Part shown: positions 1 to 64,000 of the stretch, piece after piece
Position numbering within the stretch: the stretch's first letter is position 1
Layout: every line of letters starts with the position of its first letter
Assembly (NCBI GenBank): GCA_026625625.1
Contig: CP113055.1
Coordinates: forward strand, 3,207,001-3,271,000
Direction: 5' to 3'
Length of the DNA stretch: 64,000 nt
Source of the DNA: Blastomonas sp. SL216
GTDB taxonomy: Bacteria > Pseudomonadota > Alphaproteobacteria > Sphingomonadales > Sphingomonadaceae
Notes under the pieces: generated by a model
Databases searched by the model: none
Told to the model about the DNA's origin: nothing
Seen by the model: only the letters and a program-made list of their open reading frames with translations
Position numbers and translations under genes: made by a program

Positions 1-1
1 C

Positions 2-508
2 GGCAAGCGGATGATCGCCGAGGATATTCGCGGCAATTTCCTCGCGATCCTGACCACCTGGGTATGGAATGGCGGGCCGTTCACGGTGCCGTCGGCCATG
101 TCCAAGGCGGGCATCAACGTGATGACCCAGTCGCTCGCCACCGAATGGGGGCGTTATGGCCTGCGTTTCAACGCGATCGCGCCGGGCACCTTCCCCACCA
201 AGGGCATGACCGAGCGGCTGTCGCCCGGCAATTCGCAAGGGTTGCAGGGGCAGAATGCCGATCGCGGCAATCCGATGGGCCGGGTGGGCGAGATGCACGA
301 GTTGGCAAACCTTGCCGTGCTGCTGATGGGGCGCGGTGCGGACTATATCAACGGCCAGACCATCGCCATCGACGGCGCGGGCTATCAGGCCAATTCGGGC
401 AATTTCTACCAGAGCCTGTCGCGGATGGACGACCAGCAATGGGCGGACATGGCGGCGATGATCCGCGGGGCCAATGCCAAGGACAAGGCGTCACGCACCA
501 CGGGATAA
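2..508 (+). CDS. SDR family oxidoreductase, 2,4-dienoyl-CoA reductase-like (5' end outside window)
   Basis: C-terminal 168 residues of a short-chain dehydrogenase; the start lies left of the window. The visible part follows mitochondrial 2,4-dienoyl-CoA reductase (DECR1) closely: the PSAMSKAG segment with the active-site Lys, then SLATEWGRYGLRFNAIAPG, a GRVGEMHELANLAVLL helix, YINGQTIAIDG, and a DECR1-like tail ending in DQQWADMAAMIR. By family it should reduce an unsaturated acyl-CoA or a related substrate with NADPH. In DECR1 the catalytic Tyr sits 15 residues before the Lys; counting back without gaps gives Trp here, so activity on dienoyl-CoA is uncertain. The next gene on the same strand starts 129 bases later. 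Family is confident; substrate is inferred. Confidence 0.8.
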   Translation, partial: GKRMIAEDIRGNFLAILTTWVWNGGPFTVPSAMSKAGINVMTQSLATEWGRYGLRFNAIAPGTFPTKGMTERLSPGNSQGLQGQNADRGNPMGRVGEMHELANLAVLLMGRGADYINGQTIAIDGAGYQANSGNFYQSLSRMDDQQWADMAAMIRGANAKDKASRTTG

Positions 509-637
509 GCGGCCGATGCGGGGCTTTTGTCACGCTATCGGTAAAAAGCGCCGCTTCAGCCAGCATTCCGTAGCGTTCCGCCCCGGCTTGCCATAAGCTC
601 CCCATCAGGAGAGCCGGATCGAATCAGAGGGACAACC

Positions 638-1453
638 ATGATCGAGACACATGCCAAATTCAGCGAGAATGCCGAGGGGCGCAACAGCCCGTTCAACACC
701 CTGGCGCAGCGCGTTACCATCCGCCGGGTAGAGGACATTCGCGACGCCGCGCTGGCGCTGCATGAAATGGCGCAGACGCGCGGATTTCGTGTCGCCGCCT
801 GCGACGACATCTCCTCAAAAGAGCCGATGGTCGATGCCGATGGCGCGATCATCAACGGCGAAATCTTCGGCTGGATGGCCGATGGCGAACGCTGGTGGGA
901 GGATACCAGGCTGGCGCTCAACTCGCCGCTGCCGCGTGCCTGCCGCTATGAGAGCGAGCCGTTCTGGTGCAACGAAACCGGCATGTACGGCCGCTGGCGC
1001 AACGAATATCTCGAAGCGATGGACCTGACCGATTTCCGCAAGCGATCGCTGGTCCATGCCGCCATCGTCGTGCCGGTGCACCTGCCGTTCGGTCAGATCT
1101 CTGCGGTCAGCTTCACGCCGATGGACCGGACGCTCACCGACCTGTCCGAACTGTTCGAAAAGCATGCCGATCTGATGGCATCGATGACGCGCCGTTTCAT
1201 CGGTGGTTATGTGATGGTCATGCGCACCAAGCGGCGGATGCCGGCGGACTGCATGCTCTCCAAGCGCGAGGTCGAGTGCCTGCGCTGGGCCGCGATCGGC
1301 AAGACGGACAAGGAAATCAGCATGATCCTGGACCGCAGCCACGCCACCATCCGCTATCATATCCATCGCGCGGGCGAGAAGCTGGACGCGGTCAACCGCA
1401 GCCAGACGATCTTCAAGGCCGGGCAACTGGGCTATCTCGGCGCGAGCGATTGA
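638..1453 (+). CDS. LuxR-type transcriptional regulator
   Basis: A 271-residue protein with the two-part LuxR layout. The last ~65 residues are a LuxR/FixJ helix-turn-helix: LSKREVECLRWAAIGKTDKE, then a recognition helix around ATIRYHIHRAGEKL. The N-terminal ~190 residues resemble an autoinducer-binding domain, with a central VVPVHLPFGQISAVSF strand. However, I cannot align the usual acyl-homoserine-lactone pocket signature (WxxxY and DP) with confidence, so the ligand is unknown. AGAGGG lies upstream of the ATG. No luxI-type synthase gene is visible in the window, which would make it a LuxR solo. It converges on the tspO operon. Confidence 0.85.
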   Translation: MIETHAKFSENAEGRNSPFNTLAQRVTIRRVEDIRDAALALHEMAQTRGFRVAACDDISSKEPMVDADGAIINGEIFGWMADGERWWEDTRLALNSPLPRACRYESEPFWCNETGMYGRWRNEYLEAMDLTDFRKRSLVHAAIVVPVHLPFGQISAVSFTPMDRTLTDLSELFEKHADLMASMTRRFIGGYVMVMRTKRRMPADCMLSKREVECLRWAAIGKTDKEISMILDRSHATIRYHIHRAGEKLDAVNRSQTIFKAGQLGYLGASD

Positions 1454-1473
1454 AGGCGCGCCGGAACGGACGA

Positions 1474-1752
1474 TCAGCCGCGCAGGCGGCTTGCCAGCAT
1501 GCGTCTGCGCCTTAGATCGGCGATGTGAACGGGGAAGGACAGCGCCAGCGGCAGCGCGATCAGCGGCCAGTCCGCTCCGGTCAGCGCCGCGCGCAGCGCA
1601 AGGACGATGAACACCGCAGGCCCCAGCGCCAGCGCGACATCGAGCGGCTTGTTGCCGCGCCGCACCAGCCAGGCGAATTCGATTGCCAGCACCGCCAGGA
1701 TCAGGTCCGCCGCATGGCCGCTGGCGAAGAAGCCGGGAATGGCGGCCATCAT
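1474..1752 (-). CDS. Small membrane protein translationally coupled to tspO
   Basis: A 92-residue protein that I do not recognise. It is mostly hydrophobic, with about three predicted membrane segments (residues ~12-28, ~38-60, ~65-80) and an Arg-rich cytoplasmic end (DLRRRRMLASRLRG). The ATG at 1752 overlaps the tspO stop codon (ATGA), so it is probably translated by coupling with tspO and may work with it. A longer reading of this frame would run through tspO and is rejected. Existence is well supported by the overlap and composition; function is unknown. Confidence 0.65.
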   Translation of the reverse strand: MMAAIPGFFASGHAADLILAVLAIEFAWLVRRGNKPLDVALALGPAVFIVLALRAALTGADWPLIALPLALSFPVHIADLRRRRMLASRLRG

Positions 1753-2231
1753 CCGAACGGACCGTTGAGCTGGACGATAGCATAATTGAGCGCAGCGGCG
1801 ACGCTCACCCAAGCGATATAGGGCAGCAGCAGCCAGGCCGCCGTCCTGGAAAAGCGCCCGCAATACACGATCAGCAGTGCGATCGACGCCCAGAGCAGCG
1901 CTACCTCGACCAGCGCCCAGTCGGGCCGCTGCACGCGGAAGAACAGCAGGCTCCACAGCACGTTGAGAAAGCCGTTGAACGCGAACAGGCCGATGACATT
2001 GGTGCGCGCCTTGACCGTTGGTGCGCTGCGCCAGGCGGCGAGCGAGGCCATGGCAGCAAGCGCAAAGATCAGCGTCCAGGCCACGCCATAGAGCCAGCCG
2101 GGCGGCGCCCAGGCCGGCTGGGTCAGCCCCTGATACCAGGGGCCGAGGTCGGTGATCGTCGCGCCGCCTGCAGCGACGACCAGAGCCGCCATCGCCGCCA
2201 GGATAACCGGCAGCAAGCCTTCACGATGCAT
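1749..2231 (-). CDS. tspO: TspO/MBR family tryptophan-rich sensory protein
   Basis: A 160-residue, five-helix membrane protein with the TspO signature PWYQGLTQPAWAPPGWLYG followed by many Trp residues and an FNGFLNVLWSLLFF segment. TspO binds porphyrins in the outer membrane; in Rhodobacter sphaeroides it acts as an oxygen-dependent negative modulator of photosynthesis genes and affects porphyrin levels. It lies 50 bases downstream of bchP and probably belongs to the bchG-pucC-bchP transcript. This linkage to the photosynthesis cluster supports a tetrapyrrole-related role. Family assignment is firm; the regulatory role is carried over from Rhodobacter. Confidence 0.93.
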   Translation of the reverse strand: MHREGLLPVILAAMAALVVAAGGATITDLGPWYQGLTQPAWAPPGWLYGVAWTLIFALAAMASLAAWRSAPTVKARTNVIGLFAFNGFLNVLWSLLFFRVQRPDWALVEVALLWASIALLIVYCGRFSRTAAWLLLPYIAWVSVAAALNYAIVQLNGPFG

Positions 2232-2281
2232 GTCTCAGCCTCCCAGCTGGCGGCCTCTCGGCCTTTACGTCCCAATCGCGG

Positions 2282-3493
2282 TCAAGCGCGCGAAAGACCG
2301 AGCAGATGCCCCATGTCCTTCACGAAGATCTTGGCATGCGCCACCGGTTTGCGGCGCACCAGTTCCTTGTGCATATAGCTTTGCCAGGTGAGATACTGCA
2401 CGTCGGGGTCGGCGCACATCTTGACGAAGCGCTCGCGCCGCTTGTCCGATGAATACCAGAAATACTGCATGATCCCCAGGATCCAGAACACCTTGCCGTG
2501 CTTGGCCATGAACGCCTTGCGCGCCTGTTTGAGCGCGGCGGGCTTGCCGGTGGCGAGGAACTGATAGACCGCATCCGCGGCGAGCCGTCCGCAGGCCATC
2601 GCGTAATAGATACCCTCGCCCGAGGCCGGGGCCACAACCCCCGCCGCATCGCCCGCGACGACGAGGTCGCGGCCATTGTCCCAGCGCTTGAGCGGCTTGA
2701 GCGGGATGGGCGCGCCTTCCTTGCGGATCGTCTCGCAGCCGTCGAGGCCGACCTGCTGGCGCATCAGCGCGGTGGTTTCACGCAGCGGAAAGCCCTTGTT
2801 GGCGCTGCCCAGCCCGATGCTGGCCGTGTCGCCATGCGGGAAGATCCAGGCATAGAAATCGGGCGAGAGATGGCCCTGATAATAGACATCGCACCGGTCC
2901 GCGTCGAAATCGGCGGCTGCTGCGACCGCAGGTTCGGGCGTCTTGATGATCTCGTGATAGGCGAACACGCATTTGACGTCTTTCGCGCCCGGAATGTTCT
3001 GCCTGGCAACCGCCGAGCGCGCGCCATCGGCACCGATGACGCTGCGCACGCGCAGGCGCCGGTCGGGGCCGCCGCGCTCCTCGCGATAGACCAGCACTGC
3101 CGTGCCATCGCTATCCCGGTCGATCCGTTCATAGGTGCCGGTGACCCGCGTTGCCCCGGCATGCGCGGCGCGGTTGCGCAGCCATTCGTCGAACACATCG
3201 CGGTCGACCATGCCGACAAAGCCCTTGCCCTCGGGGCCATCGCCGACCGGCATGTCGACTTCGCGGCCCGAGGGCGCGATCATCCGTGCTGCACGCGCCT
3301 TGGCGACCAGCAGCGATTCGGGGATCTCGAAATCCTTGAGCAGCCGGGGCGGGATGGCCCCGCCGCACGGCTTGATCCGGCCGTCGCGATCGAGCAGCAG
3401 AACTTTCAGCCCGCGCCGGGCCAGATCGTGCGCTGCGGTCGCGCCCGAGGGGCCGCCGCCGATGACTGCCACGTCAAAATCCGCCTGTGCCAT
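2282..3493 (-). CDS. bchP: Geranylgeranyl reductase BchP
   Basis: A 403-residue FAD-dependent reductase that saturates three double bonds of the geranylgeranyl tail of bacteriochlorophyll a to give phytyl. The N-terminus has the Rossmann FAD motif DVAVIGGGPSGATAAHDLARRG (GxGxxG at ~11-16), followed by the CGGAIPPRLL motif of the family (~43-52) and a second FAD motif VVAGDAAGVVAPASGEGI (~275). Length is typical. AAGGAG precedes the ATG at 3493. It sits between the PucC-like gene and tspO, the usual bchG-pucC-bchP order of aerobic phototrophs. Confidence 0.95.
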   Translation of the reverse strand: MAQADFDVAVIGGGPSGATAAHDLARRGLKVLLLDRDGRIKPCGGAIPPRLLKDFEIPESLLVAKARAARMIAPSGREVDMPVGDGPEGKGFVGMVDRDVFDEWLRNRAAHAGATRVTGTYERIDRDSDGTAVLVYREERGGPDRRLRVRSVIGADGARSAVARQNIPGAKDVKCVFAYHEIIKTPEPAVAAAADFDADRCDVYYQGHLSPDFYAWIFPHGDTASIGLGSANKGFPLRETTALMRQQVGLDGCETIRKEGAPIPLKPLKRWDNGRDLVVAGDAAGVVAPASGEGIYYAMACGRLAADAVYQFLATGKPAALKQARKAFMAKHGKVFWILGIMQYFWYSSDKRRERFVKMCADPDVQYLTWQSYMHKELVRRKPVAHAKIFVKDMGHLLGLSRA

Positions 3494-3520
3494 CGCCTCA
3501 TGCTCCTTCAGTCGGGCCGT

Positions 3521-4843
3521 TCAGGCCGGTGCCGCCACCATAGGCGGATGGGCGGTGCGCATGGTGACGCGTACCGCCAGAAGCGCGGCAAGGACGAAAA
3601 GCCCAGCCTCGCCAGCAAAAATCAGTTGGAAGGCCGCGCCGTCGCTCGCCAGCAGCCCGCGTGCGGCATCGACGCCCAGCGCGCCGGTAAGGCCCCCCAG
3701 GCCGAATGCGATCGCTTGCGCTGCGCCCCAGACGCCCATGCGCACGCCCTCCTTGGATTGCTGTCCTGCGCCTGCCAGCCCCATCATCGCGCCGATGGCA
3801 GAGACGGCGAACAGGCCGTTGGCAAAGCCGAGCAGGCCGACATTGAGCCGCAGCGGCCAGCTGCCGCCAGTGGTGGCCGCGATCGCCAGCCCGATCAGCG
3901 CCAGCGCGCTGCCGCCGCATCCGGCCAGGATCCACCAGCGCAGGTCGGACGGACGCCGCCCGGCAAAGGCGCTGCCGCCGATGCCCGCAACGATCATCCC
4001 CGCCATCACGCCGCCATGCTGAAGACCTGCGAGCCGGGTCGATTCGCCGGGGCTCATGCCGAAGACCAGGCCGGCATAGGGCTCCAGGATCAGGTCCTGC
4101 ATCGCATAAGCCAGCATCGAGACGAAGACGAAGATGGTGAAGCGCCGTGCCGCCGGATCGCCCAGGATCTCGCGCAGCGCCTCGCCGAACGATCCGCCCG
4201 GCGCATCGGCATGCGGGTGCGCGGGCGGAACCAGCCGCCGCTCGATGCCCATGATCGCCACGCAGGCCAGCACGAAGGCGCCGAGCGCGACACCGCCCGA
4301 GACGATCGCCAGCCGCTGCTCGGTGAACGGATCGATCAGGCTGCCCGCTGTCGCAGCGGCCATGACGATGCCGGCGACCATCATGATCCAGGTGATCGCC
4401 GCTGCCGCCGCGCGCCGTTCGGGCACGACGCCCGAGGCCAGCATCGCCAGCAGCGACGTGCCTGCCGCACCGACGCCTGCGCCGATCATGCTGAAGGCAA
4501 GGACGGCGAGCAATGTGCCGGGGATCGCGGCGACCGGCAGCAGGATCGTCGCATTGACCGCGACGATGCCGCCCAGCGCGAGAATCCCCATGCCGCCGAT
4601 GATCCAGGGGGTGCGCTTGCGCCCCTTGTCCGAACCATGGCCCCACATCGGCCGCGACAGCTGCACCGCATAATGCCAGGCGACAAGCCCGGCGGGCAGG
4701 GCGGCGGGCAGCGCATATTCGACCACCATCACCCGGTTGAGCAAGGATGTCGCCAGCATGACGATCGCGCCGATACTGGCCTGGACCAGCCCCATGCGCA
4801 TGATGTCGACCCAGCCGAGCCCGATCTTTGCGTTGCGGCTCAT
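3521..4843 (-). CDS. PucC/BCH2-family MFS transporter of the photosynthesis cluster
   Basis: A 440-residue major-facilitator protein with about 12 membrane helices. The early segment LNRVMVVEYALPAALPAGLVAW and the following SRPMWGHGSDKGRKRTPW loop are typical of the PucC/LhaA/BCH2 family, which is linked to bacteriochlorophyll handling and light-harvesting assembly. It is a paralogue of LhaA in this window. The ATG at 4843 overlaps the bchG stop codon by four bases, and bchP follows 27 bases later, matching the bchG-orf428-bchP arrangement known from Rhodobacter. The exact transported or delivered molecule is unknown. Confidence 0.9.
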   Translation of the reverse strand: MSRNAKIGLGWVDIMRMGLVQASIGAIVMLATSLLNRVMVVEYALPAALPAGLVAWHYAVQLSRPMWGHGSDKGRKRTPWIIGGMGILALGGIVAVNATILLPVAAIPGTLLAVLAFSMIGAGVGAAGTSLLAMLASGVVPERRAAAAAITWIMMVAGIVMAAATAGSLIDPFTEQRLAIVSGGVALGAFVLACVAIMGIERRLVPPAHPHADAPGGSFGEALREILGDPAARRFTIFVFVSMLAYAMQDLILEPYAGLVFGMSPGESTRLAGLQHGGVMAGMIVAGIGGSAFAGRRPSDLRWWILAGCGGSALALIGLAIAATTGGSWPLRLNVGLLGFANGLFAVSAIGAMMGLAGAGQQSKEGVRMGVWGAAQAIAFGLGGLTGALGVDAARGLLASDGAAFQLIFAGEAGLFVLAALLAVRVTMRTAHPPMVAAPA

Positions 4844-5742
4844 ATCCAGCCCCCCAGGCCCAGCGCAGCGGCCAGCATGCCCAGCACATAGGATGAGACG
4901 CCGGTGGCATTGTACCAGGGCGCGTATTTGTTGGGATCGGTGAGCAGGCGGCGCATGAATACCAGCTGCATGGCGAGCAGCAGGGTGACCGCGATCGCGG
5001 AAAGCGCCAGGCCCCAGTGGAACAGCAGCGCGATGACCACGATCTGCGGCACCGCCATCACCGCGCAGGCCAGCCGCGCGGCATTGGCCACGCCCAGTGT
5101 GACCGGCAGCGAGCGCACGCCCATCGCGGTGTCGCCTTCGACCGCCTTGAAATCGTTCAGCGTCATGATACCATGCGCGCCCAGGCTGTAGAGCAATATG
5201 GCGATCAGCACGCGGGTATCGGGCAGGCCGCCGGTCATCACGCTGGCGCCGGTGAACCAGCTCAACCCCTCATAGCTCAGCCCGACCACAGCCGGGCCGA
5301 TCCAGCCGCTCATCTTGAAGCGGAAGGGCGGGGCGCTGTACCCCCAGGCGCAGAGCAGCCCGACGATCGTTGCGACCAGCACCCAGAAGCCGAGCGCCAG
5401 CCCCAGCAGCAGCGAGAGTGCCGAACCGATCAGCGCCACATACAGCCCCCAACGGCCCGCGATGCGGCCGGAAGGGATGGGACGTTCGGGCTGGTTGATC
5501 GCATCGACATGCCGGTCGTACCAGTCGTTCACCGCCTGGCTGGTGCCGCAGACCATCGGCCCTGCCAGCAGCACGCCGCCGAACAGGAACCACCAGCGCC
5601 CGTCGAGCCCGGCGCCAGACGACATGACCCCGCAGAAAAACGCCCACATCGGCGGAAACCAGGTCACCGGCTTCAACAGCTCGAGCACGTCGCGCGCCTT
5701 TGGAATCGGCACAGACGACGAAATTTGGGCGGAGCGATCCAT
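4840..5742 (-). CDS. bchG: Bacteriochlorophyll synthase BchG
   Basis: A 300-residue UbiA-type prenyltransferase that esterifies bacteriochlorophyllide a with geranylgeranyl diphosphate. It has about nine membrane helices and the family's Asp-rich motif NDWYDRHVDAINQPERPIPS (residues ~75-95). The ATG at 5742 is preferred over an upstream TTG at 5778: the latter would place the PpsR-type box and the -35 sequence next to or inside the coding region. No Shine-Dalgarno sequence is visible before 5742. First gene of the run bchG-pucC-bchP-tspO. Confidence 0.94.
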   Translation of the reverse strand: MDRSAQISSSVPIPKARDVLELLKPVTWFPPMWAFFCGVMSSGAGLDGRWWFLFGGVLLAGPMVCGTSQAVNDWYDRHVDAINQPERPIPSGRIAGRWGLYVALIGSALSLLLGLALGFWVLVATIVGLLCAWGYSAPPFRFKMSGWIGPAVVGLSYEGLSWFTGASVMTGGLPDTRVLIAILLYSLGAHGIMTLNDFKAVEGDTAMGVRSLPVTLGVANAARLACAVMAVPQIVVIALLFHWGLALSAIAVTLLLAMQLVFMRRLLTDPNKYAPWYNATGVSSYVLGMLAAALGLGGWI

Positions 5743-5749
5743 GAGGTGG

Positions 5750-5778
5750 AGGCTATGCCTGACGGTCCGGAGTGTCAA
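5750..5778 (-). promoter_or_regulatory. Predicted bchG promoter
   Basis: On the minus strand TTGACA (5778-5773) and TAGCCT (5755-5750) are separated by 17 bases. The -35 hexamer is the right half of the PpsR-type box at 5773-5790. Transcription would start close to the bchG ATG, giving a very short or absent leader, which would explain the missing ribosome site. The -10 match is weak (TAGCCT). Confidence 0.45.
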
Positions 5779-5790
5779 TCAGAATGGACA
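5773..5790. promoter_or_regulatory. PpsR/CrtJ-type box in front of bchG
   Basis: TGTCAATCAGAATGGACA is a perfect TGT-N12-ACA palindrome, the established PpsR/CrtJ operator. It covers the predicted -35 of bchG on the minus strand, so PpsR binding should block polymerase. A ppsR gene is present at 12314-13744. The spacing and location support function; binding itself is inferred. Confidence 0.7.
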
Positions 5791-5878
5791 GTGAGGTGGG
5801 ACAGGTCGCGCCAACCCGTCAAGCTGGCCCTGGCTCGCACGAAAACTGCAAAAGAAATGCATCGCCTGTTTCACATAA

Positions 5879-5896
5879 ATGTCATATATTTGTCAT
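5879..5896 (+). promoter_or_regulatory. Pho-box-like direct repeat upstream of the porin gene
   Basis: ATGTCAT (5879-5885) and TTGTCAT (5890-5896) are separated by four bases, an 11-bp period. This is the layout of a PhoB box (two CTGTCAT units, four-base spacer); each unit matches 6 of 7 bases. It points toward the OprO/P-type porin starting at 5948. A PhoB target here would mean induction in phosphate starvation. No clear -10 is seen at the expected distance. Confidence 0.6.
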
Positions 5897-5947
5897 AAAG
5901 GCCAGCCTCCGCCCGTCCGGCAAGGCTGGGCCGTATTGCTAAGGCGC

Positions 5948-7453
5948 ATGTTCATGTTCTCTGCCTGGGGTGCTCGGCCCGCAACCTTCGTGGTCGCCGC
6001 ACTGATGGCAAGCACCGGCAGTCCTGCCTTCGCCCAGGCTGTCCCCGCGCCTGCGCCGGGGGCTGCGCAGCCCGACTATCTGGGCATCATCGCCGATCTC
6101 CAGCGCCAGATCGATGAGCTGAAGGCCACGGTCAACGAGCTGAAGGCCGAAAAACAGGCAGCCGCTGCCACACCCGCTCCACCGGCAGCGATGGCCAGCG
6201 CCGCGCCCCAGGTGGCAGCGCCTGTCGCCCAGGCCTCCGCCCCTGCGCCCGTCCCCGCGCCAACATCACCGCCGGCGCAGGTCGCCGAGGCCGGCAGCAA
6301 GCGCGGCAAGGCCTGGTACGAAAAGCTGCAATTGCGCGGCTATACCCAGATGCGGCTCAACACCATCGTCTCCGGCGATGCCGAGGCGCCCGCAGGGGTG
6401 TCGCGGCTGCGTACCATCGGCGATGGCGATGTGCGGTCGGACAGCAATTTCAGCTTCCGCCGGGTCCGGCTGGTGCTGCAGGGCGATGTCAGCGACTATG
6501 TGTCGCTCTATCTGCAGGCGGATCTTGCATCTGCCGTGTCCAACCAGTCGGCGGGTGAACGGCGCGAGGGCTTTGCCCAGCTGCGCGATGCCTATGCCGA
6601 TGTCTTTCCGACCAAGGACAAGAGCTTTCGCATTCGCCTCGGCCAGTCGAAAATTCCTTATGGCTGGGAAAACATGCAGTCCTCGTCCAACCGTCTGGCG
6701 CTCGATCGCAGCGACGGCATCAACACCGGCGCGCCGAGCGAACGCGATATCGGGATCGTCGCCTATTATACGCCCGATCGTGTGCAGGATATCTGGGACC
6801 GGCTGGGCAAGGACGGGCAGAAGCTGTTCGGCAATTACGGCGCGTTCGGCCTCGGCGCGTTCAACGGCCAGGGCACCAACCGCACCGAGACCAATGACAA
6901 TGTGATGGTCGTCGGCCTCGCCACCTGGCCGTTTGAGCTCGACGCTCTGGGGCTGGACGGGCAGGTGCTCGAGCTGGGCGGGTCGTTCTATCGCAACCGC
7001 GTCAATCCGGAGATCCGCACCGGCGGGGTCAGCCCGATCGACTACAAGGACAATCGCATCGGCGTCCACGCGATCCTGTACCCGCAGCCTTTCGGGCTGC
7101 AGGCGGAATGGAACTGGGGCACCGGGCCGGAATTCGACCCCGTCACCCGCCAGATCGCCGAACGCCCGCTCAACGGCGGCTATGTCCAGGCGATGGCGCG
7201 CGTGCGGCAGTCGCCGCTGGGCCCGTTCTATCCCTTTGCACGCTGGCAATATTATCGCGGAGGTTTCAAGGGCGCGACCAATGCCCCGCGGCTGGAAACC
7301 GAAGAGCTGGAATTCGGCTTCGAGTTCCTGCCCACCCCAGCGCTCGAACTGACCGTCAGCTATGGCTTCGCCTCGCGCAAGGAGGCGGACGAGCGGCGCT
7401 TTGGCCAGGCCGAGGGCGAGCTGCTGCGCATCCAGGCGCAGTGGAACTATTGA
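5948..7453 (+). CDS. OprO/OprP-type (phosphate-selective) porin
   Basis: A 501-residue outer-membrane protein. Residues ~1-29 form a signal peptide ending in SPAFAQA. Next come a short coiled coil (DLQRQIDELKATVNELKAEK), an Ala/Pro-rich linker (~60-115), then a beta-barrel of alternating strands from LQLRGYTQMRLN to the C-terminal IQAQWNY, whose aromatic end fits an outer-membrane barrel. The strand pattern and the FSFRRVRLVLQGDVSDYVSLYLQ-type segment (~175) match Porin_O_P. The ATG at 5948 is chosen because a signal peptide follows; the upstream alternative at 5879 overlaps the Pho-box-like repeat. The direct repeat upstream suggests phosphate-starvation control. Confidence 0.82.
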   Translation: MFMFSAWGARPATFVVAALMASTGSPAFAQAVPAPAPGAAQPDYLGIIADLQRQIDELKATVNELKAEKQAAAATPAPPAAMASAAPQVAAPVAQASAPAPVPAPTSPPAQVAEAGSKRGKAWYEKLQLRGYTQMRLNTIVSGDAEAPAGVSRLRTIGDGDVRSDSNFSFRRVRLVLQGDVSDYVSLYLQADLASAVSNQSAGERREGFAQLRDAYADVFPTKDKSFRIRLGQSKIPYGWENMQSSSNRLALDRSDGINTGAPSERDIGIVAYYTPDRVQDIWDRLGKDGQKLFGNYGAFGLGAFNGQGTNRTETNDNVMVVGLATWPFELDALGLDGQVLELGGSFYRNRVNPEIRTGGVSPIDYKDNRIGVHAILYPQPFGLQAEWNWGTGPEFDPVTRQIAERPLNGGYVQAMARVRQSPLGPFYPFARWQYYRGGFKGATNAPRLETEELEFGFEFLPTPALELTVSYGFASRKEADERRFGQAEGELLRIQAQWNY

Positions 7454-7504
7454 CCTTTTCTACACGCCCGCCGGATAAGCAGGGCATAGCTTGGGAGAGG
7501 TTTC

Positions 7505-8953
7505 ATGGCGCTGCACCGACTGGCGATGCTGATGGCGTTCGTGCCGGTGCTGCTGTTTTCCTCTGCCGAACGCGCCGCGACCGCGCCGCCGGTGCGGCTT
7601 GAGGCAGAGACGCTGCTGCCGAGCGAGAATGTCACCGTTGCGGGGAAATCCGCCAATCCTCCCGCCGGCATTCGCCGCGATGACCGCAGCTATCCGTTCT
7701 ACATGCCGATGCAGGGCCTGCGCCCCCCTGCGGTGACGCTGCGCATCCGCTGCGATGCCTCGCGCGCGGCGGGGCGCGAGGTCTATGCCGGACCATCAGC
7801 CGAATCGCTTTATGGCCGGGTCGAAGGCGGGTTCGAGTTCATCTACGAGGCTTATGACGGCGCAGGCAGGCCTTGCGTCTATCCCTTCTCGCCCTGGATG
7901 CCGCAGATTGTCGGCCAGACCCAGGGCACGCAATATGTCTTCCGCTCGTCGGTCCCCGGTGTGCCGGTCACCTTCCGCACCAATGATGCCTGGGCGACGA
8001 TCAACCTGAGGCTGTTCGATCTGGGGCCGCAGCGGGTGCATTTCGAGATGCGCGACATCGCGCTCGATTTCCCCAATGCGGGCGAATCCAAGGGCGCGGT
8101 GCATCTGGAGGTGCTGGGCGTCACCCGGCCCGGCCTGATCACGGCGGTGATCCGCAGGGCCAATATTTTCGGCGGCAAGAACGCAATCTTCGTGCCCGGC
8201 GGGGAGACGATGACCTATATCGAGGACAGCGTGATCCGCGGCAATGTCGGCGACAATGTCGATCAGGAACACGGCACCTATATCAACGGCACGCTGGTCA
8301 CCCATATCGTCAACAGCACCTGGTTCGGCCAGAAGGGCTGGATCGACGTGGCGAGCGGGCATCAGCTCAAGGACAAGGCCTATCTGCGCGTCTACGAGGA
8401 TGTGACCGTCGCCAATCTGCCGGGTGCGACCGTGCCCTCGGCCATGCCGCTGGTCGATATCTCCGCCTTCGGCTTTACCTGGGCCAACAACCTCAAGTTC
8501 AAGCGCGTGCCGCCCGCGCAGGACGTGCGCGATTCGCTGGTCGATCTGCGCACCGAGATTGTCTACGGCACGCCCGATCATTACCCGTGGAACATCATGG
8601 TCGATCCCGGCTGGCGGATGCCGCCCAACCCGCTGGGCGCGCTCGACCAGGTGTACCTGTCGGTCTTCCAGAACACCCTGGTCGACAGCTTCCGCGCCGA
8701 GCCCTATGTTTTCCGCCTCAACATGCAGGGCCTTGGGGTGGAGCCGGGCACGCCGACGGTGATCGGCAACGAACAGACAACACGGGCGCAGCAGCGCATG
8801 GTGTCGCTGGCGTTCAACACCAAGGGCACGATCCGCAAGGCCTATTCGCCCGAAGGCTGGACCTATGTCGATCCTGTCCTGCCGCCCGACGCGCAATGGG
8901 TGCGCAACCGCGATGCCTTTATCCGCCACGCGCTGGGGCTGATCGGCCGATAG
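7505..8953 (+). CDS. Secreted protein with predicted right-handed beta-helix
   Basis: A 482-residue exported protein of unknown function. The first ~25 residues are a signal peptide (LMAFVPVLLFSSAERAATA). Residues ~165-300 show the rhythm of a parallel beta-helix: repeated short strands with Asn/Gly turns, such as VIRRANIFGGKNAIFVPGGE and IEDSVIRGNVGDNVDQEHG. Such folds often bind or cut polysaccharides, but no catalytic motif is recognised. A GGGAGAGG ribosome site precedes the ATG. It lies 51 bases after the porin on the same strand, so co-transcription is plausible. It nearly touches the convergent regulator gene (one base between stops). Confidence 0.6.
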   Translation: MALHRLAMLMAFVPVLLFSSAERAATAPPVRLEAETLLPSENVTVAGKSANPPAGIRRDDRSYPFYMPMQGLRPPAVTLRIRCDASRAAGREVYAGPSAESLYGRVEGGFEFIYEAYDGAGRPCVYPFSPWMPQIVGQTQGTQYVFRSSVPGVPVTFRTNDAWATINLRLFDLGPQRVHFEMRDIALDFPNAGESKGAVHLEVLGVTRPGLITAVIRRANIFGGKNAIFVPGGETMTYIEDSVIRGNVGDNVDQEHGTYINGTLVTHIVNSTWFGQKGWIDVASGHQLKDKAYLRVYEDVTVANLPGATVPSAMPLVDISAFGFTWANNLKFKRVPPAQDVRDSLVDLRTEIVYGTPDHYPWNIMVDPGWRMPPNPLGALDQVYLSVFQNTLVDSFRAEPYVFRLNMQGLGVEPGTPTVIGNEQTTRAQQRMVSLAFNTKGTIRKAYSPEGWTYVDPVLPPDAQWVRNRDAFIRHALGLIGR

Positions 8954-8954
8954 G

Positions 8955-10307
8955 TCAGGCCTCGGGGCTGGTCAGCCGGTAGCCGATGGCCGGTTCGTTG
9001 AGGATCAGCGCGGGATGGGCGGGGTCACGCTCCAGCTTCTGGCGCAGCGCGCGGATGGCGACGCGCAGATAATCGATATTGTCCTGCTGCGCCGGGCCCC
9101 AGACGCTGCGCAGCAGATGGCTGTGCGACAAGACGCGCCCGGCATGCTTGGCCAGCTCCGCCAGCACGGCATATTCCTTGGGCGTCAGGTGGACCGGCTC
9201 GCCATCGCGCGCCACCAGACGGCGGTGCAGATCGACGCGCAAGGGGCCGATGGCGAGCGGTTCCTGTTCGGCGCCGGGGCTCAGATCGACCAGCCCGTCG
9301 ACATAACGGTCCAGATGCGCTGCTTCCGAGGCCACGGTCGCCGCCAGGCTCTTGTCGATTCCCGGCGTGCGGCGCAATGCGCGGCCTGCGGCCGAAATCG
9401 CGTTGAGCCGGGGCTTCACATCCTCGCCGATCGAGGTCAGCAAAGCCGTTCGCAACCGGTCGCGTTCGCGCAGCGCCGCCAGGTCCCGGGCCTCATCCTC
9501 CAGCCGCGCGCGGACCAGCGCCAGCGCCACCTGGTCGAGCAGGTTGCCGAGCAGCTGCGCCTGGCCCTCGCCGACCGGGGATGTGCCATCCTCGCGCGCA
9601 AGCCCGGCGGCGGCCAGCACCGCATCATCCGAACCGATACCGTGGAATTGCCAGTCAGTCAGCTTGGCCGGGCTGATGCCTCTTCCCGTCGGCTGGCCGG
9701 ACGTCAGCGTGATCGACGCGGCAGCAAAGTCTCCGGGGCTGAGGACGGCGTGCGGCGGCGCGGCGGCGATGATCCGCCCCTCGCCGTCGCGCTGCACGAC
9801 GATGACGGCCTGACAGGCGAACAGCAGGGAAAGCTGCTGCACCGCCACATCGCAGATCTGCTGCTCGCCGGTGCAGCTCAACAGCCGCCGGGCCAGCCCG
9901 GCAATCGTCGCGTTGCGCGCGGCATAGGCATCGGCGCGGTGGCTCTGTTCGCGGATCGAGGCGACGAGACGGCTGGTCACCACGGCCACCAGGAACAGCA
10001 CCGCCACCGTCATCACATCGGCGGGATTGCTGATCTGGAAGCTGTGATAGGGCTGCGTGAAATAGAAATTATAGGCGAGCGTGGAGAGCGTCGCCGCCGC
10101 CAGCGCGGGCCAAAGGCCCAACGCGAGTGCTGCAACCAGGACCGGCGGAATATAGAGCAATGCCACCGCGCCGCTGCCCCAGCGCGGCGCGATCAGCAGT
10201 CCGCCCAGCGTGGCCAGCGCGATCAGCACCAGCGCCGAGACATAGCCGCCCGCCTGTTTGCTGACGGTGTTGCGCGAGGATCGGGTCGGAAGATGGTCGT
10301 TCTGCAT
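8955..10307 (-). CDS. Membrane KdpD/KdpE-like fusion: DUF4118 + GAF + degenerate HisKA + winged helix
   Basis: A 450-residue one-component regulator. Residues ~20-125 match the four-helix DUF4118 membrane domain of KdpD (LLYIPPVLVAALALGLWPA, then NFYFTQPYHSFQISNPADV). Residues ~140-280 look like the KdpD GAF-like region. At ~286-345 ERDRLRTALLTSIGED aligns with the KdpD dimerisation helix, but the phospho-accepting His is Glu295. No HATPase domain follows; instead residues 349-450 are a KdpE/OmpR-type winged helix (HLTPKEYAVLAELAKHAGRV, SVWGPAQQDNIDYLRVAIRA, ending IGYRLTS). The KdpD N-terminal sensor and the KdpE receiver are both absent. It is divergent from kup, so potassium control is likely. 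ATG 10307 is preferred to 10391. Confidence 0.85.
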   Translation of the reverse strand: MQNDHLPTRSSRNTVSKQAGGYVSALVLIALATLGGLLIAPRWGSGAVALLYIPPVLVAALALGLWPALAAATLSTLAYNFYFTQPYHSFQISNPADVMTVAVLFLVAVVTSRLVASIREQSHRADAYAARNATIAGLARRLLSCTGEQQICDVAVQQLSLLFACQAVIVVQRDGEGRIIAAAPPHAVLSPGDFAAASITLTSGQPTGRGISPAKLTDWQFHGIGSDDAVLAAAGLAREDGTSPVGEGQAQLLGNLLDQVALALVRARLEDEARDLAALRERDRLRTALLTSIGEDVKPRLNAISAAGRALRRTPGIDKSLAATVASEAAHLDRYVDGLVDLSPGAEQEPLAIGPLRVDLHRRLVARDGEPVHLTPKEYAVLAELAKHAGRVLSHSHLLRSVWGPAQQDNIDYLRVAIRALRQKLERDPAHPALILNEPAIGYRLTSPEA

Positions 10308-10391
10308 GGCCTTCAAGATGCGCGCGGGGCGAGCCCGCGTCGAGGGGGGCAAGGTCAATCCACATGGAATCTTTATGCGGTTCGCGCCCAC

Positions 10392-12317
10392 ATGCAGGGG
10401 ATGGAAAACAGTCTGAATGCGTCACCCGCCGCCGATGCGGCCCCCGGCCATCATGGCCCCAAGGATCGCCTACCCGTGCTCATGCTCGGGGCGATCGGCG
10501 TGGTCTTTGGCGATATCGGCACCTCGCCGCTTTATGCCTTGAAAGAGAGCTTCATTGGCCCGCACCCGCTCAGCGTCGACCGGCTGCACATATTCGGCGT
10601 GCTCAGCCTGATCTTCTGGTCGCTGATGCTGATCGTCACGGTCAAATATGTGCTGGTGGCGATGCGCGCGGACAATCGCGGCGAGGGCGGATCGTTTGCG
10701 CTGCTCGCTCTGGTCTCGCGCAACCTGGGGGTCAGCCGCTGGAACGGGACGCTGGTGGTGCTCGGCGTGCTCGCCGCATCGATGTTCTATGGCGACGCGA
10801 TGCTCACCCCCGCCATGTCGGTGCTGTCCGCGGTCGAGGGGCTGACGCTCGTCCAGGCCAATCTCGCGCCGCTGGTCGTGCCGATCGCGGTGGTCATCCT
10901 GGTCGCGCTCTTCCTCATCCAGTCGCGCGGAACCGCGCGCGTCGGGGCGCTGTTCGGCCCGATCGTTCTGGTCTATTTCGCAACGCTGGCGACACTGGGC
11001 GTGGTCAATATCGTCCAGCAGCCGCAAGTGCTGGCGATCCTCAGCCCGCATTGGGCGTTCGAGTTCTTCCGTCACGATCCGCGGACCGCGTTTCTCGCCA
11101 TGGGCTCGGTCTTCCTGGCGGTCACGGGCGCAGAGACGCTCTATGCCGATATGGGCCATTTCGGTCGCAAGGCGGTGGGGTTGAGCTGGCTGACGCTGGT
11201 CTATCCCTGTCTGATGCTCAACTATATGGGCCAGGGCGCGCTGCTGCTCGGCAATCCGGCTGCGGTGGAAAACCCCTTCTATCTGATGGCCCCCGAATGG
11301 GCGCGGCTGCCGCTTGTGCTCATCGCGACTGCAGCGACGATCATCGCCAGCCAGGCGGTCATATCGGGCGCGTTCTCGGTGACGCATCAGGCGATTCAGC
11401 TCGGCTTCCTGCCGCGGCTGCGCACCTTGCACACCAGCGAGAAGGCGGCAGGCCAGATCTATATCCCCGCGATCAACTGGGGCCTGCTGGTGATGGTGCT
11501 CGTGCTGGTGCTGGGCTTTCGCGAATCGACGCGGCTGGCCTCGGCCTATGGCATCTCGGTGGTGGGAACGATGCTGATCACCACGGTGATGCTGGCCTTT
11601 CTGCTGTTCAAGGTCTGGCGCTGGAACCGCTGGCTGGCCGCAGCCACGATCGGCGCTTTCCTGGCGGTCGATGCCGTCTATTTCTTCTCGAACATCACCA
11701 AGATCCCCGATGGCGGCTGGTTCCCGCTGGTCGTCGCAGGCGCGCTGTTCACGGTGCTGACCACCTGGGCCAAGGGAAGGCGGCTGATGCACCAGGGGCT
11801 GGACGAGATCGCCATGCCGCTGGAGGTGTTCATCCGCTCATCGGTCGCCAGCGCGCACCGGGTGCGCAACACGGCGGTGTTCATGTCTGCCGCGCGCGAA
11901 GGTGTGCCGGCCGCGCTGCTGCACAATTTCAAGCACAACCAGGTGCTGCATGAGCGGATCCTGATCCTGACCGTGCTGGTGGAAGAGGTGCCCTATGCCG
12001 ATCCCGCCATGCGGCTGGAAAGCAGCGATGCGGGGCAGGGCTTCCACCGGGTCATCCTGCGCTATGGCTTCATGGAGGATGTCGATGTGCCGCGCGATCT
12101 GGCGGCGCTCGATGGCCCCGGCGGACCGTTCGACATGATGAAGACCAGCTTCTTCCTGGGGCGGCAGAAGCTGGTGGCGTCCGCCGACAAGCCGGGCATG
12201 GCCTTGTGGCGCGAACGGCTGTTCGCCTGGATGAGCCGCAGTTCCGAAAGTGCGATGGAATTCTTCCGCATCCCGACCAACCGCGTGGTCGAGCTGGGCA
12301 GCCAGGTGCAGATCTAG
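10392..12317 (+). CDS. kup: Potassium uptake protein Kup (TrkD)
   Basis: A 641-residue inner-membrane K+ transporter, close to the usual ~625. The N-terminal family signature GAIGVVFGDIGTSPLYALKE lies at ~residues 32-51, followed by about 12 membrane helices and a ~130-residue cytoplasmic tail. Conserved segments GEGGSFALLALVSR and MLTPAMSVLSAVEGL are present. Kup takes up K+, probably with protons. ATG codons at 10392 and 10401 are both possible. Divergent from the KdpD/KdpE-like fusion 84 bases away; its stop overlaps the ppsR stop in a shared CTAG. Confidence 0.95.
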   Translation: MQGMENSLNASPAADAAPGHHGPKDRLPVLMLGAIGVVFGDIGTSPLYALKESFIGPHPLSVDRLHIFGVLSLIFWSLMLIVTVKYVLVAMRADNRGEGGSFALLALVSRNLGVSRWNGTLVVLGVLAASMFYGDAMLTPAMSVLSAVEGLTLVQANLAPLVVPIAVVILVALFLIQSRGTARVGALFGPIVLVYFATLATLGVVNIVQQPQVLAILSPHWAFEFFRHDPRTAFLAMGSVFLAVTGAETLYADMGHFGRKAVGLSWLTLVYPCLMLNYMGQGALLLGNPAAVENPFYLMAPEWARLPLVLIATAATIIASQAVISGAFSVTHQAIQLGFLPRLRTLHTSEKAAGQIYIPAINWGLLVMVLVLVLGFRESTRLASAYGISVVGTMLITTVMLAFLLFKVWRWNRWLAAATIGAFLAVDAVYFFSNITKIPDGGWFPLVVAGALFTVLTTWAKGRRLMHQGLDEIAMPLEVFIRSSVASAHRVRNTAVFMSAAREGVPAALLHNFKHNQVLHERILILTVLVEEVPYADPAMRLESSDAGQGFHRVILRYGFMEDVDVPRDLAALDGPGGPFDMMKTSFFLGRQKLVASADKPGMALWRERLFAWMSRSSESAMEFFRIPTNRVVELGSQVQI

Positions 12318-13744
12318 CTCAGCTCGTCCTTGCGGCCGATCAGATTGCCCAGACCATGCCGGTGGAGCTTCGAATAGAGGCTCTGCCGGCTGAGCCCCAG
12401 GATTTCGGCAGCAGAGGCGCGGTTGTCCGAGGTATAGGCCAAAGCCGCCTCGATGCACATGCGCTCGATCAGGTCGGTTGATTCGCGCACGATCTCGCGC
12501 AGCGGCATGCGACCGACCAGCTCGGTCAGCTGGTCGACCGAGCGTGGAACGTCGCGGTCGGCGGCGGGCAGGTCGCGGACCCGGCGGCTGACGGTGCGGA
12601 TGGCAAAGCCGTAATGGCCGCCCTGCGCATCGGTCTTCACGCCGGATACCTCGATCGCCTCCTCGATCGCGTCATCGGCATGGACGATGGTGGTGGCATT
12701 GCGTACCTGGCCGTGATCGTCGAGCTGCTTGCGCATCAGATCGACATCGATACCGGGCCGTCCGATGAAGCGACCGAGCGGCTGGCCGGTGATCGCTTCC
12801 TTCGAGCTGCCATGGACCAGATCGACAAAGGCCGAATTGGCGGTGAGGATCTGCATCTTCGAATCGGTCAGCACAAAGGCATCGGGCATGCGCTCGATCA
12901 GTTCGGCCATCGGGCGGCGTCCGCCGGAATCGGCCACCGCCGCATCGCCGCGCGAGAGGCGGATCATGAACTGGCGGCCATTGTCCTGACGGAACGGCAT
13001 CGCGGTCAGCACCATCGGCGGATCGCCTTCGCCGACATTCACTTCCATCTCGCAATGTTCGCCGGTCGCGGTTGCTCCGCCGAGCGCCGCGATCAGATCA
13101 TCGCGGGAAATGCCGCCGATGACGTTGGCGAGGTCGCGATTGTCGAGGCTGCCGGGCTTGGCATCGAACAACTGGTAGCTTGCCGGGTTGGCAGCGGCAA
13201 TGCGGCGGGTGGTCGCATCGATGATCAGCACCGGATCGGCGATCATGTCGAACAGCAGGCGAAAGCGTGCCTCGGTCTGGCGCAGCTTCAGGTAATCGCG
13301 TTCCAGCGATTGCTGGGTCTGCAACAGGCGCTGCTGCAGGCTGGCCCAGGCGCGCACATCGCGGCCAATCGCCATGCGCGGCTTGCCTTCGCCCAGATCG
13401 ACCAGACGGTAATGGATCGGCAGATTGCCATCGGGACCGGGATGGTTGACCTGGCGCCAGCGCCCCGGCGTTTCCGAAGACGGGGAGGACAGCATCTCGC
13501 TGATCTTGGGACGGCTGTCGAGCGCAACCGTATCCTCCCAGCGCCGGCCTATCCAGCCGCTGAGGTCAGGCATGTCATCCGCACTCACGGAAACATCGCT
13601 GATGACGCCATTTTCGTCGAGCGCCAGGGCGATATCGCCTGCGGCTAGCACCAATGCGAGTGCTGCGCCGATTTCAAGAGTACCGACAACGCCTTTGAGG
13701 TCGCGAAAAGGCATAGCAACAGCTGAAGGCTCGTCCTTGTTCAT
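12314..13744 (-). CDS. ppsR: Transcriptional regulator PpsR (CrtJ)
   Basis: A 476-residue repressor of photosynthesis genes under oxygen and light. The layout is an N-terminal PAS-like region (~20-135), a linker coiled coil (~136-160), PAS domains at ~161-270 and ~285-400, and a Fis-type helix-turn-helix (ASAAEILGLSRQSLYSKLHR, ~443-462). There are exactly two cysteines, Cys231 and Cys430; the second lies just before the DNA-binding helices, as Cys420 does in CrtJ, so a redox switch is possible. It follows ppaA by 19 bases. Its expected operators are the TGT-N12-ACA boxes in this window. Confidence 0.95.
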   Translation of the reverse strand: MNKDEPSAVAMPFRDLKGVVGTLEIGAALALVLAAGDIALALDENGVISDVSVSADDMPDLSGWIGRRWEDTVALDSRPKISEMLSSPSSETPGRWRQVNHPGPDGNLPIHYRLVDLGEGKPRMAIGRDVRAWASLQQRLLQTQQSLERDYLKLRQTEARFRLLFDMIADPVLIIDATTRRIAAANPASYQLFDAKPGSLDNRDLANVIGGISRDDLIAALGGATATGEHCEMEVNVGEGDPPMVLTAMPFRQDNGRQFMIRLSRGDAAVADSGGRRPMAELIERMPDAFVLTDSKMQILTANSAFVDLVHGSSKEAITGQPLGRFIGRPGIDVDLMRKQLDDHGQVRNATTIVHADDAIEEAIEVSGVKTDAQGGHYGFAIRTVSRRVRDLPAADRDVPRSVDQLTELVGRMPLREIVRESTDLIERMCIEAALAYTSDNRASAAEILGLSRQSLYSKLHRHGLGNLIGRKDELS

Positions 13745-13763
13745 GCCGCGCCGGGTGCGGTCT

Positions 13764-14807
13764 TCAAAGCGAAAGCGCGGTGCGCTCTACCCCGGCAGAT
13801 ACAAGTTCATCGGCCAATGCAAGCGCGTCAGCCGCATCAGCAGCGGTTCCGTCCGCACCCAGCTTGCGCGCGTGTTCGGGGTCGTAGCCAAGCGCCGGAC
13901 CGCCGATCATGATTGCCAGTTTGGGATTGCAGGACACGCTTCTCATCGCCGTCAGCAGTTTCGGAACCTGCGCGATATAAAAGTCAGTGGTTACTGTCAA
14001 TCCGAGGATATCAAAGGATGAAGATCCCAGTGTCTGCAGTATTTCGGACTGATCCGGCTCAACCAAAGTCTTCACATCCCAGCCAGCACGCTGAAAACAT
14101 TCCGAAATAATCAAAGTACCCAGGCTGTGCTGGTCACCCGGCATGGTCGTGAACAGTGCACGGTGCGTCCGCAGCGTCCAGCCGACAGCAGGCGGGGCCC
14201 ATACCGCTATGGTGCGCAAAAGCAGTTGCAGCCGCCAAAGCCCCATGGTGACATCGACAAAATCGCATTCGTCGCGGTTCCATTTGTCGCCGAGCTCGCG
14301 CGCGGTGGGGGCGATCAGCTGGATGAACAAAGTTTCCGGTGCAACCTGCCGGTCCAGATGGCCGATGATAATATCGGCCAGCGCGTTGACCTCATGCGCC
14401 AGAACCTGGTCGGCAAATGCGCGGATCGCCGCTTCGTCAAACAGCGGTGCCATGGTCGACAGGCGACTGGCGGCCGCCGCGCCGCGCTGATTGTCGTTGG
14501 ATTGGGTTCCGGACGTTTCGCGGAACCCCTCGCCGCCTTCCGGCGCCCGCATGGCGGCAGTCACCATATGGGCTGGGGGGTCGACGGGGAAATGCGCCAT
14601 GCGTGGATCATCCTGATGCACCATCAGCAGCCGGGGGATGATCTCATCCTCCACCAACCGACCGACATCGTCATTGGGCGCGTGACTAAAGAACCGGCCA
14701 TGACCGGTCTGTTCGCCATCCCAGGGCGACGCCTTCTTGCGCAAACGCGCATTACGAAACAGCTCTGTCGTCGACCTGATTAAATCGATTCCAAAAACCG
14801 AGGCCAT
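13764..14807 (-). CDS. ppaA: B12-binding photoreceptor/antirepressor PpaA (AerR)
   Basis: A 347-residue cobalamin-binding regulator. Residues ~120-210 form the helical cap (IIIGHLDRQVAPETLFIQLI, GDKWNRDECDFVDVTMG). The B12 motif DxHxxG is exact in PGDQHSLG (Asp225, His227, Gly230). The rest is a Rossmann-like domain ending with MIGGPALGYDPEHARKLGAD. In Rhodobacter AerR/PpaA senses light through B12 and modifies CrtJ/PpsR activity. The N-terminal ~110 residues are an extension with no recognised domain. AGGAGAG precedes the ATG. First gene of the ppaA-ppsR operon, divergent from bchF across a region with several PpsR-type boxes. Confidence 0.92.
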   Translation of the reverse strand: MASVFGIDLIRSTTELFRNARLRKKASPWDGEQTGHGRFFSHAPNDDVGRLVEDEIIPRLLMVHQDDPRMAHFPVDPPAHMVTAAMRAPEGGEGFRETSGTQSNDNQRGAAAASRLSTMAPLFDEAAIRAFADQVLAHEVNALADIIIGHLDRQVAPETLFIQLIAPTARELGDKWNRDECDFVDVTMGLWRLQLLLRTIAVWAPPAVGWTLRTHRALFTTMPGDQHSLGTLIISECFQRAGWDVKTLVEPDQSEILQTLGSSSFDILGLTVTTDFYIAQVPKLLTAMRSVSCNPKLAIMIGGPALGYDPEHARKLGADGTAADAADALALADELVSAGVERTALSL

Positions 14808-14901
14808 TCAGACTCTCCTGGTCTTGTCGGTGCAGGTGGCACCGGCCTCATGGCTGGAAACTTTCTACGCGCTTACCCTCGCCAGGCCATGATCCTACGC
14901 C

Positions 14902-14919
14902 TGTCCAGAAGGCCTGACA
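14902..14919. promoter_or_regulatory. PpsR-type box between ppaA and bchF
   Basis: TGTCCAGAAGGCCTGACA is a perfect TGT-N12-ACA palindrome in the divergent control region. Together with the box at 14946-14963 it could allow cooperative PpsR binding, as known at crt/bch promoters of Rhodobacter. It may also affect ppaA-ppsR itself. Confidence 0.7.
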
Positions 14920-14945
14920 ACCTAAGATTTGTCAAGCGAACTATA

Positions 14946-14963
14946 CGTCAATTTAACTTGACA
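14946..14963. promoter_or_regulatory. PpsR-type box (one mismatch) over the bchF -35
   Basis: CGTCAATTTAACTTGACA matches TGT-N12-ACA except for the first base. Its right half is TTGACA, the predicted -35 of bchF, the same architecture as at bchG. A further one-mismatch site (TGT-N12-ACG) lies at 14930-14947. Confidence 0.55.
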
Positions 14964-14987
14964 CTTTTGCGGCGCGAGGCGTAGGTT
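14958..14987 (+). promoter_or_regulatory. Predicted bchF operon promoter
   Basis: TTGACA (14958-14963) and TAGGTT (14982-14987), spacer 18. It drives the long bchF-to-hemA run, with a start near 14994 and a leader of about 27 bases. The leader carries GGGAGG at 15002-15007, 13 bases before the bchF ATG. Confidence 0.5.
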
Positions 14988-15020
14988 TCCCTTCTTGAAA
15001 CGGGAGGCGTTCAAACGCTC

Positions 15021-16870
<1,850 letters not shown>

Positions 16871-16874
16871 GGCC

Positions 16875-18515
16875 ATGCAGCTGTCGGTCTGGACCTATGA
16901 GGGGCCGCCCCATATCGGGGCGATGCGGGTCGCGACCGGCATGACGGACGTGCACTATCTGCTGCACGCGCCGCAGGGCGATACCTATGCCGACCTGCTT
17001 TTCACGATGATCGAACGGCGCGGCAAGCGCCCGCCGGTTACCTATACCACCTTTCAGGCGCGCGATCTGGGCAAGGACACAGCCGAGCTGTTCCAGTCCG
17101 CCGCGCGCGATGCGGTGGCGCGCTTCAAGCCGGCGGCCATGCTGGTCGGGGCATCGTGCACCGCCGAACTGATCCAGGACGATCCTGCCGGAATGGCGCA
17201 GGCGATGCGCCTTGATATTCCCGTCATTCCACTGGAGCTGCCCAGCTATTCCCGCAAGGAAAACTGGGGCGCTTCGGAGACTTTCTATCAGATAGTCAGA
17301 GCTCTCGCGGTCGGGGATTCCTCCCGCCCCGCACCGTGCCAGGCAGGTTCTCCGCGTCCCAAAGCGAACCTGCTTGGGCCGAGCGCACTGGGTTTTCGCC
17401 ACCGCGACGACATCGTCGAAGTGGCGAAGATTCTGGCTGCGCTCGGCGTAGAGATTAACGTCACCGCGCCGCTGGGAGCGAGCGCGGCAGACATCGCCCG
17501 GATAGGGGAGGCCGATTTCAACATCGTGCTCTATCCGGAAATCGCCGACACGGCGGCGCGCTGGCTGGAGCGCAAGTTCCGCCAGCCGTTCACCCGGACC
17601 ATCCCGATCGGCCATGGCGCAACGATCGACTTCATCCACGAGGTCGCGAAGCTCGCCGGGGTCGATCCCGCGCCCGCGCTGGACATGGCCGAGGCGCGGA
17701 TGCCGTGGTGGAGCCGTTCGGTCGATTCGACCTATCTCACCGGCAAGCGCGTCTTCATCTTCGGCGATGCAACGCATGCCATCGCCGCTGCACGGGTGGC
17801 GCGCGACGAGCTGGGCTTCGTGGTCTGCGGCCTGGGCTGTTACAACCGCGAATTCGCCCGCGATATCCGCGCTGCCGCCGCCGAACATGGCGTCGAGCCG
17901 CTGATCACCGACGATCATCTCGAGGTCGAGGACGCGATCGCCGCCGCGCATCCCGAGCTGGTGCTGGGAACGCAGATGGAACGGCATATCGCCAAGCGGC
18001 TGTCGATCCCTTGCGCGGTGATCTCGGCGCCGGTGCATGTCCAGGATTTCCCCGCCCGGCACAGCCCGCAAATGGGCTTTGAAGGCGCCAATGTGCTGTT
18101 CGACAGCTGGGTGCATCCGCTGGTCATGGGGCTGGAAGAGCATCTGCTGACGATGTTCCGCGACGATTTCGAATTTCATGACGGGGCAGGCGCAAGCCAT
18201 CTCTCGCATGGCAGCACCAAGACGGCACCGGTTGCCGATCCGGCTGCCGCGAGCCCTGGCGCCGAGCCGGTGGCCGAGCCCGTATTGGCTGCGGTTGCCG
18301 CTGCTGCCCATGGCGAGTCGGACAGCGTTGCCCCCGGTGGCGATGTCCTTGAAATCGCCCGCTGGACCGCTGAAGCGGAAACCGAGCTGAAGAAAATCCC
18401 GTTCTTCGTGCGCGGCAAGGCGCGGCGGAACACGGAAAGATATGCCGAAGAGCGCGGCCTTGCGTCGATATCTCTCGATACGCTCTACGATGCGAAGGCG
18501 CATTATGCCCGGTAA
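16875..18515 (+). CDS. bchB: Light-independent protochlorophyllide reductase subunit B
   Basis: A 546-residue partner of BchN. The N-terminus [20 protein letters not shown] is characteristic, and Asp36 in HAPQGD is the unusual aspartate ligand of the NB cluster known from the crystal structure. A long Ala/Pro-rich linker (~440-490) separates the nitrogenase-like body from a small C-terminal domain that ends with [15 protein letters not shown]-like sequence, as in other BchB proteins. Its end overlaps the bchH start by 11 bases. Confidence 0.96.
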
Positions 18516-21500
18516 AGCCACCCCTGCATCGGCCCAGGGCCGCAATGCCGCGATCCGCGTGGTCTTCATCACGCTCGACAACCATCTGTCGGGCGCGGTG
18601 GACCGGGCCGAGGCGCTGCTGGTCAAGGACATGCCCGGCCTGTCGATCGGCTTTCATGCCGCTGCCGATTGGGGCCGCGATCCCGGCGCGCTCGATGCAG
18701 CGCGGGCCGATATTGCCCGCGCCGATATCGTGATCGCGACCATGCTGTTCCTCGAGGATCATGTCCGCGCGATCCTCCCCGCGCTGGAGGCGCGGCGCGA
18801 ACAGTGCGACGCGATGCTGGGGCTGATGTCCGCCGGCGATGTCGTCAAGCTGACCCGCATGGGCGGATACCGCATGGACGCGCCCGCACGCGGACCGCTG
18901 GCGCTGCTCAAGAAGCTGCGCGGATCTCCCAAGCCGGGCGGCAATTCCGGCGCGGGGCAGATGAAGATGCTGCGCCGCCTGCCCAAGATCCTCAAGTTCA
19001 TCCCCGGCACCGCGCAGGACGTGCGCCATTATTTCCTGACGCTGCAATATTGGCTGGCGGGCAGCGACGACAATGTCGTGTCGATGATCCGCGGGCTGAT
19101 CGACCGTTATGCCGCAGGCGATCGCGCCGCGCTCAAGGGCACCACACCCGCCCAGGCGCCGCGCGACTATCCCGAAATCGGCCTGTATCACCCGGCCCTG
19201 CCGGAGCGGATCACCGAGGATGCCGCCCGCCTGCCGCGCAGCGGCAAGGCTACCGGCTCTGTCGGCGTGCTGCTGCTGCGCTCGTATCTGCTGGGCAAGG
19301 ATGCCGGCCATTATGATGGCATGATCGCCGCGCTCGAGGCGCAGGGGCTCAATGTCGTCGCCGCCTTTGCCAGCGGCCTGGACGCTCGCCCGGCGGTGGC
19401 GAAATATTTCCTGCGCGATGGCCGTCCGGTCGTCGATGCGGTGGTCAACCTCACCGGATTCTCGATGGTCGGCGGCCCGGCCTATAACGACGCTGCGGCG
19501 GCAGAAGAGGTGCTGGCCGGGCTCGACCTGCCCTATATCGCCGCGCACCCGATCGAGTTCCAGAGCCTGGAGCAATGGGGTTCGCGCCATCAGGGGCTGT
19601 TGCCGCTCGAAGCGACGATGATGGTCGCGATTCCCGAGCTTGACGGCGCGGTGATGCCGCATGTGTTCGGCGGCCGCTCGGACGGTTCGGGCGAGCCGTG
19701 CCAGGGCTGTTCGCGCGGCTGCGTGTTCACCGCGCCCGATGCAATGCGCGCGATGCAGAGCTGCCCCGAACGCGCCGAGGCGCTGGCTGCCAAGGTTGGT
19801 GCGCTGGTTGCGCTGCGCCGGTCCGACAGGGCCAAGCGCAAGCTGGCGATCATCCTGTTCAACTTCCCGCCCAATGCCGGGGCGACGGGCAGCGCGGCGC
19901 ATCTTGCCGTGTTCGAATCGCTCCACGCCACGCTGCACCGGCTGGCGGCAGAAGGCTATGATTGCAATCCGCCCGCCACGGTCGATGCCTTGCGCGATGC
20001 GATCCTCAAGGGCAATGCCGACCGGTTCGGATCGGACGCCAATGTCGCGGTGCGCATTTCCACCGACGATCATGTCTCGAACGAGCCGCATCTGCGCGCG
20101 ATCGAAAAGCAATGGGGCCCGGCACCCGGCAAGCTGCAGAGCGACGGCTGGTCGATTCATGTGCTCGGCAAGCAGTTCGGCAATGTGTTCGTCGGCGTCC
20201 AGCCCAGCTTTGGTTATGAAGGCGACCCGATGCGGTTGCTGTTCGACGGCGATTTCGCCCCGACGCATGCCTTTGCCGCCTTCTATCGCTGGATTCGCGA
20301 AGAATTCCGTGCCGATGCGCTGCTGCATTTCGGCACCCATGGCGCGCTCGAATTCATGCCGGGCAAGCAGGCCGGCCTGTCGGGCGATTGCTGGCCCGAC
20401 CGGATGCTGGGCAGCATGCCCAATTTCTACCTTTATGCCGCCAACAACCCGTCAGAGGCGATCATCGCCAAGCGGCGTTCGGGCGCGATGATCGTGTCCT
20501 ACCTGACCCCGCCGCTCGCCGAAGCGGGCCTGTACAAGGGCTTTGCCGATCTGAAGGCGCTGGTCGAACGCTGGCGTGCGCTGGCGGGCGAAGGCGTCGA
20601 ACGCGCCGCGCTGGAAGTGATGATCCGTGATGCCGCGACCGCGCTCGACATCGATGGCAGCGATATCGCCGCGCTGGCCGGCAATCTGTACGAGCTTGAA
20701 CGCGCGCTGATCCCGTTCGGCCTGCATGTGCTGGGCAGCCAGCCCGAAGGCGCCGAGCGCGCCGCGTTCCTCGATGCGCTGACCGCTGCCGACAATGGCG
20801 CGGGCCGCGCCGAGCTCGATGCGAAGCTTGCCGCCAATGACGAGCTGGGCGCGCTGATCCATGCGCTCGATGGCGGCTATGTCCGCCCCGCGCCGGGCGG
20901 CGACATCCTGCACAATCCCGAAGTGCTGCCCACCGGGCGCAACACGCACGGTTTCGATCCCTTCCGCATTCCGAGTGCCTTTGCCTGCGTCACCGGCGCG
21001 GCCCAGGCCGAGGCGCTGCTCAGCCGCCATGTCGAGGCGGGCGAACCGCTGCCCGAGAGCATCGCGATGGTGCTGTGGGGAACCGACAATCTGAAGAGCG
21101 AGGGGACCCAGGTCGCCCAGGCGCTGCACCTGATGGGCGCACGTCCGCGCTTCGACACTTATGGCCGCCTTGCAGGCGCAGAGCTGATCCCGCTGGCCGA
21201 ACTGGGCCGCCCGCGCATCGATGTGGTGGCGACGCTGTCGGGCGTGTTCCGCGACTTGCTGCCGCTGCAGACCCGGATGATCGCCGAGGCTGCCTGGCTC
21301 GCTTCCACAGCGGAAGAGCCCGAGGTGCTGAACTTCATCCGCAAGCATTCGCTGGCCCATGCCGCCAAGATGGATTGCGACATGGAAACCGCAGCGCTGC
21401 GTGTCTTCTCCAATGCCGAAGGCGCCTATGGCGCGCAGGTCAACATGATGATCGACGGCGGTGCCTGGGCCGATCCGGACGAGCTGGCCGAAGCGTTCGA

Positions 21501-22125
21501 AACGCACAAGGGCTATGCCTATGGCCGCAATGGTGCGCCGATGAAGCAGCGCGAGCTGCTCGAAACCGCCTTGGCTTCGGTCGATTTCACCTATCAGAAC
21601 CTCGATTCGGTTGAACTCGGCGTCACCGATATCGACCAATATGTCGATGCGCTGGGCGGTGTCAGCCGCTCGGTGACCAAGGCGCGTGGGGGCAAGGCGG
21701 CTCCGGTCTATATTGTCGATGCCACCGAAGGCGCGGCCAAGATCCGTACGCTTGCCGAACAGATCAACCGCGAAACGCGCACCCGCATGCTCAACCCGAA
21801 ATGGTATGAAGGCATGCTCAAGCACGGCTTTGAAGGCGTGCGCCAGATCGAGGGGCATGTGACCACCACCATGGGCTGGTCGGCCACCACCGGCCAGGTC
21901 GCCCCCTGGGTCTATCAGCAGATCAGCGAGACCTATGTGCTCGATGCAGAAATGCGCGCGCGGCTTGCCACGCTCAACCCCAAGGCTTCGGCCCGGGTGG
22001 CGGAACGGCTGCTCGAGGCATGCGACCGCCGGCTTTGGGAACCGGATGCCGCAACCCTGGCGGCGCTCCGCGCCGCTGCGGACGATATCGAAGACAGGCT
22101 GGAAGGCCTGATCGCAGCAGAATGA
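18505..22125 (+). CDS. bchH: Magnesium chelatase subunit H
   Basis: A 1206-residue porphyrin-binding subunit that holds protoporphyrin IX while BchI/BchD (not in this window) insert Mg2+. The sequence carries the CobN/Mg-chelatase landmarks: [20 protein letters not shown] (~350), [13 protein letters not shown] (~570), and the highly conserved [17 protein letters not shown] (~612). The ATG at 18505 is chosen over upstream codons: GAAGGCG lies a few bases ahead, and the usual [14 protein letters not shown] strand starts about 20 residues in. It overlaps bchB by 11 bases and is followed by bchL after 15. Confidence 0.96.
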
Positions 22126-23725
<1,600 letters not shown>

Positions 23726-23729
<4 letters not shown>

Positions 23730-25159
23730 ACCTGCAGGGCGCCTCGACCCGGTTCTTTGCCGGCCTGGGAACGCAGTTCCTGCCGTTCGCCGATGCGGCG
23801 AGCGCGGAGCTGCCGATGGGCCGCCTGTTGCGGCTGTCGCTGTTCCAGGTGACGGTGGGCGTGGCGACAGTGCTGCTCAACGGCACCCTCAACCGCGTGA
23901 TGATCGTCGAGCTCGGCACGCCGGCCTGGCTCGTGGCGCTGATGATCGCAATCCCGCTTCTGGTAGCGCCTTTCCGCGCGCTGATCGGCCACAAGTCGGA
24001 CCACCACAAGTCGATGCTCGGCTGGCGGCGCGTGCCCTATATCTGGTTCGGATCGCTGCTGCAGTTCGGCGGCCTGGCGATCATGCCGTTCGCGCTGCTG
24101 CTGCTGTCGCGGCCTGACACCTTCAAGGTCGGTCTGGTCGCCGGCGCTCTGGCGTTCCTGTTCACCGGCCTGGGCATGCACACCACGCAGACCGCAGGCC
24201 TTGCGCTCGCCACCGACCTTGCGCCCGAAGAGACTCGCCCGCGCGTCGTCGCGCTGATGTTCGTTATGCTGCTGGTCGGCATGATGATGGCGGCCTTTGT
24301 CATGGGATCGCTGCTCGCCGATTTCAGCGCCACCCGGCTGGTCGCGATCGTCCAGGGCGCGGCAATGTTCACCATGGCGCTCAACATCATCGCGCTGTGG
24401 AAGCAGGAGGCACGTGCCCCCTCGACCACCCGGCCCGACCGTGAGACGCCGAAATTCGCCACCGTCTGGCGCGAGTTCACCTCCGAGGCGCGCAACGCCA
24501 GGCTGCTGGTCGCGATCGGTTGCGGCACGGCGGCGTTCAGCATGCAGGATGTGCTGCTCGAACCCTTTGGCGGCGAGGTGCTGGGCATGTCGGTCGGATC
24601 GACCACGGTGCTGACCGGGCTGTGGGCCTTCGGCATGCTGGTGGCCTTTGCCTTTGCCGCGCGCCGACTGAGCGCCGGGGCAGACCCGCTGCGGCTTGCC
24701 GGTTTCGGCGCAGTGGTCGGAATGCTCGCCTTTGCCATGCTGCTGTTCGCAGCCCCGCTGGATGCGAGCGCACTCGTGTTCACCGGCGCGCTGACCATCG
24801 GCCTTGGTGCAGGGCTGTTCTCGGTTGGCACGCTGAGCGCGATCATGGCCATTGCCGGCAGCGGCAGGCACAAGGGATCGGGCCTGGCGCTGGGTGCCTG
24901 GGGTGCGGTGCAGGCCAGCGCATCGGGCCTGGCGGTGGCGGCGGGCGGGCTGATCCGCGATGGCGTCTCCTCGCTCGCGCTTGCCGATCGCATCGGTGAG
25001 ACGCTGGCCTATCGCGCGACCGGATATGGCACCGTCTATCTGCTCGAAATTGTTCTGCTGCTCGTCACCATGATCGTGCTCGGCCCGCTTGTCGGGGGCC
25101 AGCCGATCGATGAATCCGCCCCGCCAACGCGGTTCGGCCTCACCGAATTTCCGACATGA
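23726..25159 (+). CDS. lhaA: Light-harvesting 1 assembly protein LhaA (PucC family)
   Basis: A 477-residue MFS-type protein with about 12 helices. The segment LNGTLNRVMIVELGTPAWLV and the loop LIGHKSDHHKSMLGWRRVPY are hallmarks of the LhaA/PucC branch, and the position between bchM and puhA is the conserved lhaA site in proteobacterial phototrophs. It is needed for LH1 assembly in Rhodobacter, perhaps by delivering bacteriochlorophyll. Overlaps the bchM stop by four bases; puhA follows after 27 bases. Confidence 0.94.
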
Positions 25160-25186
25160 AGGTCTTGAAGAAGAGAGGTAAGCGCC

Positions 25187-25960
25187 ATGTTTAACGGCAA
25201 TATCGTGGGCAATATCGATGTCGCATCGATCGCATTCTGGGCGTTCGTGCTGTTTTTCATCGGCCTGATCTATTATCTCAGGCGCGAGGATCGGCGCGAG
25301 GGCTTCCCGCTGGAAGACGACCTGACCGGGCGTTCGCTGGGCATGGGCGGTCCGCTGCTCCATGCAGCGCCTAAGACCTTCAAGCTGCCGTTCGGTCGCG
25401 GTACGGTATCGACGCCGACCATCGGCAAGGAACCGTTCGAGATCGCCGGACGCCGCGTCAGCCCGTTCCCCGGCGCACCCTATGTGCCCACCGGCAACCC
25501 GCTGACCGACTGCATCGGCCCGTCGGCTTATGCCGAGCGCAGCCGCCTTCCCGACATCGACGCCTTTGGCAACAACCGCATCGTGCCGATGGCGCTGGAG
25601 CCCAGCTTCTCGATCGCCCGCGGCGATCCCGATCCGCGCGGCATGACCGTGATCGGCGCCGATGGCGCTGTCGCGGGCACGGTTGCCGAAATCTGGGTTG
25701 ACCGTTCGGAGCACCAGGTGCGCTATCTGGAAGTCGTCACCGCCGAGGGCGTGCATGCCCTGGCCCCGATGCCGATGGCCAAGATCCGCCGTTCGGCCCG
25801 CCAGATCGTGGTCGATGCGATCAACGCCGCGCAGTTCTCGGGATGCCCGCAGGTCGAAACTCCGGGCCAGATCAGCCGCTACGAGGAAGACAAGATCTCG
25901 GGCTATTTCGGCGGCGGCTATCTCTACGCTAACCGCGCCCGGCAGGAGCCGCTGATATGA
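25187..25960 (+). CDS. puhA: Photosynthetic reaction centre H subunit
   Basis: A 257-residue protein with one N-terminal membrane helix (DVASIAFWAFVLFFIGLIYYL, ~8-29) and a cytoplasmic PRC-barrel domain. The motif YLRREDRREGFPLEDD right after the helix is typical of PuhA. It caps the L/M core on the cytoplasmic side and helps proton delivery to quinone QB. GAGAGG lies upstream of the ATG. Overlaps puhB (ATGA). The L and M genes (pufLM) are not in the window. Confidence 0.96.
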   Translation: MFNGNIVGNIDVASIAFWAFVLFFIGLIYYLRREDRREGFPLEDDLTGRSLGMGGPLLHAAPKTFKLPFGRGTVSTPTIGKEPFEIAGRRVSPFPGAPYVPTGNPLTDCIGPSAYAERSRLPDIDAFGNNRIVPMALEPSFSIARGDPDPRGMTVIGADGAVAGTVAEIWVDRSEHQVRYLEVVTAEGVHALAPMPMAKIRRSARQIVVDAINAAQFSGCPQVETPGQISRYEEDKISGYFGGGYLYANRARQEPLI

Positions 25961-26586
25961 TCACGGAATATGATGACGAGCCCGTCCGGGGTCTTCCCGG
26001 CGAGCTCCCGCAGGGTGAAACCTTGCTGTGGCAGGGTTCCCCCGACTGGCGGCTGCTGGCGCGCAGCGCGTTCTTCACCCGCATCGTCGGCCTGTATTTT
26101 GCCTCCCTGGTGGCCCTGGCCATCTATAACGGCAGCAGCGGCGGGGTGATCGCGACAGTGATCGCCGGGCTGATCGGGGTCGGGCTGCTGATGCTCTATG
26201 CCTGGGCGGTGGCGCGCACGACCGTTTACACGCTGACCAGCCGCCGCGTGGTGCTGCGCATCGGCGTGGCGCTCAACATGTGCATCAACCTGCCCCTCGC
26301 CAAAATCGGCGGTGCCAATCTGCGCCCGCTCGGTCCGGTCGAGGGCGATCTCGCGCTGCAGCTGATCGGCCCGCATAACCTGGGCTATCTGGTGCTCTGG
26401 CCGCATGCCCGTCCATGGAAGCTGGGCAATCCCCAGCCGATGCTGCGCGCGCTGCCCGATGCGGCGGTGGTCGGCGAACGTCTGGCCCGCGCGGTCGCGG
26501 CGATCGCGCCGGTCGATCGTGCGCAGGATGCACCGGTCGCTGCAGCCGAGGGAATGCCTGCGCATCTTCAGGGAGCCATCGCATGA
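25957..26586 (+). CDS. puhB: Photosynthetic complex assembly protein PuhB
   Basis: A 209-residue membrane protein. Residues ~14-25 (LPQGETLLWQGSPDW) and the two-helix region at ~45-90, followed by VYTLTSRRVVLRIGVALN, show the bacterial PH-like (bPH2) pattern of PuhB. PuhB helps reaction-centre assembly in Rhodobacter capsulatus. It is coupled at both ends, with the puhA stop and the puhC start. Confidence 0.93.
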   Translation: MITEYDDEPVRGLPGELPQGETLLWQGSPDWRLLARSAFFTRIVGLYFASLVALAIYNGSSGGVIATVIAGLIGVGLLMLYAWAVARTTVYTLTSRRVVLRIGVALNMCINLPLAKIGGANLRPLGPVEGDLALQLIGPHNLGYLVLWPHARPWKLGNPQPMLRALPDAAVVGERLARAVAAIAPVDRAQDAPVAAAEGMPAHLQGAIA

Positions 26587-27083
26587 ACAGCGCCTCGCAC
26601 AGCCACAGCCACGCACATGGCGGACATGGCCATAGCCATGAGAATACCGTTCCCAGGGGCGCCTTGATGATGGCGTGTGGGGTGGTGCTGTTCACCCTGG
26701 CGCTGACCAGCGCGACGCAGCTTGGCTGGATCGCACCTTCGCCTTCGGCCAGCGACGTCCGTGCGGCAGAAGCCGCAACCGCGACCCATAGCCGCGTGCT
26801 GCGCTTTGCCGATGGCCAGAAGGGCACGGTGGTCGTGACTGACGCGGTGACCGGCCAGGCGGTGCATGTCTATGGCGAGCAGGGCAGCGGCTTCATCCGC
26901 GGCGTGCTGCGCGGCATGGGGCGTGACCGGCATATCCGCGCGATCCCGATGGATGCGCCCTATGAGCTCAACCGCTGGAGCGACGGATCACTCTCGCTCA
27001 CCGACACGTCGACCAATCGCGTGGTCGAACTGGGCGCGTTCGGGCCGACCAACCGGGCGACCTTCGAGGAACTGCTGAAATGA
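26583..27083 (+). CDS. puhC: Photosynthetic complex assembly protein PuhC, His-rich N-terminus
   Basis: A 166-residue membrane-anchored protein; one helix (~residues 29-48) then a periplasmic domain with the family pattern LRFADGQKGTVVVTDAVTGQ and FIRGVLRGMGRDR. PuhC supports LH1/RC assembly. The cytoplasmic N-terminus is unusual: seven histidines within residues 6-19 (HSHSHAHGGHGHSH), a likely metal-binding stretch. The ATG at 26583 overlaps the puhB stop; the next small gene overlaps its own stop. Confidence 0.9.
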   Translation: MNSASHSHSHAHGGHGHSHENTVPRGALMMACGVVLFTLALTSATQLGWIAPSPSASDVRAAEAATATHSRVLRFADGQKGTVVVTDAVTGQAVHVYGEQGSGFIRGVLRGMGRDRHIRAIPMDAPYELNRWSDGSLSLTDTSTNRVVELGAFGPTNRATFEELLK

Positions 27084-27376
27084 TCGGCCTGTTGCGCGAG
27101 GCCCCTTTCGACACGCCCTGCCGCATCGCGGTGGAGCAGAGCGAGGCGCATTTCCATGCGCATGTCGAGCTGGACGGTGATGTCGCGATCCAGCCCGGCG
27201 ACAAGGTGCGCGTGCATGGCGAACCGATCATTGTCGCTTTTGGCGAATCCGTTTTGATCCAGCGCATGGCGACGGTGCACCCGGCGGGTCCATTGTTGCG
27301 CGCATGGACCAAGCTGACCGCCATGGGCGAGCTCAAGGAACTGTACGAGGTCAGCTTCACCACCAGCCGGTGGTGA
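27080..27376 (+). CDS. Small conserved protein of the puh-acsF region
   Basis: A 98-residue soluble protein of unknown function, placed between puhC and acsF where many aerobic phototroph clusters carry a short hypothetical gene. It has no membrane helix or signal peptide. Residues ~35-65 (IQPGDKVRVHGEPIIVAFGE) look like a small beta-barrel, and the end (LKELYEVSFTTSRW) is aromatic. Its ATG overlaps the puhC stop, so it is translated with the puh genes. Existence is very likely; a role in cyclase or complex assembly is only suggested by position. Confidence 0.75.
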   Translation: MIGLLREAPFDTPCRIAVEQSEAHFHAHVELDGDVAIQPGDKVRVHGEPIIVAFGESVLIQRMATVHPAGPLLRAWTKLTAMGELKELYEVSFTTSRW

Positions 27377-27410
27377 GGGCAGATGTTCAGATGACAACGG
27401 GAGTGGTGTG

Positions 27411-28499
27411 ATGAACATGCAGACAAAGGTGAAGGCAGCAGGCCGGGCAAATCTGCCCGACGCGCCCGACACCATGGCGCTGGCAACGCAGGAAACTGTG
27501 CTGTCCCCGCGCTTCTACACCACCGATTTCGATGCGCTTGACGCCATCGACGTCAGCCTGGTGCGCGCCGAATGGGACCAGCTGATGGCCGATATGGAAG
27601 GCGACCCGAACAAGGCGCATTTCCGCCGCAGCGAATCGTTCGATGGCGTCATCGAATCGCTCGAGCCCGAGCTGCGCCGCGAGTTCATCGATTTCCTGGT
27701 CAGCTCGCTGACCTCGGAATTTTCCGGCTGCATCCTCTATGCCGAGATCGCCCGCCGTACCAAGAACCCGGACGTCAAGAAGCTGTTCAAGCTGCTCGCC
27801 CGTGACGAAAGCCGCCATGCCGGCTTCATCAACGAGGTGCTGAAGGATGCCGGGATCGGCATCGACCTGTCGTTCCTGACCAAGACCAAGAAATACACCT
27901 TCTTCAAGCCCAAGTTCATTTTCTACGCGGTCTATCTGTCCGAGAAGATCGGCTATGCGCGCTATATCGCCATTTTCCGGCACCTCGCGCGCAACCCGGA
28001 AAACCGCTTCCACCCGATTTTCAACTGGTTCGAACAGTGGTGCAATGACGAGTTCCGCCATGGCGAGGCGTTCGCGATGCTGCTGCACGCCGACCCCAAG
28101 CTGCTGACCGGGCTCAACCGCTACTGGATCAAGTTCTTCATCCTGTCGGTCTATGCCACCATGTATGTGCGCGACCACAGCCGCCCGGTGTTCCACGCGG
28201 CCCTGGGGGTCGACCCGACCGATTATGATTACCGGGTGTTCGACATCTGCACCGCGATCAGCCGTCAGGTCTTCCCGGTGGAGATCGATACCGACAACCC
28301 GGCGCTGCGCGTGCAGATGGAAAAGCTGCGCCTGGCATCGGACCGGATCGCGGCGGGCAAGGCGCGCGGCGGCCTGGGCGGGCTGATGCAGCGGGCCGGC
28401 GGCATGATCGGTGCGGGCACGGCCTTTGCGCGCATGTATTTCATGCCCGGCAAGCCCAATGCGCTGCCTTCCACCATCCGTCTGCAGCCGGCCTGGTAA
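27411..28499 (+). CDS. acsF: Aerobic Mg-protoporphyrin IX monomethyl ester cyclase AcsF
   Basis: A 362-residue di-iron oxygenase that forms ring E of bacteriochlorophyll using O2; its presence rather than BchE marks an aerobic lifestyle. Di-iron ligand motifs are ARDESRHAGF (~residue 125) and NDEFRHGEAF (~218). The body includes RFYTTDFDALDAIDVSLVRA near the N-terminus, typical of AcsF. ATG 27411 follows GGGAGTGG and is better than the GTG at 27408. puhE starts five bases after its stop. Confidence 0.96.
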   Translation: MNMQTKVKAAGRANLPDAPDTMALATQETVLSPRFYTTDFDALDAIDVSLVRAEWDQLMADMEGDPNKAHFRRSESFDGVIESLEPELRREFIDFLVSSLTSEFSGCILYAEIARRTKNPDVKKLFKLLARDESRHAGFINEVLKDAGIGIDLSFLTKTKKYTFFKPKFIFYAVYLSEKIGYARYIAIFRHLARNPENRFHPIFNWFEQWCNDEFRHGEAFAMLLHADPKLLTGLNRYWIKFFILSVYATMYVRDHSRPVFHAALGVDPTDYDYRVFDICTAISRQVFPVEIDTDNPALRVQMEKLRLASDRIAAGKARGGLGGLMQRAGGMIGAGTAFARMYFMPGKPNALPSTIRLQPAW

Positions 28500-28503
28500 G
28501 CGC

Positions 28504-29292
28504 ATGAGCCTGCACGGCCATATCCTTCCCGCGTTCATCGTGCTGTTCGCCTGGTTCGGCAGCACCGGCGTGGTCGCCTGGCTTGCCAATCGCGGCAAGG
28601 CGACCTTTGCGCGCAGCCTGTCCTGGGCCGGCTTTGCCGCCGGGATCTGCCTGTGCGTCATCGTCTGGGCGGCGCACGGGGCGGATGCCGCAGGACCGTC
28701 GCTGGCCGATGCCTATATCAGCTTCGGGGCGGCGCTGGTGATATGGGGCTGGCTGGAACTGACCTTTCTCACCGGCATCGTCGCCGGGCCCCGCCGCACC
28801 GTCAGCGATCCGCACGCACGCGGCTGGCGGCGCTTTGCCGATGCCGCCGCGACACTGATCCATCACGAACTCGCCATCGCGGTCGTGCTGGTGATGCTGG
28901 TCTCGCTGACCTGGGACAGCGCCAATCCGACCGGCGCGGTGATCTTCAGCCTGTTGTTTGCGCTCAGGCTTTCGGCCAAGCTCAACCTGTTCGTCGGCGT
29001 GCCCAATATGAGCGACGAGATCATGCCGGGGCATCTGGAATATCTGAAAACCTATTTCGGCCCGCGCCGCCTGCATGGCGCGCTGGCCTTCAGCCTGGTA
29101 GCGCTGGCGGCGCTGTCGCTGTGGCTGGGCGCGCGCGCGCTTGCCGCACCCGACGACAGCTTTGCCGCGGTCAGCGCGACCCTGGTGTTCATGCTCGCAG
29201 CGCTCGGTGCGCTGGAGCATCTGTTTCTGGCGCTCCCGTTTCGCGACGGTGCGCTATGGCGCTGGGCCCTGCCCGACGCCCGCAAGGGATAA
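28504..29292 (+). CDS. puhE: PuhE family membrane protein (DUF3623)
   Basis: A 262-residue membrane protein with about seven helices. The segment ATLIHHELAIAVVLVMLVSL and the following LRLSAKLNLFVGVPNMSDEI are conserved in PuhE. In Rhodobacter capsulatus loss of PuhE changes bacteriochlorophyll production and complex levels. The ATG at 28504 lies five bases past acsF, so the two are translated in tandem; hemA follows. Confidence 0.9.
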   Translation: MSLHGHILPAFIVLFAWFGSTGVVAWLANRGKATFARSLSWAGFAAGICLCVIVWAAHGADAAGPSLADAYISFGAALVIWGWLELTFLTGIVAGPRRTVSDPHARGWRRFADAAATLIHHELAIAVVLVMLVSLTWDSANPTGAVIFSLLFALRLSAKLNLFVGVPNMSDEIMPGHLEYLKTYFGPRRLHGALAFSLVALAALSLWLGARALAAPDDSFAAVSATLVFMLAALGALEHLFLALPFRDGALWRWALPDARKG

Positions 29293-29307
29293 AGAAGGAG
29301 AGTGGTT

Positions 29308-30528
29308 ATGGACTATGAGGGGTTTTTCCAGAGCGAAATCGATACGATCCGTGATGAGGGACGCTATCGCATCTTCGCCGAGCTGGAACGCCATCGCGGC
29401 CGCTTTCCGCACGCCACGCGCTATACCGAAGAGGGGACCGACGAGGTCACCGTCTGGTGCTCGAACGACTATCTCGGCATGGGCCAGCATCCCGATGTGC
29501 TGAAGGCGATGCACGACACGCTCGACCAGTGCGGTGCGGGCGCAGGCGGCACGCGCAACATCTCGGGCACCAATCATCACCATGTGCTGCTCGAGGCCGA
29601 GCTCGCCGACCTGCATGGCAAGGAATCGGCTTTGCTGTTCACCTCGGGCTATGTCTCCAACTGGGCGGCGCTCGGCACTTTGGCGGCCAAGCTGCCCAAT
29701 TGCGTCGTGCTGTCGGACGCCGGCAACCATGCCTCGATGATCGAAGGCATCCGCCACAGCCGCGCCGAATGCCTGAAGTTCAAGCATAACGATCCGGCAG
29801 ATCTCGACCGGCTGCTCGCCGGCATCGCGCCCGGTCGGCCCAAGCTGGTCGCGTTCGAAAGCGTCTATTCGATGGACGGCGATATCGCGCCGATCGCGGA
29901 GATTCTCGACGTGTGCGAAAAGCACGGTGCGATGAGCTATATCGACGAAGTCCATGCGGTTGGCCTGTACGGCCCGCGCGGTGGCGGCATTGCCGAGCGC
30001 GAAGGCCTGATGGACCGGATCACCGTGATCGAAGGGACGCTGGGCAAGGCATTCGGCGTGATGGGCGGCTATATCGCTGCGTCCGCCGCTCTGTGCGATT
30101 TCGTCCGCAGCTTTGCCAGCGGCTTCATCTTCACCACCGCCTTGCCGCCCGCGCTCGCCGCCGGTGCCACTGCCAGCATCCGCCACCTCAAGGCCAGCCA
30201 GATGGAGCGTGCGCGCCACCAGGAGCGCGTTGCCAAGGTACGCAAGCGGCTGGACCTGATGGGCATCCCGCATCTCGACAATCCCAGCCACATCATTCCG
30301 GTGATGGTCGGCGATCCGCACAAGTGTAAACGGATCAGCGACTGGCTGCTGGAAAATCACGGGATCTATGTGCAGCCGATCAACTATCCCACCGTGCCCA
30401 AGGGCACCGAGCGGCTGCGCATCACGCCTTCGCCGGTGCACAGCGATGGCGATTGCGACAAGCTGCTCCACGCGTTGAGCGATATCTGGTCGCAATGCGA
30501 GCTGGCGCGGCGGGAAATGGCTGCCTGA
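29308..30528 (+). CDS. hemA: 5-aminolevulinate synthase
   Basis: A 406-residue PLP enzyme that condenses glycine and succinyl-CoA to 5-aminolevulinate, the C4 route of tetrapyrrole synthesis. The PLP lysine is Lys247 in [31 protein letters not shown] (~76-92) and [17 protein letters not shown] (~211-227) are the classic ALAS segments. Start ATG 29308 has AAGAAGGAG seven bases ahead, better than the GTG at 29302. Last gene of the long run, so precursor supply is tied to pigment genes. Confidence 0.96.
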
Positions 30529-30550
30529 GCCCGGTCAACGTTACCTGCGG

Positions 30551-30579
30551 GATTCCCGCGAAAGCGGGAACCCCGCTTC
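30551..30579. repeat. Palindromic intergenic element after hemA
   Basis: TTCCCGC-GAAA-GCGGGAA forms a seven-pair hairpin (30553-30570) with a GAAA loop, followed by ACCCCGCTTCT. Very similar words (ATTCCCG, CCCGCTTCTGC) occur at 50281-50360. This is a dispersed short palindromic element; it may also help end the hemA transcript. Confidence 0.55.
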
Positions 30580-30664
30580 TGCGCTGACCGTTCAGCAGGA
30601 AGCGGGAGCCATCCCTTTGCGGCGTTGACGGTGACGGGGTCATGATGCACTCTCCACCAACAAA

Positions 30665-30692
30665 AAAGGCCGCTCCCCAAGGAGCGGCCTTT
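30665..30692. terminator. Intrinsic terminator, cytochrome c gene (possibly bidirectional)
   Basis: AAGGCCGCTCC (30666-30676) pairs with GGAGCGGCCTT (30681-30691) around a CCAA loop. On the minus strand the stem is followed by a run of U, so it fits as the terminator of the cytochrome c gene whose stop is at 30724. It could also stop read-through from hemA. Confidence 0.85.
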
Positions 30693-30723
30693 CGTGTTTC
30701 GGCGCGTACCGTGATCGGGTCGA

Positions 30724-31245
30724 TCAGGGCTGCTGCAGATAGGCGATGATATCGGCGCGCTTCTGCGCGTCGGGCAGGCCGGCAAACACCATCTTGGTGC
30801 CGGGAACCACGCGGGCCGGCTTTTCCAGATACTGGAACAGCTTTTCCGGGGTCCAGGTGATGCCGCTGTTCTTGTTGGCGGGCGAATAGTTGAAGCCTTC
30901 GACCGAACCGGCGGCACGACCGACGATGCCGGCGAGCGAGGGGCCGACACGGTTCTGACCGGCTTCCTTCACGTGGCAGGTCTTGCACTGAACGAAGACC
31001 TTCTCGCCTTCGGCAGCATTGCCGGTGAAATCGGCCAGCTTCTTGCCGTCCAGCGTATCGGTGTTGTCGGCAGCGGGGGCCTCGGCAGCGGCCGGGGTCG
31101 CAGCGGGGGCTTCGGCGCCAGCGTCAGCAGCCGGTGCGGCGGCTTCTTCTTCGGCCTTGGGGGTTTCGCTGCCACCCGAGCAGGCGGCCAGCAACGCGAC
31201 GCCGGCGAAAACGCCAGCATAGCGCAGTGCATTCAATCTGGACAT
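30724..31245 (-). CDS. Lipoprotein-anchored class I cytochrome c
   Basis: A 173-residue mono-haem cytochrome. The N-terminus ends in a lipobox LLAAC (Cys22), so it should be lipid-anchored on the periplasmic face. A flexible Ala/Glu/Pro linker covers residues ~26-62. Haem binding is CKTCH (87-91) and the likely axial Met is Met152 in PGTKMVFAG. The fold resembles cytochrome c2/c552 (GPSLAGIVGRAAGSVEGFNY). Position next to hemA matches the cycA site of related clusters, so electron donation to the reaction centre or an oxidase is likely. AGAGGAGAG precedes ATG 31245. It converges with hemA. Confidence 0.88.
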   Translation of the reverse strand: MSRLNALRYAGVFAGVALLAACSGGSETPKAEEEAAAPAADAGAEAPAATPAAAEAPAADNTDTLDGKKLADFTGNAAEGEKVFVQCKTCHVKEAGQNRVGPSLAGIVGRAAGSVEGFNYSPANKNSGITWTPEKLFQYLEKPARVVPGTKMVFAGLPDAQKRADIIAYLQQP

Positions 31246-31511
31246 GAACTCTCCTCTTGCTCGGCGACATTCGCCCTGAAGCAACGGTCAATATAGACGA
31301 GCCGGACCCGTTGAAAAGATGGGAAGGCGCGACATGAACGCCGGATGAAGAAAAATGTTCACGGAAAATGGCATGGGGCGTGAAAATTTACCTGTTTTTC
31401 CAGCGTCCGCGCCGGAACGCCCGTCCGCAGTGCCCGGCTGCGCGCTGCGGCCGATCTGAATCGCCGCGCGGCGCGTTGAGGCGAAATGGGGGCGCTCGAA
31501 GGAGACGAACG

Positions 31512-31874
31512 ATGAGCAAGCTGATCCGCACCGCCCTGGCCGGCGCGCTGCCGCTGGTGTTTCTGGCTCTGCCGGCGCAGGCCGGAACCCCGCGCACCCT
31601 TCCGGCGCGCGACGGCGAACATGCGCCGGTGATTCGCACCGAACCGGTGCAGGGCGTCTTCAACCAGTCCTGGTACAATTATGTCGCCGATATCAACGAG
31701 GCGGACAAGGAACTGACCAGCGACCTCAAGCGCGCCACCGACCGCGAAGACCGGGCCGATGCGTGGGAGGAATATGAGGTCGAACTGGCCGATGCCGACA
31801 AGGATTATGTCAAGGAAATGCGCCAGCGTGGCTACAAGGTCGGCCGTGTGACGGTCGTGGCCTATAACGACTGA
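31512..31874 (+). CDS. Small periplasmic protein of unknown function
   Basis: A 120-residue protein with a signal peptide (residues 1-24, ending PAQAG). The mature part is highly charged and mostly helical: NYVADINEADKELTSDLKRA then DADKDYVKEMRQRGYKVGRV. I do not recognise the family. GGAG lies before the ATG. It stands alone between the divergent cytochrome c gene and the convergent oxygenase. A longer reading from 31368 lacks a signal peptide start and is rejected. Confidence 0.65.
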   Translation: MSKLIRTALAGALPLVFLALPAQAGTPRTLPARDGEHAPVIRTEPVQGVFNQSWYNYVADINEADKELTSDLKRATDREDRADAWEEYEVELADADKDYVKEMRQRGYKVGRVTVVAYND

Positions 31875-31917
31875 AGGCGCAGCGGTCCGTCCCCAGGCTC
31901 AGCGGGGACGGGCCTGC

Positions 31918-32598
31918 TTATAGCCAGAAGCCGCGCCTGAACCATTTGGTGATGATGTACTTGGTGCCCGCCGTCACCGGATTGCCGCTGTGCAGCAGAT
32001 ACGGATTGGGGCGGCCATCGGGCGCCATATTGTTCCAGATCAGCAGCATGCCGGTACGCGGCAGCATCTTGAACGACAGCTGCGGAAATTCGGTCTCGCC
32101 GCCGCCTTTGGGTTCGTTGAGGAACACCATCGCGGTCCAGCTGCGTTGCCCGCCTGCCTTGCGTTCCTTTTCCCAATAGGGCTGGTCGGTGTGGAAATAG
32201 TCGTGATGCGCCTTGAACTGCTGGCCTACCGCATAACGCTGACCCTGCAGCGTCTCGCCGCGGCGCGGATCGATGCCGGTCAGCCCGCAGATGCGGTCGT
32301 CGATGCGCAGCACGTCCGGGTGCCAGCGATCAAGATTGCAGCTATAGCTGGTGCGAAAGTCGCTCTGGTCGCCGGTGCCTGCGCGATACAGCTCTGACGG
32401 GATGGCATCGGCATCGATCATGGCGATCAGCTCGGCGCATTCGGCCTTGCTCATGAAATCCTGGTAGCAATAGACCTGCATCGGCACGCGCACGTCGTCA
32501 AAGGCAATGCGCTGGATGCGCGGATGCGCCTCGAGCCGCACGCCGACGTCTCGCCCGATCCTGGCCAGTTCGCGCCGGTGGAGGAAATCGCTGATCAT
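31918..32598 (-). CDS. Prolyl 4-hydroxylase-like 2OG-Fe(II) oxygenase
   Basis: A 226-residue enzyme with the double-stranded beta-helix iron site: His-x-Asp in FKAHHDYFH (~130), distal His in YLLHSGNPV and the 2-oxoglutarate Lys in AGTKYIITKWF near the end. The 2OG-Fe(II) family of P4H type hydroxylates prolines or similar targets; the substrate here is unknown. ATG 32598 is chosen because an in-frame start at 32691 would include the hairpin at 32655-32688. It lies downstream of the RcnB-like gene. Confidence 0.85.
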   Translation of the reverse strand: MISDFLHRRELARIGRDVGVRLEAHPRIQRIAFDDVRVPMQVYCYQDFMSKAECAELIAMIDADAIPSELYRAGTGDQSDFRTSYSCNLDRWHPDVLRIDDRICGLTGIDPRRGETLQGQRYAVGQQFKAHHDYFHTDQPYWEKERKAGGQRSWTAMVFLNEPKGGGETEFPQLSFKMLPRTGMLLIWNNMAPDGRPNPYLLHSGNPVTAGTKYIITKWFRRGFWL

Positions 32599-32654
32599 CG
32601 TCAGCGTGGTTGCGCCGACCGCCTGCCTGCTGTCAACCCGCCGCAGCAGACGCA

Positions 32655-32688
32655 GAACGACCCGCCAGAGGGTTCCAGCGGGTCGTTC
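32655..32688. terminator. Hairpin after the RcnB-like gene
   Basis: GAACGACCCGC (32655-32665) and GCGGGTCGTTC (32678-32688) form an 11-pair perfect stem with a 12-base loop, 25 bases beyond the stop of the RcnB-like gene on the minus strand. There is no strong U-run after it, so it may be a processing or weak termination signal. Confidence 0.55.
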
Positions 32689-32712
32689 CAAGTCGCAGCA
32701 TGCGTTGCTGTC

Positions 32713-33780
32713 TTACCAGAAAAAGTCGTTGATCACATCCACTACCTCGCCGGTATAGACATCGACCAGCAGCACATCGCCATAATAGCGGACCCAGCGG
32801 AACTGGCCATAAGCGGGCGGCAGGCGATAGGCCCAGGGATCGTTGATCCAGAAGCTGCTGGCAAAGAAGGGCGCGCCAAGCGTGAAGCCTATGCCGATGC
32901 GGCGATAGTTCCATCCGCGCACCGGCGGATAATAGCGCCCGACGTTGAAGAATGTGCGGTTCTGGTTGCGCCAGCCATACCAGTCATAGCGCCGGTCGTT
33001 GCGCCAGCCGCGATCCCAACCGCGTCCCCGGCCGTCCCAATCACGCCCGTTCCAGCCCCGGTTAGCATAGCCGCGCCGGCCCCAATCCTGGCGGTTATCG
33101 CGATAGTCGCGCCGATCCGCGCGCCGGTCTTGCCGGAAATCGCGGCGATCATCGCGACGGTCGGCGCGGAAATCGCGCGTATCGCCGCGCCGGTCGACAC
33201 GAAAGTCCTGACGGTCCTCGCGCCGGTCAGCGCGGAATTCAGGCCGCGTTACCTCGCCATTGCGGAAATCCTGCCGGTCGGCCCGGCGTTCCTGGCGGAA
33301 GTTGCGCTGGTCACCGCGCAGCTCGCGCTGGAAATCCTGCCGGTCGCCGCGCCGTTCCTGACGGAAGTCCTGACGATCTGCGCGCCGTTCCTGCCGGAAT
33401 TCGCGTGGGGTATCGACGCGCGCGGTGCCGATGTTGCTGCGGTCCTGCCCGCGGAACGCACGTCCGCCGCCAAAGCCGCCACCGCCGCGCATTTCGCGAC
33501 CGCCGCCGCCGCCGCCGCGATTGCCCCGGAACTCGCCGCCGCCACGGCGACCTTCGCGCTGCTGGGCGGCGGGCTCAAGGCCGGTGCTTGCCGCGATGTC
33601 GGCGCTGCCATCGGGCCAGGCGAATTCGGCCGCATCGGCCTCGCTGTGCGGCAGGAACAGGCTCGCCGCGGCCAGCGCCGCCAGCGCGATCGGCAGGCGG
33701 AAATACCGGCCCTTCAACCGCTGGCCCAGCGGGCGGGCATATTCGAGGGAAACGGGCTGTACAAAGGGGGTTGGTGACAT
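32713..33780 (-). CDS. RcnB-like periplasmic protein with 11-residue repeats
   Basis: A 355-residue exported protein. The start ATG 33780 gives a long signal peptide with hydrophobic core LPIALAALAAASLFL ending ADAAEF. After a Gly/Arg-rich stretch (~75-112), residues ~128-233 hold ten copies of a repeat of the form FRQERRADRQD. The C-terminus (YRLPPAYGQFRWVRYYGDVL, then VDVYTGEVVDVINDFFW) is the RcnB domain, linked to Ni/Co homeostasis in E. coli. The repeat makes the protein extremely rich in Arg and Asp and probably disordered. Metal role is inferred from the domain only. Confidence 0.8.
   Translation of the reverse strand: MSPTPFVQPVSLEYARPLGQRLKGRYFRLPIALAALAAASLFLPHSEADAAEFAWPDGSADIAASTGLEPAAQQREGRRGGGEFRGNRGGGGGGREMRGGGGFGGGRAFRGQDRSNIGTARVDTPREFRQERRADRQDFRQERRGDRQDFQRELRGDQRNFRQERRADRQDFRNGEVTRPEFRADRREDRQDFRVDRRGDTRDFRADRRDDRRDFRQDRRADRRDYRDNRQDWGRRGYANRGWNGRDWDGRGRGWDRGWRNDRRYDWYGWRNQNRTFFNVGRYYPPVRGWNYRRIGIGFTLGAPFFASSFWINDPWAYRLPPAYGQFRWVRYYGDVLLVDVYTGEVVDVINDFFW
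33082..33399 (-). repeat. Tandem 33-bp coding repeats in the RcnB-like gene
   Basis: Ten diverged units encode FR-x-(D/E)-RR-x-D-x-x-D; the Phe/Tyr recurs every 11 residues, with one 10-residue unit in the middle. This is a coding array, not a CRISPR: the units are contiguous and stay in frame. Confidence 0.8.
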
Positions 33781-33900
33781 GACCAAAATCGACCTTTCGA
33801 TAATGGCCTGGGCAATCGTGTCGGCAACCACGCGGCACAGGACTGTTGGTATTGCACAAGGGTTACGCCGCGCTGCCTGACCCGCAGCTTAACCGAATTT

Positions 33901-33947
33901 GTATACAGTATTCACGATTGTAAAACTTTTCGACCTATTTTGTATAC
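33901..33947. promoter_or_regulatory. AT-rich control region with inverted repeat upstream of the MOSC gene
   Basis: GTATACA (33901-33907) and TGTATAC (33941-33947) form a perfect 7-bp inverted repeat 33 bases apart in a markedly AT-rich stretch. A possible promoter lies inside (TTGTAA at 33918, TATACC at 33943, spacer 19). The right arm overlaps the -10, which suits an operator. The protein that would bind is unknown. Confidence 0.4.
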
Positions 33948-34030
33948 CATAATTGCCAATGGAAACCTTTGCAGCAAAAATGAAGGAATTGCATTGCGCG
34001 CACAATAATTGCGGCGTATTCTGCAACTGC

Positions 34031-34696
34031 ATGAGTTCGCAAGCGGTCCGTGTTCTGGCGCTGCTCACAGGCAAGCCCCGTCCTTTTCGTGAAGATGGCA
34101 CGAAAAGCTCCATTGCGCGTCAACCGGTGACCGGGCCTGTCATGCTCAACACGCTCGGATTTGAGGGCGACGAGGTGGCCGATCCGGTCCATCACGGTGG
34201 CCCGGACATGGCGATCCACCATTATCCGTTCGATCATTATGCCTATTGGCAGCAAAAGCTCGATTCGCACAAATTGCTGCTGAAGCCCGGTGCGTTCGGC
34301 GAGAATATCTCGACGCGCGGTCTGGTGGAAAGCGAGATGCGCATCGGTGACCGCTTTCGCCTGGGCGAGGCTCTGGTGGAACTGACCAAGGGCCGCCAGC
34401 CGTGCTGGAAGGTCGATCACCGCTTCGGCGTGTCGGGCAAGCAATCGGTGATGACCGAGATCGTCCGCACGGCGCGCTGCGGTTTCTATTACCGCGTGCT
34501 GGAGCCGGGCCTAGTCCAGGCCGGCGATGTGATGCGGCTGGTCGAGCCGGGCCCCACCGCCTGGACCGTGGACCGGGTGTTCCGCCTGCTCGTCGCCGGG
34601 CAGTACAAGGCAGAGCCCGAGGCGGTGCGTGCGCTCGCCGATCTGCCGCAGCTTGCCGCCGACTGGCGCAAAAGGGCGTCGGCGCTCGCCGATTGA
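34031..34696 (+). CDS. MOSC domain-containing protein (YiiM-like)
   Basis: A 221-residue MOSC protein. The core shows HHGGPDMAIHHYPFDHYAYW (~45-64), GAFGENISTRGL and the conserved cysteine in KGRQPCWKVDHRFG. MOSC proteins bind sulfur or molybdenum cofactor; YiiM types reduce N-hydroxylated bases. ATG 34031 is chosen because VRVLALLTGKPRPF then sits at the usual N-terminus. An ATG at 33959 would add 24 residues including three nearby cysteines. A predicted promoter lies at 33918-33948. Confidence 0.82.
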   Translation: MSSQAVRVLALLTGKPRPFREDGTKSSIARQPVTGPVMLNTLGFEGDEVADPVHHGGPDMAIHHYPFDHYAYWQQKLDSHKLLLKPGAFGENISTRGLVESEMRIGDRFRLGEALVELTKGRQPCWKVDHRFGVSGKQSVMTEIVRTARCGFYYRVLEPGLVQAGDVMRLVEPGPTAWTVDRVFRLLVAGQYKAEPEAVRALADLPQLAADWRKRASALAD

Positions 34697-34706
34697 AGGG
34701 GAAAGC

Positions 34707-35894
34707 ATGAGCCTGAAATACCTGCCGTTGCTGGCGCTTGCCTGCGTGTCCGGCCCGCTGGTGGCGCAGGATGCCGCAAAGCCGGCCGAGATCCACCAGG
34801 CGATCCTGACGCTCGACACGCATCTCGACAGCCCGGCCAATCTGGATCAGCCCGGCTGGCGCATCACCGATCGGCACGATGTGCTGCACGACACCACCCA
34901 GGTCGATCTGCCGCGCATGATCGAAGGCGGGCTCGATGGTGGCTTCTGGGTGATCTATACCGATCAGGGCCCCAATGACGCGCGCGGCTATGCCGTCGCG
35001 CTGGCGCACGCACTCAAGCGGCTGCACCAGATCCACGATTTTGTCGCCGCCAATCCGCAGAGCTTCGCCATCGCCACCAGGGCATCCGACGCGGCGCGCA
35101 TCGCCGCCGCCGGACAGCGCATCGTCTATCTGTCGATGGAAAACAGCTATCCGCTGGGCAATGACATCGCCAATCTCGACGCCTTCTACCAGCTGGGCCT
35201 GCGCATGGCGGGGCCGGTGCATAATGGCACCAATCAGCTCGCCGATTCAACCAATGGCGAGGCGGTGCATGGGGGGCTCAGCGATCTGGGCAGGGCCTGG
35301 GTGCGCGAGGCGAACCGGCTGGGCATCATCATCGATGCCAGCCACGCCGCCGACAGCACCTTCGATCAGCTGCTCGAACTCTCCAAGGCGCCGATCATCC
35401 TTTCGCATTCGGGCCCCAAGGCGCTGCACGACCACCCCCGCAACCTGGACGATGCGCGGCTCAAGGCGCTCGCGGCCAAGGGCGGGGTGATCCAGGTCAA
35501 CAGCCTGTTCCTTTCACCCGACAAGCCGCGCCCGACGGTCGAAGCGCTGCGCCCGGAGATGGAAAAGGCCGCCAGCCTGCCGCCTGAGGAGCGCGCCGCG
35601 CTGATGAAGCAATGGGCCGAGGCCAATGCCGCAGAGCCGCGCTCCGGCACCGATTTCGACCGCTATATGGAGGCGATCTTCTATTGCATCGATCTGGTCG
35701 GCGTCGACCATGTCGGCATCGGTGCGGACTGGGATGGCGGCGGCGGGGTGATCGGGCTCAACCAGATCAACCAGATCTCGAAGATCACCGAGGCATTGCT
35801 TGCGCGCGGGCTCAGCCGCGAACAGGTCGAGAAGATCTGGAGCGGCAATGTGCTGCGCGTGATGGCCGAGGTGGAGCGCGTCGCGGGCAAGTGA
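34707..35894 (+). CDS. Membrane dipeptidase, peptidase family M19
   Basis: A 395-residue zinc dipeptidase of the renal-dipeptidase family, exported by an N-terminal signal peptide (LPLLALACVSGPLVAQ). Zinc-site residues are visible in LDTHLDSP (His-x-Asp near 38), the Glu of YLSMENSYPL, and the histidines of IIDASHAADSTF and LSHSGPKALHDH. The segment DHVGIGADWDGGGG near the end is also typical. It starts 10 bases after the MOSC gene with GAAGGGGAAAG upstream, so the two may be co-transcribed. It should cleave dipeptides in the periplasm. Confidence 0.9.
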   Translation: MSLKYLPLLALACVSGPLVAQDAAKPAEIHQAILTLDTHLDSPANLDQPGWRITDRHDVLHDTTQVDLPRMIEGGLDGGFWVIYTDQGPNDARGYAVALAHALKRLHQIHDFVAANPQSFAIATRASDAARIAAAGQRIVYLSMENSYPLGNDIANLDAFYQLGLRMAGPVHNGTNQLADSTNGEAVHGGLSDLGRAWVREANRLGIIIDASHAADSTFDQLLELSKAPIILSHSGPKALHDHPRNLDDARLKALAAKGGVIQVNSLFLSPDKPRPTVEALRPEMEKAASLPPEERAALMKQWAEANAAEPRSGTDFDRYMEAIFYCIDLVGVDHVGIGADWDGGGGVIGLNQINQISKITEALLARGLSREQVEKIWSGNVLRVMAEVERVAGK

Positions 35895-35970
35895 GCGCGG
35901 CGCAATTTGGCCGTGCCTTTCACCGAGTTCGGGTATAGGCTCGCGCGGTCCATTCGGCCGGGAGACTGCC

Positions 35971-36351
35971 ATGATGCGCCTTGCCCTTCGCTTGCTTGCC
36001 CTGCTCATCGCGGTGCTCGCCCCGATCTCGCTGGCATCGGCCGCACCGGCCGAGCGCAAGCCCGATCTCGCCGATCTGGTCGCAGGCACCTATAGCGGCG
36101 ACATCATTTCCGATGCGCGCGGTTCGTCGAAATCAGGCGTGACGATCACGGTGACGCGGGTGGCCAAGGACCGGGTATCGATTGCCTGTGACTGCGCGCG
36201 CATCCCCAAGGTGGAAATCCCGATCGAACGCGCGATGGATGCCATTTTGGCGAGCAGCGGCCCGCATGTTTTCCTGATCGAGACCCAGCGCAACCCGCGC
36301 CGGCTGAGCCTGACGATCGACGATGCCTCGCTGAGCGTCGAGAAACAGTAG
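35971..36351 (+). CDS. Small exported protein of unknown function
   Basis: A 126-residue protein with a clear signal peptide (LLALLIAVLAPISLASAAPA). The mature domain is short and beta-rich (GTYSGDIISDARGSSKSGVT, VTITVTRVAKDRV) with a CDCARIP motif holding two cysteines. I do not recognise the family. GGGAGAC precedes the ATG pair at 35971/35974. It sits 76 bases after the dipeptidase gene. Confidence 0.6.
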   Translation: MMRLALRLLALLIAVLAPISLASAAPAERKPDLADLVAGTYSGDIISDARGSSKSGVTITVTRVAKDRVSIACDCARIPKVEIPIERAMDAILASSGPHVFLIETQRNPRRLSLTIDDASLSVEKQ

Positions 36352-36422
36352 GGGGAAAACCCGGCCGCTTCATCCCCCCGCGCATGAGGGGTGAGGGCGA
36401 TGATTAACTCAAGCCCCTGAAA

Positions 36423-36728
36423 TCAGGCCATTTCCACCGCGAACAGCGTCTTGCCCTGATAGCGTTCCTCGTCCGGATTGAACACCGGCTGCGGATCGAA
36501 CTCGCGGTCGGTCAGGGCGACATCGCCCAGCCCGTCGAGCTTGAACGCGCCGACCTTGATCTCGCGCGGGGGCTTGCCGTCGCGCTCCAGCGTCACGCCG
36601 TCCAGATAGAGCTGGTCATGCTTGGTATAGAGGATGTGCGGCGCCAGGCGGATGCGCGTGCGATTATAGGTCGCCTCAAGGCATTTGCGCAGCGCAATCG
36701 CTTCCAGCACGGTCTTGTTCATGTCCAT
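36423..36728 (-). CDS. Small WYL-like single-domain protein
   Basis: A 101-residue soluble protein. The strand pattern CLEATYNRTRIRLAPHILYTK, then LDGVTLERDGKPP and IKVGAFKLDGLGDVALTDREF, resembles a stand-alone WYL/SH3-like ligand-binding domain without DNA-binding part. This is a tentative fold reading. ATG 36728 is preferred over the GTG at 36731; GGGG lies just ahead. Stands alone between two other genes. Confidence 0.6.
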   Translation of the reverse strand: MDMNKTVLEAIALRKCLEATYNRTRIRLAPHILYTKHDQLYLDGVTLERDGKPPREIKVGAFKLDGLGDVALTDREFDPQPVFNPDEERYQGKTLFAVEMA

Positions 36729-36788
36729 CACCCCAATATGACCAATGCGGCAGATGGTTTCAATCGATTTTTGTGCAGTGCAGCATGC

Positions 36789-38729
36789 CTATCTGGCGGG
36801 CTGGCCCTTCAGATAGGTGTCGAACCACGCCACCGTGCGCCGCAGCGAGTCGAGCCGGTTCTCGCGCCGGTCAAAGCCATGGCCTTCCTGCGGGTAGAAT
36901 ATGGTCTCGACGATATTGCCCTTGGCCTTCAGCAGATCGTTGACCTCCTGCGCCTGGCCGCGCGGCACGCGGATGTCATTCTCGCCCTGGATGGTCAGCA
37001 GCGGGGCCTTGGCGGCGCTCAGATAGGTGAGCGGCGAGGAGGCCTTGTAGATCTCGGGGCTGTCTTCGGGCGTGCCCAGCAGGCCGCGCTGATAGGCTTT
37101 CAGCCGCTCGTCCTGGTCGCGGTACATCGTGTTCCAGTTGATGATGCCGAACCACTGCACGGCAGCGGCAAACTCGTCGGGCGTCCGGCCGATCGCCATC
37201 AGCGTCATGAAGCCGCCATAGGATCCGCCGAAAATGCCGACCTTGCCCTTGTCGACATAGCCGGTGCTGACAAGGAACTGCTTGGCCGCAACGGTATCCT
37301 TGAGGTCGCCGCCGCCCAGATCCTTGTAATTGGCATTCTGGAAGGCATCGCCATAGCCGGTCGATCCGCGGAAATTGGGCGCGATGACGACATAGCCGCG
37401 GCTCGCAAAGGCGGCGGCATATTGGCTGAACCCGTCCTGGGTGGCAGAGGTGGGGCCGCCATGCGGGATGACGATGGCGGGGTTGGAGCCATCGCGCTTG
37501 AGGTTGAACGGCATCGTCATCACCGCGCTGACCAGCGTGCCGTCAAAGCTCTTGAAGGTGACCACGGTCGACTTGGGCAGCACCGCCGGGGTCAGGCTGG
37601 CCATCGCGAGCTGTGTCGCGGGGCGCGCGGTATTGGCGGCGAGGTCGACCAGATAGAGGTTGGAGGGCGAATCCGCGCCGGAGCGGGTGGCGAGCAGCTT
37701 GCTGCCATCGGGCGATAGCGGCTGGTTGCCCGAGAGATAGGTGACGCCGGGGTCGAGCGGCAGCGGCGCTTCCGCCCTGCTGGCCAGGTCCAGCCGGGTC
37801 AGCGTCGAGCGCGTATCGGCATTGGTCCGCACGATCATCGTCTTGCCATTGTCGATCAATGCCGCGGCCTGCTGCTCCCAGGGCGTGGTCCTGGCCCAGG
37901 TCCAGCCCCGTGTCGCGACCGCATAGGCCCCGGCATGGTCCTGGCCGCTGTCCTGGTTGGTCGTGACCGCGATCAGGCCGCCATCGGCCGTCGCATCGGC
38001 GGCCTCATAGCGCACGTCCTTCCTGCCCAGCAGCTTCACCGCCTTGCCATCGGCGATGCTGACCCGCCACACCTCGCCCTCGCGGCTGTCGACACGCGAG
38101 CGGTTGGCGATCAGCGCCTTGCCGCCATCGACAAAGGCAACAGGGCCCCAGCCGAATTGCGGATCGGCCTCTGCGGTCAGGTTGCGTACCTGGCCATCGG
38201 CGGTCATCACCGCAAGGTTCGACTGGCCCTCCGACTTGCGCTTGGTCGCCAGCGCGATGAGATCGCTCTGCGGCGAGCTGAGCATGTCATATTCGGAAAT
38301 ATCGGCGGTGCTGGTCAGCCGCTCGACCGCGCCGCCGCCGGCGGGAACGCGATAGATATCGGCATATTCATTGCCGCCGACATCCTCCTCGAAATACACC
38401 CATTGGCCACCGCGCGAGGCGACGAGCCCTGACTGCACCTCGTCCGACTGGGTGATCTGCAGTGGCCAGCTGCCCGCTGTATCGGTGCGCCAGATGTTGA
38501 AGCGGCCGGTGATGTTGGTGGAGACGAAAATGTGCCGGCCATCGGCGCTCCACGTCACCCCGGCTAGGCCGCGCGTGGTGCCGATATCGTCGAGCGGCAC
38601 GGGCCGGGCTTGCGGGTTGGCGGGAGAGGAAACGCTGGCCGGATCGGTCACCGGCCTTTCGGGCGTGGCGATCTGCGCGGCCAGCGGCGCTGCCATCAAG
38701 GCGGCCAGTGCGGCGGTGTAACGAAGCAT
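36789..38729 (-). CDS. S9 family (prolyl oligopeptidase) peptidase
   Basis: A 646-residue exported serine peptidase. A signal peptide (LRYTAALAALMAAPLAAQ) is followed by a WD40-like beta-propeller with repeated GxWxxx strands (~45-390) and an alpha/beta-hydrolase domain. The catalytic triad is Ser503 (GGSYGGFM), Asp585 (GENDIRVP) and His617 (EGHGFDRR). It should cut short peptides or acylated residues in the periplasm. GGGAGACG precedes ATG 38729. The upstream reading to 38909 runs into accC and is rejected. Confidence 0.92.
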   Translation of the reverse strand: MLRYTAALAALMAAPLAAQIATPERPVTDPASVSSPANPQARPVPLDDIGTTRGLAGVTWSADGRHIFVSTNITGRFNIWRTDTAGSWPLQITQSDEVQSGLVASRGGQWVYFEEDVGGNEYADIYRVPAGGGAVERLTSTADISEYDMLSSPQSDLIALATKRKSEGQSNLAVMTADGQVRNLTAEADPQFGWGPVAFVDGGKALIANRSRVDSREGEVWRVSIADGKAVKLLGRKDVRYEAADATADGGLIAVTTNQDSGQDHAGAYAVATRGWTWARTTPWEQQAAALIDNGKTMIVRTNADTRSTLTRLDLASRAEAPLPLDPGVTYLSGNQPLSPDGSKLLATRSGADSPSNLYLVDLAANTARPATQLAMASLTPAVLPKSTVVTFKSFDGTLVSAVMTMPFNLKRDGSNPAIVIPHGGPTSATQDGFSQYAAAFASRGYVVIAPNFRGSTGYGDAFQNANYKDLGGGDLKDTVAAKQFLVSTGYVDKGKVGIFGGSYGGFMTLMAIGRTPDEFAAAVQWFGIINWNTMYRDQDERLKAYQRGLLGTPEDSPEIYKASSPLTYLSAAKAPLLTIQGENDIRVPRGQAQEVNDLLKAKGNIVETIFYPQEGHGFDRRENRLDSLRRTVAWFDTYLKGQPAR

Positions 38730-38772
38730 CGAACGTCTCCCTTCCCGGCCTGGCCCCTTGCAGCGGCGGCCC

Positions 38773-40134
38773 TTATGCCTTTTCCTCGGCCTCCAGTTCG
38801 GCCAGCCACTGTTCCAGCCACTTGATCGTGTAGTCGCCCGACAGGAAATCGGGTTCGTCGAGCAGCGCCTGATGCAGCGGGATCGTGGTCTTGACGCCCT
38901 GGACGACAAATTCCTCCAGCGCGCGCTTCAACCGCATGATGCAGCCCTGGCGGGTTCGGCCATAGACGATCAGCTTGGCGATCATGCTGTCGTAATAAGG
39001 CGGGATGCGGTATCCGGCGTACAGCCCGCTATCGACGCGCACGTGCATGCCGCCGGGCGGGTGGTAATAGCTGACCAGGCCGGGCGACGGCGCGAAGGTG
39101 CGCGGGTCCTCGGCATTGATGCGGCATTCGATGGCATGGCCGCGAAACTCGACATCTTCCTGTTTGACCGAAAGCGGGTGACCTTCGGCAATACGGATCT
39201 GTTCGCGCACCAGATCGACCCCGGTGATCGCCTCGGTCACCGGATGTTCGACCTGCAGGCGGGTGTTCATCTCGATGAAGTAGAACTCGCCATTTTCCCA
39301 CAGGAACTCGATGGTGCCCGCGCCGCGATAGCCCATGTCCGCCATCGCCTTGGTGACGACACCGCCCATGCGGGCGCGCTCTTCGGGCGTGATGACCGGC
39401 GAGGGGGCCTCTTCCAGCACCTTCTGGTGGCGGCGCTGCAGCGAACAGTCGCGTTCGCCCAGGTGAATGGCATTGCCCTTGCCGTCGCCAAAGATCTGGA
39501 ACTCGATATGGCGCGGGTTGCCGAGATATTTTTCCATATAGACGGTGTCGTCGCCGAAGGCCGACTTCGCCTCGCTGCCCGCCTGCTGCATCAGCGTTTC
39601 GAGCTGGTCTTCGCTTGGCACCACCTTCATGCCGCGTCCGCCGCCGCCCGATGCCGCCTTGATCAGCACCGGATAGCCGATCGAGGCCGCGATGATCTTG
39701 GCCTCGTGGATATCCTTGATCGCGCCGTCGGACCCGGGGACCAGCGGCATACCAAGGGCACCAGCGGTCTTCTTGGCCTCGACCTTGTCGCCCATCGTCC
39801 GGATATGCTCGGGCTTGGGGCCGATCCAGATGATCTTGTGCGCCTCGACGATCTCGGCGAACTTGGCGTTCTCCGACAGGAAGCCGTATCCGGGATGGAT
39901 CGCATCCGCCTGGCTGATCTCTGCCGCCGAAATGATGTTGGCGATGTTGAGATAGCTCTGCCCTGCAGGCGGCGGGCCGATGCAGATCGCCTCGTCCGCC
40001 AGCCGCACATGCATGGCATCGGCATCGGCGGTGGAGTGCACCGCCACCGTCTTGATGCCCATTTCATGCGCGGCACGATGGATGCGCAGCGCGATTTCGC
40101 CGCGATTGGCGATCAGGATTTTCTTGATGGCCAT
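38773..40134 (-). CDS. accC: Acetyl-CoA carboxylase biotin carboxylase
   Basis: A 453-residue ATP-grasp enzyme that carboxylates the biotin on AccB. Landmarks are the N-terminal [20 protein letters not shown], the ATP glycine loop [14 protein letters not shown] (~160), [14 protein letters not shown] (~290) and ECRINAEDP (~340). Length is typical. It lies seven bases downstream of accB and starts fatty-acid synthesis. Confidence 0.97.
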
Positions 40135-40141
40135 GGGCTGG

Positions 40142-40651
40142 TTACTCGATGACGACCAGCGGCTGGTCGAACTCGACCGGCTGCCCGTCTTCCACCAGGA
40201 TCGCGGTGACCTTGCCGGCGCGTTCGGCGGTGATCGGGTTCATCACCTTCATCGCCTCGATGATCAGCAGCGGATCGCCGATCTTGACCGTCGCACCGAC
40301 GCTGACGAACGGTGCGGCACCTGGTTCGGGCGAGAGATAGCTGGTGCCGACCATCGGCGACTTGACCGCATTGGCCATCGACGGCGCGGCGGGTTCTGCA
40401 GAGGCGGCAGGGGCTGCTGCGGCCGGGGCGGCAGCGGCGACCGGTGCGGGCGCTGCGGCCACAGCGACGCTGGCCACCGGTGCGGCGCTGATCGTGCGCG
40501 CTACGCGGATCTTGCGATCGCCATCTTCAACCTCGATTTCGCTCAGGCCGGTTTCGCCCAGCAGTTCCGCGAGTTCGCGCACCAGTTTGCTGTCGATGTT
40601 CATGCCGCCTCCCTGTTTGTTGTTGCCGCTTTTGCTGCTTGGTGATGCCAT
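40142..40651 (-). CDS. accB: Acetyl-CoA carboxylase biotin carboxyl carrier protein
   Basis: A 169-residue carrier with the biotin site EAMKVMN (Lys135). The N-terminal domain ([20 protein letters not shown]) is followed by an Ala/Pro linker (~56-92) and the biotinyl domain. Two starts are possible: 40651, used here, and ATG 40603, which has a stronger GGGAGG site. Operon aroQ-accB-accC. Confidence 0.95.
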
Positions 40652-40762
40652 AGTCCTGCGCCCTTTGGTTCTGTTCTGATCGGGGGCGGCTCTTTGGCTG
40701 CTCCCACGGGAAAATTCAATCGTTCACCCGCATCATGCCAGCAGATGCCGGGTGGTCAAAGC

Positions 40763-41203
40763 TCATAACAGCGCCGCTGCCTCCAGCGCCAATAGATAAG
40801 ATGTCGCGCCGAACCCGCAGATCGTGCCTTTCGCCGCGCGCCCGACGAACGAGACATGGCGAAATTCCTCGCGCGTGTGCGGGTTGGAAAGATGCACCTC
40901 GATCACCGGCGTGGTGATCGACCGGATGGCATCGTGCAGCGCCACCGAAGTGTGCGTATAGGCTCCGGCGTTGAGCAGCACCGCCTTGGCGCCTGTCGCC
41001 TGCGCCTCGTGCAGCCAGTCGACCAGATGGCCTTCATGGTTGGACTGGCGCATGTCGATGGCAAGGCCCAGGCCTTGCGCGCGGTCTTCCAGCCGGTCTG
41101 CAATATCGTCGAGCGTGTCCGATCCGTAGATTTCCGGCTCGCGCAGGCCCAGCAGGTTGAGATTGGGACCGTTGAGAACGAAAATAATGGGTTGGTCGGC
41201 CAT
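40763..41203 (-). CDS. aroQ: 3-dehydroquinate dehydratase, type II
   Basis: A 146-residue dodecameric-type enzyme of the shikimate pathway. The segment FVLNGPNLNLLGLREPEIYG carries the N-terminal motif with the catalytic Tyr region; NAGAYTHTSVALHDA and the substrate-binding EVHLSNPHTREEFRHVS are exact family features. It lies just upstream of accB, a pairing seen in many proteobacteria. Confidence 0.96.
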   Translation of the reverse strand: MADQPIIFVLNGPNLNLLGLREPEIYGSDTLDDIADRLEDRAQGLGLAIDMRQSNHEGHLVDWLHEAQATGAKAVLLNAGAYTHTSVALHDAIRSITTPVIEVHLSNPHTREEFRHVSFVGRAAKGTICGFGATSYLLALEAAALL

Positions 41204-41267
41204 GCTCTATCCCGTCGTTCGGCCGGATGCCGAAACAAGCCGGGCGCTTATGGGCGAAAGCGCTGCG

Positions 41268-42464
41268 CTAGGCAAGTTTACCGCCATGCAGGCCGCCCGG
41301 GCCGCCGCCATAGAGCCAGTCCCAGCGCGCCATCACCGCATCGGGGCGGCTGGCAGCGGCCCGGCCCAGCGGCAGGCGCATCGCCAGCGTGGCGAGCGGA
41401 TTGCCCTCGTGGAAATCCACCCCGTTCGATCGCGCCATCGCCTGGATGCGCGCGGTGCGCGGCTGGCGCAGCGCGAAGAAGCGGGCGAGCGCGGGCTCCG
41501 GATCGCCCGTCATCGGCAACAGTTCCGCCAGCGCAAAGCCATCCTCAATGCCCATCGCGGCCCCCTGCGCCAGGAACGGCAGCATCGGGTGGCAGGCATC
41601 GCCGATCAGCACCGCGCGGCCCTTGTGCCAGGCGCGCATCGGCTTGCGGTCGTGCAGCGCCCAGCGCAGCGGATGCTCCACCCGATCGAGCAGCCGGGTC
41701 AGTGCATTCCATCCGGCAAAATCGGCGCGCAGCCGGTCGGCATCGCCGGGCAGGTTCCAGCCCTCTTCGCGCCAATCGGCCTGTTCGGTTACCGCCACCA
41801 GGTTCACAAGGTCCGGGCGGATGCGATAGGTCACCGCATGGCGGCGCGGGCCGAGCCACGCGCCGACGCCGGGCGGCGGCGCGGCAGGATCGGCAGGGTC
41901 GATCCGCACCAGCGCGCGCCAGGCGACATGGCCGGTAAAGCGCGGGGTATCTGGCCCGACCAGGGTGTCGCGCACCTGTGAGCGAATACCGTCCGCACCG
42001 ATCAGCAGATCGGCTGAATGGGCGTCCCCCGATGCTGTGGTGATAGCGACGCCGTCCGGGCGATGGTCGATGGCGGCTAGCGTCACGCCGAGCGCAAGTG
42101 CACCGGGCTGCGCCCGTTCGAGCGCCTCGGCGAGGATGCCGACCAGATCGGCACGGTGCAGCGTGACATAGGCTGCGCCCCAGCGCCGCTTCGCCGCTTC
42201 GCCGAGTGGAACCTTCAGGATCTCGCGCGCGCTGCGGCCATCGCGCAGGGTGATCGCCGCCGGGGCCTGGCCCGCGCTGGCCACGGCCTCGCCCAAGCCC
42301 AGCGCAGCCAGCACGCACATCGCATTGGGGCCAAGCTGCAGGCCCGCCCCCACCTCTTCCAGCGCTGCAGCCTGTTCGATGACCTGCACCGCATGGCCCT
42401 TGCGCACCAGCGCGAGCGCGGCGGCCAGCCCGGCAATACCGGCCCCTGCAATCAGGATGCGCAT
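41268..42464 (-). CDS. FAD-dependent monooxygenase (salicylate hydroxylase-like)
   Basis: A 398-residue group A flavin monooxygenase. FAD motifs are GAGIAGLAAALALVRKGHAV (~7-26), the DG motif LLIGADGIRSQVRD (~152) and GDACHPMLPFLAQGAAMGIE (~288). The family hydroxylates aromatic rings with NAD(P)H and O2; the closest types are salicylate hydroxylase and FAD-linked ubiquinone hydroxylases. The substrate is unknown and no catabolic genes are adjacent. Confidence 0.88.
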   Translation of the reverse strand: MRILIAGAGIAGLAAALALVRKGHAVQVIEQAAALEEVGAGLQLGPNAMCVLAALGLGEAVASAGQAPAAITLRDGRSAREILKVPLGEAAKRRWGAAYVTLHRADLVGILAEALERAQPGALALGVTLAAIDHRPDGVAITTASGDAHSADLLIGADGIRSQVRDTLVGPDTPRFTGHVAWRALVRIDPADPAAPPPGVGAWLGPRRHAVTYRIRPDLVNLVAVTEQADWREEGWNLPGDADRLRADFAGWNALTRLLDRVEHPLRWALHDRKPMRAWHKGRAVLIGDACHPMLPFLAQGAAMGIEDGFALAELLPMTGDPEPALARFFALRQPRTARIQAMARSNGVDFHEGNPLATLAMRLPLGRAAASRPDAVMARWDWLYGGGPGGLHGGKLA

Positions 42465-42554
42465 CGAACTGTCCCGGGGCTGGCCATAAGCCTGTCTAGC
42501 GCGCCGCGCGGTCCATGCAACCGCCCGGTCTTTCGCTGGGGCGGATCAGCCGCT

Positions 42555-43172
42555 ATGCCTGCTGCCATGCTGCCCTCGCTGCTCATCATCGACGATTTTC
42601 TGGCCGATCCGCACGGCGCGCGCGCCGCCGCCTTGGGCCTGGGCTATGACCCTGCAACGCGCAAAGGCAATTATCCCGGCACCTTGTCATCTGCGCCGCT
42701 CGCCATAGCCGGGCTGGAAGCGGCGGTGGCGCGGATCATCGGCGTGCCGGTGGTGCCGCAACCGGGGACCACGCACGGCCATTGCCGGCTGACGCTGAAG
42801 GGCGATCGCGGTGTCAGCGGCGTGCATATCGACCCATGCTTCTATTCGGGCATCCTCTATCTCAGCCGCGACGAGGATGCGCGCGGCGGCACCGATTTCT
42901 TCCGCCACAAGCGCACGGGGCTGGAAAAGGTGCCCAGCGATCCGCTGGCCCTGGCTGAAAGCGGCTATGCGGACGTCAACGCCCTGGTCGAGGATGTGGT
43001 CAACCGTGACACCTTTCACGCTGCGAAATGGGAGCGGGTGATGCGCGTGCCGATGCGCTTCAACCGGCTGATCCTGTTCAGCCCGTGGCTGTTCCACAAT
43101 TCGGCTGACGGCTTTGGCACCAGCGGCGACAATGGCCGGCTGGTCCATCTGCAATTCTACGCCAGGGGCTGA
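42555..43172 (+). CDS. DUF6445-like protein with possible Fe/2OG site
   Basis: A 205-residue soluble protein, start ATG 42555 (MPAAMLPSLLIIDDFLADPH). The pattern resembles DUF6445. A His-x-Asp pair in VSGVHIDPCFYSGILYLS (~95) and a later His in NGRLVHLQFYARG at the end mimic the metal triad of 2OG-Fe(II) oxygenases, and SPWLFHNSADGFG could supply another His. No biochemical function is known to me. It is divergent from the monooxygenase gene 90 bases away. Confidence 0.6.
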   Translation: MPAAMLPSLLIIDDFLADPHGARAAALGLGYDPATRKGNYPGTLSSAPLAIAGLEAAVARIIGVPVVPQPGTTHGHCRLTLKGDRGVSGVHIDPCFYSGILYLSRDEDARGGTDFFRHKRTGLEKVPSDPLALAESGYADVNALVEDVVNRDTFHAAKWERVMRVPMRFNRLILFSPWLFHNSADGFGTSGDNGRLVHLQFYARG

Positions 43173-43179
43173 CCGAACC

Positions 43180-43323
43180 CTAGTCCTGCGGCGATTCGTC
43201 GCCCGAATCCATCGCGCGCGCCTGGGCCTTGCGGCGCTTGAGGTTGGCGCGCAGATTGGCGGCGAGCCGGGCCTTGCGGTCGTCTGCTGCGCTGGATGGG
43301 GTCGGTGCTGGGGGCTTTTTCAT
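43180..43323 (-). CDS. Small basic protein (47 residues)
   Basis: A short protein ending RKARLAANLRANLKRRKAQARA plus an acidic tail, a sequence type I associate with conserved small sphingomonad proteins of unknown function. ATG 43323 is used; the frame extends upstream to 43440 but without start evidence. It lies tail-to-tail with the DUF6445-like gene, seven bases apart. Confidence 0.5.
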   Translation of the reverse strand: MKKPPAPTPSSAADDRKARLAANLRANLKRRKAQARAMDSGDESPQD

Positions 43324-43462
43324 GGGCTTTGCTGCATATCGTCGCACCGGCGGATTTGGCAAGGCTGGCGAGGGTTGACAAACCATCGGCACCTGCGCAT
43401 AGGCGCAGGCCTTGCGAGCGGGCAGCCATGCTCCCCGCATCGACAGGCAAGCGAAATGGTGT

Positions 43463-43537
<75 letters not shown>

Positions 43538-43552
43538 TTTCGCACCTCCCCC

Positions 43553-44140
43553 TCAATAAGGCGGTTTCACTCGCTCCCTTTGCGCCGCTGCGGCGTCTGC
43601 CCACCAGCTCAACTCATCGGCAAATCGCCCGAAGCTGCGCTCGAGCGATGCGCCGCCTGGTCCGATCGGCTCGCCCTGTTCGTCGAGCGTCTGGGTGATC
43701 TGTCCGACCGAAATCATGCTCGGAATCACCACCATGCCCATTTCCGACAGCGTCGGGTGCCAGGCATGGCCTGCGCGAACGCCCGCGAAGCGCCCGGCGG
43801 AATAGGTGGCAAGGGCCGCTGGCCGCCAGAACCATTCTTCCAGAAAATGATCGGTCAGGTTCTTGAGGCCGGGCTGCACGCCCCAATTATATTCGCCCGC
43901 AACGAACAGGAACGCGTCTGCCGCCCTGATCTTGTCGGCCAGCGCCTGCATGTCCGCAGGCGCGGTGCCAGGCTCGTATTCCTTGTACATCCGGTCGAGC
44001 ATCGGCAGCCCGACCGCCTTGGCATCGACAAGCTCCGCCTCGACCCCGCGATCGGCAAAGCGCTTCACGCAATAATCAGCGAGCCTGATACCCGCCCGGT
44101 CGGAGCGGTATGATCCGTACAGCACCAGCAATTTCTTCAT
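43553..44140 (-). CDS. NADPH-dependent FMN reductase-family protein
   Basis: A 195-residue flavodoxin-like reductase. The N-terminal KKLLVLYGSYRSDRAGIRLA holds the FMN phosphate loop (GSYRSDR), and VAGEYNWGVQPGLKNLTDHF is the second FMN-contacting loop. Such enzymes reduce quinones, azo dyes or metals with NAD(P)H. ATG 44140 follows AGGAGA and is better than the upstream TTG. It lies tail-to-tail with the tRNA gene. Confidence 0.88.
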   Translation of the reverse strand: MKKLLVLYGSYRSDRAGIRLADYCVKRFADRGVEAELVDAKAVGLPMLDRMYKEYEPGTAPADMQALADKIRAADAFLFVAGEYNWGVQPGLKNLTDHFLEEWFWRPAALATYSAGRFAGVRAGHAWHPTLSEMGMVVIPSMISVGQITQTLDEQGEPIGPGGASLERSFGRFADELSWWADAAAAQRERVKPPY

Positions 44141-44185
44141 CGGCAATCTCCTGTCCCGATGGATACGGCCGGATTGCCGGACGGT

Positions 44186-45043
44186 TCAATCGGTGAACAC
44201 CACCGTCTTGGTGCCATTGAGCAATACCCGGTCGGCCAGATGATGGCGCACCGCGCGCGCGAGCACGCGGCGTTCGATATCGCGGCCTTTGCGCACCAGC
44301 GTGTCGGGCGAATCGGCATGGGTGATCTGTTCGACATCCTGCGCGATGATCGGCCCTTCATCGAGATCGGCGGTGACATAATGCGCGGTCGCGCCGATCA
44401 TCTTCACCCCGCGCGCATGCGCCTGGTGATAGGGCTTGGCGCCCTTGAAGCCGGGAAGGAAGCTGTGATGGATGTTGATGCAGCGGCCTGAAAGAAATGC
44501 GGCCAGATCGTCGGACAGGATCTGCATGTATCGCGCCAGCACGACCAGCTCGGCCCCGGTCTGGTCGACCACCGCCTTCACCTGGGCCTCCTGATCGGCC
44601 TTGGTCTCGCGGGTGACGGGCAGGTGGTGGAAGGGAATGCCGCCAAGGTCGATCCCGGCCAGCGTTTCGACCGGGTGATTGGAGATGATGCCGACCACGT
44701 CCATCGGAAGTTCCCCGATGCGCCAGCGATAGAGCAGATCGGCAAGGCAATGGTCGAATTTGGAGACCATGATCAGCACCTTGCGCGGCGCATCGGCCAG
44801 GCGCAGCGACCAGTGCATCGCATATTCGCCGCCCAGCTCCTCGAACCGCGCCGCCAGCGCCGATGTCAGCGTATCGGGCAGGGTGAAGACGACGCGCATG
44901 AAGAAGCGCCCCGTTTCCTGATCCTCGAACTGCGCTGCCTCGCGGATATTGCCGCCGGTGGCAAACAGCAGGCCCGTCACGCGGCTGACGATTCCGGGGC
45001 GGTCAGGGCAGGACAGGGTGAGGATATGCAGTGCGTCGGTCAT
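44186..45043 (-). CDS. purU: Formyltetrahydrofolate deformylase
   Basis: A 285-residue enzyme that frees formate from 10-formyl-THF. An N-terminal ACT domain ([20 protein letters not shown]) is followed by a formyltransferase domain with [16 protein letters not shown], then [20 protein letters not shown] and [20 protein letters not shown]; the catalytic Asn-His-Asp set is in these segments. Length matches PurU. Confidence 0.96.
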
Positions 45044-45103
45044 GATCGGCCTTATAGTGTCGGACAGAGCCGATCTTGCCGATCCTCGCGCCTGCGTCGA
45101 GTC

Positions 45104-45415
45104 TCATTCGGCGAGCACGTCGTTCCATTCCGGGTGACGACGGAACGCGGCAACGACATAGCTGCAGCGCGGAATCACCTGCCATTGCTGCTCGCGCGCG
45201 CTGGCGATCAGGGCATCGACCAGCTTGCCGGCCAGGCCCTGTCCGCGCATCGAATCGGGGACATAGGTGTGGTCCGCGCTGACCCGTTTCTGCCCGCCGA
45301 CCGCAGGGGCATGGGCATAGGTCAGTTCGGCCTCTGCACCTTGCGCCCGATAGACAAAGCGCCCGCCTGCGCCGGTGGTCTCGTGCGCGATTGCGATGTC
45401 GGGCTGGTCGGTCAT
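45104..45415 (-). CDS. GNAT family N-acetyltransferase (short, YjdJ-like)
   Basis: A 103-residue GNAT_like domain. The acetyl-CoA loop is in [20 protein letters not shown] (~53-72), followed by a Cys strand [16 protein letters not shown] typical of the YjdJ/Gcn5-like short family. Substrate unknown. Sixty bases separate its stop from the purU start on the same strand, so co-transcription is possible. Confidence 0.88.
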
Positions 45416-45628
45416 GGCGCTGCTCCTGGCTTTCGGTGGCTATGCTGTCTCGCGTCGGCCCGATATGGGAAAGGGGCCGGGCCTCGGCAACCGGGACGCG
45501 CAAGCTGCCAAATCGTTGCGCTTCTGCAACGCTGGTGGCGCGTCGTGCGCGCTCTTTGCCACGGTTGGTGCATCAAACCCTTTATCTATCCGAAGACTTG
45601 GCCTATATCGCGCGCTCGAAGAAACATC

Positions 45629-45644
45629 AGGAGATTTCGCTATA
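45629..45644 (+). promoter_or_regulatory. infC ribosome site with non-standard ATA start
   Basis: AGGAG at 45629-45633, eight bases before ATA (45642-45644). The nearby ATT at 45634 is out of frame. This pairing decides the start of infC. Confidence 0.75.
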
Positions 45645-46187
45645 CGTCCGCCAGCACCCCGTCGCGGCCTTGTTCTGCCACCCAAATCCGGCCCGCGCTT
45701 CAATCAGTTCATCCAGTCGCCCCAGGTTCGGGTGATCGATGAGAATGGCGAAAATCTTGGCGTATTGCGTACCGCAGATGCGATAGAGCGTGCCGCTGCC
45801 GTGGGCCTCGACCTGGTCGAGGTCTCCCCCAATGCCGAGCCGCCGGTCGCCAAGTTCCTCGACGTCGGCAAGTACAAGTACGAGGCCCAGAAAAAGGCCA
45901 ATGCCGCGCGCAAGAACCAGAAGACGCAGGAGATCAAGGAGATCAAGATGCGTCCCAACATCGATGACCACGACTATATGGTCAAGATGAAGAAGGTTCA
46001 TGCGTTCATCGACGAAGGCGACAAGGTCAAGATGACCCTGCGCTTCCGTGGCCGCGAATTGTCGCACCAGCAGCTGGGCATGGCCCTGCTTCAGCGCGTG
46101 CAGGAAGACGTCAAGGAAGTCGCCAAGGTTGAGGCCTATCCGCGCATGGAAGGCCGCCAGATGCTGATGGTGCTGGCACCCAAATAA
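45642..46187 (+). CDS. infC: Translation initiation factor IF-3, ATA start
   Basis: A 181-residue IF-3. The N-terminal domain starts [20 protein letters not shown], then [20 protein letters not shown]; the lysine-rich linker [20 protein letters not shown] leads to the C-terminal domain ([14 protein letters not shown]). No ATG, GTG or TTG fits the usual N-terminus. ATA at 45642 follows AGGAG (45629-45633) by eight bases and gives [14 protein letters not shown]. infC commonly starts with a rare codon that lets IF-3 repress its own translation; ATA would fit this. Confidence 0.93.
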
Positions 46188-46257
46188 GAGCGTGCTGGCG
46201 CCCCCCTAGGGTGCTGATGGCCGGAACGGACCGCTCCGTCGCCCGAAAAGGGTGCGT

Positions 46258-47958
46258 TCAGCGGTCCGTGGCGCGGATCTCGTAGCTGATCGTGGCGCTG
46301 TCATTGGCGGGCACGGTCACCTGCCAGACATGCTTTCCGTCCTTGCGAATCACCTTGGCGGTCGCGCTTTGCAGATCGGCATCGGCGACCTGGGCCAGGT
46401 CGATTTCCGCGGTGATCGGCTCGGCATTGGCATTGGTCAGCACCAGCTTGCGCGCTTCATTGGCCTTTTTGCGTGATCCCGGCAGCGACTGCACCGCCAG
46501 TTGCACCGCATCGCTCTGGCCGATGGTGAATTTCACCTCCTGCCCCACCGCATAGTCGCGCATCCGGCCCTGGCCGATCAGCAGGCCGCCGTTCTGCCGG
46601 TTGTCCTCGCGCGAGCCATCAAACACCGCGATCCGGCCCGAAGGCAGCGGCAGGCCAAGGCCGCTCGCGGTCTTGTTGTCCATGCGCAGCTCGATCTGCA
46701 ACGGCTGGGGTACGCCCTCGCCATAGCCCAGTGCATTGCCGCGATAGACGAGCTTTGCTGGCACATTCGCTTTCGACAGCAGCTTCACCTGCTTCTGCCC
46801 TTTCGCCGCGACGGTCGAGCGGAAGGGGACGCGGTAGAGCTTGAGATCGCCCAGCGCCTCCAGCTCCGCCTCCACCATGCGCGATGCCGTGACCATGATC
46901 GCGTCCGCAGCTTCGGCACGTACCGCGCCGGTCCGCATGCGCATCGGCGCCATGGCCGGCGCTGGTGGCGGGGGCGGGGGTGGCGGCGGCGGAATGTTGT
47001 CCATGCCTTCCGCTGTGCTGCCGCGCGGCCAGCACTGAATGTAGAGCGATGTTGCCTGCGGCCGGTCGGCGAGGTTCCGCATTGGCTGGCGGGTGTTCAG
47101 CGTGCCGGCGATCACCAGCAATTCGGCATCGGCAAAGCTCTCGGCATTGCCATTGGCGAGCGTCAGCCACGAGAACAGGTCGACCGATTTGCCGTCTGCG
47201 CCGAGTTTCACGACATAATCGGCGTTCCAGTCGAACCCGGCAGCCAGATAGGTCAGCGTCACCTCGACTGTCGCCGCCTGGGGCGAGACGGTATCGACCG
47301 ACAGCACCGGCGTCGCAAACAGGCCGCCGGGCAGGTTCTCGTAGATCACCTTTTCGGGCAGGCCCGAACATTCCAGCGCCTCGACCCCTGCTTCGGTCTG
47401 CACCACCAGCGCGCCTTGCGATCCGCTGCGGATCACGGCCTGCTGCTCCACAGCCTTGCCGGTGGCAGGGTCGGTCCGGCGCAGCGTCACCCGGTTGCCG
47501 AGCGACCCATCGACCAGTGCGCCGGGTGACAGCAGCTTCTTGTCGCGATTCTGCTCGATAAGTCCGCCAGGCAGCCCACGCACCACGGCAGATACCGCGA
47601 CCATCCCCTCGGCGACCCCTGCAAAGCGGATGGTCGCCGGGCCAGCGGGGACGCTGATCGTGCGCTTTTCGGTGACGACAGCGAAACCGTTGAGGTAGGC
47701 GAGGTTCATCCCCCCGCCATTGCCACGCTGTGGGTCGCGATAAATGGTGACAGCGACCGAATCGGGCTTGGGGGATATGACTTCGGGGCCTGTCTGGGCT
47801 TGGGCGGGGGCGGCGGCACATACCAACGCCATCAATGCCCCAAGCGCCCACCCCCGTTTGTCCCGAGCGTGTCGAGGGACGTTACGCACCCCTCTCCGAT
47901 TACGTCCCTCGAGTTCGCTCGGCACAAACGGAAGGGTGGCGGGGAGCTTGGGGCGCAT
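46258..47958 (-). CDS. DUF4139 domain protein, exported, poly-proline loop
   Basis: A 566-residue protein (from ATG 47958). The DUF4139 core is visible as LTYLAAGFDWNADYVVKLGA (~240) and later VYRGNALGYGEGVPQPLQIE. A run of ten prolines lies at ~333-342 between the halves. A hydrophobic stretch WALGALMALVCAAAPAQA (~37-54) is the likely signal sequence, yet 36 residues precede it; these are largely encoded by a palindromic repeat (47857-47929). An ATG at 47832 is an alternative. It follows a second DUF4139 gene by 14 bases. Function of the family is unknown. Confidence 0.8.
   Translation of the reverse strand: MRPKLPATLPFVPSELEGRNRRGVRNVPRHARDKRGWALGALMALVCAAAPAQAQTGPEVISPKPDSVAVTIYRDPQRGNGGGMNLAYLNGFAVVTEKRTISVPAGPATIRFAGVAEGMVAVSAVVRGLPGGLIEQNRDKKLLSPGALVDGSLGNRVTLRRTDPATGKAVEQQAVIRSGSQGALVVQTEAGVEALECSGLPEKVIYENLPGGLFATPVLSVDTVSPQAATVEVTLTYLAAGFDWNADYVVKLGADGKSVDLFSWLTLANGNAESFADAELLVIAGTLNTRQPMRNLADRPQATSLYIQCWPRGSTAEGMDNIPPPPPPPPPPAPAMAPMRMRTGAVRAEAADAIMVTASRMVEAELEALGDLKLYRVPFRSTVAAKGQKQVKLLSKANVPAKLVYRGNALGYGEGVPQPLQIELRMDNKTASGLGLPLPSGRIAVFDGSREDNRQNGGLLIGQGRMRDYAVGQEVKFTIGQSDAVQLAVQSLPGSRKKANEARKLVLTNANAEPITAEIDLAQVADADLQSATAKVIRKDGKHVWQVTVPANDSATISYEIRATDR
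47857..47929. repeat. Long imperfect palindrome (dispersed repeat type) at the DUF4139 gene start
   Basis: TTTGTCCCGAGCGTGTCGAG with GGACGT, then a 15-20 base centre, then ACGTCCCTCGAGTTCGCTC and GGCACAAA: the two arms are near-perfect reverse complements. Elements of this sequence (CCCGAGCGTGTCGAGGGACG) are common between genes of sphingomonads. Here it lies inside the reading frame upstream of the signal sequence. Confidence 0.75.
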
Positions 47959-47972
47959 TTCGATATCTCAGA

Positions 47973-49379
47973 TCAATACCGCGTCTCGAAGGTCGCCGTG
48001 ACCTCCGCGCTGCCGTTCGCTGGCACGTTCACCGCCCAGACCGCCGAATTGCTGTTGCGCCGTTCGCTCTTCAGGCTCTCGGTGACGATGCGCGTATCGG
48101 TCCAGCCGAAATCGAGCCCCGATTGCATCAGGTCGACGGTGACCGCGCCGTCGCGCGCATTGGTCAGCTCATAGCGCATGCTGGTCTGCCACTTCGTGTT
48201 CGAAAGCCGCTTGCGCTCCACCACCGTGGACTTGACCTTGACGTCGAACGCCTCGCCGGTCTTCAGCGCCAGCGCGCTGCCCATGGGCGTGTGGCCGATG
48301 GCATTTTCGCCGATGAACTGCGGCGATCCGCGCTGGTCGCGCTGATAGAAACGCACCGCGCCTGCTGGCAGCGCATCGCCCAGGCCGCCCGATTTGCTCG
48401 AGCTGAACTTGACCACCGTGTCCGCGCTTTGCGGTTCGCTCATGCTCGCCAGCCAGCCGACGCGATATTCGTACGCGCGCATCGCGGGGACGCCCTGCAC
48501 GTCGAGAAAGCTGATCTGCTTGGTCTGGCGGTCGGCAATGGTCGTGCGGCCAACAGGGTACAGGTAATAGTCGCCCAGCCGCTCGCGGTTCGCGGTCTCG
48601 GTCCCGGCGCTGCGGATATTGCCGCGCCGGTTGCCAAAGCCCGATGCACCCTGCGGATTGCCCGCGACCAGCAGCGTATCGGCATTGCGATAGGTCGTGC
48701 CCGAACTGTTCGACAACGTCACCCAGCCCTGCACGTCGATGCTGCCCTTGGCCTCGTCGAACAGCGCGACATAATCCGCCGACCAGCCCATGCCCCCGGT
48801 GAGATAGCGGATTGCCGCATCGCGCTGTCCCGCGCGCTGACTGTCGACGGTGATGGAAAGCGTCGGGCGCGCGCGCAGATTGTCGGGCACCTTGTCGAAC
48901 ACCGCGCGCACCGGCAGGCCATCGTCGCGCAGCACCTCGATACGATTGCCGATCTGGACGACGACGCCCTGGTTGACCGACAGTACCTTGGCGCGCTCGC
49001 GCGTTTCCGCGCCGGTCGCCGGGTTGGTGCGAATGAGCGTGATCGTCTCGCCCACCGCCTTTTCCATCAGCTTGCCGGGGGTGAGCAGGTCATAGTCGAA
49101 ATTCTGTTCGACGATCGTCGCGCCATCGGCGGCGAAGCTGACGGTTTCGGGCTGGATCTGCGCGGAGACATCGGGAAATTCGATCCGGCTGGTGCCGCTG
49201 GCGATGTTCAGCTTGCGGATGTCCTGCACCAATGAGGTGCCGCCATTGTACACCGTGACCGAGACATTGCCCTGCGTGCTCGGCGCGCTGGGATCGGTGG
49301 CATCCTGTGCCACTGCCGGGCTGAGGACCAACAGGCTGATCGCCGCTGCCCCCATCGAGAACCGTGACGAACGCTGCAT
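47973..49379 (-). CDS. DUF4139 domain protein, exported (paralogue)
   Basis: A 468-residue protein with a normal signal peptide (SMGAAAISLLVLSPAVAQ). It shares the pattern of the adjacent gene: SVTVYNGGTSLVQDIRKLNI, TPGKLMEKAVGETITLIRTN, YLTGGMGWSADYVALFDEAK and a beta-rich end (VPANGSAEVTATFETRY). The two form a tandem pair, probably by duplication, on one transcript. GGGGAGG precedes ATG 49379. Function unknown. Confidence 0.85.
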   Translation of the reverse strand: MQRSSRFSMGAAAISLLVLSPAVAQDATDPSAPSTQGNVSVTVYNGGTSLVQDIRKLNIASGTSRIEFPDVSAQIQPETVSFAADGATIVEQNFDYDLLTPGKLMEKAVGETITLIRTNPATGAETRERAKVLSVNQGVVVQIGNRIEVLRDDGLPVRAVFDKVPDNLRARPTLSITVDSQRAGQRDAAIRYLTGGMGWSADYVALFDEAKGSIDVQGWVTLSNSSGTTYRNADTLLVAGNPQGASGFGNRRGNIRSAGTETANRERLGDYYLYPVGRTTIADRQTKQISFLDVQGVPAMRAYEYRVGWLASMSEPQSADTVVKFSSSKSGGLGDALPAGAVRFYQRDQRGSPQFIGENAIGHTPMGSALALKTGEAFDVKVKSTVVERKRLSNTKWQTSMRYELTNARDGAVTVDLMQSGLDFGWTDTRIVTESLKSERRNSNSAVWAVNVPANGSAEVTATFETRY

Positions 49380-49482
49380 GCTGACCTCCCCAGATATGTC
49401 GTTGATATGTGGCTTAAGGTGGCTCAAATGAACAGGGGCTAAATGGCTGGGCAAGCGCGGGTGCTGCGGCTAAGACATACCC

Positions 49483-50259
49483 ATGCTCCGCATCGCCTCG
49501 TACAATATCAACGGCATCAAGGCCCGCTTGCCGCGCCTGCTCGAATGGCTGGACGAAACCCGGCCGGCTATCGCCTGCCTTCAGGAAATCAAGACGCAGG
49601 ACGAGGGCTTTCCCGCCTCCGAGTTCGAGAAACTGGGTTACGGCGCGATCTGGCACGGGCAGAAGGGGTTCAACGGCGTCGCGATCCTGGCGCGCGATGC
49701 CCAGCCGGTCGAGGTGCAGCGCGGGCTGGCGGGCGAGCCGGAAGACGAGCATTCGCGCTATCTCGAGGCCGATGTCCATGGCCTCCGCGTCGCGTGCATC
49801 TACCTGCCCAATGGCAATCCGCAGCCGGGGCCGAAATTCGACTACAAGCTGCGCTGGATGGAACGGCTGCGCAAGCGCGCTGCTCAGATTCTGGCGGAGG
49901 AAGTGCCTGCGGTGCTCGCGGGTGATTACAATGTCATCCCGCGCGATAACGACACCTATTCGGTGCGCGCCATGGCATCGGACGCGCTGATGCAGCCCGA
50001 AAGCCGCGCCGCCTTCCAGCGCATCCTCGCCGATGGCTGGACCGACGCCATCGGCACGCTGCGCCCCGGCGGCGGGGTGTGGACCTATTGGGACTATCAG
50101 GCCGGCGCCTGGCAGCGCGACCACGGCTTCCGCATCGACCACCTGCTCTTGAGCCCGTCGGCCGCCGACCGCCTGAGCGCGATCGGCGTCGATAAGGACC
50201 ATCGCGGCAGGGAAAAGGCCAGCGACCATGCACCTACCTGGGTGGAGCTCAAAGGCTAG
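49483..50259 (+). CDS. xthA: Exodeoxyribonuclease III
   Basis: A 258-residue Mg-dependent AP endonuclease/exonuclease. Motifs are ASYNINGIKARLPRLLEWL (Asn near 8), CLQEIKTQDEGFP (catalytic Glu), GDYNVIPRDNDTYSV (Asp/Asn) and KASDHAPTWVELKG at the end (Asp-His). It repairs abasic sites and 3' blocks. Divergent from the DUF4139 pair. Confidence 0.95.
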   Translation: MLRIASYNINGIKARLPRLLEWLDETRPAIACLQEIKTQDEGFPASEFEKLGYGAIWHGQKGFNGVAILARDAQPVEVQRGLAGEPEDEHSRYLEADVHGLRVACIYLPNGNPQPGPKFDYKLRWMERLRKRAAQILAEEVPAVLAGDYNVIPRDNDTYSVRAMASDALMQPESRAAFQRILADGWTDAIGTLRPGGGVWTYWDYQAGAWQRDHGFRIDHLLLSPSAADRLSAIGVDKDHRGREKASDHAPTWVELKG

Positions 50260-50280
50260 ACTCCCTGCCCATCAGCGTCA

Positions 50281-50360
50281 CCCCCGCGCATGCGGGGGTC
50301 CCGCTTCTGCTCAAATGGTTGCGACAAAGCTGGATTCCCGCTTTCTCGGGAATGACGGGG
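50281..50360. repeat. Palindromic intergenic elements after xthA
   Basis: Two hairpins: CCCCCGC-GCAT-GCGGGGG (50281-50298) and ATTCCCG (50334-50340) with CGGGAAT (50347-50353). Words such as CCCGCTTCTGC and ATTCCCG are shared with 30551-30579, so this is a dispersed element; it may also end the xthA transcript. Confidence 0.6.
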
Positions 50361-50380
50361 CTGGGGATGAACCTGGCCCG

Positions 50381-52021
50381 TCAGGCGATCGTTGTGCCTG
50401 CGATCCGCTCGATCTCGCGCTTGGGCTCGTCGGGCTTGGCGGCTGATGGCGCGGTGAGCGATTGCAGCGCGGCGCCCGGTGCTACGCCGAGCAGCTGCTT
50501 GAGCCGGGCGCGGAAATTCGCGAGTTCGCTGCCCGAAAGCTGCGCGCGGGTGGTGAAGCGGACCGAGTTGGGATCGACCGCGCGGCCGCCGCGATAGAGT
50601 TCGTAATGCAGGTGCGGGCCGGTCGAAAGACCAGTCGAGCCGACATAGCCGATCACCTGGCCGCGCCGCACGCGCATGCCGTTGCTCACCGCGATGCGGC
50701 TCATATGGCCATAGCCGGTAGCGATATTGCCGCCATGCGCGATGCGCACGAAGTTGCCATATCCGCCCTTGCGCCCGGCATAGTTCACCACGCCGTCTGC
50801 GGTCGCATAGATCGGTGCGCCCGAACCCGCCTTGAAATCGATGCCGCTGTGCATCCGGCGGAAGCCCAGGATCGGGTGGCGGCGATAACCGAAGCCCGAT
50901 GTCACCGCGCCGTTGACCGGGCGGGCGAATTCCCCGCGCGTCTCGCCGACGCCCGAGGCTTCGAACCATTGAACGTTGTTGCCGGTCTTCCAGCGCAGCA
51001 TCTGGGCGCGCGGCTTGCCGCTGCGCTCAAGGCCAGCATAGAGCAACTCGCCCAGCTCGACCTCGCCGGTGGCGGCGCGCTTGTAATCGACGATGATGTC
51101 GAACTGGTCGGTCGAGCGGATGTCGTTGCCGATCGAAAGCTGGGTGCCCAGCGTGCGCAGATAGGCCTGGATGGCGGCGGGCGGGGCACCAGCGGCGCGG
51201 GCCGAACGATACAGGCTGGAGCCGACCGTGCCGCGAATGCGCAGCGGGGTGGCATCGACGAGGATCGGTTTTTGCACAAGGTCAAGCGCGGAGCCTGCGC
51301 GGACGATCTCGACATTGAGGTCGAAGCGCGCGCGGAAGGCGATCAGCTCGACCGGGCGCGGCTGGTTGCGCGCGAAACGGCGGCCCAGCGTGATGTCGAT
51401 CCGCGTGCCGTCGCGGATATCGTCAAGCGGCACGACCGAGGAGACGAGATTGGCGACCGCCTGAGCATCACCGCTGCCGACGCCTGCGCGCTGCATCACG
51501 CGCAGGAAACTGTCGCCGCGACCGATGGTGGCGGCCAGTTCGATCGTCGGGCGTTCGGGGGCCTGGCGCAGCGCGACCACGGCGTCGGTCGCGGCCATGG
51601 CGCGGCCGGTATCGCTGCCGAACGCCATCGGCATGATCATCTGGCTGCGCAACTCCTCGCGCGCTACCGGGGCAGGGGGGGTGGCGACCGCGCCCAGCGG
51701 GGCGATGCCGGGTGACACGGCATAGGCGCCGGTGCACAGCAGGCACAGGGTGGCGAGCCCGCGAAACCATTCGAGGCTGCCGATATTCTGGCCCAGATCG
51801 GGCGCCCAGTTGGTGTCCTGGATGAACTGGCGGGTGCGGATCAGCCGCTCTTTCAGGCCCTTGATGCCGGTCGCTGGAGCGGGCAGGGCAGGCGCTGCAG
51901 GCCGGGTCGGGGTGGGCAGCACATCGGCCAGCGACAATCTGGCACTGGCGGCACCGGCCCCCAAAAGCTGTTCGCGTTGCTGAAACAAGACCGACCCCTT
52001 GCCGCCATTCCTCCCACGCAT
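50381..52021 (-). CDS. M23 family metallopeptidase (peptidoglycan endopeptidase)
   Basis: A 546-residue membrane-anchored protein. One hydrophobic segment (WFRGLATLCLLCTGAYAV, ~residues 84-101) is followed by a periplasmic region and a LytM/M23 domain: HSGIDFKAGSGAPIYATADG carries His and Asp zinc ligands, and GPHLHYELYRGGRAVDPN carries the HxH. M23 enzymes cut peptidoglycan cross-links and often act in division or cell shape. ATG 52021 is preferred; a GTG at 52081 would add 20 residues. It is divergent from the helicase gene. Confidence 0.9.
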   Translation of the reverse strand: MRGRNGGKGSVLFQQREQLLGAGAASARLSLADVLPTPTRPAAPALPAPATGIKGLKERLIRTRQFIQDTNWAPDLGQNIGSLEWFRGLATLCLLCTGAYAVSPGIAPLGAVATPPAPVAREELRSQMIMPMAFGSDTGRAMAATDAVVALRQAPERPTIELAATIGRGDSFLRVMQRAGVGSGDAQAVANLVSSVVPLDDIRDGTRIDITLGRRFARNQPRPVELIAFRARFDLNVEIVRAGSALDLVQKPILVDATPLRIRGTVGSSLYRSARAAGAPPAAIQAYLRTLGTQLSIGNDIRSTDQFDIIVDYKRAATGEVELGELLYAGLERSGKPRAQMLRWKTGNNVQWFEASGVGETRGEFARPVNGAVTSGFGYRRHPILGFRRMHSGIDFKAGSGAPIYATADGVVNYAGRKGGYGNFVRIAHGGNIATGYGHMSRIAVSNGMRVRRGQVIGYVGSTGLSTGPHLHYELYRGGRAVDPNSVRFTTRAQLSGSELANFRARLKQLLGVAPGAALQSLTAPSAAKPDEPKREIERIAGTTIA

Positions 52022-52236
52022 GTCCGGACCGGACTGGCGCGATGGCGTGTTTTCCTCGCCGGCAATCTGTGTGGAGAACACCGGTTAAAGTCAAATTAAC
52101 CCGCCGTTTAAAACGGTGTCTGCGGGATGAGCGGTGCAATAGACCCGATCAGCGGCGCAACCTTTCCACAGCCGAATGCGGCCTGCTCTTGCAACTTCGC
52201 AAGGCTGCCATGATGTAAGGCGTGGAGGCTGCTCCC

Positions 52237-54789
52237 ATGACCCGATTTTCGCCGTGCCCTGTCACCGCCGTGCTGGGGCCGACCAACACCGGCAAGACGC
52301 ACCTCGCGATCGAGCGGATGTGCGCGCATTCCAGCGGCCTGATCGGCTTTCCGCTCCGCCTTCTGGCGCGCGAGGTCTATGACCGGGTGGTCCGGATCAA
52401 GGGTCCGAACGAGGTCGCGCTGGTGACCGGCGAGGAGCGGATCGTCCCGCCGGGCGCGCGCTGGTTCCTTTCGACCGCAGAAAGCATGCCGCTCGATCAG
52501 GGACGCGATTTCGCCTTTGTTGCGATCGATGAGGCGCAGCTGGGCGCGCATCCCGAACGCGGCCATGTGTTCACCGACCGCATCCTGAACGCGCGGGGCC
52601 GCGACGAAACCATGATCCTGGGCTCGGAGGCGCTTGCCCCGATGGTCCGCACCCTGGTGCCTGATGCCGAGATCATCAGCCGCCCGCGTTTTTCGACGCT
52701 CAGCTATGCCGGTATCAAGAAGCTCTCGCGCCTGCCGCCGCGCAGCGCCATCGTCGCCTTCTCGGCCGAGGAAGTCTATGCCGTGGCCGAGATGCTGCGC
52801 AGGTTCAGAGGCGGCGCGGCGGTGGTCATGGGTGCGCTCAGCCCCGCGACGCGCAACGCGCAGGTGGCGATGTACCAGGCGGGCGAGGTCGATTATCTGG
52901 TCGCCACCGACGCGATCGGCATGGGGCTCAACATGGATGTTGACCATGTCGCCTTTGCCTCGCTGCACAAATATGATGGCGCGCGCCGCCGGCGGCTGAC
53001 GCTGTCGGAAATGGCGCAGATTGCCGGGCGCGCCGGGCGGCACCAGCGCGATGGTACCTTCGGCTCTGTCGCCGGGCACCATGACGCGCAGTTCACCGAT
53101 GAGGAGATCGAGCGGATCGAGCAGCACAGCTTTCCGCCGCTCAAGTCGCTGTTCTGGCGCGAATCCCGCCTGCGTTTCGACAGCCTGGGAACGCTGATCG
53201 CCGATCTGGAGCGTCTGCCCTCCAGCCCGGTATTGAAGCCCGCGCCCGAAGCGATCGACCTCGCCGTGCTGCGCCGCCTGGCCGACGACCCGCAGGTGGC
53301 GGCCAGCGTGCGCGGTCAGGCCGCGGTCCGGCGCTTCTGGTCGGTATGCTCGCTGCCCGATTTCCAGCATCGCGGGCCCGAACATCACGCCAGTTTCGTC
53401 AGCCAGCTCTGGCAGCATCTGGGCCAGGGGGCAGGGCATATCCCGGTCGATTTCATCGCGCGCAAGATTGCCGATCTCGATTCCGTGCAGGGCGATGTCG
53501 AAAAGCTGGGCGCACGCATCGCCGCGATCCGGACCTGGGCCTATGTCGCGCAGCGCCGCGACTGGCTGGCCGATCCTGCCGAGATGGCCGGGCGCGCGAG
53601 GGCGGTCGAAGAGCGATTGTCCGATGCGCTGCATCGCGCGCTGGCGCAGCGCTTTGTCGACCGGCGCACCGCGGTGCTGCTGCGCGGGCTGGGCGGCGAT
53701 GCCTCGCTGCTTCCGGTGACGCTGGAAGCGGGCGATGCGCTGTGCGTCGATGGCGAACCGATCGGGCATCTCAACGGCTTTTCCTTCGTCGTCGATGCGC
53801 AGGCGCGGCTGGCCGACCGCAAGCTGCTGGTCGCCGCGGCCGACCGGCACCTGCCTGGCCTGCTGGCCCGGCGCGCGCGCGATCTGATCGCCGACGGGGC
53901 AGATGCGTTGAGCCTTGGCGGGGATGACAAGCGGCGGCCGGCCGTGTTCTGGCGCGGGCAGCGCATCGGCCTGATCCTGCGAGGGCCGAGCCTTGCGACC
54001 CCGCGTTTCCAGTCCGACCGCGCGCTCAATGCCATCCCCCGGCCCGATCAGGATGCGCTGCTGGCGCATGTCGTCGCCTGGCTGGATGACCATCTGCGCA
54101 AGGGCCTGGCCCCGGTGCGCGCGCTGACCAAGGCGGCGGACGACAAACGCTGCCCCGGCCCGTTGCGCGCGCTGCTGGTGCAACTGGTCGAGGCAGGCGG
54201 AGCCATGGCGCGCAGCGAGCTGGAGCCGCTGATCGCGGTGCTGGACGCGCCCGCGCGGCAGGTGCTGCAGCGGCTGGGGGTGCGGCTGGGTAGCCTGGAT
54301 GTGTTCTGCGCGAGCATGATCCGTGCCGATGGCCAGCGGCTGATGCGGCTGGTGCGTGCAGCCCGCGCCGGCACGCCGCTGCCCGATGCCGATGATCCGG
54401 CGGTTGATGCCTTGCGCACGGTGGTTCCCGCGTCGCTCCTGCCGGCCCAGGGGCACCCGGCCTATCGCGTTCTGGGCGATCAGGCGCTGCGGGTCGATAT
54501 GGCGGAAAAGCTGATCCGCGCCGCGCATGATCGCAGGGGCGATGCGGCCAGCTTTGCGATCGATCCGGCGCTCGCGATCTCGATGGGGCTGAGCGCTGCC
54601 AATGCCGAGCGGCTGATGCGCGCGGCGGGCTTCCGGCGCGAGGATGCGAGATCCGGCGGCTCTGCTGGCCAGGATATGTTGTGGCGCTGGCGGGGGCTGG
54701 CGCGCAAGAAGAAGCAGGCGATAGCGGCATCGCCTGCAGACCGGGGACATTTTGCCGCGCTTAAGGAATGGAAGGTGGCGATTGGCTGA
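52237..54789 (+). CDS. SUV3-like RNA helicase
   Basis: An 850-residue superfamily 2 helicase. P-loop GPTNTGKTH (14-22), Walker B-like DEAQ in FVAIDEAQLGAHPERGHV (~93), and motif VI region QIAGRAGRHQRDGTFG (~264) are present; the next ~550 residues form the C-terminal part. Related mitochondrial SUV3 unwinds RNA for decay. GGAGG lies before ATG 52237. It overlaps nothing downstream but the S4 protein gene begins 44 bases after its stop. Confidence 0.92.
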   Translation: MTRFSPCPVTAVLGPTNTGKTHLAIERMCAHSSGLIGFPLRLLAREVYDRVVRIKGPNEVALVTGEERIVPPGARWFLSTAESMPLDQGRDFAFVAIDEAQLGAHPERGHVFTDRILNARGRDETMILGSEALAPMVRTLVPDAEIISRPRFSTLSYAGIKKLSRLPPRSAIVAFSAEEVYAVAEMLRRFRGGAAVVMGALSPATRNAQVAMYQAGEVDYLVATDAIGMGLNMDVDHVAFASLHKYDGARRRRLTLSEMAQIAGRAGRHQRDGTFGSVAGHHDAQFTDEEIERIEQHSFPPLKSLFWRESRLRFDSLGTLIADLERLPSSPVLKPAPEAIDLAVLRRLADDPQVAASVRGQAAVRRFWSVCSLPDFQHRGPEHHASFVSQLWQHLGQGAGHIPVDFIARKIADLDSVQGDVEKLGARIAAIRTWAYVAQRRDWLADPAEMAGRARAVEERLSDALHRALAQRFVDRRTAVLLRGLGGDASLLPVTLEAGDALCVDGEPIGHLNGFSFVVDAQARLADRKLLVAAADRHLPGLLARRARDLIADGADALSLGGDDKRRPAVFWRGQRIGLILRGPSLATPRFQSDRALNAIPRPDQDALLAHVVAWLDDHLRKGLAPVRALTKAADDKRCPGPLRALLVQLVEAGGAMARSELEPLIAVLDAPARQVLQRLGVRLGSLDVFCASMIRADGQRLMRLVRAARAGTPLPDADDPAVDALRTVVPASLLPAQGHPAYRVLGDQALRVDMAEKLIRAAHDRRGDAASFAIDPALAISMGLSAANAERLMRAAGFRREDARSGGSAGQDMLWRWRGLARKKKQAIAASPADRGHFAALKEWKVAIG

Positions 54790-54832
54790 AAAGGGCGGCG
54801 CGGCATCGGCTACAGGCGGGCAGGGCGCGCAT

Positions 54833-55099
54833 ATGCGCATGGACCTGCTGTTATGGTATCTGCGGCTGGTGCGCAGCCGGTCGCAGGGCAAGATGCTGGC
54901 CGAACAGGGCCTGATCCGCAGCAACGGCCATCGCGTGGTCAAGGCGCATCACGCGGTGCGCTGCGGCGATATCCTCACGGTTCCGCAAGGGACCCGCGTT
55001 CTGGTGCTGCAGATCGACCAGCTGCCCTGGCGGCGCGGCCCTGCCGCAGAGGCCCTGGCCTGTTACAGCGAACCCAGCGAACTACGCGCGACCGGATAA
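54833..55099 (+). CDS. RNA-binding S4 domain protein (Hsp15-like)
   Basis: An 88-residue S4 RNA-binding domain: MDLLLWYLRLVRSRSQGKML then GLIRSNGHRVVKAHHAVRCG and a basic beta end. Hsp15-like proteins bind free 50S subunits with stalled peptides. ATG 54833 follows GGGCAGGG; a TTG at 54782 overlapping the helicase stop is an alternative. Its position between the SUV3-like helicase and fdxA is conserved in alphaproteobacteria. Confidence 0.88.
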   Translation: MRMDLLLWYLRLVRSRSQGKMLAEQGLIRSNGHRVVKAHHAVRCGDILTVPQGTRVLVLQIDQLPWRRGPAAEALACYSEPSELRATG

Positions 55100-55240
55100 A
55101 GCCCGGCTTTGGGCGGGCGAGGCAGCGCCATATTGACGCACCGGCATGATCGCAATAGCAAGGCGGCCAGAATCACAATGCCATCACCATACCGGCCGGC
55201 CCTTTGCGTCGGTACGCATTCAGGGGAGCGATCACAGCCG

Positions 55241-55579
55241 ATGACCTATGTAGTCACCGACGCCTGCATCAAGTGCAAATATATGGACTGCGTCGAAGTC
55301 TGTCCGGTGGACTGCTTTTACGAGGGCGAGAACATGCTGGTGATCAACCCCAGCGAGTGCATCGACTGCGGTGTGTGCGAACCCGAATGCCCGGCAGAAG
55401 CCATCCTGCCCGATACCGAAGACGGTCTGGAACAGTGGCTCGAGCTGAACACCAAGTTCAGCGCCGAATGGCCCAACATCACCGTCAAGCGTGAATCCCC
55501 CGCCGATGCCGACGAGTACAAGGGCAAGGAAGGCAAGTACGAAGCCCATTTCTCGCCCGAACCCGGCGAGGGCGATTGA
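55241..55579 (+). CDS. fdxA: Seven-iron ferredoxin FdxA
   Basis: A 112-residue ferredoxin. Cys9, Cys17 and Cys21 ([20 protein letters not shown] then CP) fit a 3Fe-4S cluster, and [12 protein letters not shown] fits a 4Fe-4S cluster, as in Azotobacter ferredoxin I. It carries low-potential electrons in the cytoplasm; the partner is unknown. ATG 55241 starts at the canonical MTYVVT. carD follows after a 478-base gap. Confidence 0.95.
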
Positions 55580-56057
55580 TCGGCTCGAGGGCTTGACCGG
55601 CAAGGTCGGCGCTGATCTGGTCATCCTCGTTCGTCGTTGCACCCGGAAGAAATACCGATCCCAGCCTCTCCCATGCAAGGGGGCACCCGGTCCTGCGGGC
55701 AAAAATCATTAACCCTGGCCCAGCGCTGCAAATTCCCCAACCGGGACAGGTGGGAGCTGGGCCAGGGCGTGATGGGCCGCTCTACCGTTTGCAAACGTTC
55801 CCGCTTTCCGTAGCGTCCGCCCTGCGCCTTCACCCCCAGAACGGTTGTATTTTGCGTAACCGTCCCCATCTAGGGCCGGAATGGCCATTACGGGGTGGCT
55901 ATTTTGTGACGAATCTGTTAAGTGCGGCGCATTGGCGCAGCGGGTTTGCGCTAATTGGTGTCCCACTCTCGGCACATATTTGAGGAGATTCGCTCGAACG
56001 GCTGGCATGCAAGTTCGAAAAGGCTCCCGCTTCCCCTGAATTGAGAAAGGTTTTTGA
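55580..56057. other. fdxA-carD intergenic region
   Basis: No supported gene. It holds a perfect 12-bp inverted repeat (55713-55767), a small dyad ACGGTT-N11-AACCGT (55841-55863) and the likely carD leader with GAGAAAGG before the ATG. Base composition is less GC-rich toward carD. I see no clear promoter hexamers or small RNA. Confidence 0.5.
55713..55767. repeat. 12-bp inverted repeat downstream of fdxA
   Basis: CCCTGGCCCAGC (55713-55724) and GCTGGGCCAGGG (55756-55767) are perfect reverse complements with a 31-base loop. It may act as a terminator-like structure after fdxA or as an operator. No U-run follows. Confidence 0.55.
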
Positions 56058-56585
56058 ATGGCCGCCAAAGCGCTGTCTTTTGATGTAGGCGATTATGTGG
56101 TTTATCCCAAGCACGGTGTCGGTCGTGTTGTGGAACTTCAGAAGGAAGAAATTGCCGGCATGCAGCTCGAGCTGTACGTGCTGCGCTTCGAAAAGGAACG
56201 GATGACGCTGCGCGTTCCTGTCAACAAGGTTGAAAGCATCGGTATGCGCAAGCTGTCGTCGGACAAGACGCTGCGCGAAGCGATGGAAACGCTCAAGAGC
56301 AAGCCCAAGGTCAAGCGCACCATGTGGTCGCGCCGGGCCCAGGAATATGAAGCGAAGATCAATTCGGGCGACCTGGTGTCGATCGCCGAAGTGACCCGCG
56401 ACCTGTTCCGTCCCGACGACCAGCCCGAACAGAGCTATTCGGAACGGCAGATTTTCGAAGCCGCCTCGAGCCGCCTGGCGCGCGAACTGGCCGCGATGGA
56501 AAAGACCGACGAGCCCGCCGCGCTCAAGAAGATCCTCGAGATCCTGAACGCTGCCGCGCCGCAATATTACGAAGCCGCCGAATAA
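56058..56585 (+). CDS. carD: CarD family transcription regulator
   Basis: A 175-residue protein with an RNA-polymerase interaction domain (VGDYVVYPKHGVGRVVELQK, residues ~10-29) and a helical C-terminal domain with the basic TMWSRRAQEYEAKINSG segment. CarD binds the beta subunit and stabilises open complexes, especially at rRNA promoters. ATG 56058 is preceded by GAGAAAGG. A strong terminator follows. Confidence 0.95.
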   Translation: MAAKALSFDVGDYVVYPKHGVGRVVELQKEEIAGMQLELYVLRFEKERMTLRVPVNKVESIGMRKLSSDKTLREAMETLKSKPKVKRTMWSRRAQEYEAKINSGDLVSIAEVTRDLFRPDDQPEQSYSERQIFEAASSRLARELAAMEKTDEPAALKKILEILNAAAPQYYEAAE

Positions 56586-56622
56586 GCGCTTCATTGGCCG
56601 GACCATGCGTCCGAACGTTCAC

Positions 56623-56660
56623 GAAAACCCCCGGTTCCTGCCACGGAACCGGGGGTTTTC
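56623..56660 (+). terminator. Strong intrinsic terminator of carD
   Basis: AAAACCCCCGGTTCC (56624-56638) pairs with GGAACCGGGGGTTTT (56645-56659) around a six-base loop; 15 pairs, then TCGTTTGC. Confidence 0.9.
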
Positions 56661-56738
56661 GTTTGCATTGCCCATGCGCCTGGCTTGCGGCATCATTGGT
56701 GCCAACCAGCAACCAGAGCAGATGAACAGGGGGGGTGC

Positions 56739-57404
56739 ATGACCAGCCAGGCCTGGCCGCCGATCGATCACCGACCGGGCGTCACCCTGCCCGTGCTGCT
56801 GTTCTGGGCCGCGATCCTTTCCACCCTGCCGGTGCTGTGGCTGAACGTGCTGCCCGCGCTGGGTGGTGGCGCGCAGCGCGAACATGCCGATCACAGCCTG
56901 TGGATCGTCCTGCACGCGCTGACCGGTTTTCTGACGCTGGCCTCCGGTTTCCTCGCGCTCTGGATGGGCTGGACCCGCGCGGCATTCGAATATCACCGGC
57001 ATACCGGCTGCACCTATGTCGGCGCGGGGATGACCATGGCCTTTGTCGCGCTGTTCCTGGCGATCAGCGACCCGCACCGGAGCCCCGCGAGCGGCTGGGC
57101 CACCGGCACGCTGGCGGTCGTGTGGCTGGTCGCAACATCGATGGGCTGGCGGCGCGGCAGCCAGAAGCGCTGGCGCTCGCACCAGATGTGGATGATCCGG
57201 TCGATGGTGCTGACATGGACCTTCGTGTTCTGCCGGCTGGCACAGCAGCTGGGCGATCTGGAAGGAATCGCCCCGGCACTGGGCATCTGGGCCTATTGGG
57301 CAGGGCCCCTGGTGGTGGCCGAGGCGGGGCTGCAGCTCTGGAACCGCCGTCACCCGCCCGCTGACCGCCGTCAGCTCTTGTACAGTCCGTCGAGCCGATC
57401 CTGA
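56739..57404 (+). CDS. DUF2306-like membrane protein
   Basis: A 221-residue protein with about six helices and conserved polar spots: HALTGFLTLASGFLALWMGW, EYHRHTGCTYVGAGMTMAFV and RSHQMWMIRSMVLTWTFVF. This pattern of His/Arg near helix ends is like DUF2306. A GGGGGGTGC site precedes ATG 56739. Its end overlaps the convergent acyl-CoA synthetase gene by 34 bases. Confidence 0.75.
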   Translation: MTSQAWPPIDHRPGVTLPVLLFWAAILSTLPVLWLNVLPALGGGAQREHADHSLWIVLHALTGFLTLASGFLALWMGWTRAAFEYHRHTGCTYVGAGMTMAFVALFLAISDPHRSPASGWATGTLAVVWLVATSMGWRRGSQKRWRSHQMWMIRSMVLTWTFVFCRLAQQLGDLEGIAPALGIWAYWAGPLVVAEAGLQLWNRRHPPADRRQLLYSPSSRS

Positions 57405-59194
57405 TAGCGCCCGCGGATGACATGCCGCCGGATCTTCATCGACGGTGTCATCTCGCCATTCTCGATGCTGAACGGCTCGTCGGCAAAGGCGAACTGGCGC
57501 ACCTTCTCGATCACCGACAGGTCACCGTTCACCCGGTCGATCGCCGCCCGGACAGCGGATTTGAACTGCGGATTGGCCTGCAAGGCGGCAAAATCGACCT
57601 TCAGCCCCTGGGCGCTGGCCCATTCCATCGTCCATTCGGGATCGGGCACCACCAGACCGACCAGATACGGCCGCCGGTCGCCCATCACCATCGCCTGGTG
57701 GATTTCGGGCTGCAGCGTCAGCATGCCTTCGACCTTTTGCGGCGAGACATTGTCGCCCTTGTCGTTGACGATCAGGTCCTTCTTGCGGTCGGTGATCGCA
57801 ATGCGTCCCGCCTCGTCGATATGGCCGATATCGCCGGTATGCAGCCAGCCGTCCTTCAGCACCCGTGCGGTCTCTTCGGGGTTCTGCCAATAGCCGTGCA
57901 TCACCAGCTCGCCGCGCACCAGAATTTCGCCGTCATCGGCAATGCGCACTTCGGTATCGGCGAGCGGTGGGCCGACCGTGTCCATCTTCAGGCCGACCTT
58001 GGGGCGGTTGCACGCGATGATCGGCGCGGCCTCGGTCTGGCCGTAACCCTGCAGCAATGTCAGCCCCAGCGCGTGGAAGAACACGCCGATCTCGGGGTTC
58101 AGCGGCGCGCCGCCCGACACCATCGCCTTGATCCGCCCGCCGAAGCGCGCCTGGATCTTGGGGCGCAGGCTCTTCGACAGGATGAAGTCCATCGGCTTGT
58201 CGATCACGCCCGCGCGGCCCGCCAGCTGCTTTTCGCCCAGCGCCATCGCGCGTTCGAACAGGAAATTGGCGACCTTGCCCTGTTTCTGGATCTGCTTGAG
58301 GATACGCGCGCGCAGCACCTCGAACAGGCGCGGCACCACGACCATCAGCGTCGGGCGCACCTCCTCGATATTGCTGGCCAGCTTTTCCAGCCCTTCGGAA
58401 TAATAGATCTGCGCGCCCAGCCCGATCGGGAAGAACTGGCCGGCGCTGTGTTCATAGGCGTGGCTCAGCGGCAGGAACGACAGGAACACCTCGTCCTCCC
58501 AGCCGAAATCTTCGGAAATCACGCGGGTCGGGCCGGCGATATTGTGCAGGATGGCGCCATGGTGCTGCATCACGCCGCGCGGCGCGCCGCCGGTGCCGCT
58601 GGTATAGATGATGCAGGCCGTGTCGTTGCGGGTCAGCGTTGCCGCATCGGCGCGGATCCTGGGCAGCAATTCGGCCTGGCGCGCGGCAGAACCGCTGACC
58701 AGATCAGACCAGTTGTGCGCGCGAAAGCGGCTGGCCTGGCCGACCTTGACCGGTTCCATGCCGATCACATGCCAGGCATTGCCCGCGCGCAGCACCGCAG
58801 GCAGCAGCGTGCGCGCCAGCTTGGCGTCGGAGACGATCACCGCGCGCGCGCCGGAATTGTCCAGGATATGCTGGTGGTCGCGCTCGGTATTGGTGGTGTA
58901 GGTGGGAACGGTCACGCAGCCTGCGGCCATGATCGCAAGGTCGGCAATGCACCATTCGGGGCGGTTTTCGCTGACCAGCATCACCCGGTCGCCGCGCTGC
59001 AGCCCCATTTCCTTGAGCGCATGCGCCAGCTCCGCGACCTGGCCCGCCGCCTGCCGCCAGCTGGTCGATGTCCAGGCTCCGCCGCGCTTGGCCCACAGGA
59101 ACGGCTTGTCGCCCAGCTCATCCGCCCGCGCGAAGAACAGGTCGAGCAGGTTGTTGAAATGGGAAAACTGGTCGAGCGATGTGTTGGCGATCAC
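57371..59194 (-). CDS. Long-chain acyl-CoA synthetase (AMP-forming)
   Basis: A 607-residue adenylate-forming enzyme. The phosphate-loop motif is IIYTSGTGGAPRGVM (~195-210), followed by LQGYGQTEAAPI (~390), GWLHTGDIGHIDEAGRIAIT (~455) and the catalytic Lys region near the end (EMTPSMKIRRHVI). It activates fatty acids for degradation or lipids. Close to FadD/FAA types. Transcribed away from the flippase cluster. Confidence 0.92.
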   Translation of the reverse strand: MIANTSLDQFSHFNNLLDLFFARADELGDKPFLWAKRGGAWTSTSWRQAAGQVAELAHALKEMGLQRGDRVMLVSENRPEWCIADLAIMAAGCVTVPTYTTNTERDHQHILDNSGARAVIVSDAKLARTLLPAVLRAGNAWHVIGMEPVKVGQASRFRAHNWSDLVSGSAARQAELLPRIRADAATLTRNDTACIIYTSGTGGAPRGVMQHHGAILHNIAGPTRVISEDFGWEDEVFLSFLPLSHAYEHSAGQFFPIGLGAQIYYSEGLEKLASNIEEVRPTLMVVVPRLFEVLRARILKQIQKQGKVANFLFERAMALGEKQLAGRAGVIDKPMDFILSKSLRPKIQARFGGRIKAMVSGGAPLNPEIGVFFHALGLTLLQGYGQTEAAPIIACNRPKVGLKMDTVGPPLADTEVRIADDGEILVRGELVMHGYWQNPEETARVLKDGWLHTGDIGHIDEAGRIAITDRKKDLIVNDKGDNVSPQKVEGMLTLQPEIHQAMVMGDRRPYLVGLVVPDPEWTMEWASAQGLKVDFAALQANPQFKSAVRAAIDRVNGDLSVIEKVRQFAFADEPFSIENGEMTPSMKIRRHVIRGRYQDRLDGLYKS

Positions 59195-59292
59195 CGGGTT
59201 CGGGCTCCTCTTGATGCCGCGCTTGGCGCGCGCGGTCTGTCGATATCGGGTCTAGCGGGGTTTATGACCATGGGCAATCAGCGGCGCGGCCA

Positions 59293-60861
59293 TCATAATG
59301 CGAGTTTGCGCCCGGCCTTGCCCAGCGCGGCCTTGTCCTCGGCGTCCAGCCCGATCTTGAGACCCAGCCAGACCAGCGGAACGAAACAGGCGAACTGGAT
59401 CGCGGCGCGGGGTACCATGCCCAGGCCCGAAAAGACCCAGCCGATCAGCCAGAGCGTGGCAAACCCGCCGATGCCGCAGGCCAGCGCGCGCAGGAAATGC
59501 CGGTCGAACGGCCCCAGCCCGTCGCTCGCCCAAAGCTCTGCCACCGCCGCCCAGCTCGACACGATCACCCCTGCGCTGACCGCCAGCGCCATGCCGGTTG
59601 CCCCCAGTTCGTCGACCGTCAGCCAGCCGACCAGCCCGGCAACGCCAAGCCCCGCGACCGAATTGGCCAGCGGCAGCAGGCGGTGCCCGGTCATCTCGAC
59701 GATCGGGGTGGCCGCGCCCAGGATCGTTTCGCCCGCGCGGCCCAGCAGCAGCACGATCAGCACCGGCAGCGCGGCGGCGGCCTCTGGCGAGAACAGCAGC
59801 AGCGTCGCATCGCCGCCTGCGATCATCACCCCGGTCAGCGGCAGCACGATGATCGCCGCGATCCGGTTGGCAAAGCGATAGAGCGGCGCGATCTCGGCCC
59901 TGTCGGCGGCGCGCTGCGCGGCGCTCAGCGGCGCGAGGACGTAGAGAAACGTCTGGCGCACGATCAGCGGCACCGATGCGATCTTGCGCGCGATGCCGAA
60001 CAGCCCTGCGGCTACAGCGCCACCGCCGCCGCTCAGCGCCAGGCCCAGCAGCACCGGCGGCAGATCGTTGAATGCCCGGCGCGCCAGATTGGGCGGCATC
60101 GTCGCCAGGCCCGATTTCAGCGTGTCGTGGCGCAGCGCGGGCGGCATCGGCGCGCGCCAGAGCAGGGCGAGGTCGTAATAGCGCCCCAGCAACCGCACCG
60201 AGAGCCAGGCGGTCACGCCGAGCGAGACGATATGCGCGATGAACAGCCCGAACAGCCGCACGCCCAGCCCATAGAGCGCCACCGCGACGATCAGCCGCGC
60301 GATCTGCTCCCAGAAGATGCGCAGCCGGATTTCAGGCCCGAACGCTCGCCGCGCACGCGCCGCCGCGGTGGCGATTTCCAGCGCGACGGTCAGCGGCAGC
60401 GTCCAGACGAACAGCGCGATCATCGCGGGCAGATGCGGCCGCATCGCCGGCTCGACCGAAAATTGCGGCGCGATGGCGGGCGCCGCCAGCGCTATGCACA
60501 AGGCGACGATCGTGGAAGGGATCACCGTCACCAGCAGCGCATAGCGCACCACGCCATGCTCGATCTCGCGGGTCGGTGCGGCAGGGATCGAGCGCTGCAG
60601 CCCCTGCGCCAGCGACAATGTGGTGATGGTCGACAGCACGTTCACGGCGGCCCAGAGCACGATATAGGTGCCATAGGTGGCCAGCCCGAACATCCAGACG
60701 AACGCGGGCTGGGTGACGATCTCGATGATCGCGCCCATGCGCGCCAGGCCGGACAGCGCAGCGCCGCTTGCCACATCGGCGCGGCTCACCGCAGGGGGGC
60801 TGGCAGCGGGCGTGCTTGAAGCGGGGGCAGGGCTGGCCGGCTGGGGAGCGTCTGAGGCCAC
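59293..60861 (-). CDS. Lipopolysaccharide/oligosaccharide flippase-like membrane protein
   Basis: A 522-residue membrane protein with 12-14 helices of the MATE/Wzx-like polysaccharide transporter type (GLARMGAIIEIVTQPAFVWM, GLFGIARKIASVPLIVRQTF, VGWLTVDELGATGMALAVSA). The first codon is GTG at 60861, after an Ala/Pro-rich N-terminus; no ATG lies nearby and the lptG stop is ten bases upstream. Linkage to lptFG suggests export of an envelope glycan or lipid-linked sugar; the substrate is unknown. Confidence 0.75.
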   Translation of the reverse strand: MASDAPQPASPAPASSTPAASPPAVSRADVASGAALSGLARMGAIIEIVTQPAFVWMFGLATYGTYIVLWAAVNVLSTITTLSLAQGLQRSIPAAPTREIEHGVVRYALLVTVIPSTIVALCIALAAPAIAPQFSVEPAMRPHLPAMIALFVWTLPLTVALEIATAAARARRAFGPEIRLRIFWEQIARLIVAVALYGLGVRLFGLFIAHIVSLGVTAWLSVRLLGRYYDLALLWRAPMPPALRHDTLKSGLATMPPNLARRAFNDLPPVLLGLALSGGGGAVAAGLFGIARKIASVPLIVRQTFLYVLAPLSAAQRAADRAEIAPLYRFANRIAAIIVLPLTGVMIAGGDATLLLFSPEAAAALPVLIVLLLGRAGETILGAATPIVEMTGHRLLPLANSVAGLGVAGLVGWLTVDELGATGMALAVSAGVIVSSWAAVAELWASDGLGPFDRHFLRALACGIGGFATLWLIGWVFSGLGMVPRAAIQFACFVPLVWLGLKIGLDAEDKAALGKAGRKLAL

Positions 60862-60871
60862 GGTCTGCGGC

Positions 60872-61969
60872 CTATTCCTCGGTGCGGATGAGGACGGTCT
60901 CGCCGACCATCAGGAACAGGAAGAAAGGCGACCAGGCCGCCAGGATCGGCGGATAGGCCCCCAGATTGCCCATGGCGAGCGCGAAATTGTCGGCCACGAA
61001 ATAGGCAAAGCCCAAAGCCATGCCGATGACGGCGCGGATGAACAGCTGGCCCGATCGCGCCAGGCCGAACGCGGCCACCGCGCCGAGCAGCGGCATCAGC
61101 AGCGCCGAAAGCGGGCCGGACAGCTTGTGCCACAGATTGGCCTCGAGCGCCGCGGTCGGGCGACCGGCGGCTTTCAGTTCCTGGATCGCGGCCCAGAGCT
61201 GCGGGAAGGACAGGCCATCGGCATTGACCTTGCTCAACGTGAACTGGTCGGGGCGGACGTCGCCTGCGGCAACGATATCGCCCAGCGCCTGCTTCTGCCC
61301 CGATGCGACGTCGAACTGCGTGGCATCGGTCAGCTTCCAGCCCTTGCCGGTATAGGTGCCTTCGCGGGCACGAATGATCCGCGCCATGCCGCCCTGGCTG
61401 TCGCGCGCATAGACGGCAACGCCGGTCAGCCGGGTCGCGTTGCCCGTGCCCTCGACCGTATCGGCCTGGATGATATTGTCGCCTTCGCGCACCCAGATGT
61501 TCGACTTGACGTTGGAATCGCGCGGGATCGGGCCGAAATCGGCCGCTTCCCAGGCGTCCAGCGTCGCGGTTGCACGGGTCAGGATGCGCTCGGAAAAGAC
61601 GAAGGTGATCGCCGACACGCCGAACGCGGCGATCAGCAGCGGCGCGAGCACCTGATGCGCGGACAGCCCTGAGGCCTTCATCGCCACGACCTCGCTGTTC
61701 TGGTTGAGCGTCGCCAGGGTGATGATCGTGGCCAGCAGCACCGAAAACGGCAGGACCAGGTCGATGATCTGCGGCGCGCGCAAGCTGATATAGGTCAGCA
61801 GCTGCGCCTGGCCATTGCCGGGATAGGCCAGGATCTTGCCGCTTTCACCCAGGAGGTCGAGCGATTGCAGCACCAGGAACAGCAGCGCCACCACCGCCAG
61901 GATGCTGGTGAGGAACTTGCGTGCCATGTAGACGGCGACGGTGCGCGAGGGGAAGAATTCGAAATGCAT
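60872..61969 (-). CDS. lptG: LPS export permease LptG
   Basis: A 365-residue inner-membrane protein with six helices and a periplasmic beta-jellyroll domain (~130-240). Conserved parts are YMARKFLTSILAVVALLFLV, LPFSVLLATIITLATLNQNS and EVVAMKASGLSAHQVLAPLL. With LptF and LptB2 it extracts LPS from the inner membrane and sends it along the periplasmic bridge. It is 10 bases after lptF on the minus strand. Confidence 0.94.
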   Translation of the reverse strand: MHFEFFPSRTVAVYMARKFLTSILAVVALLFLVLQSLDLLGESGKILAYPGNGQAQLLTYISLRAPQIIDLVLPFSVLLATIITLATLNQNSEVVAMKASGLSAHQVLAPLLIAAFGVSAITFVFSERILTRATATLDAWEAADFGPIPRDSNVKSNIWVREGDNIIQADTVEGTGNATRLTGVAVYARDSQGGMARIIRAREGTYTGKGWKLTDATQFDVASGQKQALGDIVAAGDVRPDQFTLSKVNADGLSFPQLWAAIQELKAAGRPTAALEANLWHKLSGPLSALLMPLLGAVAAFGLARSGQLFIRAVIGMALGFAYFVADNFALAMGNLGAYPPILAAWSPFFLFLMVGETVLIRTEE

Positions 61970-61979
61970 CTCGCTGCGC

Positions 61980-63191
61980 CTATTCCTGGAAGGACCGCTT
62001 GCGGCCGAAGCTGAACAGGCCGCGCACCGCAGCGCCCGATTTGGCGAACAGCTTTTCCAGCGCGCCGATCGGCTGGCCGCCCGGCACGAAGGCGACCTGA
62101 TAGTACATCCAGGCGATCAGCGCGGAGAACAGGGCAAAGGGCATCCATAGCGCCAGGATCGGATCGACCAGCCCCAGTGCGCCGACATCCTCGCCATATT
62201 CGTTGATCTTGTGATAGGTCACGATCATCACGATCGACAGGAACACGCCGAGGGCCGATGTCGAACGCTTGGGCGGGATCGCCAGCGCCACCGCCAGAAG
62301 CGGCATCAGCAGCATCATGACGACTTCGACCATGCGGAAATGGAAATTGGCGCGCGTCTGGTTGCGCTGCGCTTCGGGAATATTGGTATCCGCGCCGATG
62401 CGGACCAGTTCGGGAATGGTATATTCGCGGTCCTTGCCGCCGCCGCGCCTGCGGAAGGATTCGATCTTGGGCAGGTCGATCGGCAGGTCGTGGTTGCTGA
62501 AGGAAAGCACACGCGGCGTTTCGTAATCGGGTGAATCGTGCACCAGCGTGCCGTTGGTCAGGCGGAAGATGATCGTGTTGGGATCATCGGTCGCCAGAAA
62601 CTTGCCGCGCTCTGCGGTGACCGACAGCGAAGTGCCCGATTTGGCCTCGGCCCGCACGAAAATGCCGAACAGCTCGCGTCCGCCATCGCGGCTCTGCTCG
62701 ATGCGCAGCGTCATCCGGTCGCCCAGCTGGGTGAATTCGCCGACCTTGATCGATGCGCCGAGCGCGCCCGAACGCAGCTCGAAGCCCAGTTCCTCATAGG
62801 CATAGCGCGCCTTGGGCTGGATATAGCCGACCAGCGCCAGATTGACGAACATCAGCCCGACCGCAAACATATAGGGCACGCGCAGGAGCCGGTTGTAGCT
62901 GAGGCCGACCGCGCGGAACACGTCGAGCTCCGACGACATGGCGAGCTTGCGGAAGGCGAGCAGGATGCCGAGCAGCAGTCCGATGGGAATGCCGAGCGAG
63001 AGATATTCGGGCAGAAGGTTGGCGAGCATGCGCCACACGACGCTGACCGGGCCGCCTTCTGCGGCGACAAAATCGAACAGGCGCAACATCTTGTCCAGCA
63101 CCAGCAGCATGGCTGCGAGGATCAGCGTGCCGACCAGCGGAAAGAAGACGAGACGGGCGATATAAGCGTCTGTGGCGGTTAGCAATTTCAA
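61980..63191 (-). CDS. lptF: LPS export permease LptF
   Basis: A 403-residue partner of LptG with the same architecture: TDAYIARLVFFPLVGTLILA, SLGIPIGLLLGILLAFRKLA and the periplasmic domain (~130-270), then three C-terminal helices. The apparent start is TTG at 63191, needed to keep the first conserved helix intact; the next ATG would cut it. Together with lptG and the flippase gene it forms an envelope-lipid operon. Confidence 0.93.
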   Translation of the reverse strand: MKLLTATDAYIARLVFFPLVGTLILAAMLLVLDKMLRLFDFVAAEGGPVSVVWRMLANLLPEYLSLGIPIGLLLGILLAFRKLAMSSELDVFRAVGLSYNRLLRVPYMFAVGLMFVNLALVGYIQPKARYAYEELGFELRSGALGASIKVGEFTQLGDRMTLRIEQSRDGGRELFGIFVRAEAKSGTSLSVTAERGKFLATDDPNTIIFRLTNGTLVHDSPDYETPRVLSFSNHDLPIDLPKIESFRRRGGGKDREYTIPELVRIGADTNIPEAQRNQTRANFHFRMVEVVMMLLMPLLAVALAIPPKRSTSALGVFLSIVMIVTYHKINEYGEDVGALGLVDPILALWMPFALFSALIAWMYYQVAFVPGGQPIGALEKLFAKSGAAVRGLFSFGRKRSFQE

Positions 63192-63318
63192 CTTATTGTC
63201 GCCCTGTCACCATGATTTGGCCGCAAACGCTTCCCATAAGCAGACGGTAAAGGGGGCTCATCGGCCTGTCCGCGCCAGCTGGGGCGGATCGGCTATAGCT
63301 TCTGGGATTGAATACGTC

Positions 63319-63846
63319 ATGTTGAAAATTGCGGCAAAATCACTGGCCATCGTGGCTGCGGGCGGCATCGCCTTTGCAGGCTTCGTGCCCGTGGCCAGCG
63401 CGCAGCGTGAGGAAATCACCAACGACATGCGCAAATGCGCCGGCGGATCGGCAGGTCCGGCCGTGCATGTCGAAGTCAGCGGCTTCAAGGCCAGCACCGG
63501 CCGCATCCGCGTCCAGGCCTATCCCGCCACCAAGGCGAGTTGGCTGGAAAAGGGCGCGTGGATCAACCGCATCGATACGGCGGTGGCCCCGCGTGGCGGC
63601 AAGATGAGCTTCTGCGTGCCGCTCCCGTCGACCGGTGCCTATGGCATTGCCGTACGCCACGATGTCGATGGCAGCGGCAAGTCCGGCTGGAACGATGGCG
63701 GCGGCTTTTCGAACAACCCCTCGCTCTCGCTGCTCAGCCTCAAGCCTTCTGCGGGCAAGACCGCCATCCGGGTGGGTCCCGGCGTTACGCGCATCCAGGT
63801 GGTCCTGAATTACCGCCAGGGGATGTCGATCAAGCCGATAGGATAA
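63319..63846 (+). CDS. DUF2141 domain protein, exported
   Basis: A 175-residue secreted protein. The signal peptide (KSLAIVAAGGIAFAGFVPVA) ends SAQ; the mature domain is a DUF2141 beta-sandwich: VHVEVSGFKASTGRIRVQAY, then YGIAVRHDVDGSGKSGWNDG and FSNNP near the end. Function is unknown. ATG 63319 is used because the signal peptide starts there. It is divergent from lptF. Confidence 0.85.
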   Translation: MLKIAAKSLAIVAAGGIAFAGFVPVASAQREEITNDMRKCAGGSAGPAVHVEVSGFKASTGRIRVQAYPATKASWLEKGAWINRIDTAVAPRGGKMSFCVPLPSTGAYGIAVRHDVDGSGKSGWNDGGGFSNNPSLSLLSLKPSAGKTAIRVGPGVTRIQVVLNYRQGMSIKPIG

Positions 63847-63852
63847 GTCAGA

Positions 63853-64000
63853 ATGACTCTCGTTGCGCTCATTTCCAATCCGCGCTCGACCGGCAACAAG
63901 GCGATGTTGCCGGCGGTCCGCGATTATTGCGCGCGCAACCCGGACATTTTCCATTACGAGGTGGAAGAGGTCCACCAGATTGCCGATGCGCTGCGCGCCA
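63853..64000 (+). CDS. Diacylglycerol kinase family protein (3' end outside window)
   Basis: The first 49 residues of a probable lipid kinase: MTLVALISNPRSTGNKAMLP then VRDYCARNPDIFHYEVEEVH. The SNPRSTGNK start loop is the nucleotide-binding beginning of the diacylglycerol kinase catalytic domain. It begins six bases after the DUF2141 gene. The rest lies beyond 64000. Confidence 0.75.
   Translation, partial: MTLVALISNPRSTGNKAMLPAVRDYCARNPDIFHYEVEEVHQIADALRA

What the first reader, a model, noticed from the sequence alone, without database searches (positions are those of the whole stretch)
8955..12317. Membrane-tethered KdpD/KdpE fusion without kinase or receiver, divergent from kup
The 450-residue protein joins the KdpD DUF4118 membrane domain, a GAF-like region and a dimerisation helix whose phospho-acceptor His is replaced by Glu295 directly to a KdpE-type winged helix. 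Both the HATPase and the receiver domain are missing, so phosphotransfer should be impossible. It would be a one-component, membrane-bound regulator that senses K+ or turgor and binds DNA directly. The K+ transporter kup is divergent 84 bases away, a natural target. I know of no characterised example of this layout.
Basis: partly seen in the sequence, partly recalled or inferred. Interest (0 to 1): 0.75.

Follow-up and report, generated by a model that had tools for sequence, protein, structure and literature searches.

The report
Kinase-free potassium sensor-regulator fusion beside kup
A bacterial potassium sensor and the DNA-binding end of its partner have merged into one membrane protein with no phosphate-relay parts, and it sits next to a potassium-uptake gene whose promoter carries a matching, almost unchanging DNA site, so it probably controls that gene directly.

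Summary
One 450-residue ORF (8955-10307, -) joins KdpD's DUF4118 membrane domain, GAF domain and a dimerisation hairpin lacking the phospho-acceptor His directly to a KdpE winged helix. It is not a sequencing error: 24 distinct proteins, own included, in 16 genera of one Sphingomonadales family (22 of 397 genomes; two more). None of the 24 keeps the His, all 24 lie divergent from kup, and the domains are under purifying selection. They form one clade; in the sensor tree an intact short KdpD, also divergent from kup, joins them. New here is a 22-bp site between the two genes in all 24: two 11-bp direct repeats with the 6-5-6 layout of E. coli KdpE sites, 21-24 bp before the kup ATG in 23. A weight matrix from seven kdpFABC promoters ranks it first of 127,958 window positions. 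Copies with at most one mismatch occur in 19 of 22 fusion genomes and 0 of 375 others. Best reading: a two-component system became a dedicated one-component, membrane-bound regulator of one kup paralogue. K+ sensing, binding and activation are inferred. Such regulators are a known kind (e.g. Rsp); this family is a new variant.

The parts
8955..10307 (-). gene of the KdpD/KdpE fusion regulator, 450 aa, stop included
9933..10244 (-). DUF4118 four-helix membrane domain, residues 22-125
   Evidence: Pfam; 2ksf KdpD membrane-domain match E 7.5e-7; helices in model
9570..9920 (-). GAF domain, about residues 130-246 (limits approximate)
   Evidence: Foldseek 4y2f/4qpr KdpD GAF, TM 0.79-0.80 on target length; not found by Pfam
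9288..9569 (-). DHp-type two-helix hairpin, about residues 247-340, without phospho-acceptor His
   Evidence: helices 247-313 and 319-340 in model; dN/dS 0.07-0.17 in the six of seven pairs where it could be computed
9423..9425 (-). Glu295 codon at the position of the KdpD phospho-acceptor His
   Evidence: alignment, 0 of 24 His; intact relative in L058 reads SVGHDLRTPL
8973..9251 (-). KdpE-type winged helix, residues 353-445; R415 and R422 match KdpE DNA-contact residues R193 and R200
10339..10344 (-). putative -35 (CTCGAC) of the fusion gene; same hexamer within 45 bp of the ATG in 23 of 24 loci
   Evidence: assignment as promoter inferred
10316..10321 (-). putative -10 (GCATCT) of the fusion gene, 17 bp after the -35 and 8 nt before ATG (leaderless start inferred)
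10357..10378 (+). candidate operator AATCCACATGG|AATCTTTATGC, two 11-bp direct repeats (7 of 11 bases shared)
10389..10390 (+). CA invariant in 24 of 24, 10-11 bp downstream of the operator; part of a putative kup -10
10401..12317 (+). kup (second paralogue), K+ transporter; first codon at 10401 preferred, 10392 possible

Best explanation
The gene encodes a membrane-bound one-component transcription regulator that arose once, most simply by an internal loss of the ATPase and receiver domains from a short kdpD-kdpE pair already lying divergent from kup. The DUF4118 membrane domain and the GAF domain, where the K+-sensing sites of KdpD are placed in the literature, are kept as the input. The former DHp hairpin is kept as a dimeric mechanical relay, no longer a phospho-acceptor. 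The KdpE winged helix is held at the membrane as a dimer and binds the two 11-bp direct repeats at 10357-10378 just upstream of kup. At low K+ the sensor places the two winged helices on the repeats and recruits RNA polymerase to kup; at sufficient K+ it does not. Shown by sequence: architecture, His loss, monophyly, selection, kup linkage, and a conserved KdpE-like site. Inferred: dimerisation, K+ as signal, direct binding, and sign of regulation (activation more likely than repression, because the site lies about 10 bp upstream of a weak -10-like element and no -35 is conserved).
For: Domains and fold. His lost in 24 of 24. kup adjacent and divergent in 24 of 24. Fusions one clade, 100/100 (sensor) and 99/95 (winged helix); L058, an intact short KdpD divergent from kup, joins them at 96/90 in the sensor tree. 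Purifying selection in membrane, GAF, DHp and winged-helix parts (dN/dS 0.04-0.37 in 7 pairs). 22-bp site in 24 of 24. Unique in own genome at <=3 mismatches. Copies with <=1 mismatch: 19 of 22 fusion genomes, 0 of 375 others, all 19 at this locus. Matrix from 7 kdpFABC promoters ranks it first of 127,958. Best matrix hit just upstream of kup in 4 of 4 kup-kdpDE loci. 9 of 9 core kup loci lack a comparable site (best 5.5-12.5 bits against 22.2). KdpE R193/R200 conserved. K+ sensing placed in TM and GAF domains of KdpD: PMC11018627 passages. A regulator acting unphosphorylated on a kdp promoter is reported in Deinococcus radiodurans: PMC5716572 passage.
Against: No binding, expression or K+ response data. 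The upstream half-site (CACATG) departs from the kdpFABC half-sites and gives only 4.9 of the 22.2 bits, so specificity may have shifted. The site also contains an inverted repeat TTCCA-TG-TGGA(A/T) that an unrelated dimeric factor could read. In the winged-helix tree L058's KdpE is not the sister of the fusions, and in the kup tree L058's kup is unresolved, so the before-state rests on the sensor tree and on gene order. Only 2 of the 9 sampled genomes of the own genus carry the fusion. One kup (G204) is very divergent (54%). Isolated E. coli KdpE DNA-binding domain bound its site but did not promote expression in vivo (abstract of PMC3264566). Nothing in the sequence shows that K+ is the ligand.
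Confidence: 0.68

Rival explanations
1. The fusion is a repressor of kup: apo-protein sits on the site and is released at low K+.
For: The closest characterised precedent, Rsp, represses its target (PMC10269533). The TTTATG half-site could itself be read as a -10, in which case binding would occlude the promoter.
Against: KdpE sites before kdpFABC are activator sites in E. coli; the CA invariant in 24 of 24, 10-11 bp downstream of the site, fits a -10 downstream of an activator site; no -35 is conserved.
Confidence: 0.2
2. The signal is not K+ itself but the Kup transporter: the membrane domain contacts Kup and is released when Kup transports, as LysP works with CadC.
For: kup and fusion lie together in 24 of 24 loci, and the two trees share several groups by eye (congruence not tested); LysP-CadC is the model (PMC5936718 passages).
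Against: A divergent layout with a shared promoter region is enough to explain the linkage. G204 has a very different Kup.
Confidence: 0.15
3. A decaying kdpDE remnant with no function.
For: Kinase and receiver are gone, and 375 of 397 family genomes lack the gene.
Against: 24 homologues over 16 genera, dN/dS well under 1 in every domain (only the 12-codon link is erratic, up to 1.1 in one pair), conserved DNA-contact residues, near-invariant site.
Confidence: 0.02
4. The fusion is regulated by phosphorylation from another kinase, or by regulated proteolysis releasing the winged helix.
For: Cleavage had been proposed for CadC (reference title).
Against: No receiver and no acceptor His remain; the His position is E, Q, D, T, R or A. 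The same review states that CadC does not need cleavage. Cleavage is not testable here.
Confidence: 0.08

Closest known systems
KdpD/KdpE two-component system
   Same: DUF4118 membrane domain, GAF domain, DHp helices and KdpE winged helix are homologous, in the same order; the DNA site has the same 6-5-6 direct-repeat layout (PMC3264566 passages).
   Different: One polypeptide; no KdpD/Usp domain, no CA domain, no receiver, no acceptor His; linked to kup, not kdpFABC (KdpA found in only 2 of 24 fusion genomes).
Rsp of Neisseria gonorrhoeae (PilS receptor + PilR DNA-binding domain)
   Same: Sensor-kinase membrane receptor fused to the response regulator's DNA-binding domain (PMC10269533).
   Different: Unrelated families; here a clade of 24 with a conserved candidate operator and an intact relative at a like locus.
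ToxR/CadC-type membrane one-component regulators
   Same: Winged helix acting from the membrane without a phospho-acceptor domain (PMC5936718 passages).
   Different: Those are bitopic with an N-terminal winged helix and a periplasmic sensor; here a four-helix membrane domain, cytoplasmic GAF and DHp, and a C-terminal winged helix.
KdpD variants lacking the HK part (PMC11018627 survey of 5495 species)
   Same: KdpD proteins that have lost kinase function.
   Different: Those described keep the N-terminal ASK domain, and no DNA-binding domain is mentioned; the survey covers only species with an annotated Kdp pump (section 8 read; no occurrence of 'DNA-binding' in the main text).

Membership tests
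KdpD histidine kinase | DUF4118 four-helix membrane domain | tested here: met
   Pfam E 4e-27
KdpD histidine kinase | phospho-acceptor His in DHp | tested here: not met
   0 of 24
KdpD histidine kinase | HATPase_c catalytic domain | tested here: not met
   no Pfam match at E<=1; no such segment in the model
KdpD histidine kinase | N-terminal KdpD/Usp domains | tested here: not met
   the first helix of the model begins at residue 13; no such Pfam match
KdpE/OmpR-PhoB response regulator | winged helix with KdpE DNA-contact residues | tested here: met
   R415, R422 invariant in the 23 aligned; T215 of KdpE is N437
KdpE/OmpR-PhoB response regulator | receiver domain | tested here: not met
   no Response_reg at E<=1
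Transmembrane transcription regulator (TTR) | transmembrane region plus DNA-binding domain in one protein | tested here: met
   DUF4118 + Trans_reg_C; definition from PMC10269533
Transmembrane transcription regulator (TTR) | regulates transcription from the membrane | not testable with these tools
   candidate operator only
ToxR/CadC family | single-pass, N-terminal winged helix, periplasmic sensor | tested here: not met
   C-terminal winged helix, DUF4118 membrane domain

The most novel reading that the evidence does not exclude
The first one-component K+ sensor-regulator known: a phosphorelay turned into a phosphate-free switch in one evolutionary step, in which K+ binding at the membrane and GAF domains is passed mechanically through a dead DHp hairpin to KdpE winged helices that read a single operator in the genome and drive one dedicated Kup paralogue, possibly with Kup itself as co-sensor.
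Probability: 0.55. Interest if true: 0.82.

Novelty: new variant of a known kind. Interest (0 to 1): 0.72.

Why it matters
It offers a likely before-and-after pair (intact kdpDE divergent from kup in G003; fused form in 24 relatives) for how a two-component system collapses into a one-component regulator while keeping its neighbour gene and its type of DNA site. It makes an old question about KdpD testable: whether the membrane and GAF domains alone can sense K+ and pass the signal without phosphotransfer. It also predicts a K+-regulated kup, whereas in E. coli Kup is described as constitutive (PMC5458449 passages), with what looks like a single-operator regulon that is simple to test.

Tried and rejected
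Sequencing error or split pair: rejected (24 distinct homologues). Pseudogene: rejected. Fusion outside the family: of 385 genomes of the class only the window's own has it (threshold 1e-40; two others match as long KdpD-like frames); of 296 of the order 12 match at 1e-65, all in the same family. The genome-contig scan (close relatives only) gave 13 loci, 2 of them full-length, L004 and L005; their proteins equal those of G281 and G242 (compared from residue 21) and were not counted again. G200's protein holds a run of N and was left out of the 23-row alignment used for folding.

Does the fusion replace Kdp? KdpA in 2 of 24 fusion genomes against 38 of 141 non-fusion genomes of the 149 sampled: Fisher p 0.07 before any correction for kinship, so not claimed.

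Other targets: in 397 genomes (21-base pattern) sites off this locus are one with 2 mismatches (a second site in G242) and eight with 3 (G246, G082, G291, G222, a second one in G274, G311, G150, G201). I looked at eight of these nine, not G082 (genes named by eye, no family search). G242's lies between what look like an SPFH-type and a CitE-like gene; G150 and G201, of the same genus, have similar sites but no fusion. G246 and G311 have kdp-like genes nearby. I treat these as chance or lineage leftovers. At this locus 21 of 22 fusion genomes have the site at <=3 mismatches; G200's has 4 in the 22-bp count. The reversed-pattern control is 0 in every one of the 397 rows.

The pattern YTTAYG-N5-YTTAYG (run with T or A at the second base of each half) was drawn up after looking at the four kup-kdpDE loci, so their pattern hits are not independent; the kdpFABC promoters are a separate set (7 of 20 with a hit, expected 0.02; the other 13 have best matrix scores of 0.4-16.7 bits). 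The 7 matrix boxes were chosen by that pattern; no fusion site is in the matrix. KdpA-upstream regions were taken from 20 of the 38 genomes with KdpA.

The own genome's two other DUF4118 proteins are a 362-aa and a 546-aa kinase-like protein (read by eye), neither with the KdpD layout. DHp dN/dS could not be computed for one of 7 pairs (saturated). The 13-bp distance of the site from the fusion ATG in L077 probably reflects a wrong start chosen there; the other 23 span 48-85 bp.

Papers: 10 searches, several with capped lists (20 of 121, 20 of 67, 15 of 277, 12 of 19, 10 of 12 shown), showed by title and abstract start no paper on a KdpD-KdpE fusion or a kup-linked DUF4118 regulator; most subscription papers and all preprints are outside that library. 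Seen: PMC10269533 abstract, section 3, and section 4 part 1 of 2; PMC11018627 passages and section 8; PMC3264566, PMC5936718, PMC5716572, PMC8552747, PMC5458449 passages only.
Full report
What is there. The ORF 10307-8955 (-) gives 450 residues. DUF4118 covers residues 22-125 and Trans_reg_C 369-445; no kinase or receiver domain is found at E<=1. NCBIfam's KdpD model matches residues 8-309 and its KdpE model residues 352-445. An AlphaFold model from 23 homologues (mean pLDDT 83.6, pTM 0.51) shows membrane helices, an alpha/beta domain, a two-helix hairpin (247-313, 319-340), a poorly ordered link (342-347) and a winged helix. Foldseek matches the alpha/beta part to the GAF domain of E. coli KdpD (4y2f, 4qpr; TM 0.79-0.80 on the target) and the end to the KdpE DNA-binding domain (3zq7, TM 0.90). 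The low pTM means the arrangement between domains is not reliable, and no dimer was modelled.

The His is gone in the whole family. In the protein LRTALLTSIGEDVKPRL replaces the LRGALLSSVGHDLRTPL of the intact relative in L058. Of 24 distinct homologues, own included, 12 have Glu there, 6 Gln, 3 Asp, and 1 each Thr, Arg and Ala; none has His. Glu is therefore not a fixed phospho-mimic. The hairpin is still under strong selection (dN/dS 0.07-0.17 in the six of seven pairs where it could be computed), as are the membrane (0.04-0.25), GAF (0.08-0.37) and winged-helix (0.06-0.13) parts; only the 12-codon link is erratic (up to 1.1 in one pair).

Distribution. 22 of 397 genomes of the family carry it, in 15 of 96 genera (E<=1e-70); a sample of the order gave 12 of 296, all in this family and two of them new. 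That makes 24 distinct proteins in 16 genera. Within the own genus 2 of 9 sampled genomes have it. In a class-wide sample of 385, only the window's own genome has it. Named members are Sphingomonas sp. 35-24ZXX and Sphingosinicella microcystinivorans, the latter in the Sphingomonadales. Trees (midpoint root): the 24 sensor parts form one clade (100/100), joined by the short KdpD of L058/G003 (96/90); the winged helices form one clade too (99/95), but there L058's KdpE is not their sister.

The likely before-state. In G003 (L058) kup (64% identical) lies divergent from a 508-residue DUF4118 kinase with intact His, whose gene overlaps that of a 224-residue KdpE. The fusion is what one gets if the stretch from the end of the second DHp helix to the KdpE linker is lost in frame (inference). 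Three other genomes (G035, G127, G075) carry kup-kdpD-kdpE in one direction.

kup. All 24 fusions have kup divergent and adjacent. It is a second paralogue: each of the eight fusion genomes of the 149-genome sample also has a core kup at 57-64% identity. Fusion-linked kups form one clade (96/99, 23 rows) except G204's, a divergent transporter on a very long branch; the nine core kups examined form another (90/86); L058's kup is unresolved between them.

The operator. Every one of the 24 intergenic regions holds a 22-bp block, AATCCACATGGAATCTTTATGC read towards kup: 11 exact, 8 with one mismatch, 2 with two, 2 with three, 1 with four. Information is 1.2-2.0 bits per base inside and 0.33 and 0.38 bits at the two flanking bases. 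It lies 21-24 bp from an in-frame kup ATG in 23 of 24 (L068 has none there), but at 48-85 bp from the fusion ATG (13 in L077, where the start chosen is doubtful), so it goes with the kup promoter. It splits into two 11-bp direct repeats sharing 7 of 11 bases, with hexamers CACATG and TTTATG 5 bp apart, the layout reported for E. coli KdpE (TTTATA-5-TTTACA, PMC3264566). KdpE residues R193 and R200, important there, correspond to R415 and R422, invariant in the 23 aligned homologues; T215 is Asn437 here (numbering offset worked out by me).

Specificity tests. A 21-base form of the site is unique in the 3.86-Mb genome at up to 3 mismatches. Across 397 genomes, all 19 copies with at most one mismatch lie at this locus, in 19 of 22 fusion genomes and 0 of 375 others (Fisher p 1e-29, kinship ignored). 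A weight matrix made from seven kdpFABC promoters of the family, with no fusion site in it, puts this site first of 127,958 positions in the window (22.2 bits; next 17.6), and its top site in each of the four kup-kdpDE loci lies just upstream of kup. Of the 22.2 bits only 4.9 come from the upstream half-site. The nine core kup loci have nothing comparable (5.5-12.5 bits).

Promoter reading (inferred). A CA dinucleotide at +10/+11 from the site is invariant in 24 of 24, where a -10 element would lie if the site acts as an activator box replacing a -35. With ATG 22 bp from the site the kup transcript would be nearly leaderless. The fusion gene has CTCGAC upstream in 23 of 24, here 17 bp before GCATCT, which lies 8 nt before ATG, again a leaderless pattern.

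Signal (inferred). In E. coli KdpD, K+ is taken to act at the membrane and GAF domains (PMC11018627 passages). Those two domains are what the fusion keeps; the ATP-binding KdpD/Usp and CA parts are what it lacks. 22 of 24 fusion genomes lack KdpA, so a regulated Kup may be their answer to low K+; the trend against 38 of 141 is not significant.

Place among known systems. It meets the definition of a transmembrane transcription regulator (PMC10269533). It is not a member of KdpD, KdpE or the ToxR family, failing defining features of each. The nearest precedent in kind is Rsp. A survey of KdpD versions in 5495 species (PMC11018627, section 8) describes kinase-less forms, but only in species with a Kdp pump, and the words DNA-binding, winged and one-component do not occur in its main text. 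On checking, my confidence in the full mechanism was lowered slightly (0.70 to 0.68), because the before-state rests on the sensor tree and gene order alone.

Noticed in passing
window 5880-5897, +: TGTCATATATTTGTCATA, a PhoB-box-like direct repeat (consensus recalled), just upstream of the likely start (5948 or 5954) of a phosphate-selective porin O/P gene; the region is the second best hit of the KdpE-type matrix.
   Followed up: partly
window 7505-8953, +: 482-aa protein without any Pfam match at E<=1, found beside the fusion gene also in the same-genus genome G281 (L062, same locus as L004; 83% identical).
   Followed up: no
window 12314-14807, -: PAS/Fis-type regulator and B12-binding protein, which look like ppsR and ppaA/aerR at the edge of a photosynthesis gene cluster (names recalled); the same order is kept in L004.
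   Followed up: no
L059:3859-5124 and L060:4792-6135: DUF4118-GAF proteins of 421 and 447 aa with a Usp-like N-terminus (by eye) that end before any DHp or kinase, sister to each other in the sensor tree: another kinase-less KdpD form, without DNA-binding domain.
   Followed up: partly
L055, L056, L057 (G035, G127, G075): kup-kdpD(short)-kdpE in one direction with a KdpE-type direct repeat upstream of kup: kup may be a KdpDE target in intact systems as well.
   Followed up: yes
L087, L089, L090, L091, L094, L100, L104: Regions upstream of kdpA in the family carry YTTAYG-N5-YTTAYG-like sites (7 of 20), a likely KdpE site consensus for this family.
   Followed up: partly
L066 (G204): Fusion paired with a very divergent Kup (54%) while a diverged version of the operator is kept.
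   Followed up: no
L054:5204-7607 (G007): kdpD- and kdpE-like stretches lying in different frames in a genome of 86% completeness and 7% contamination, probably sequencing errors.
   Followed up: no
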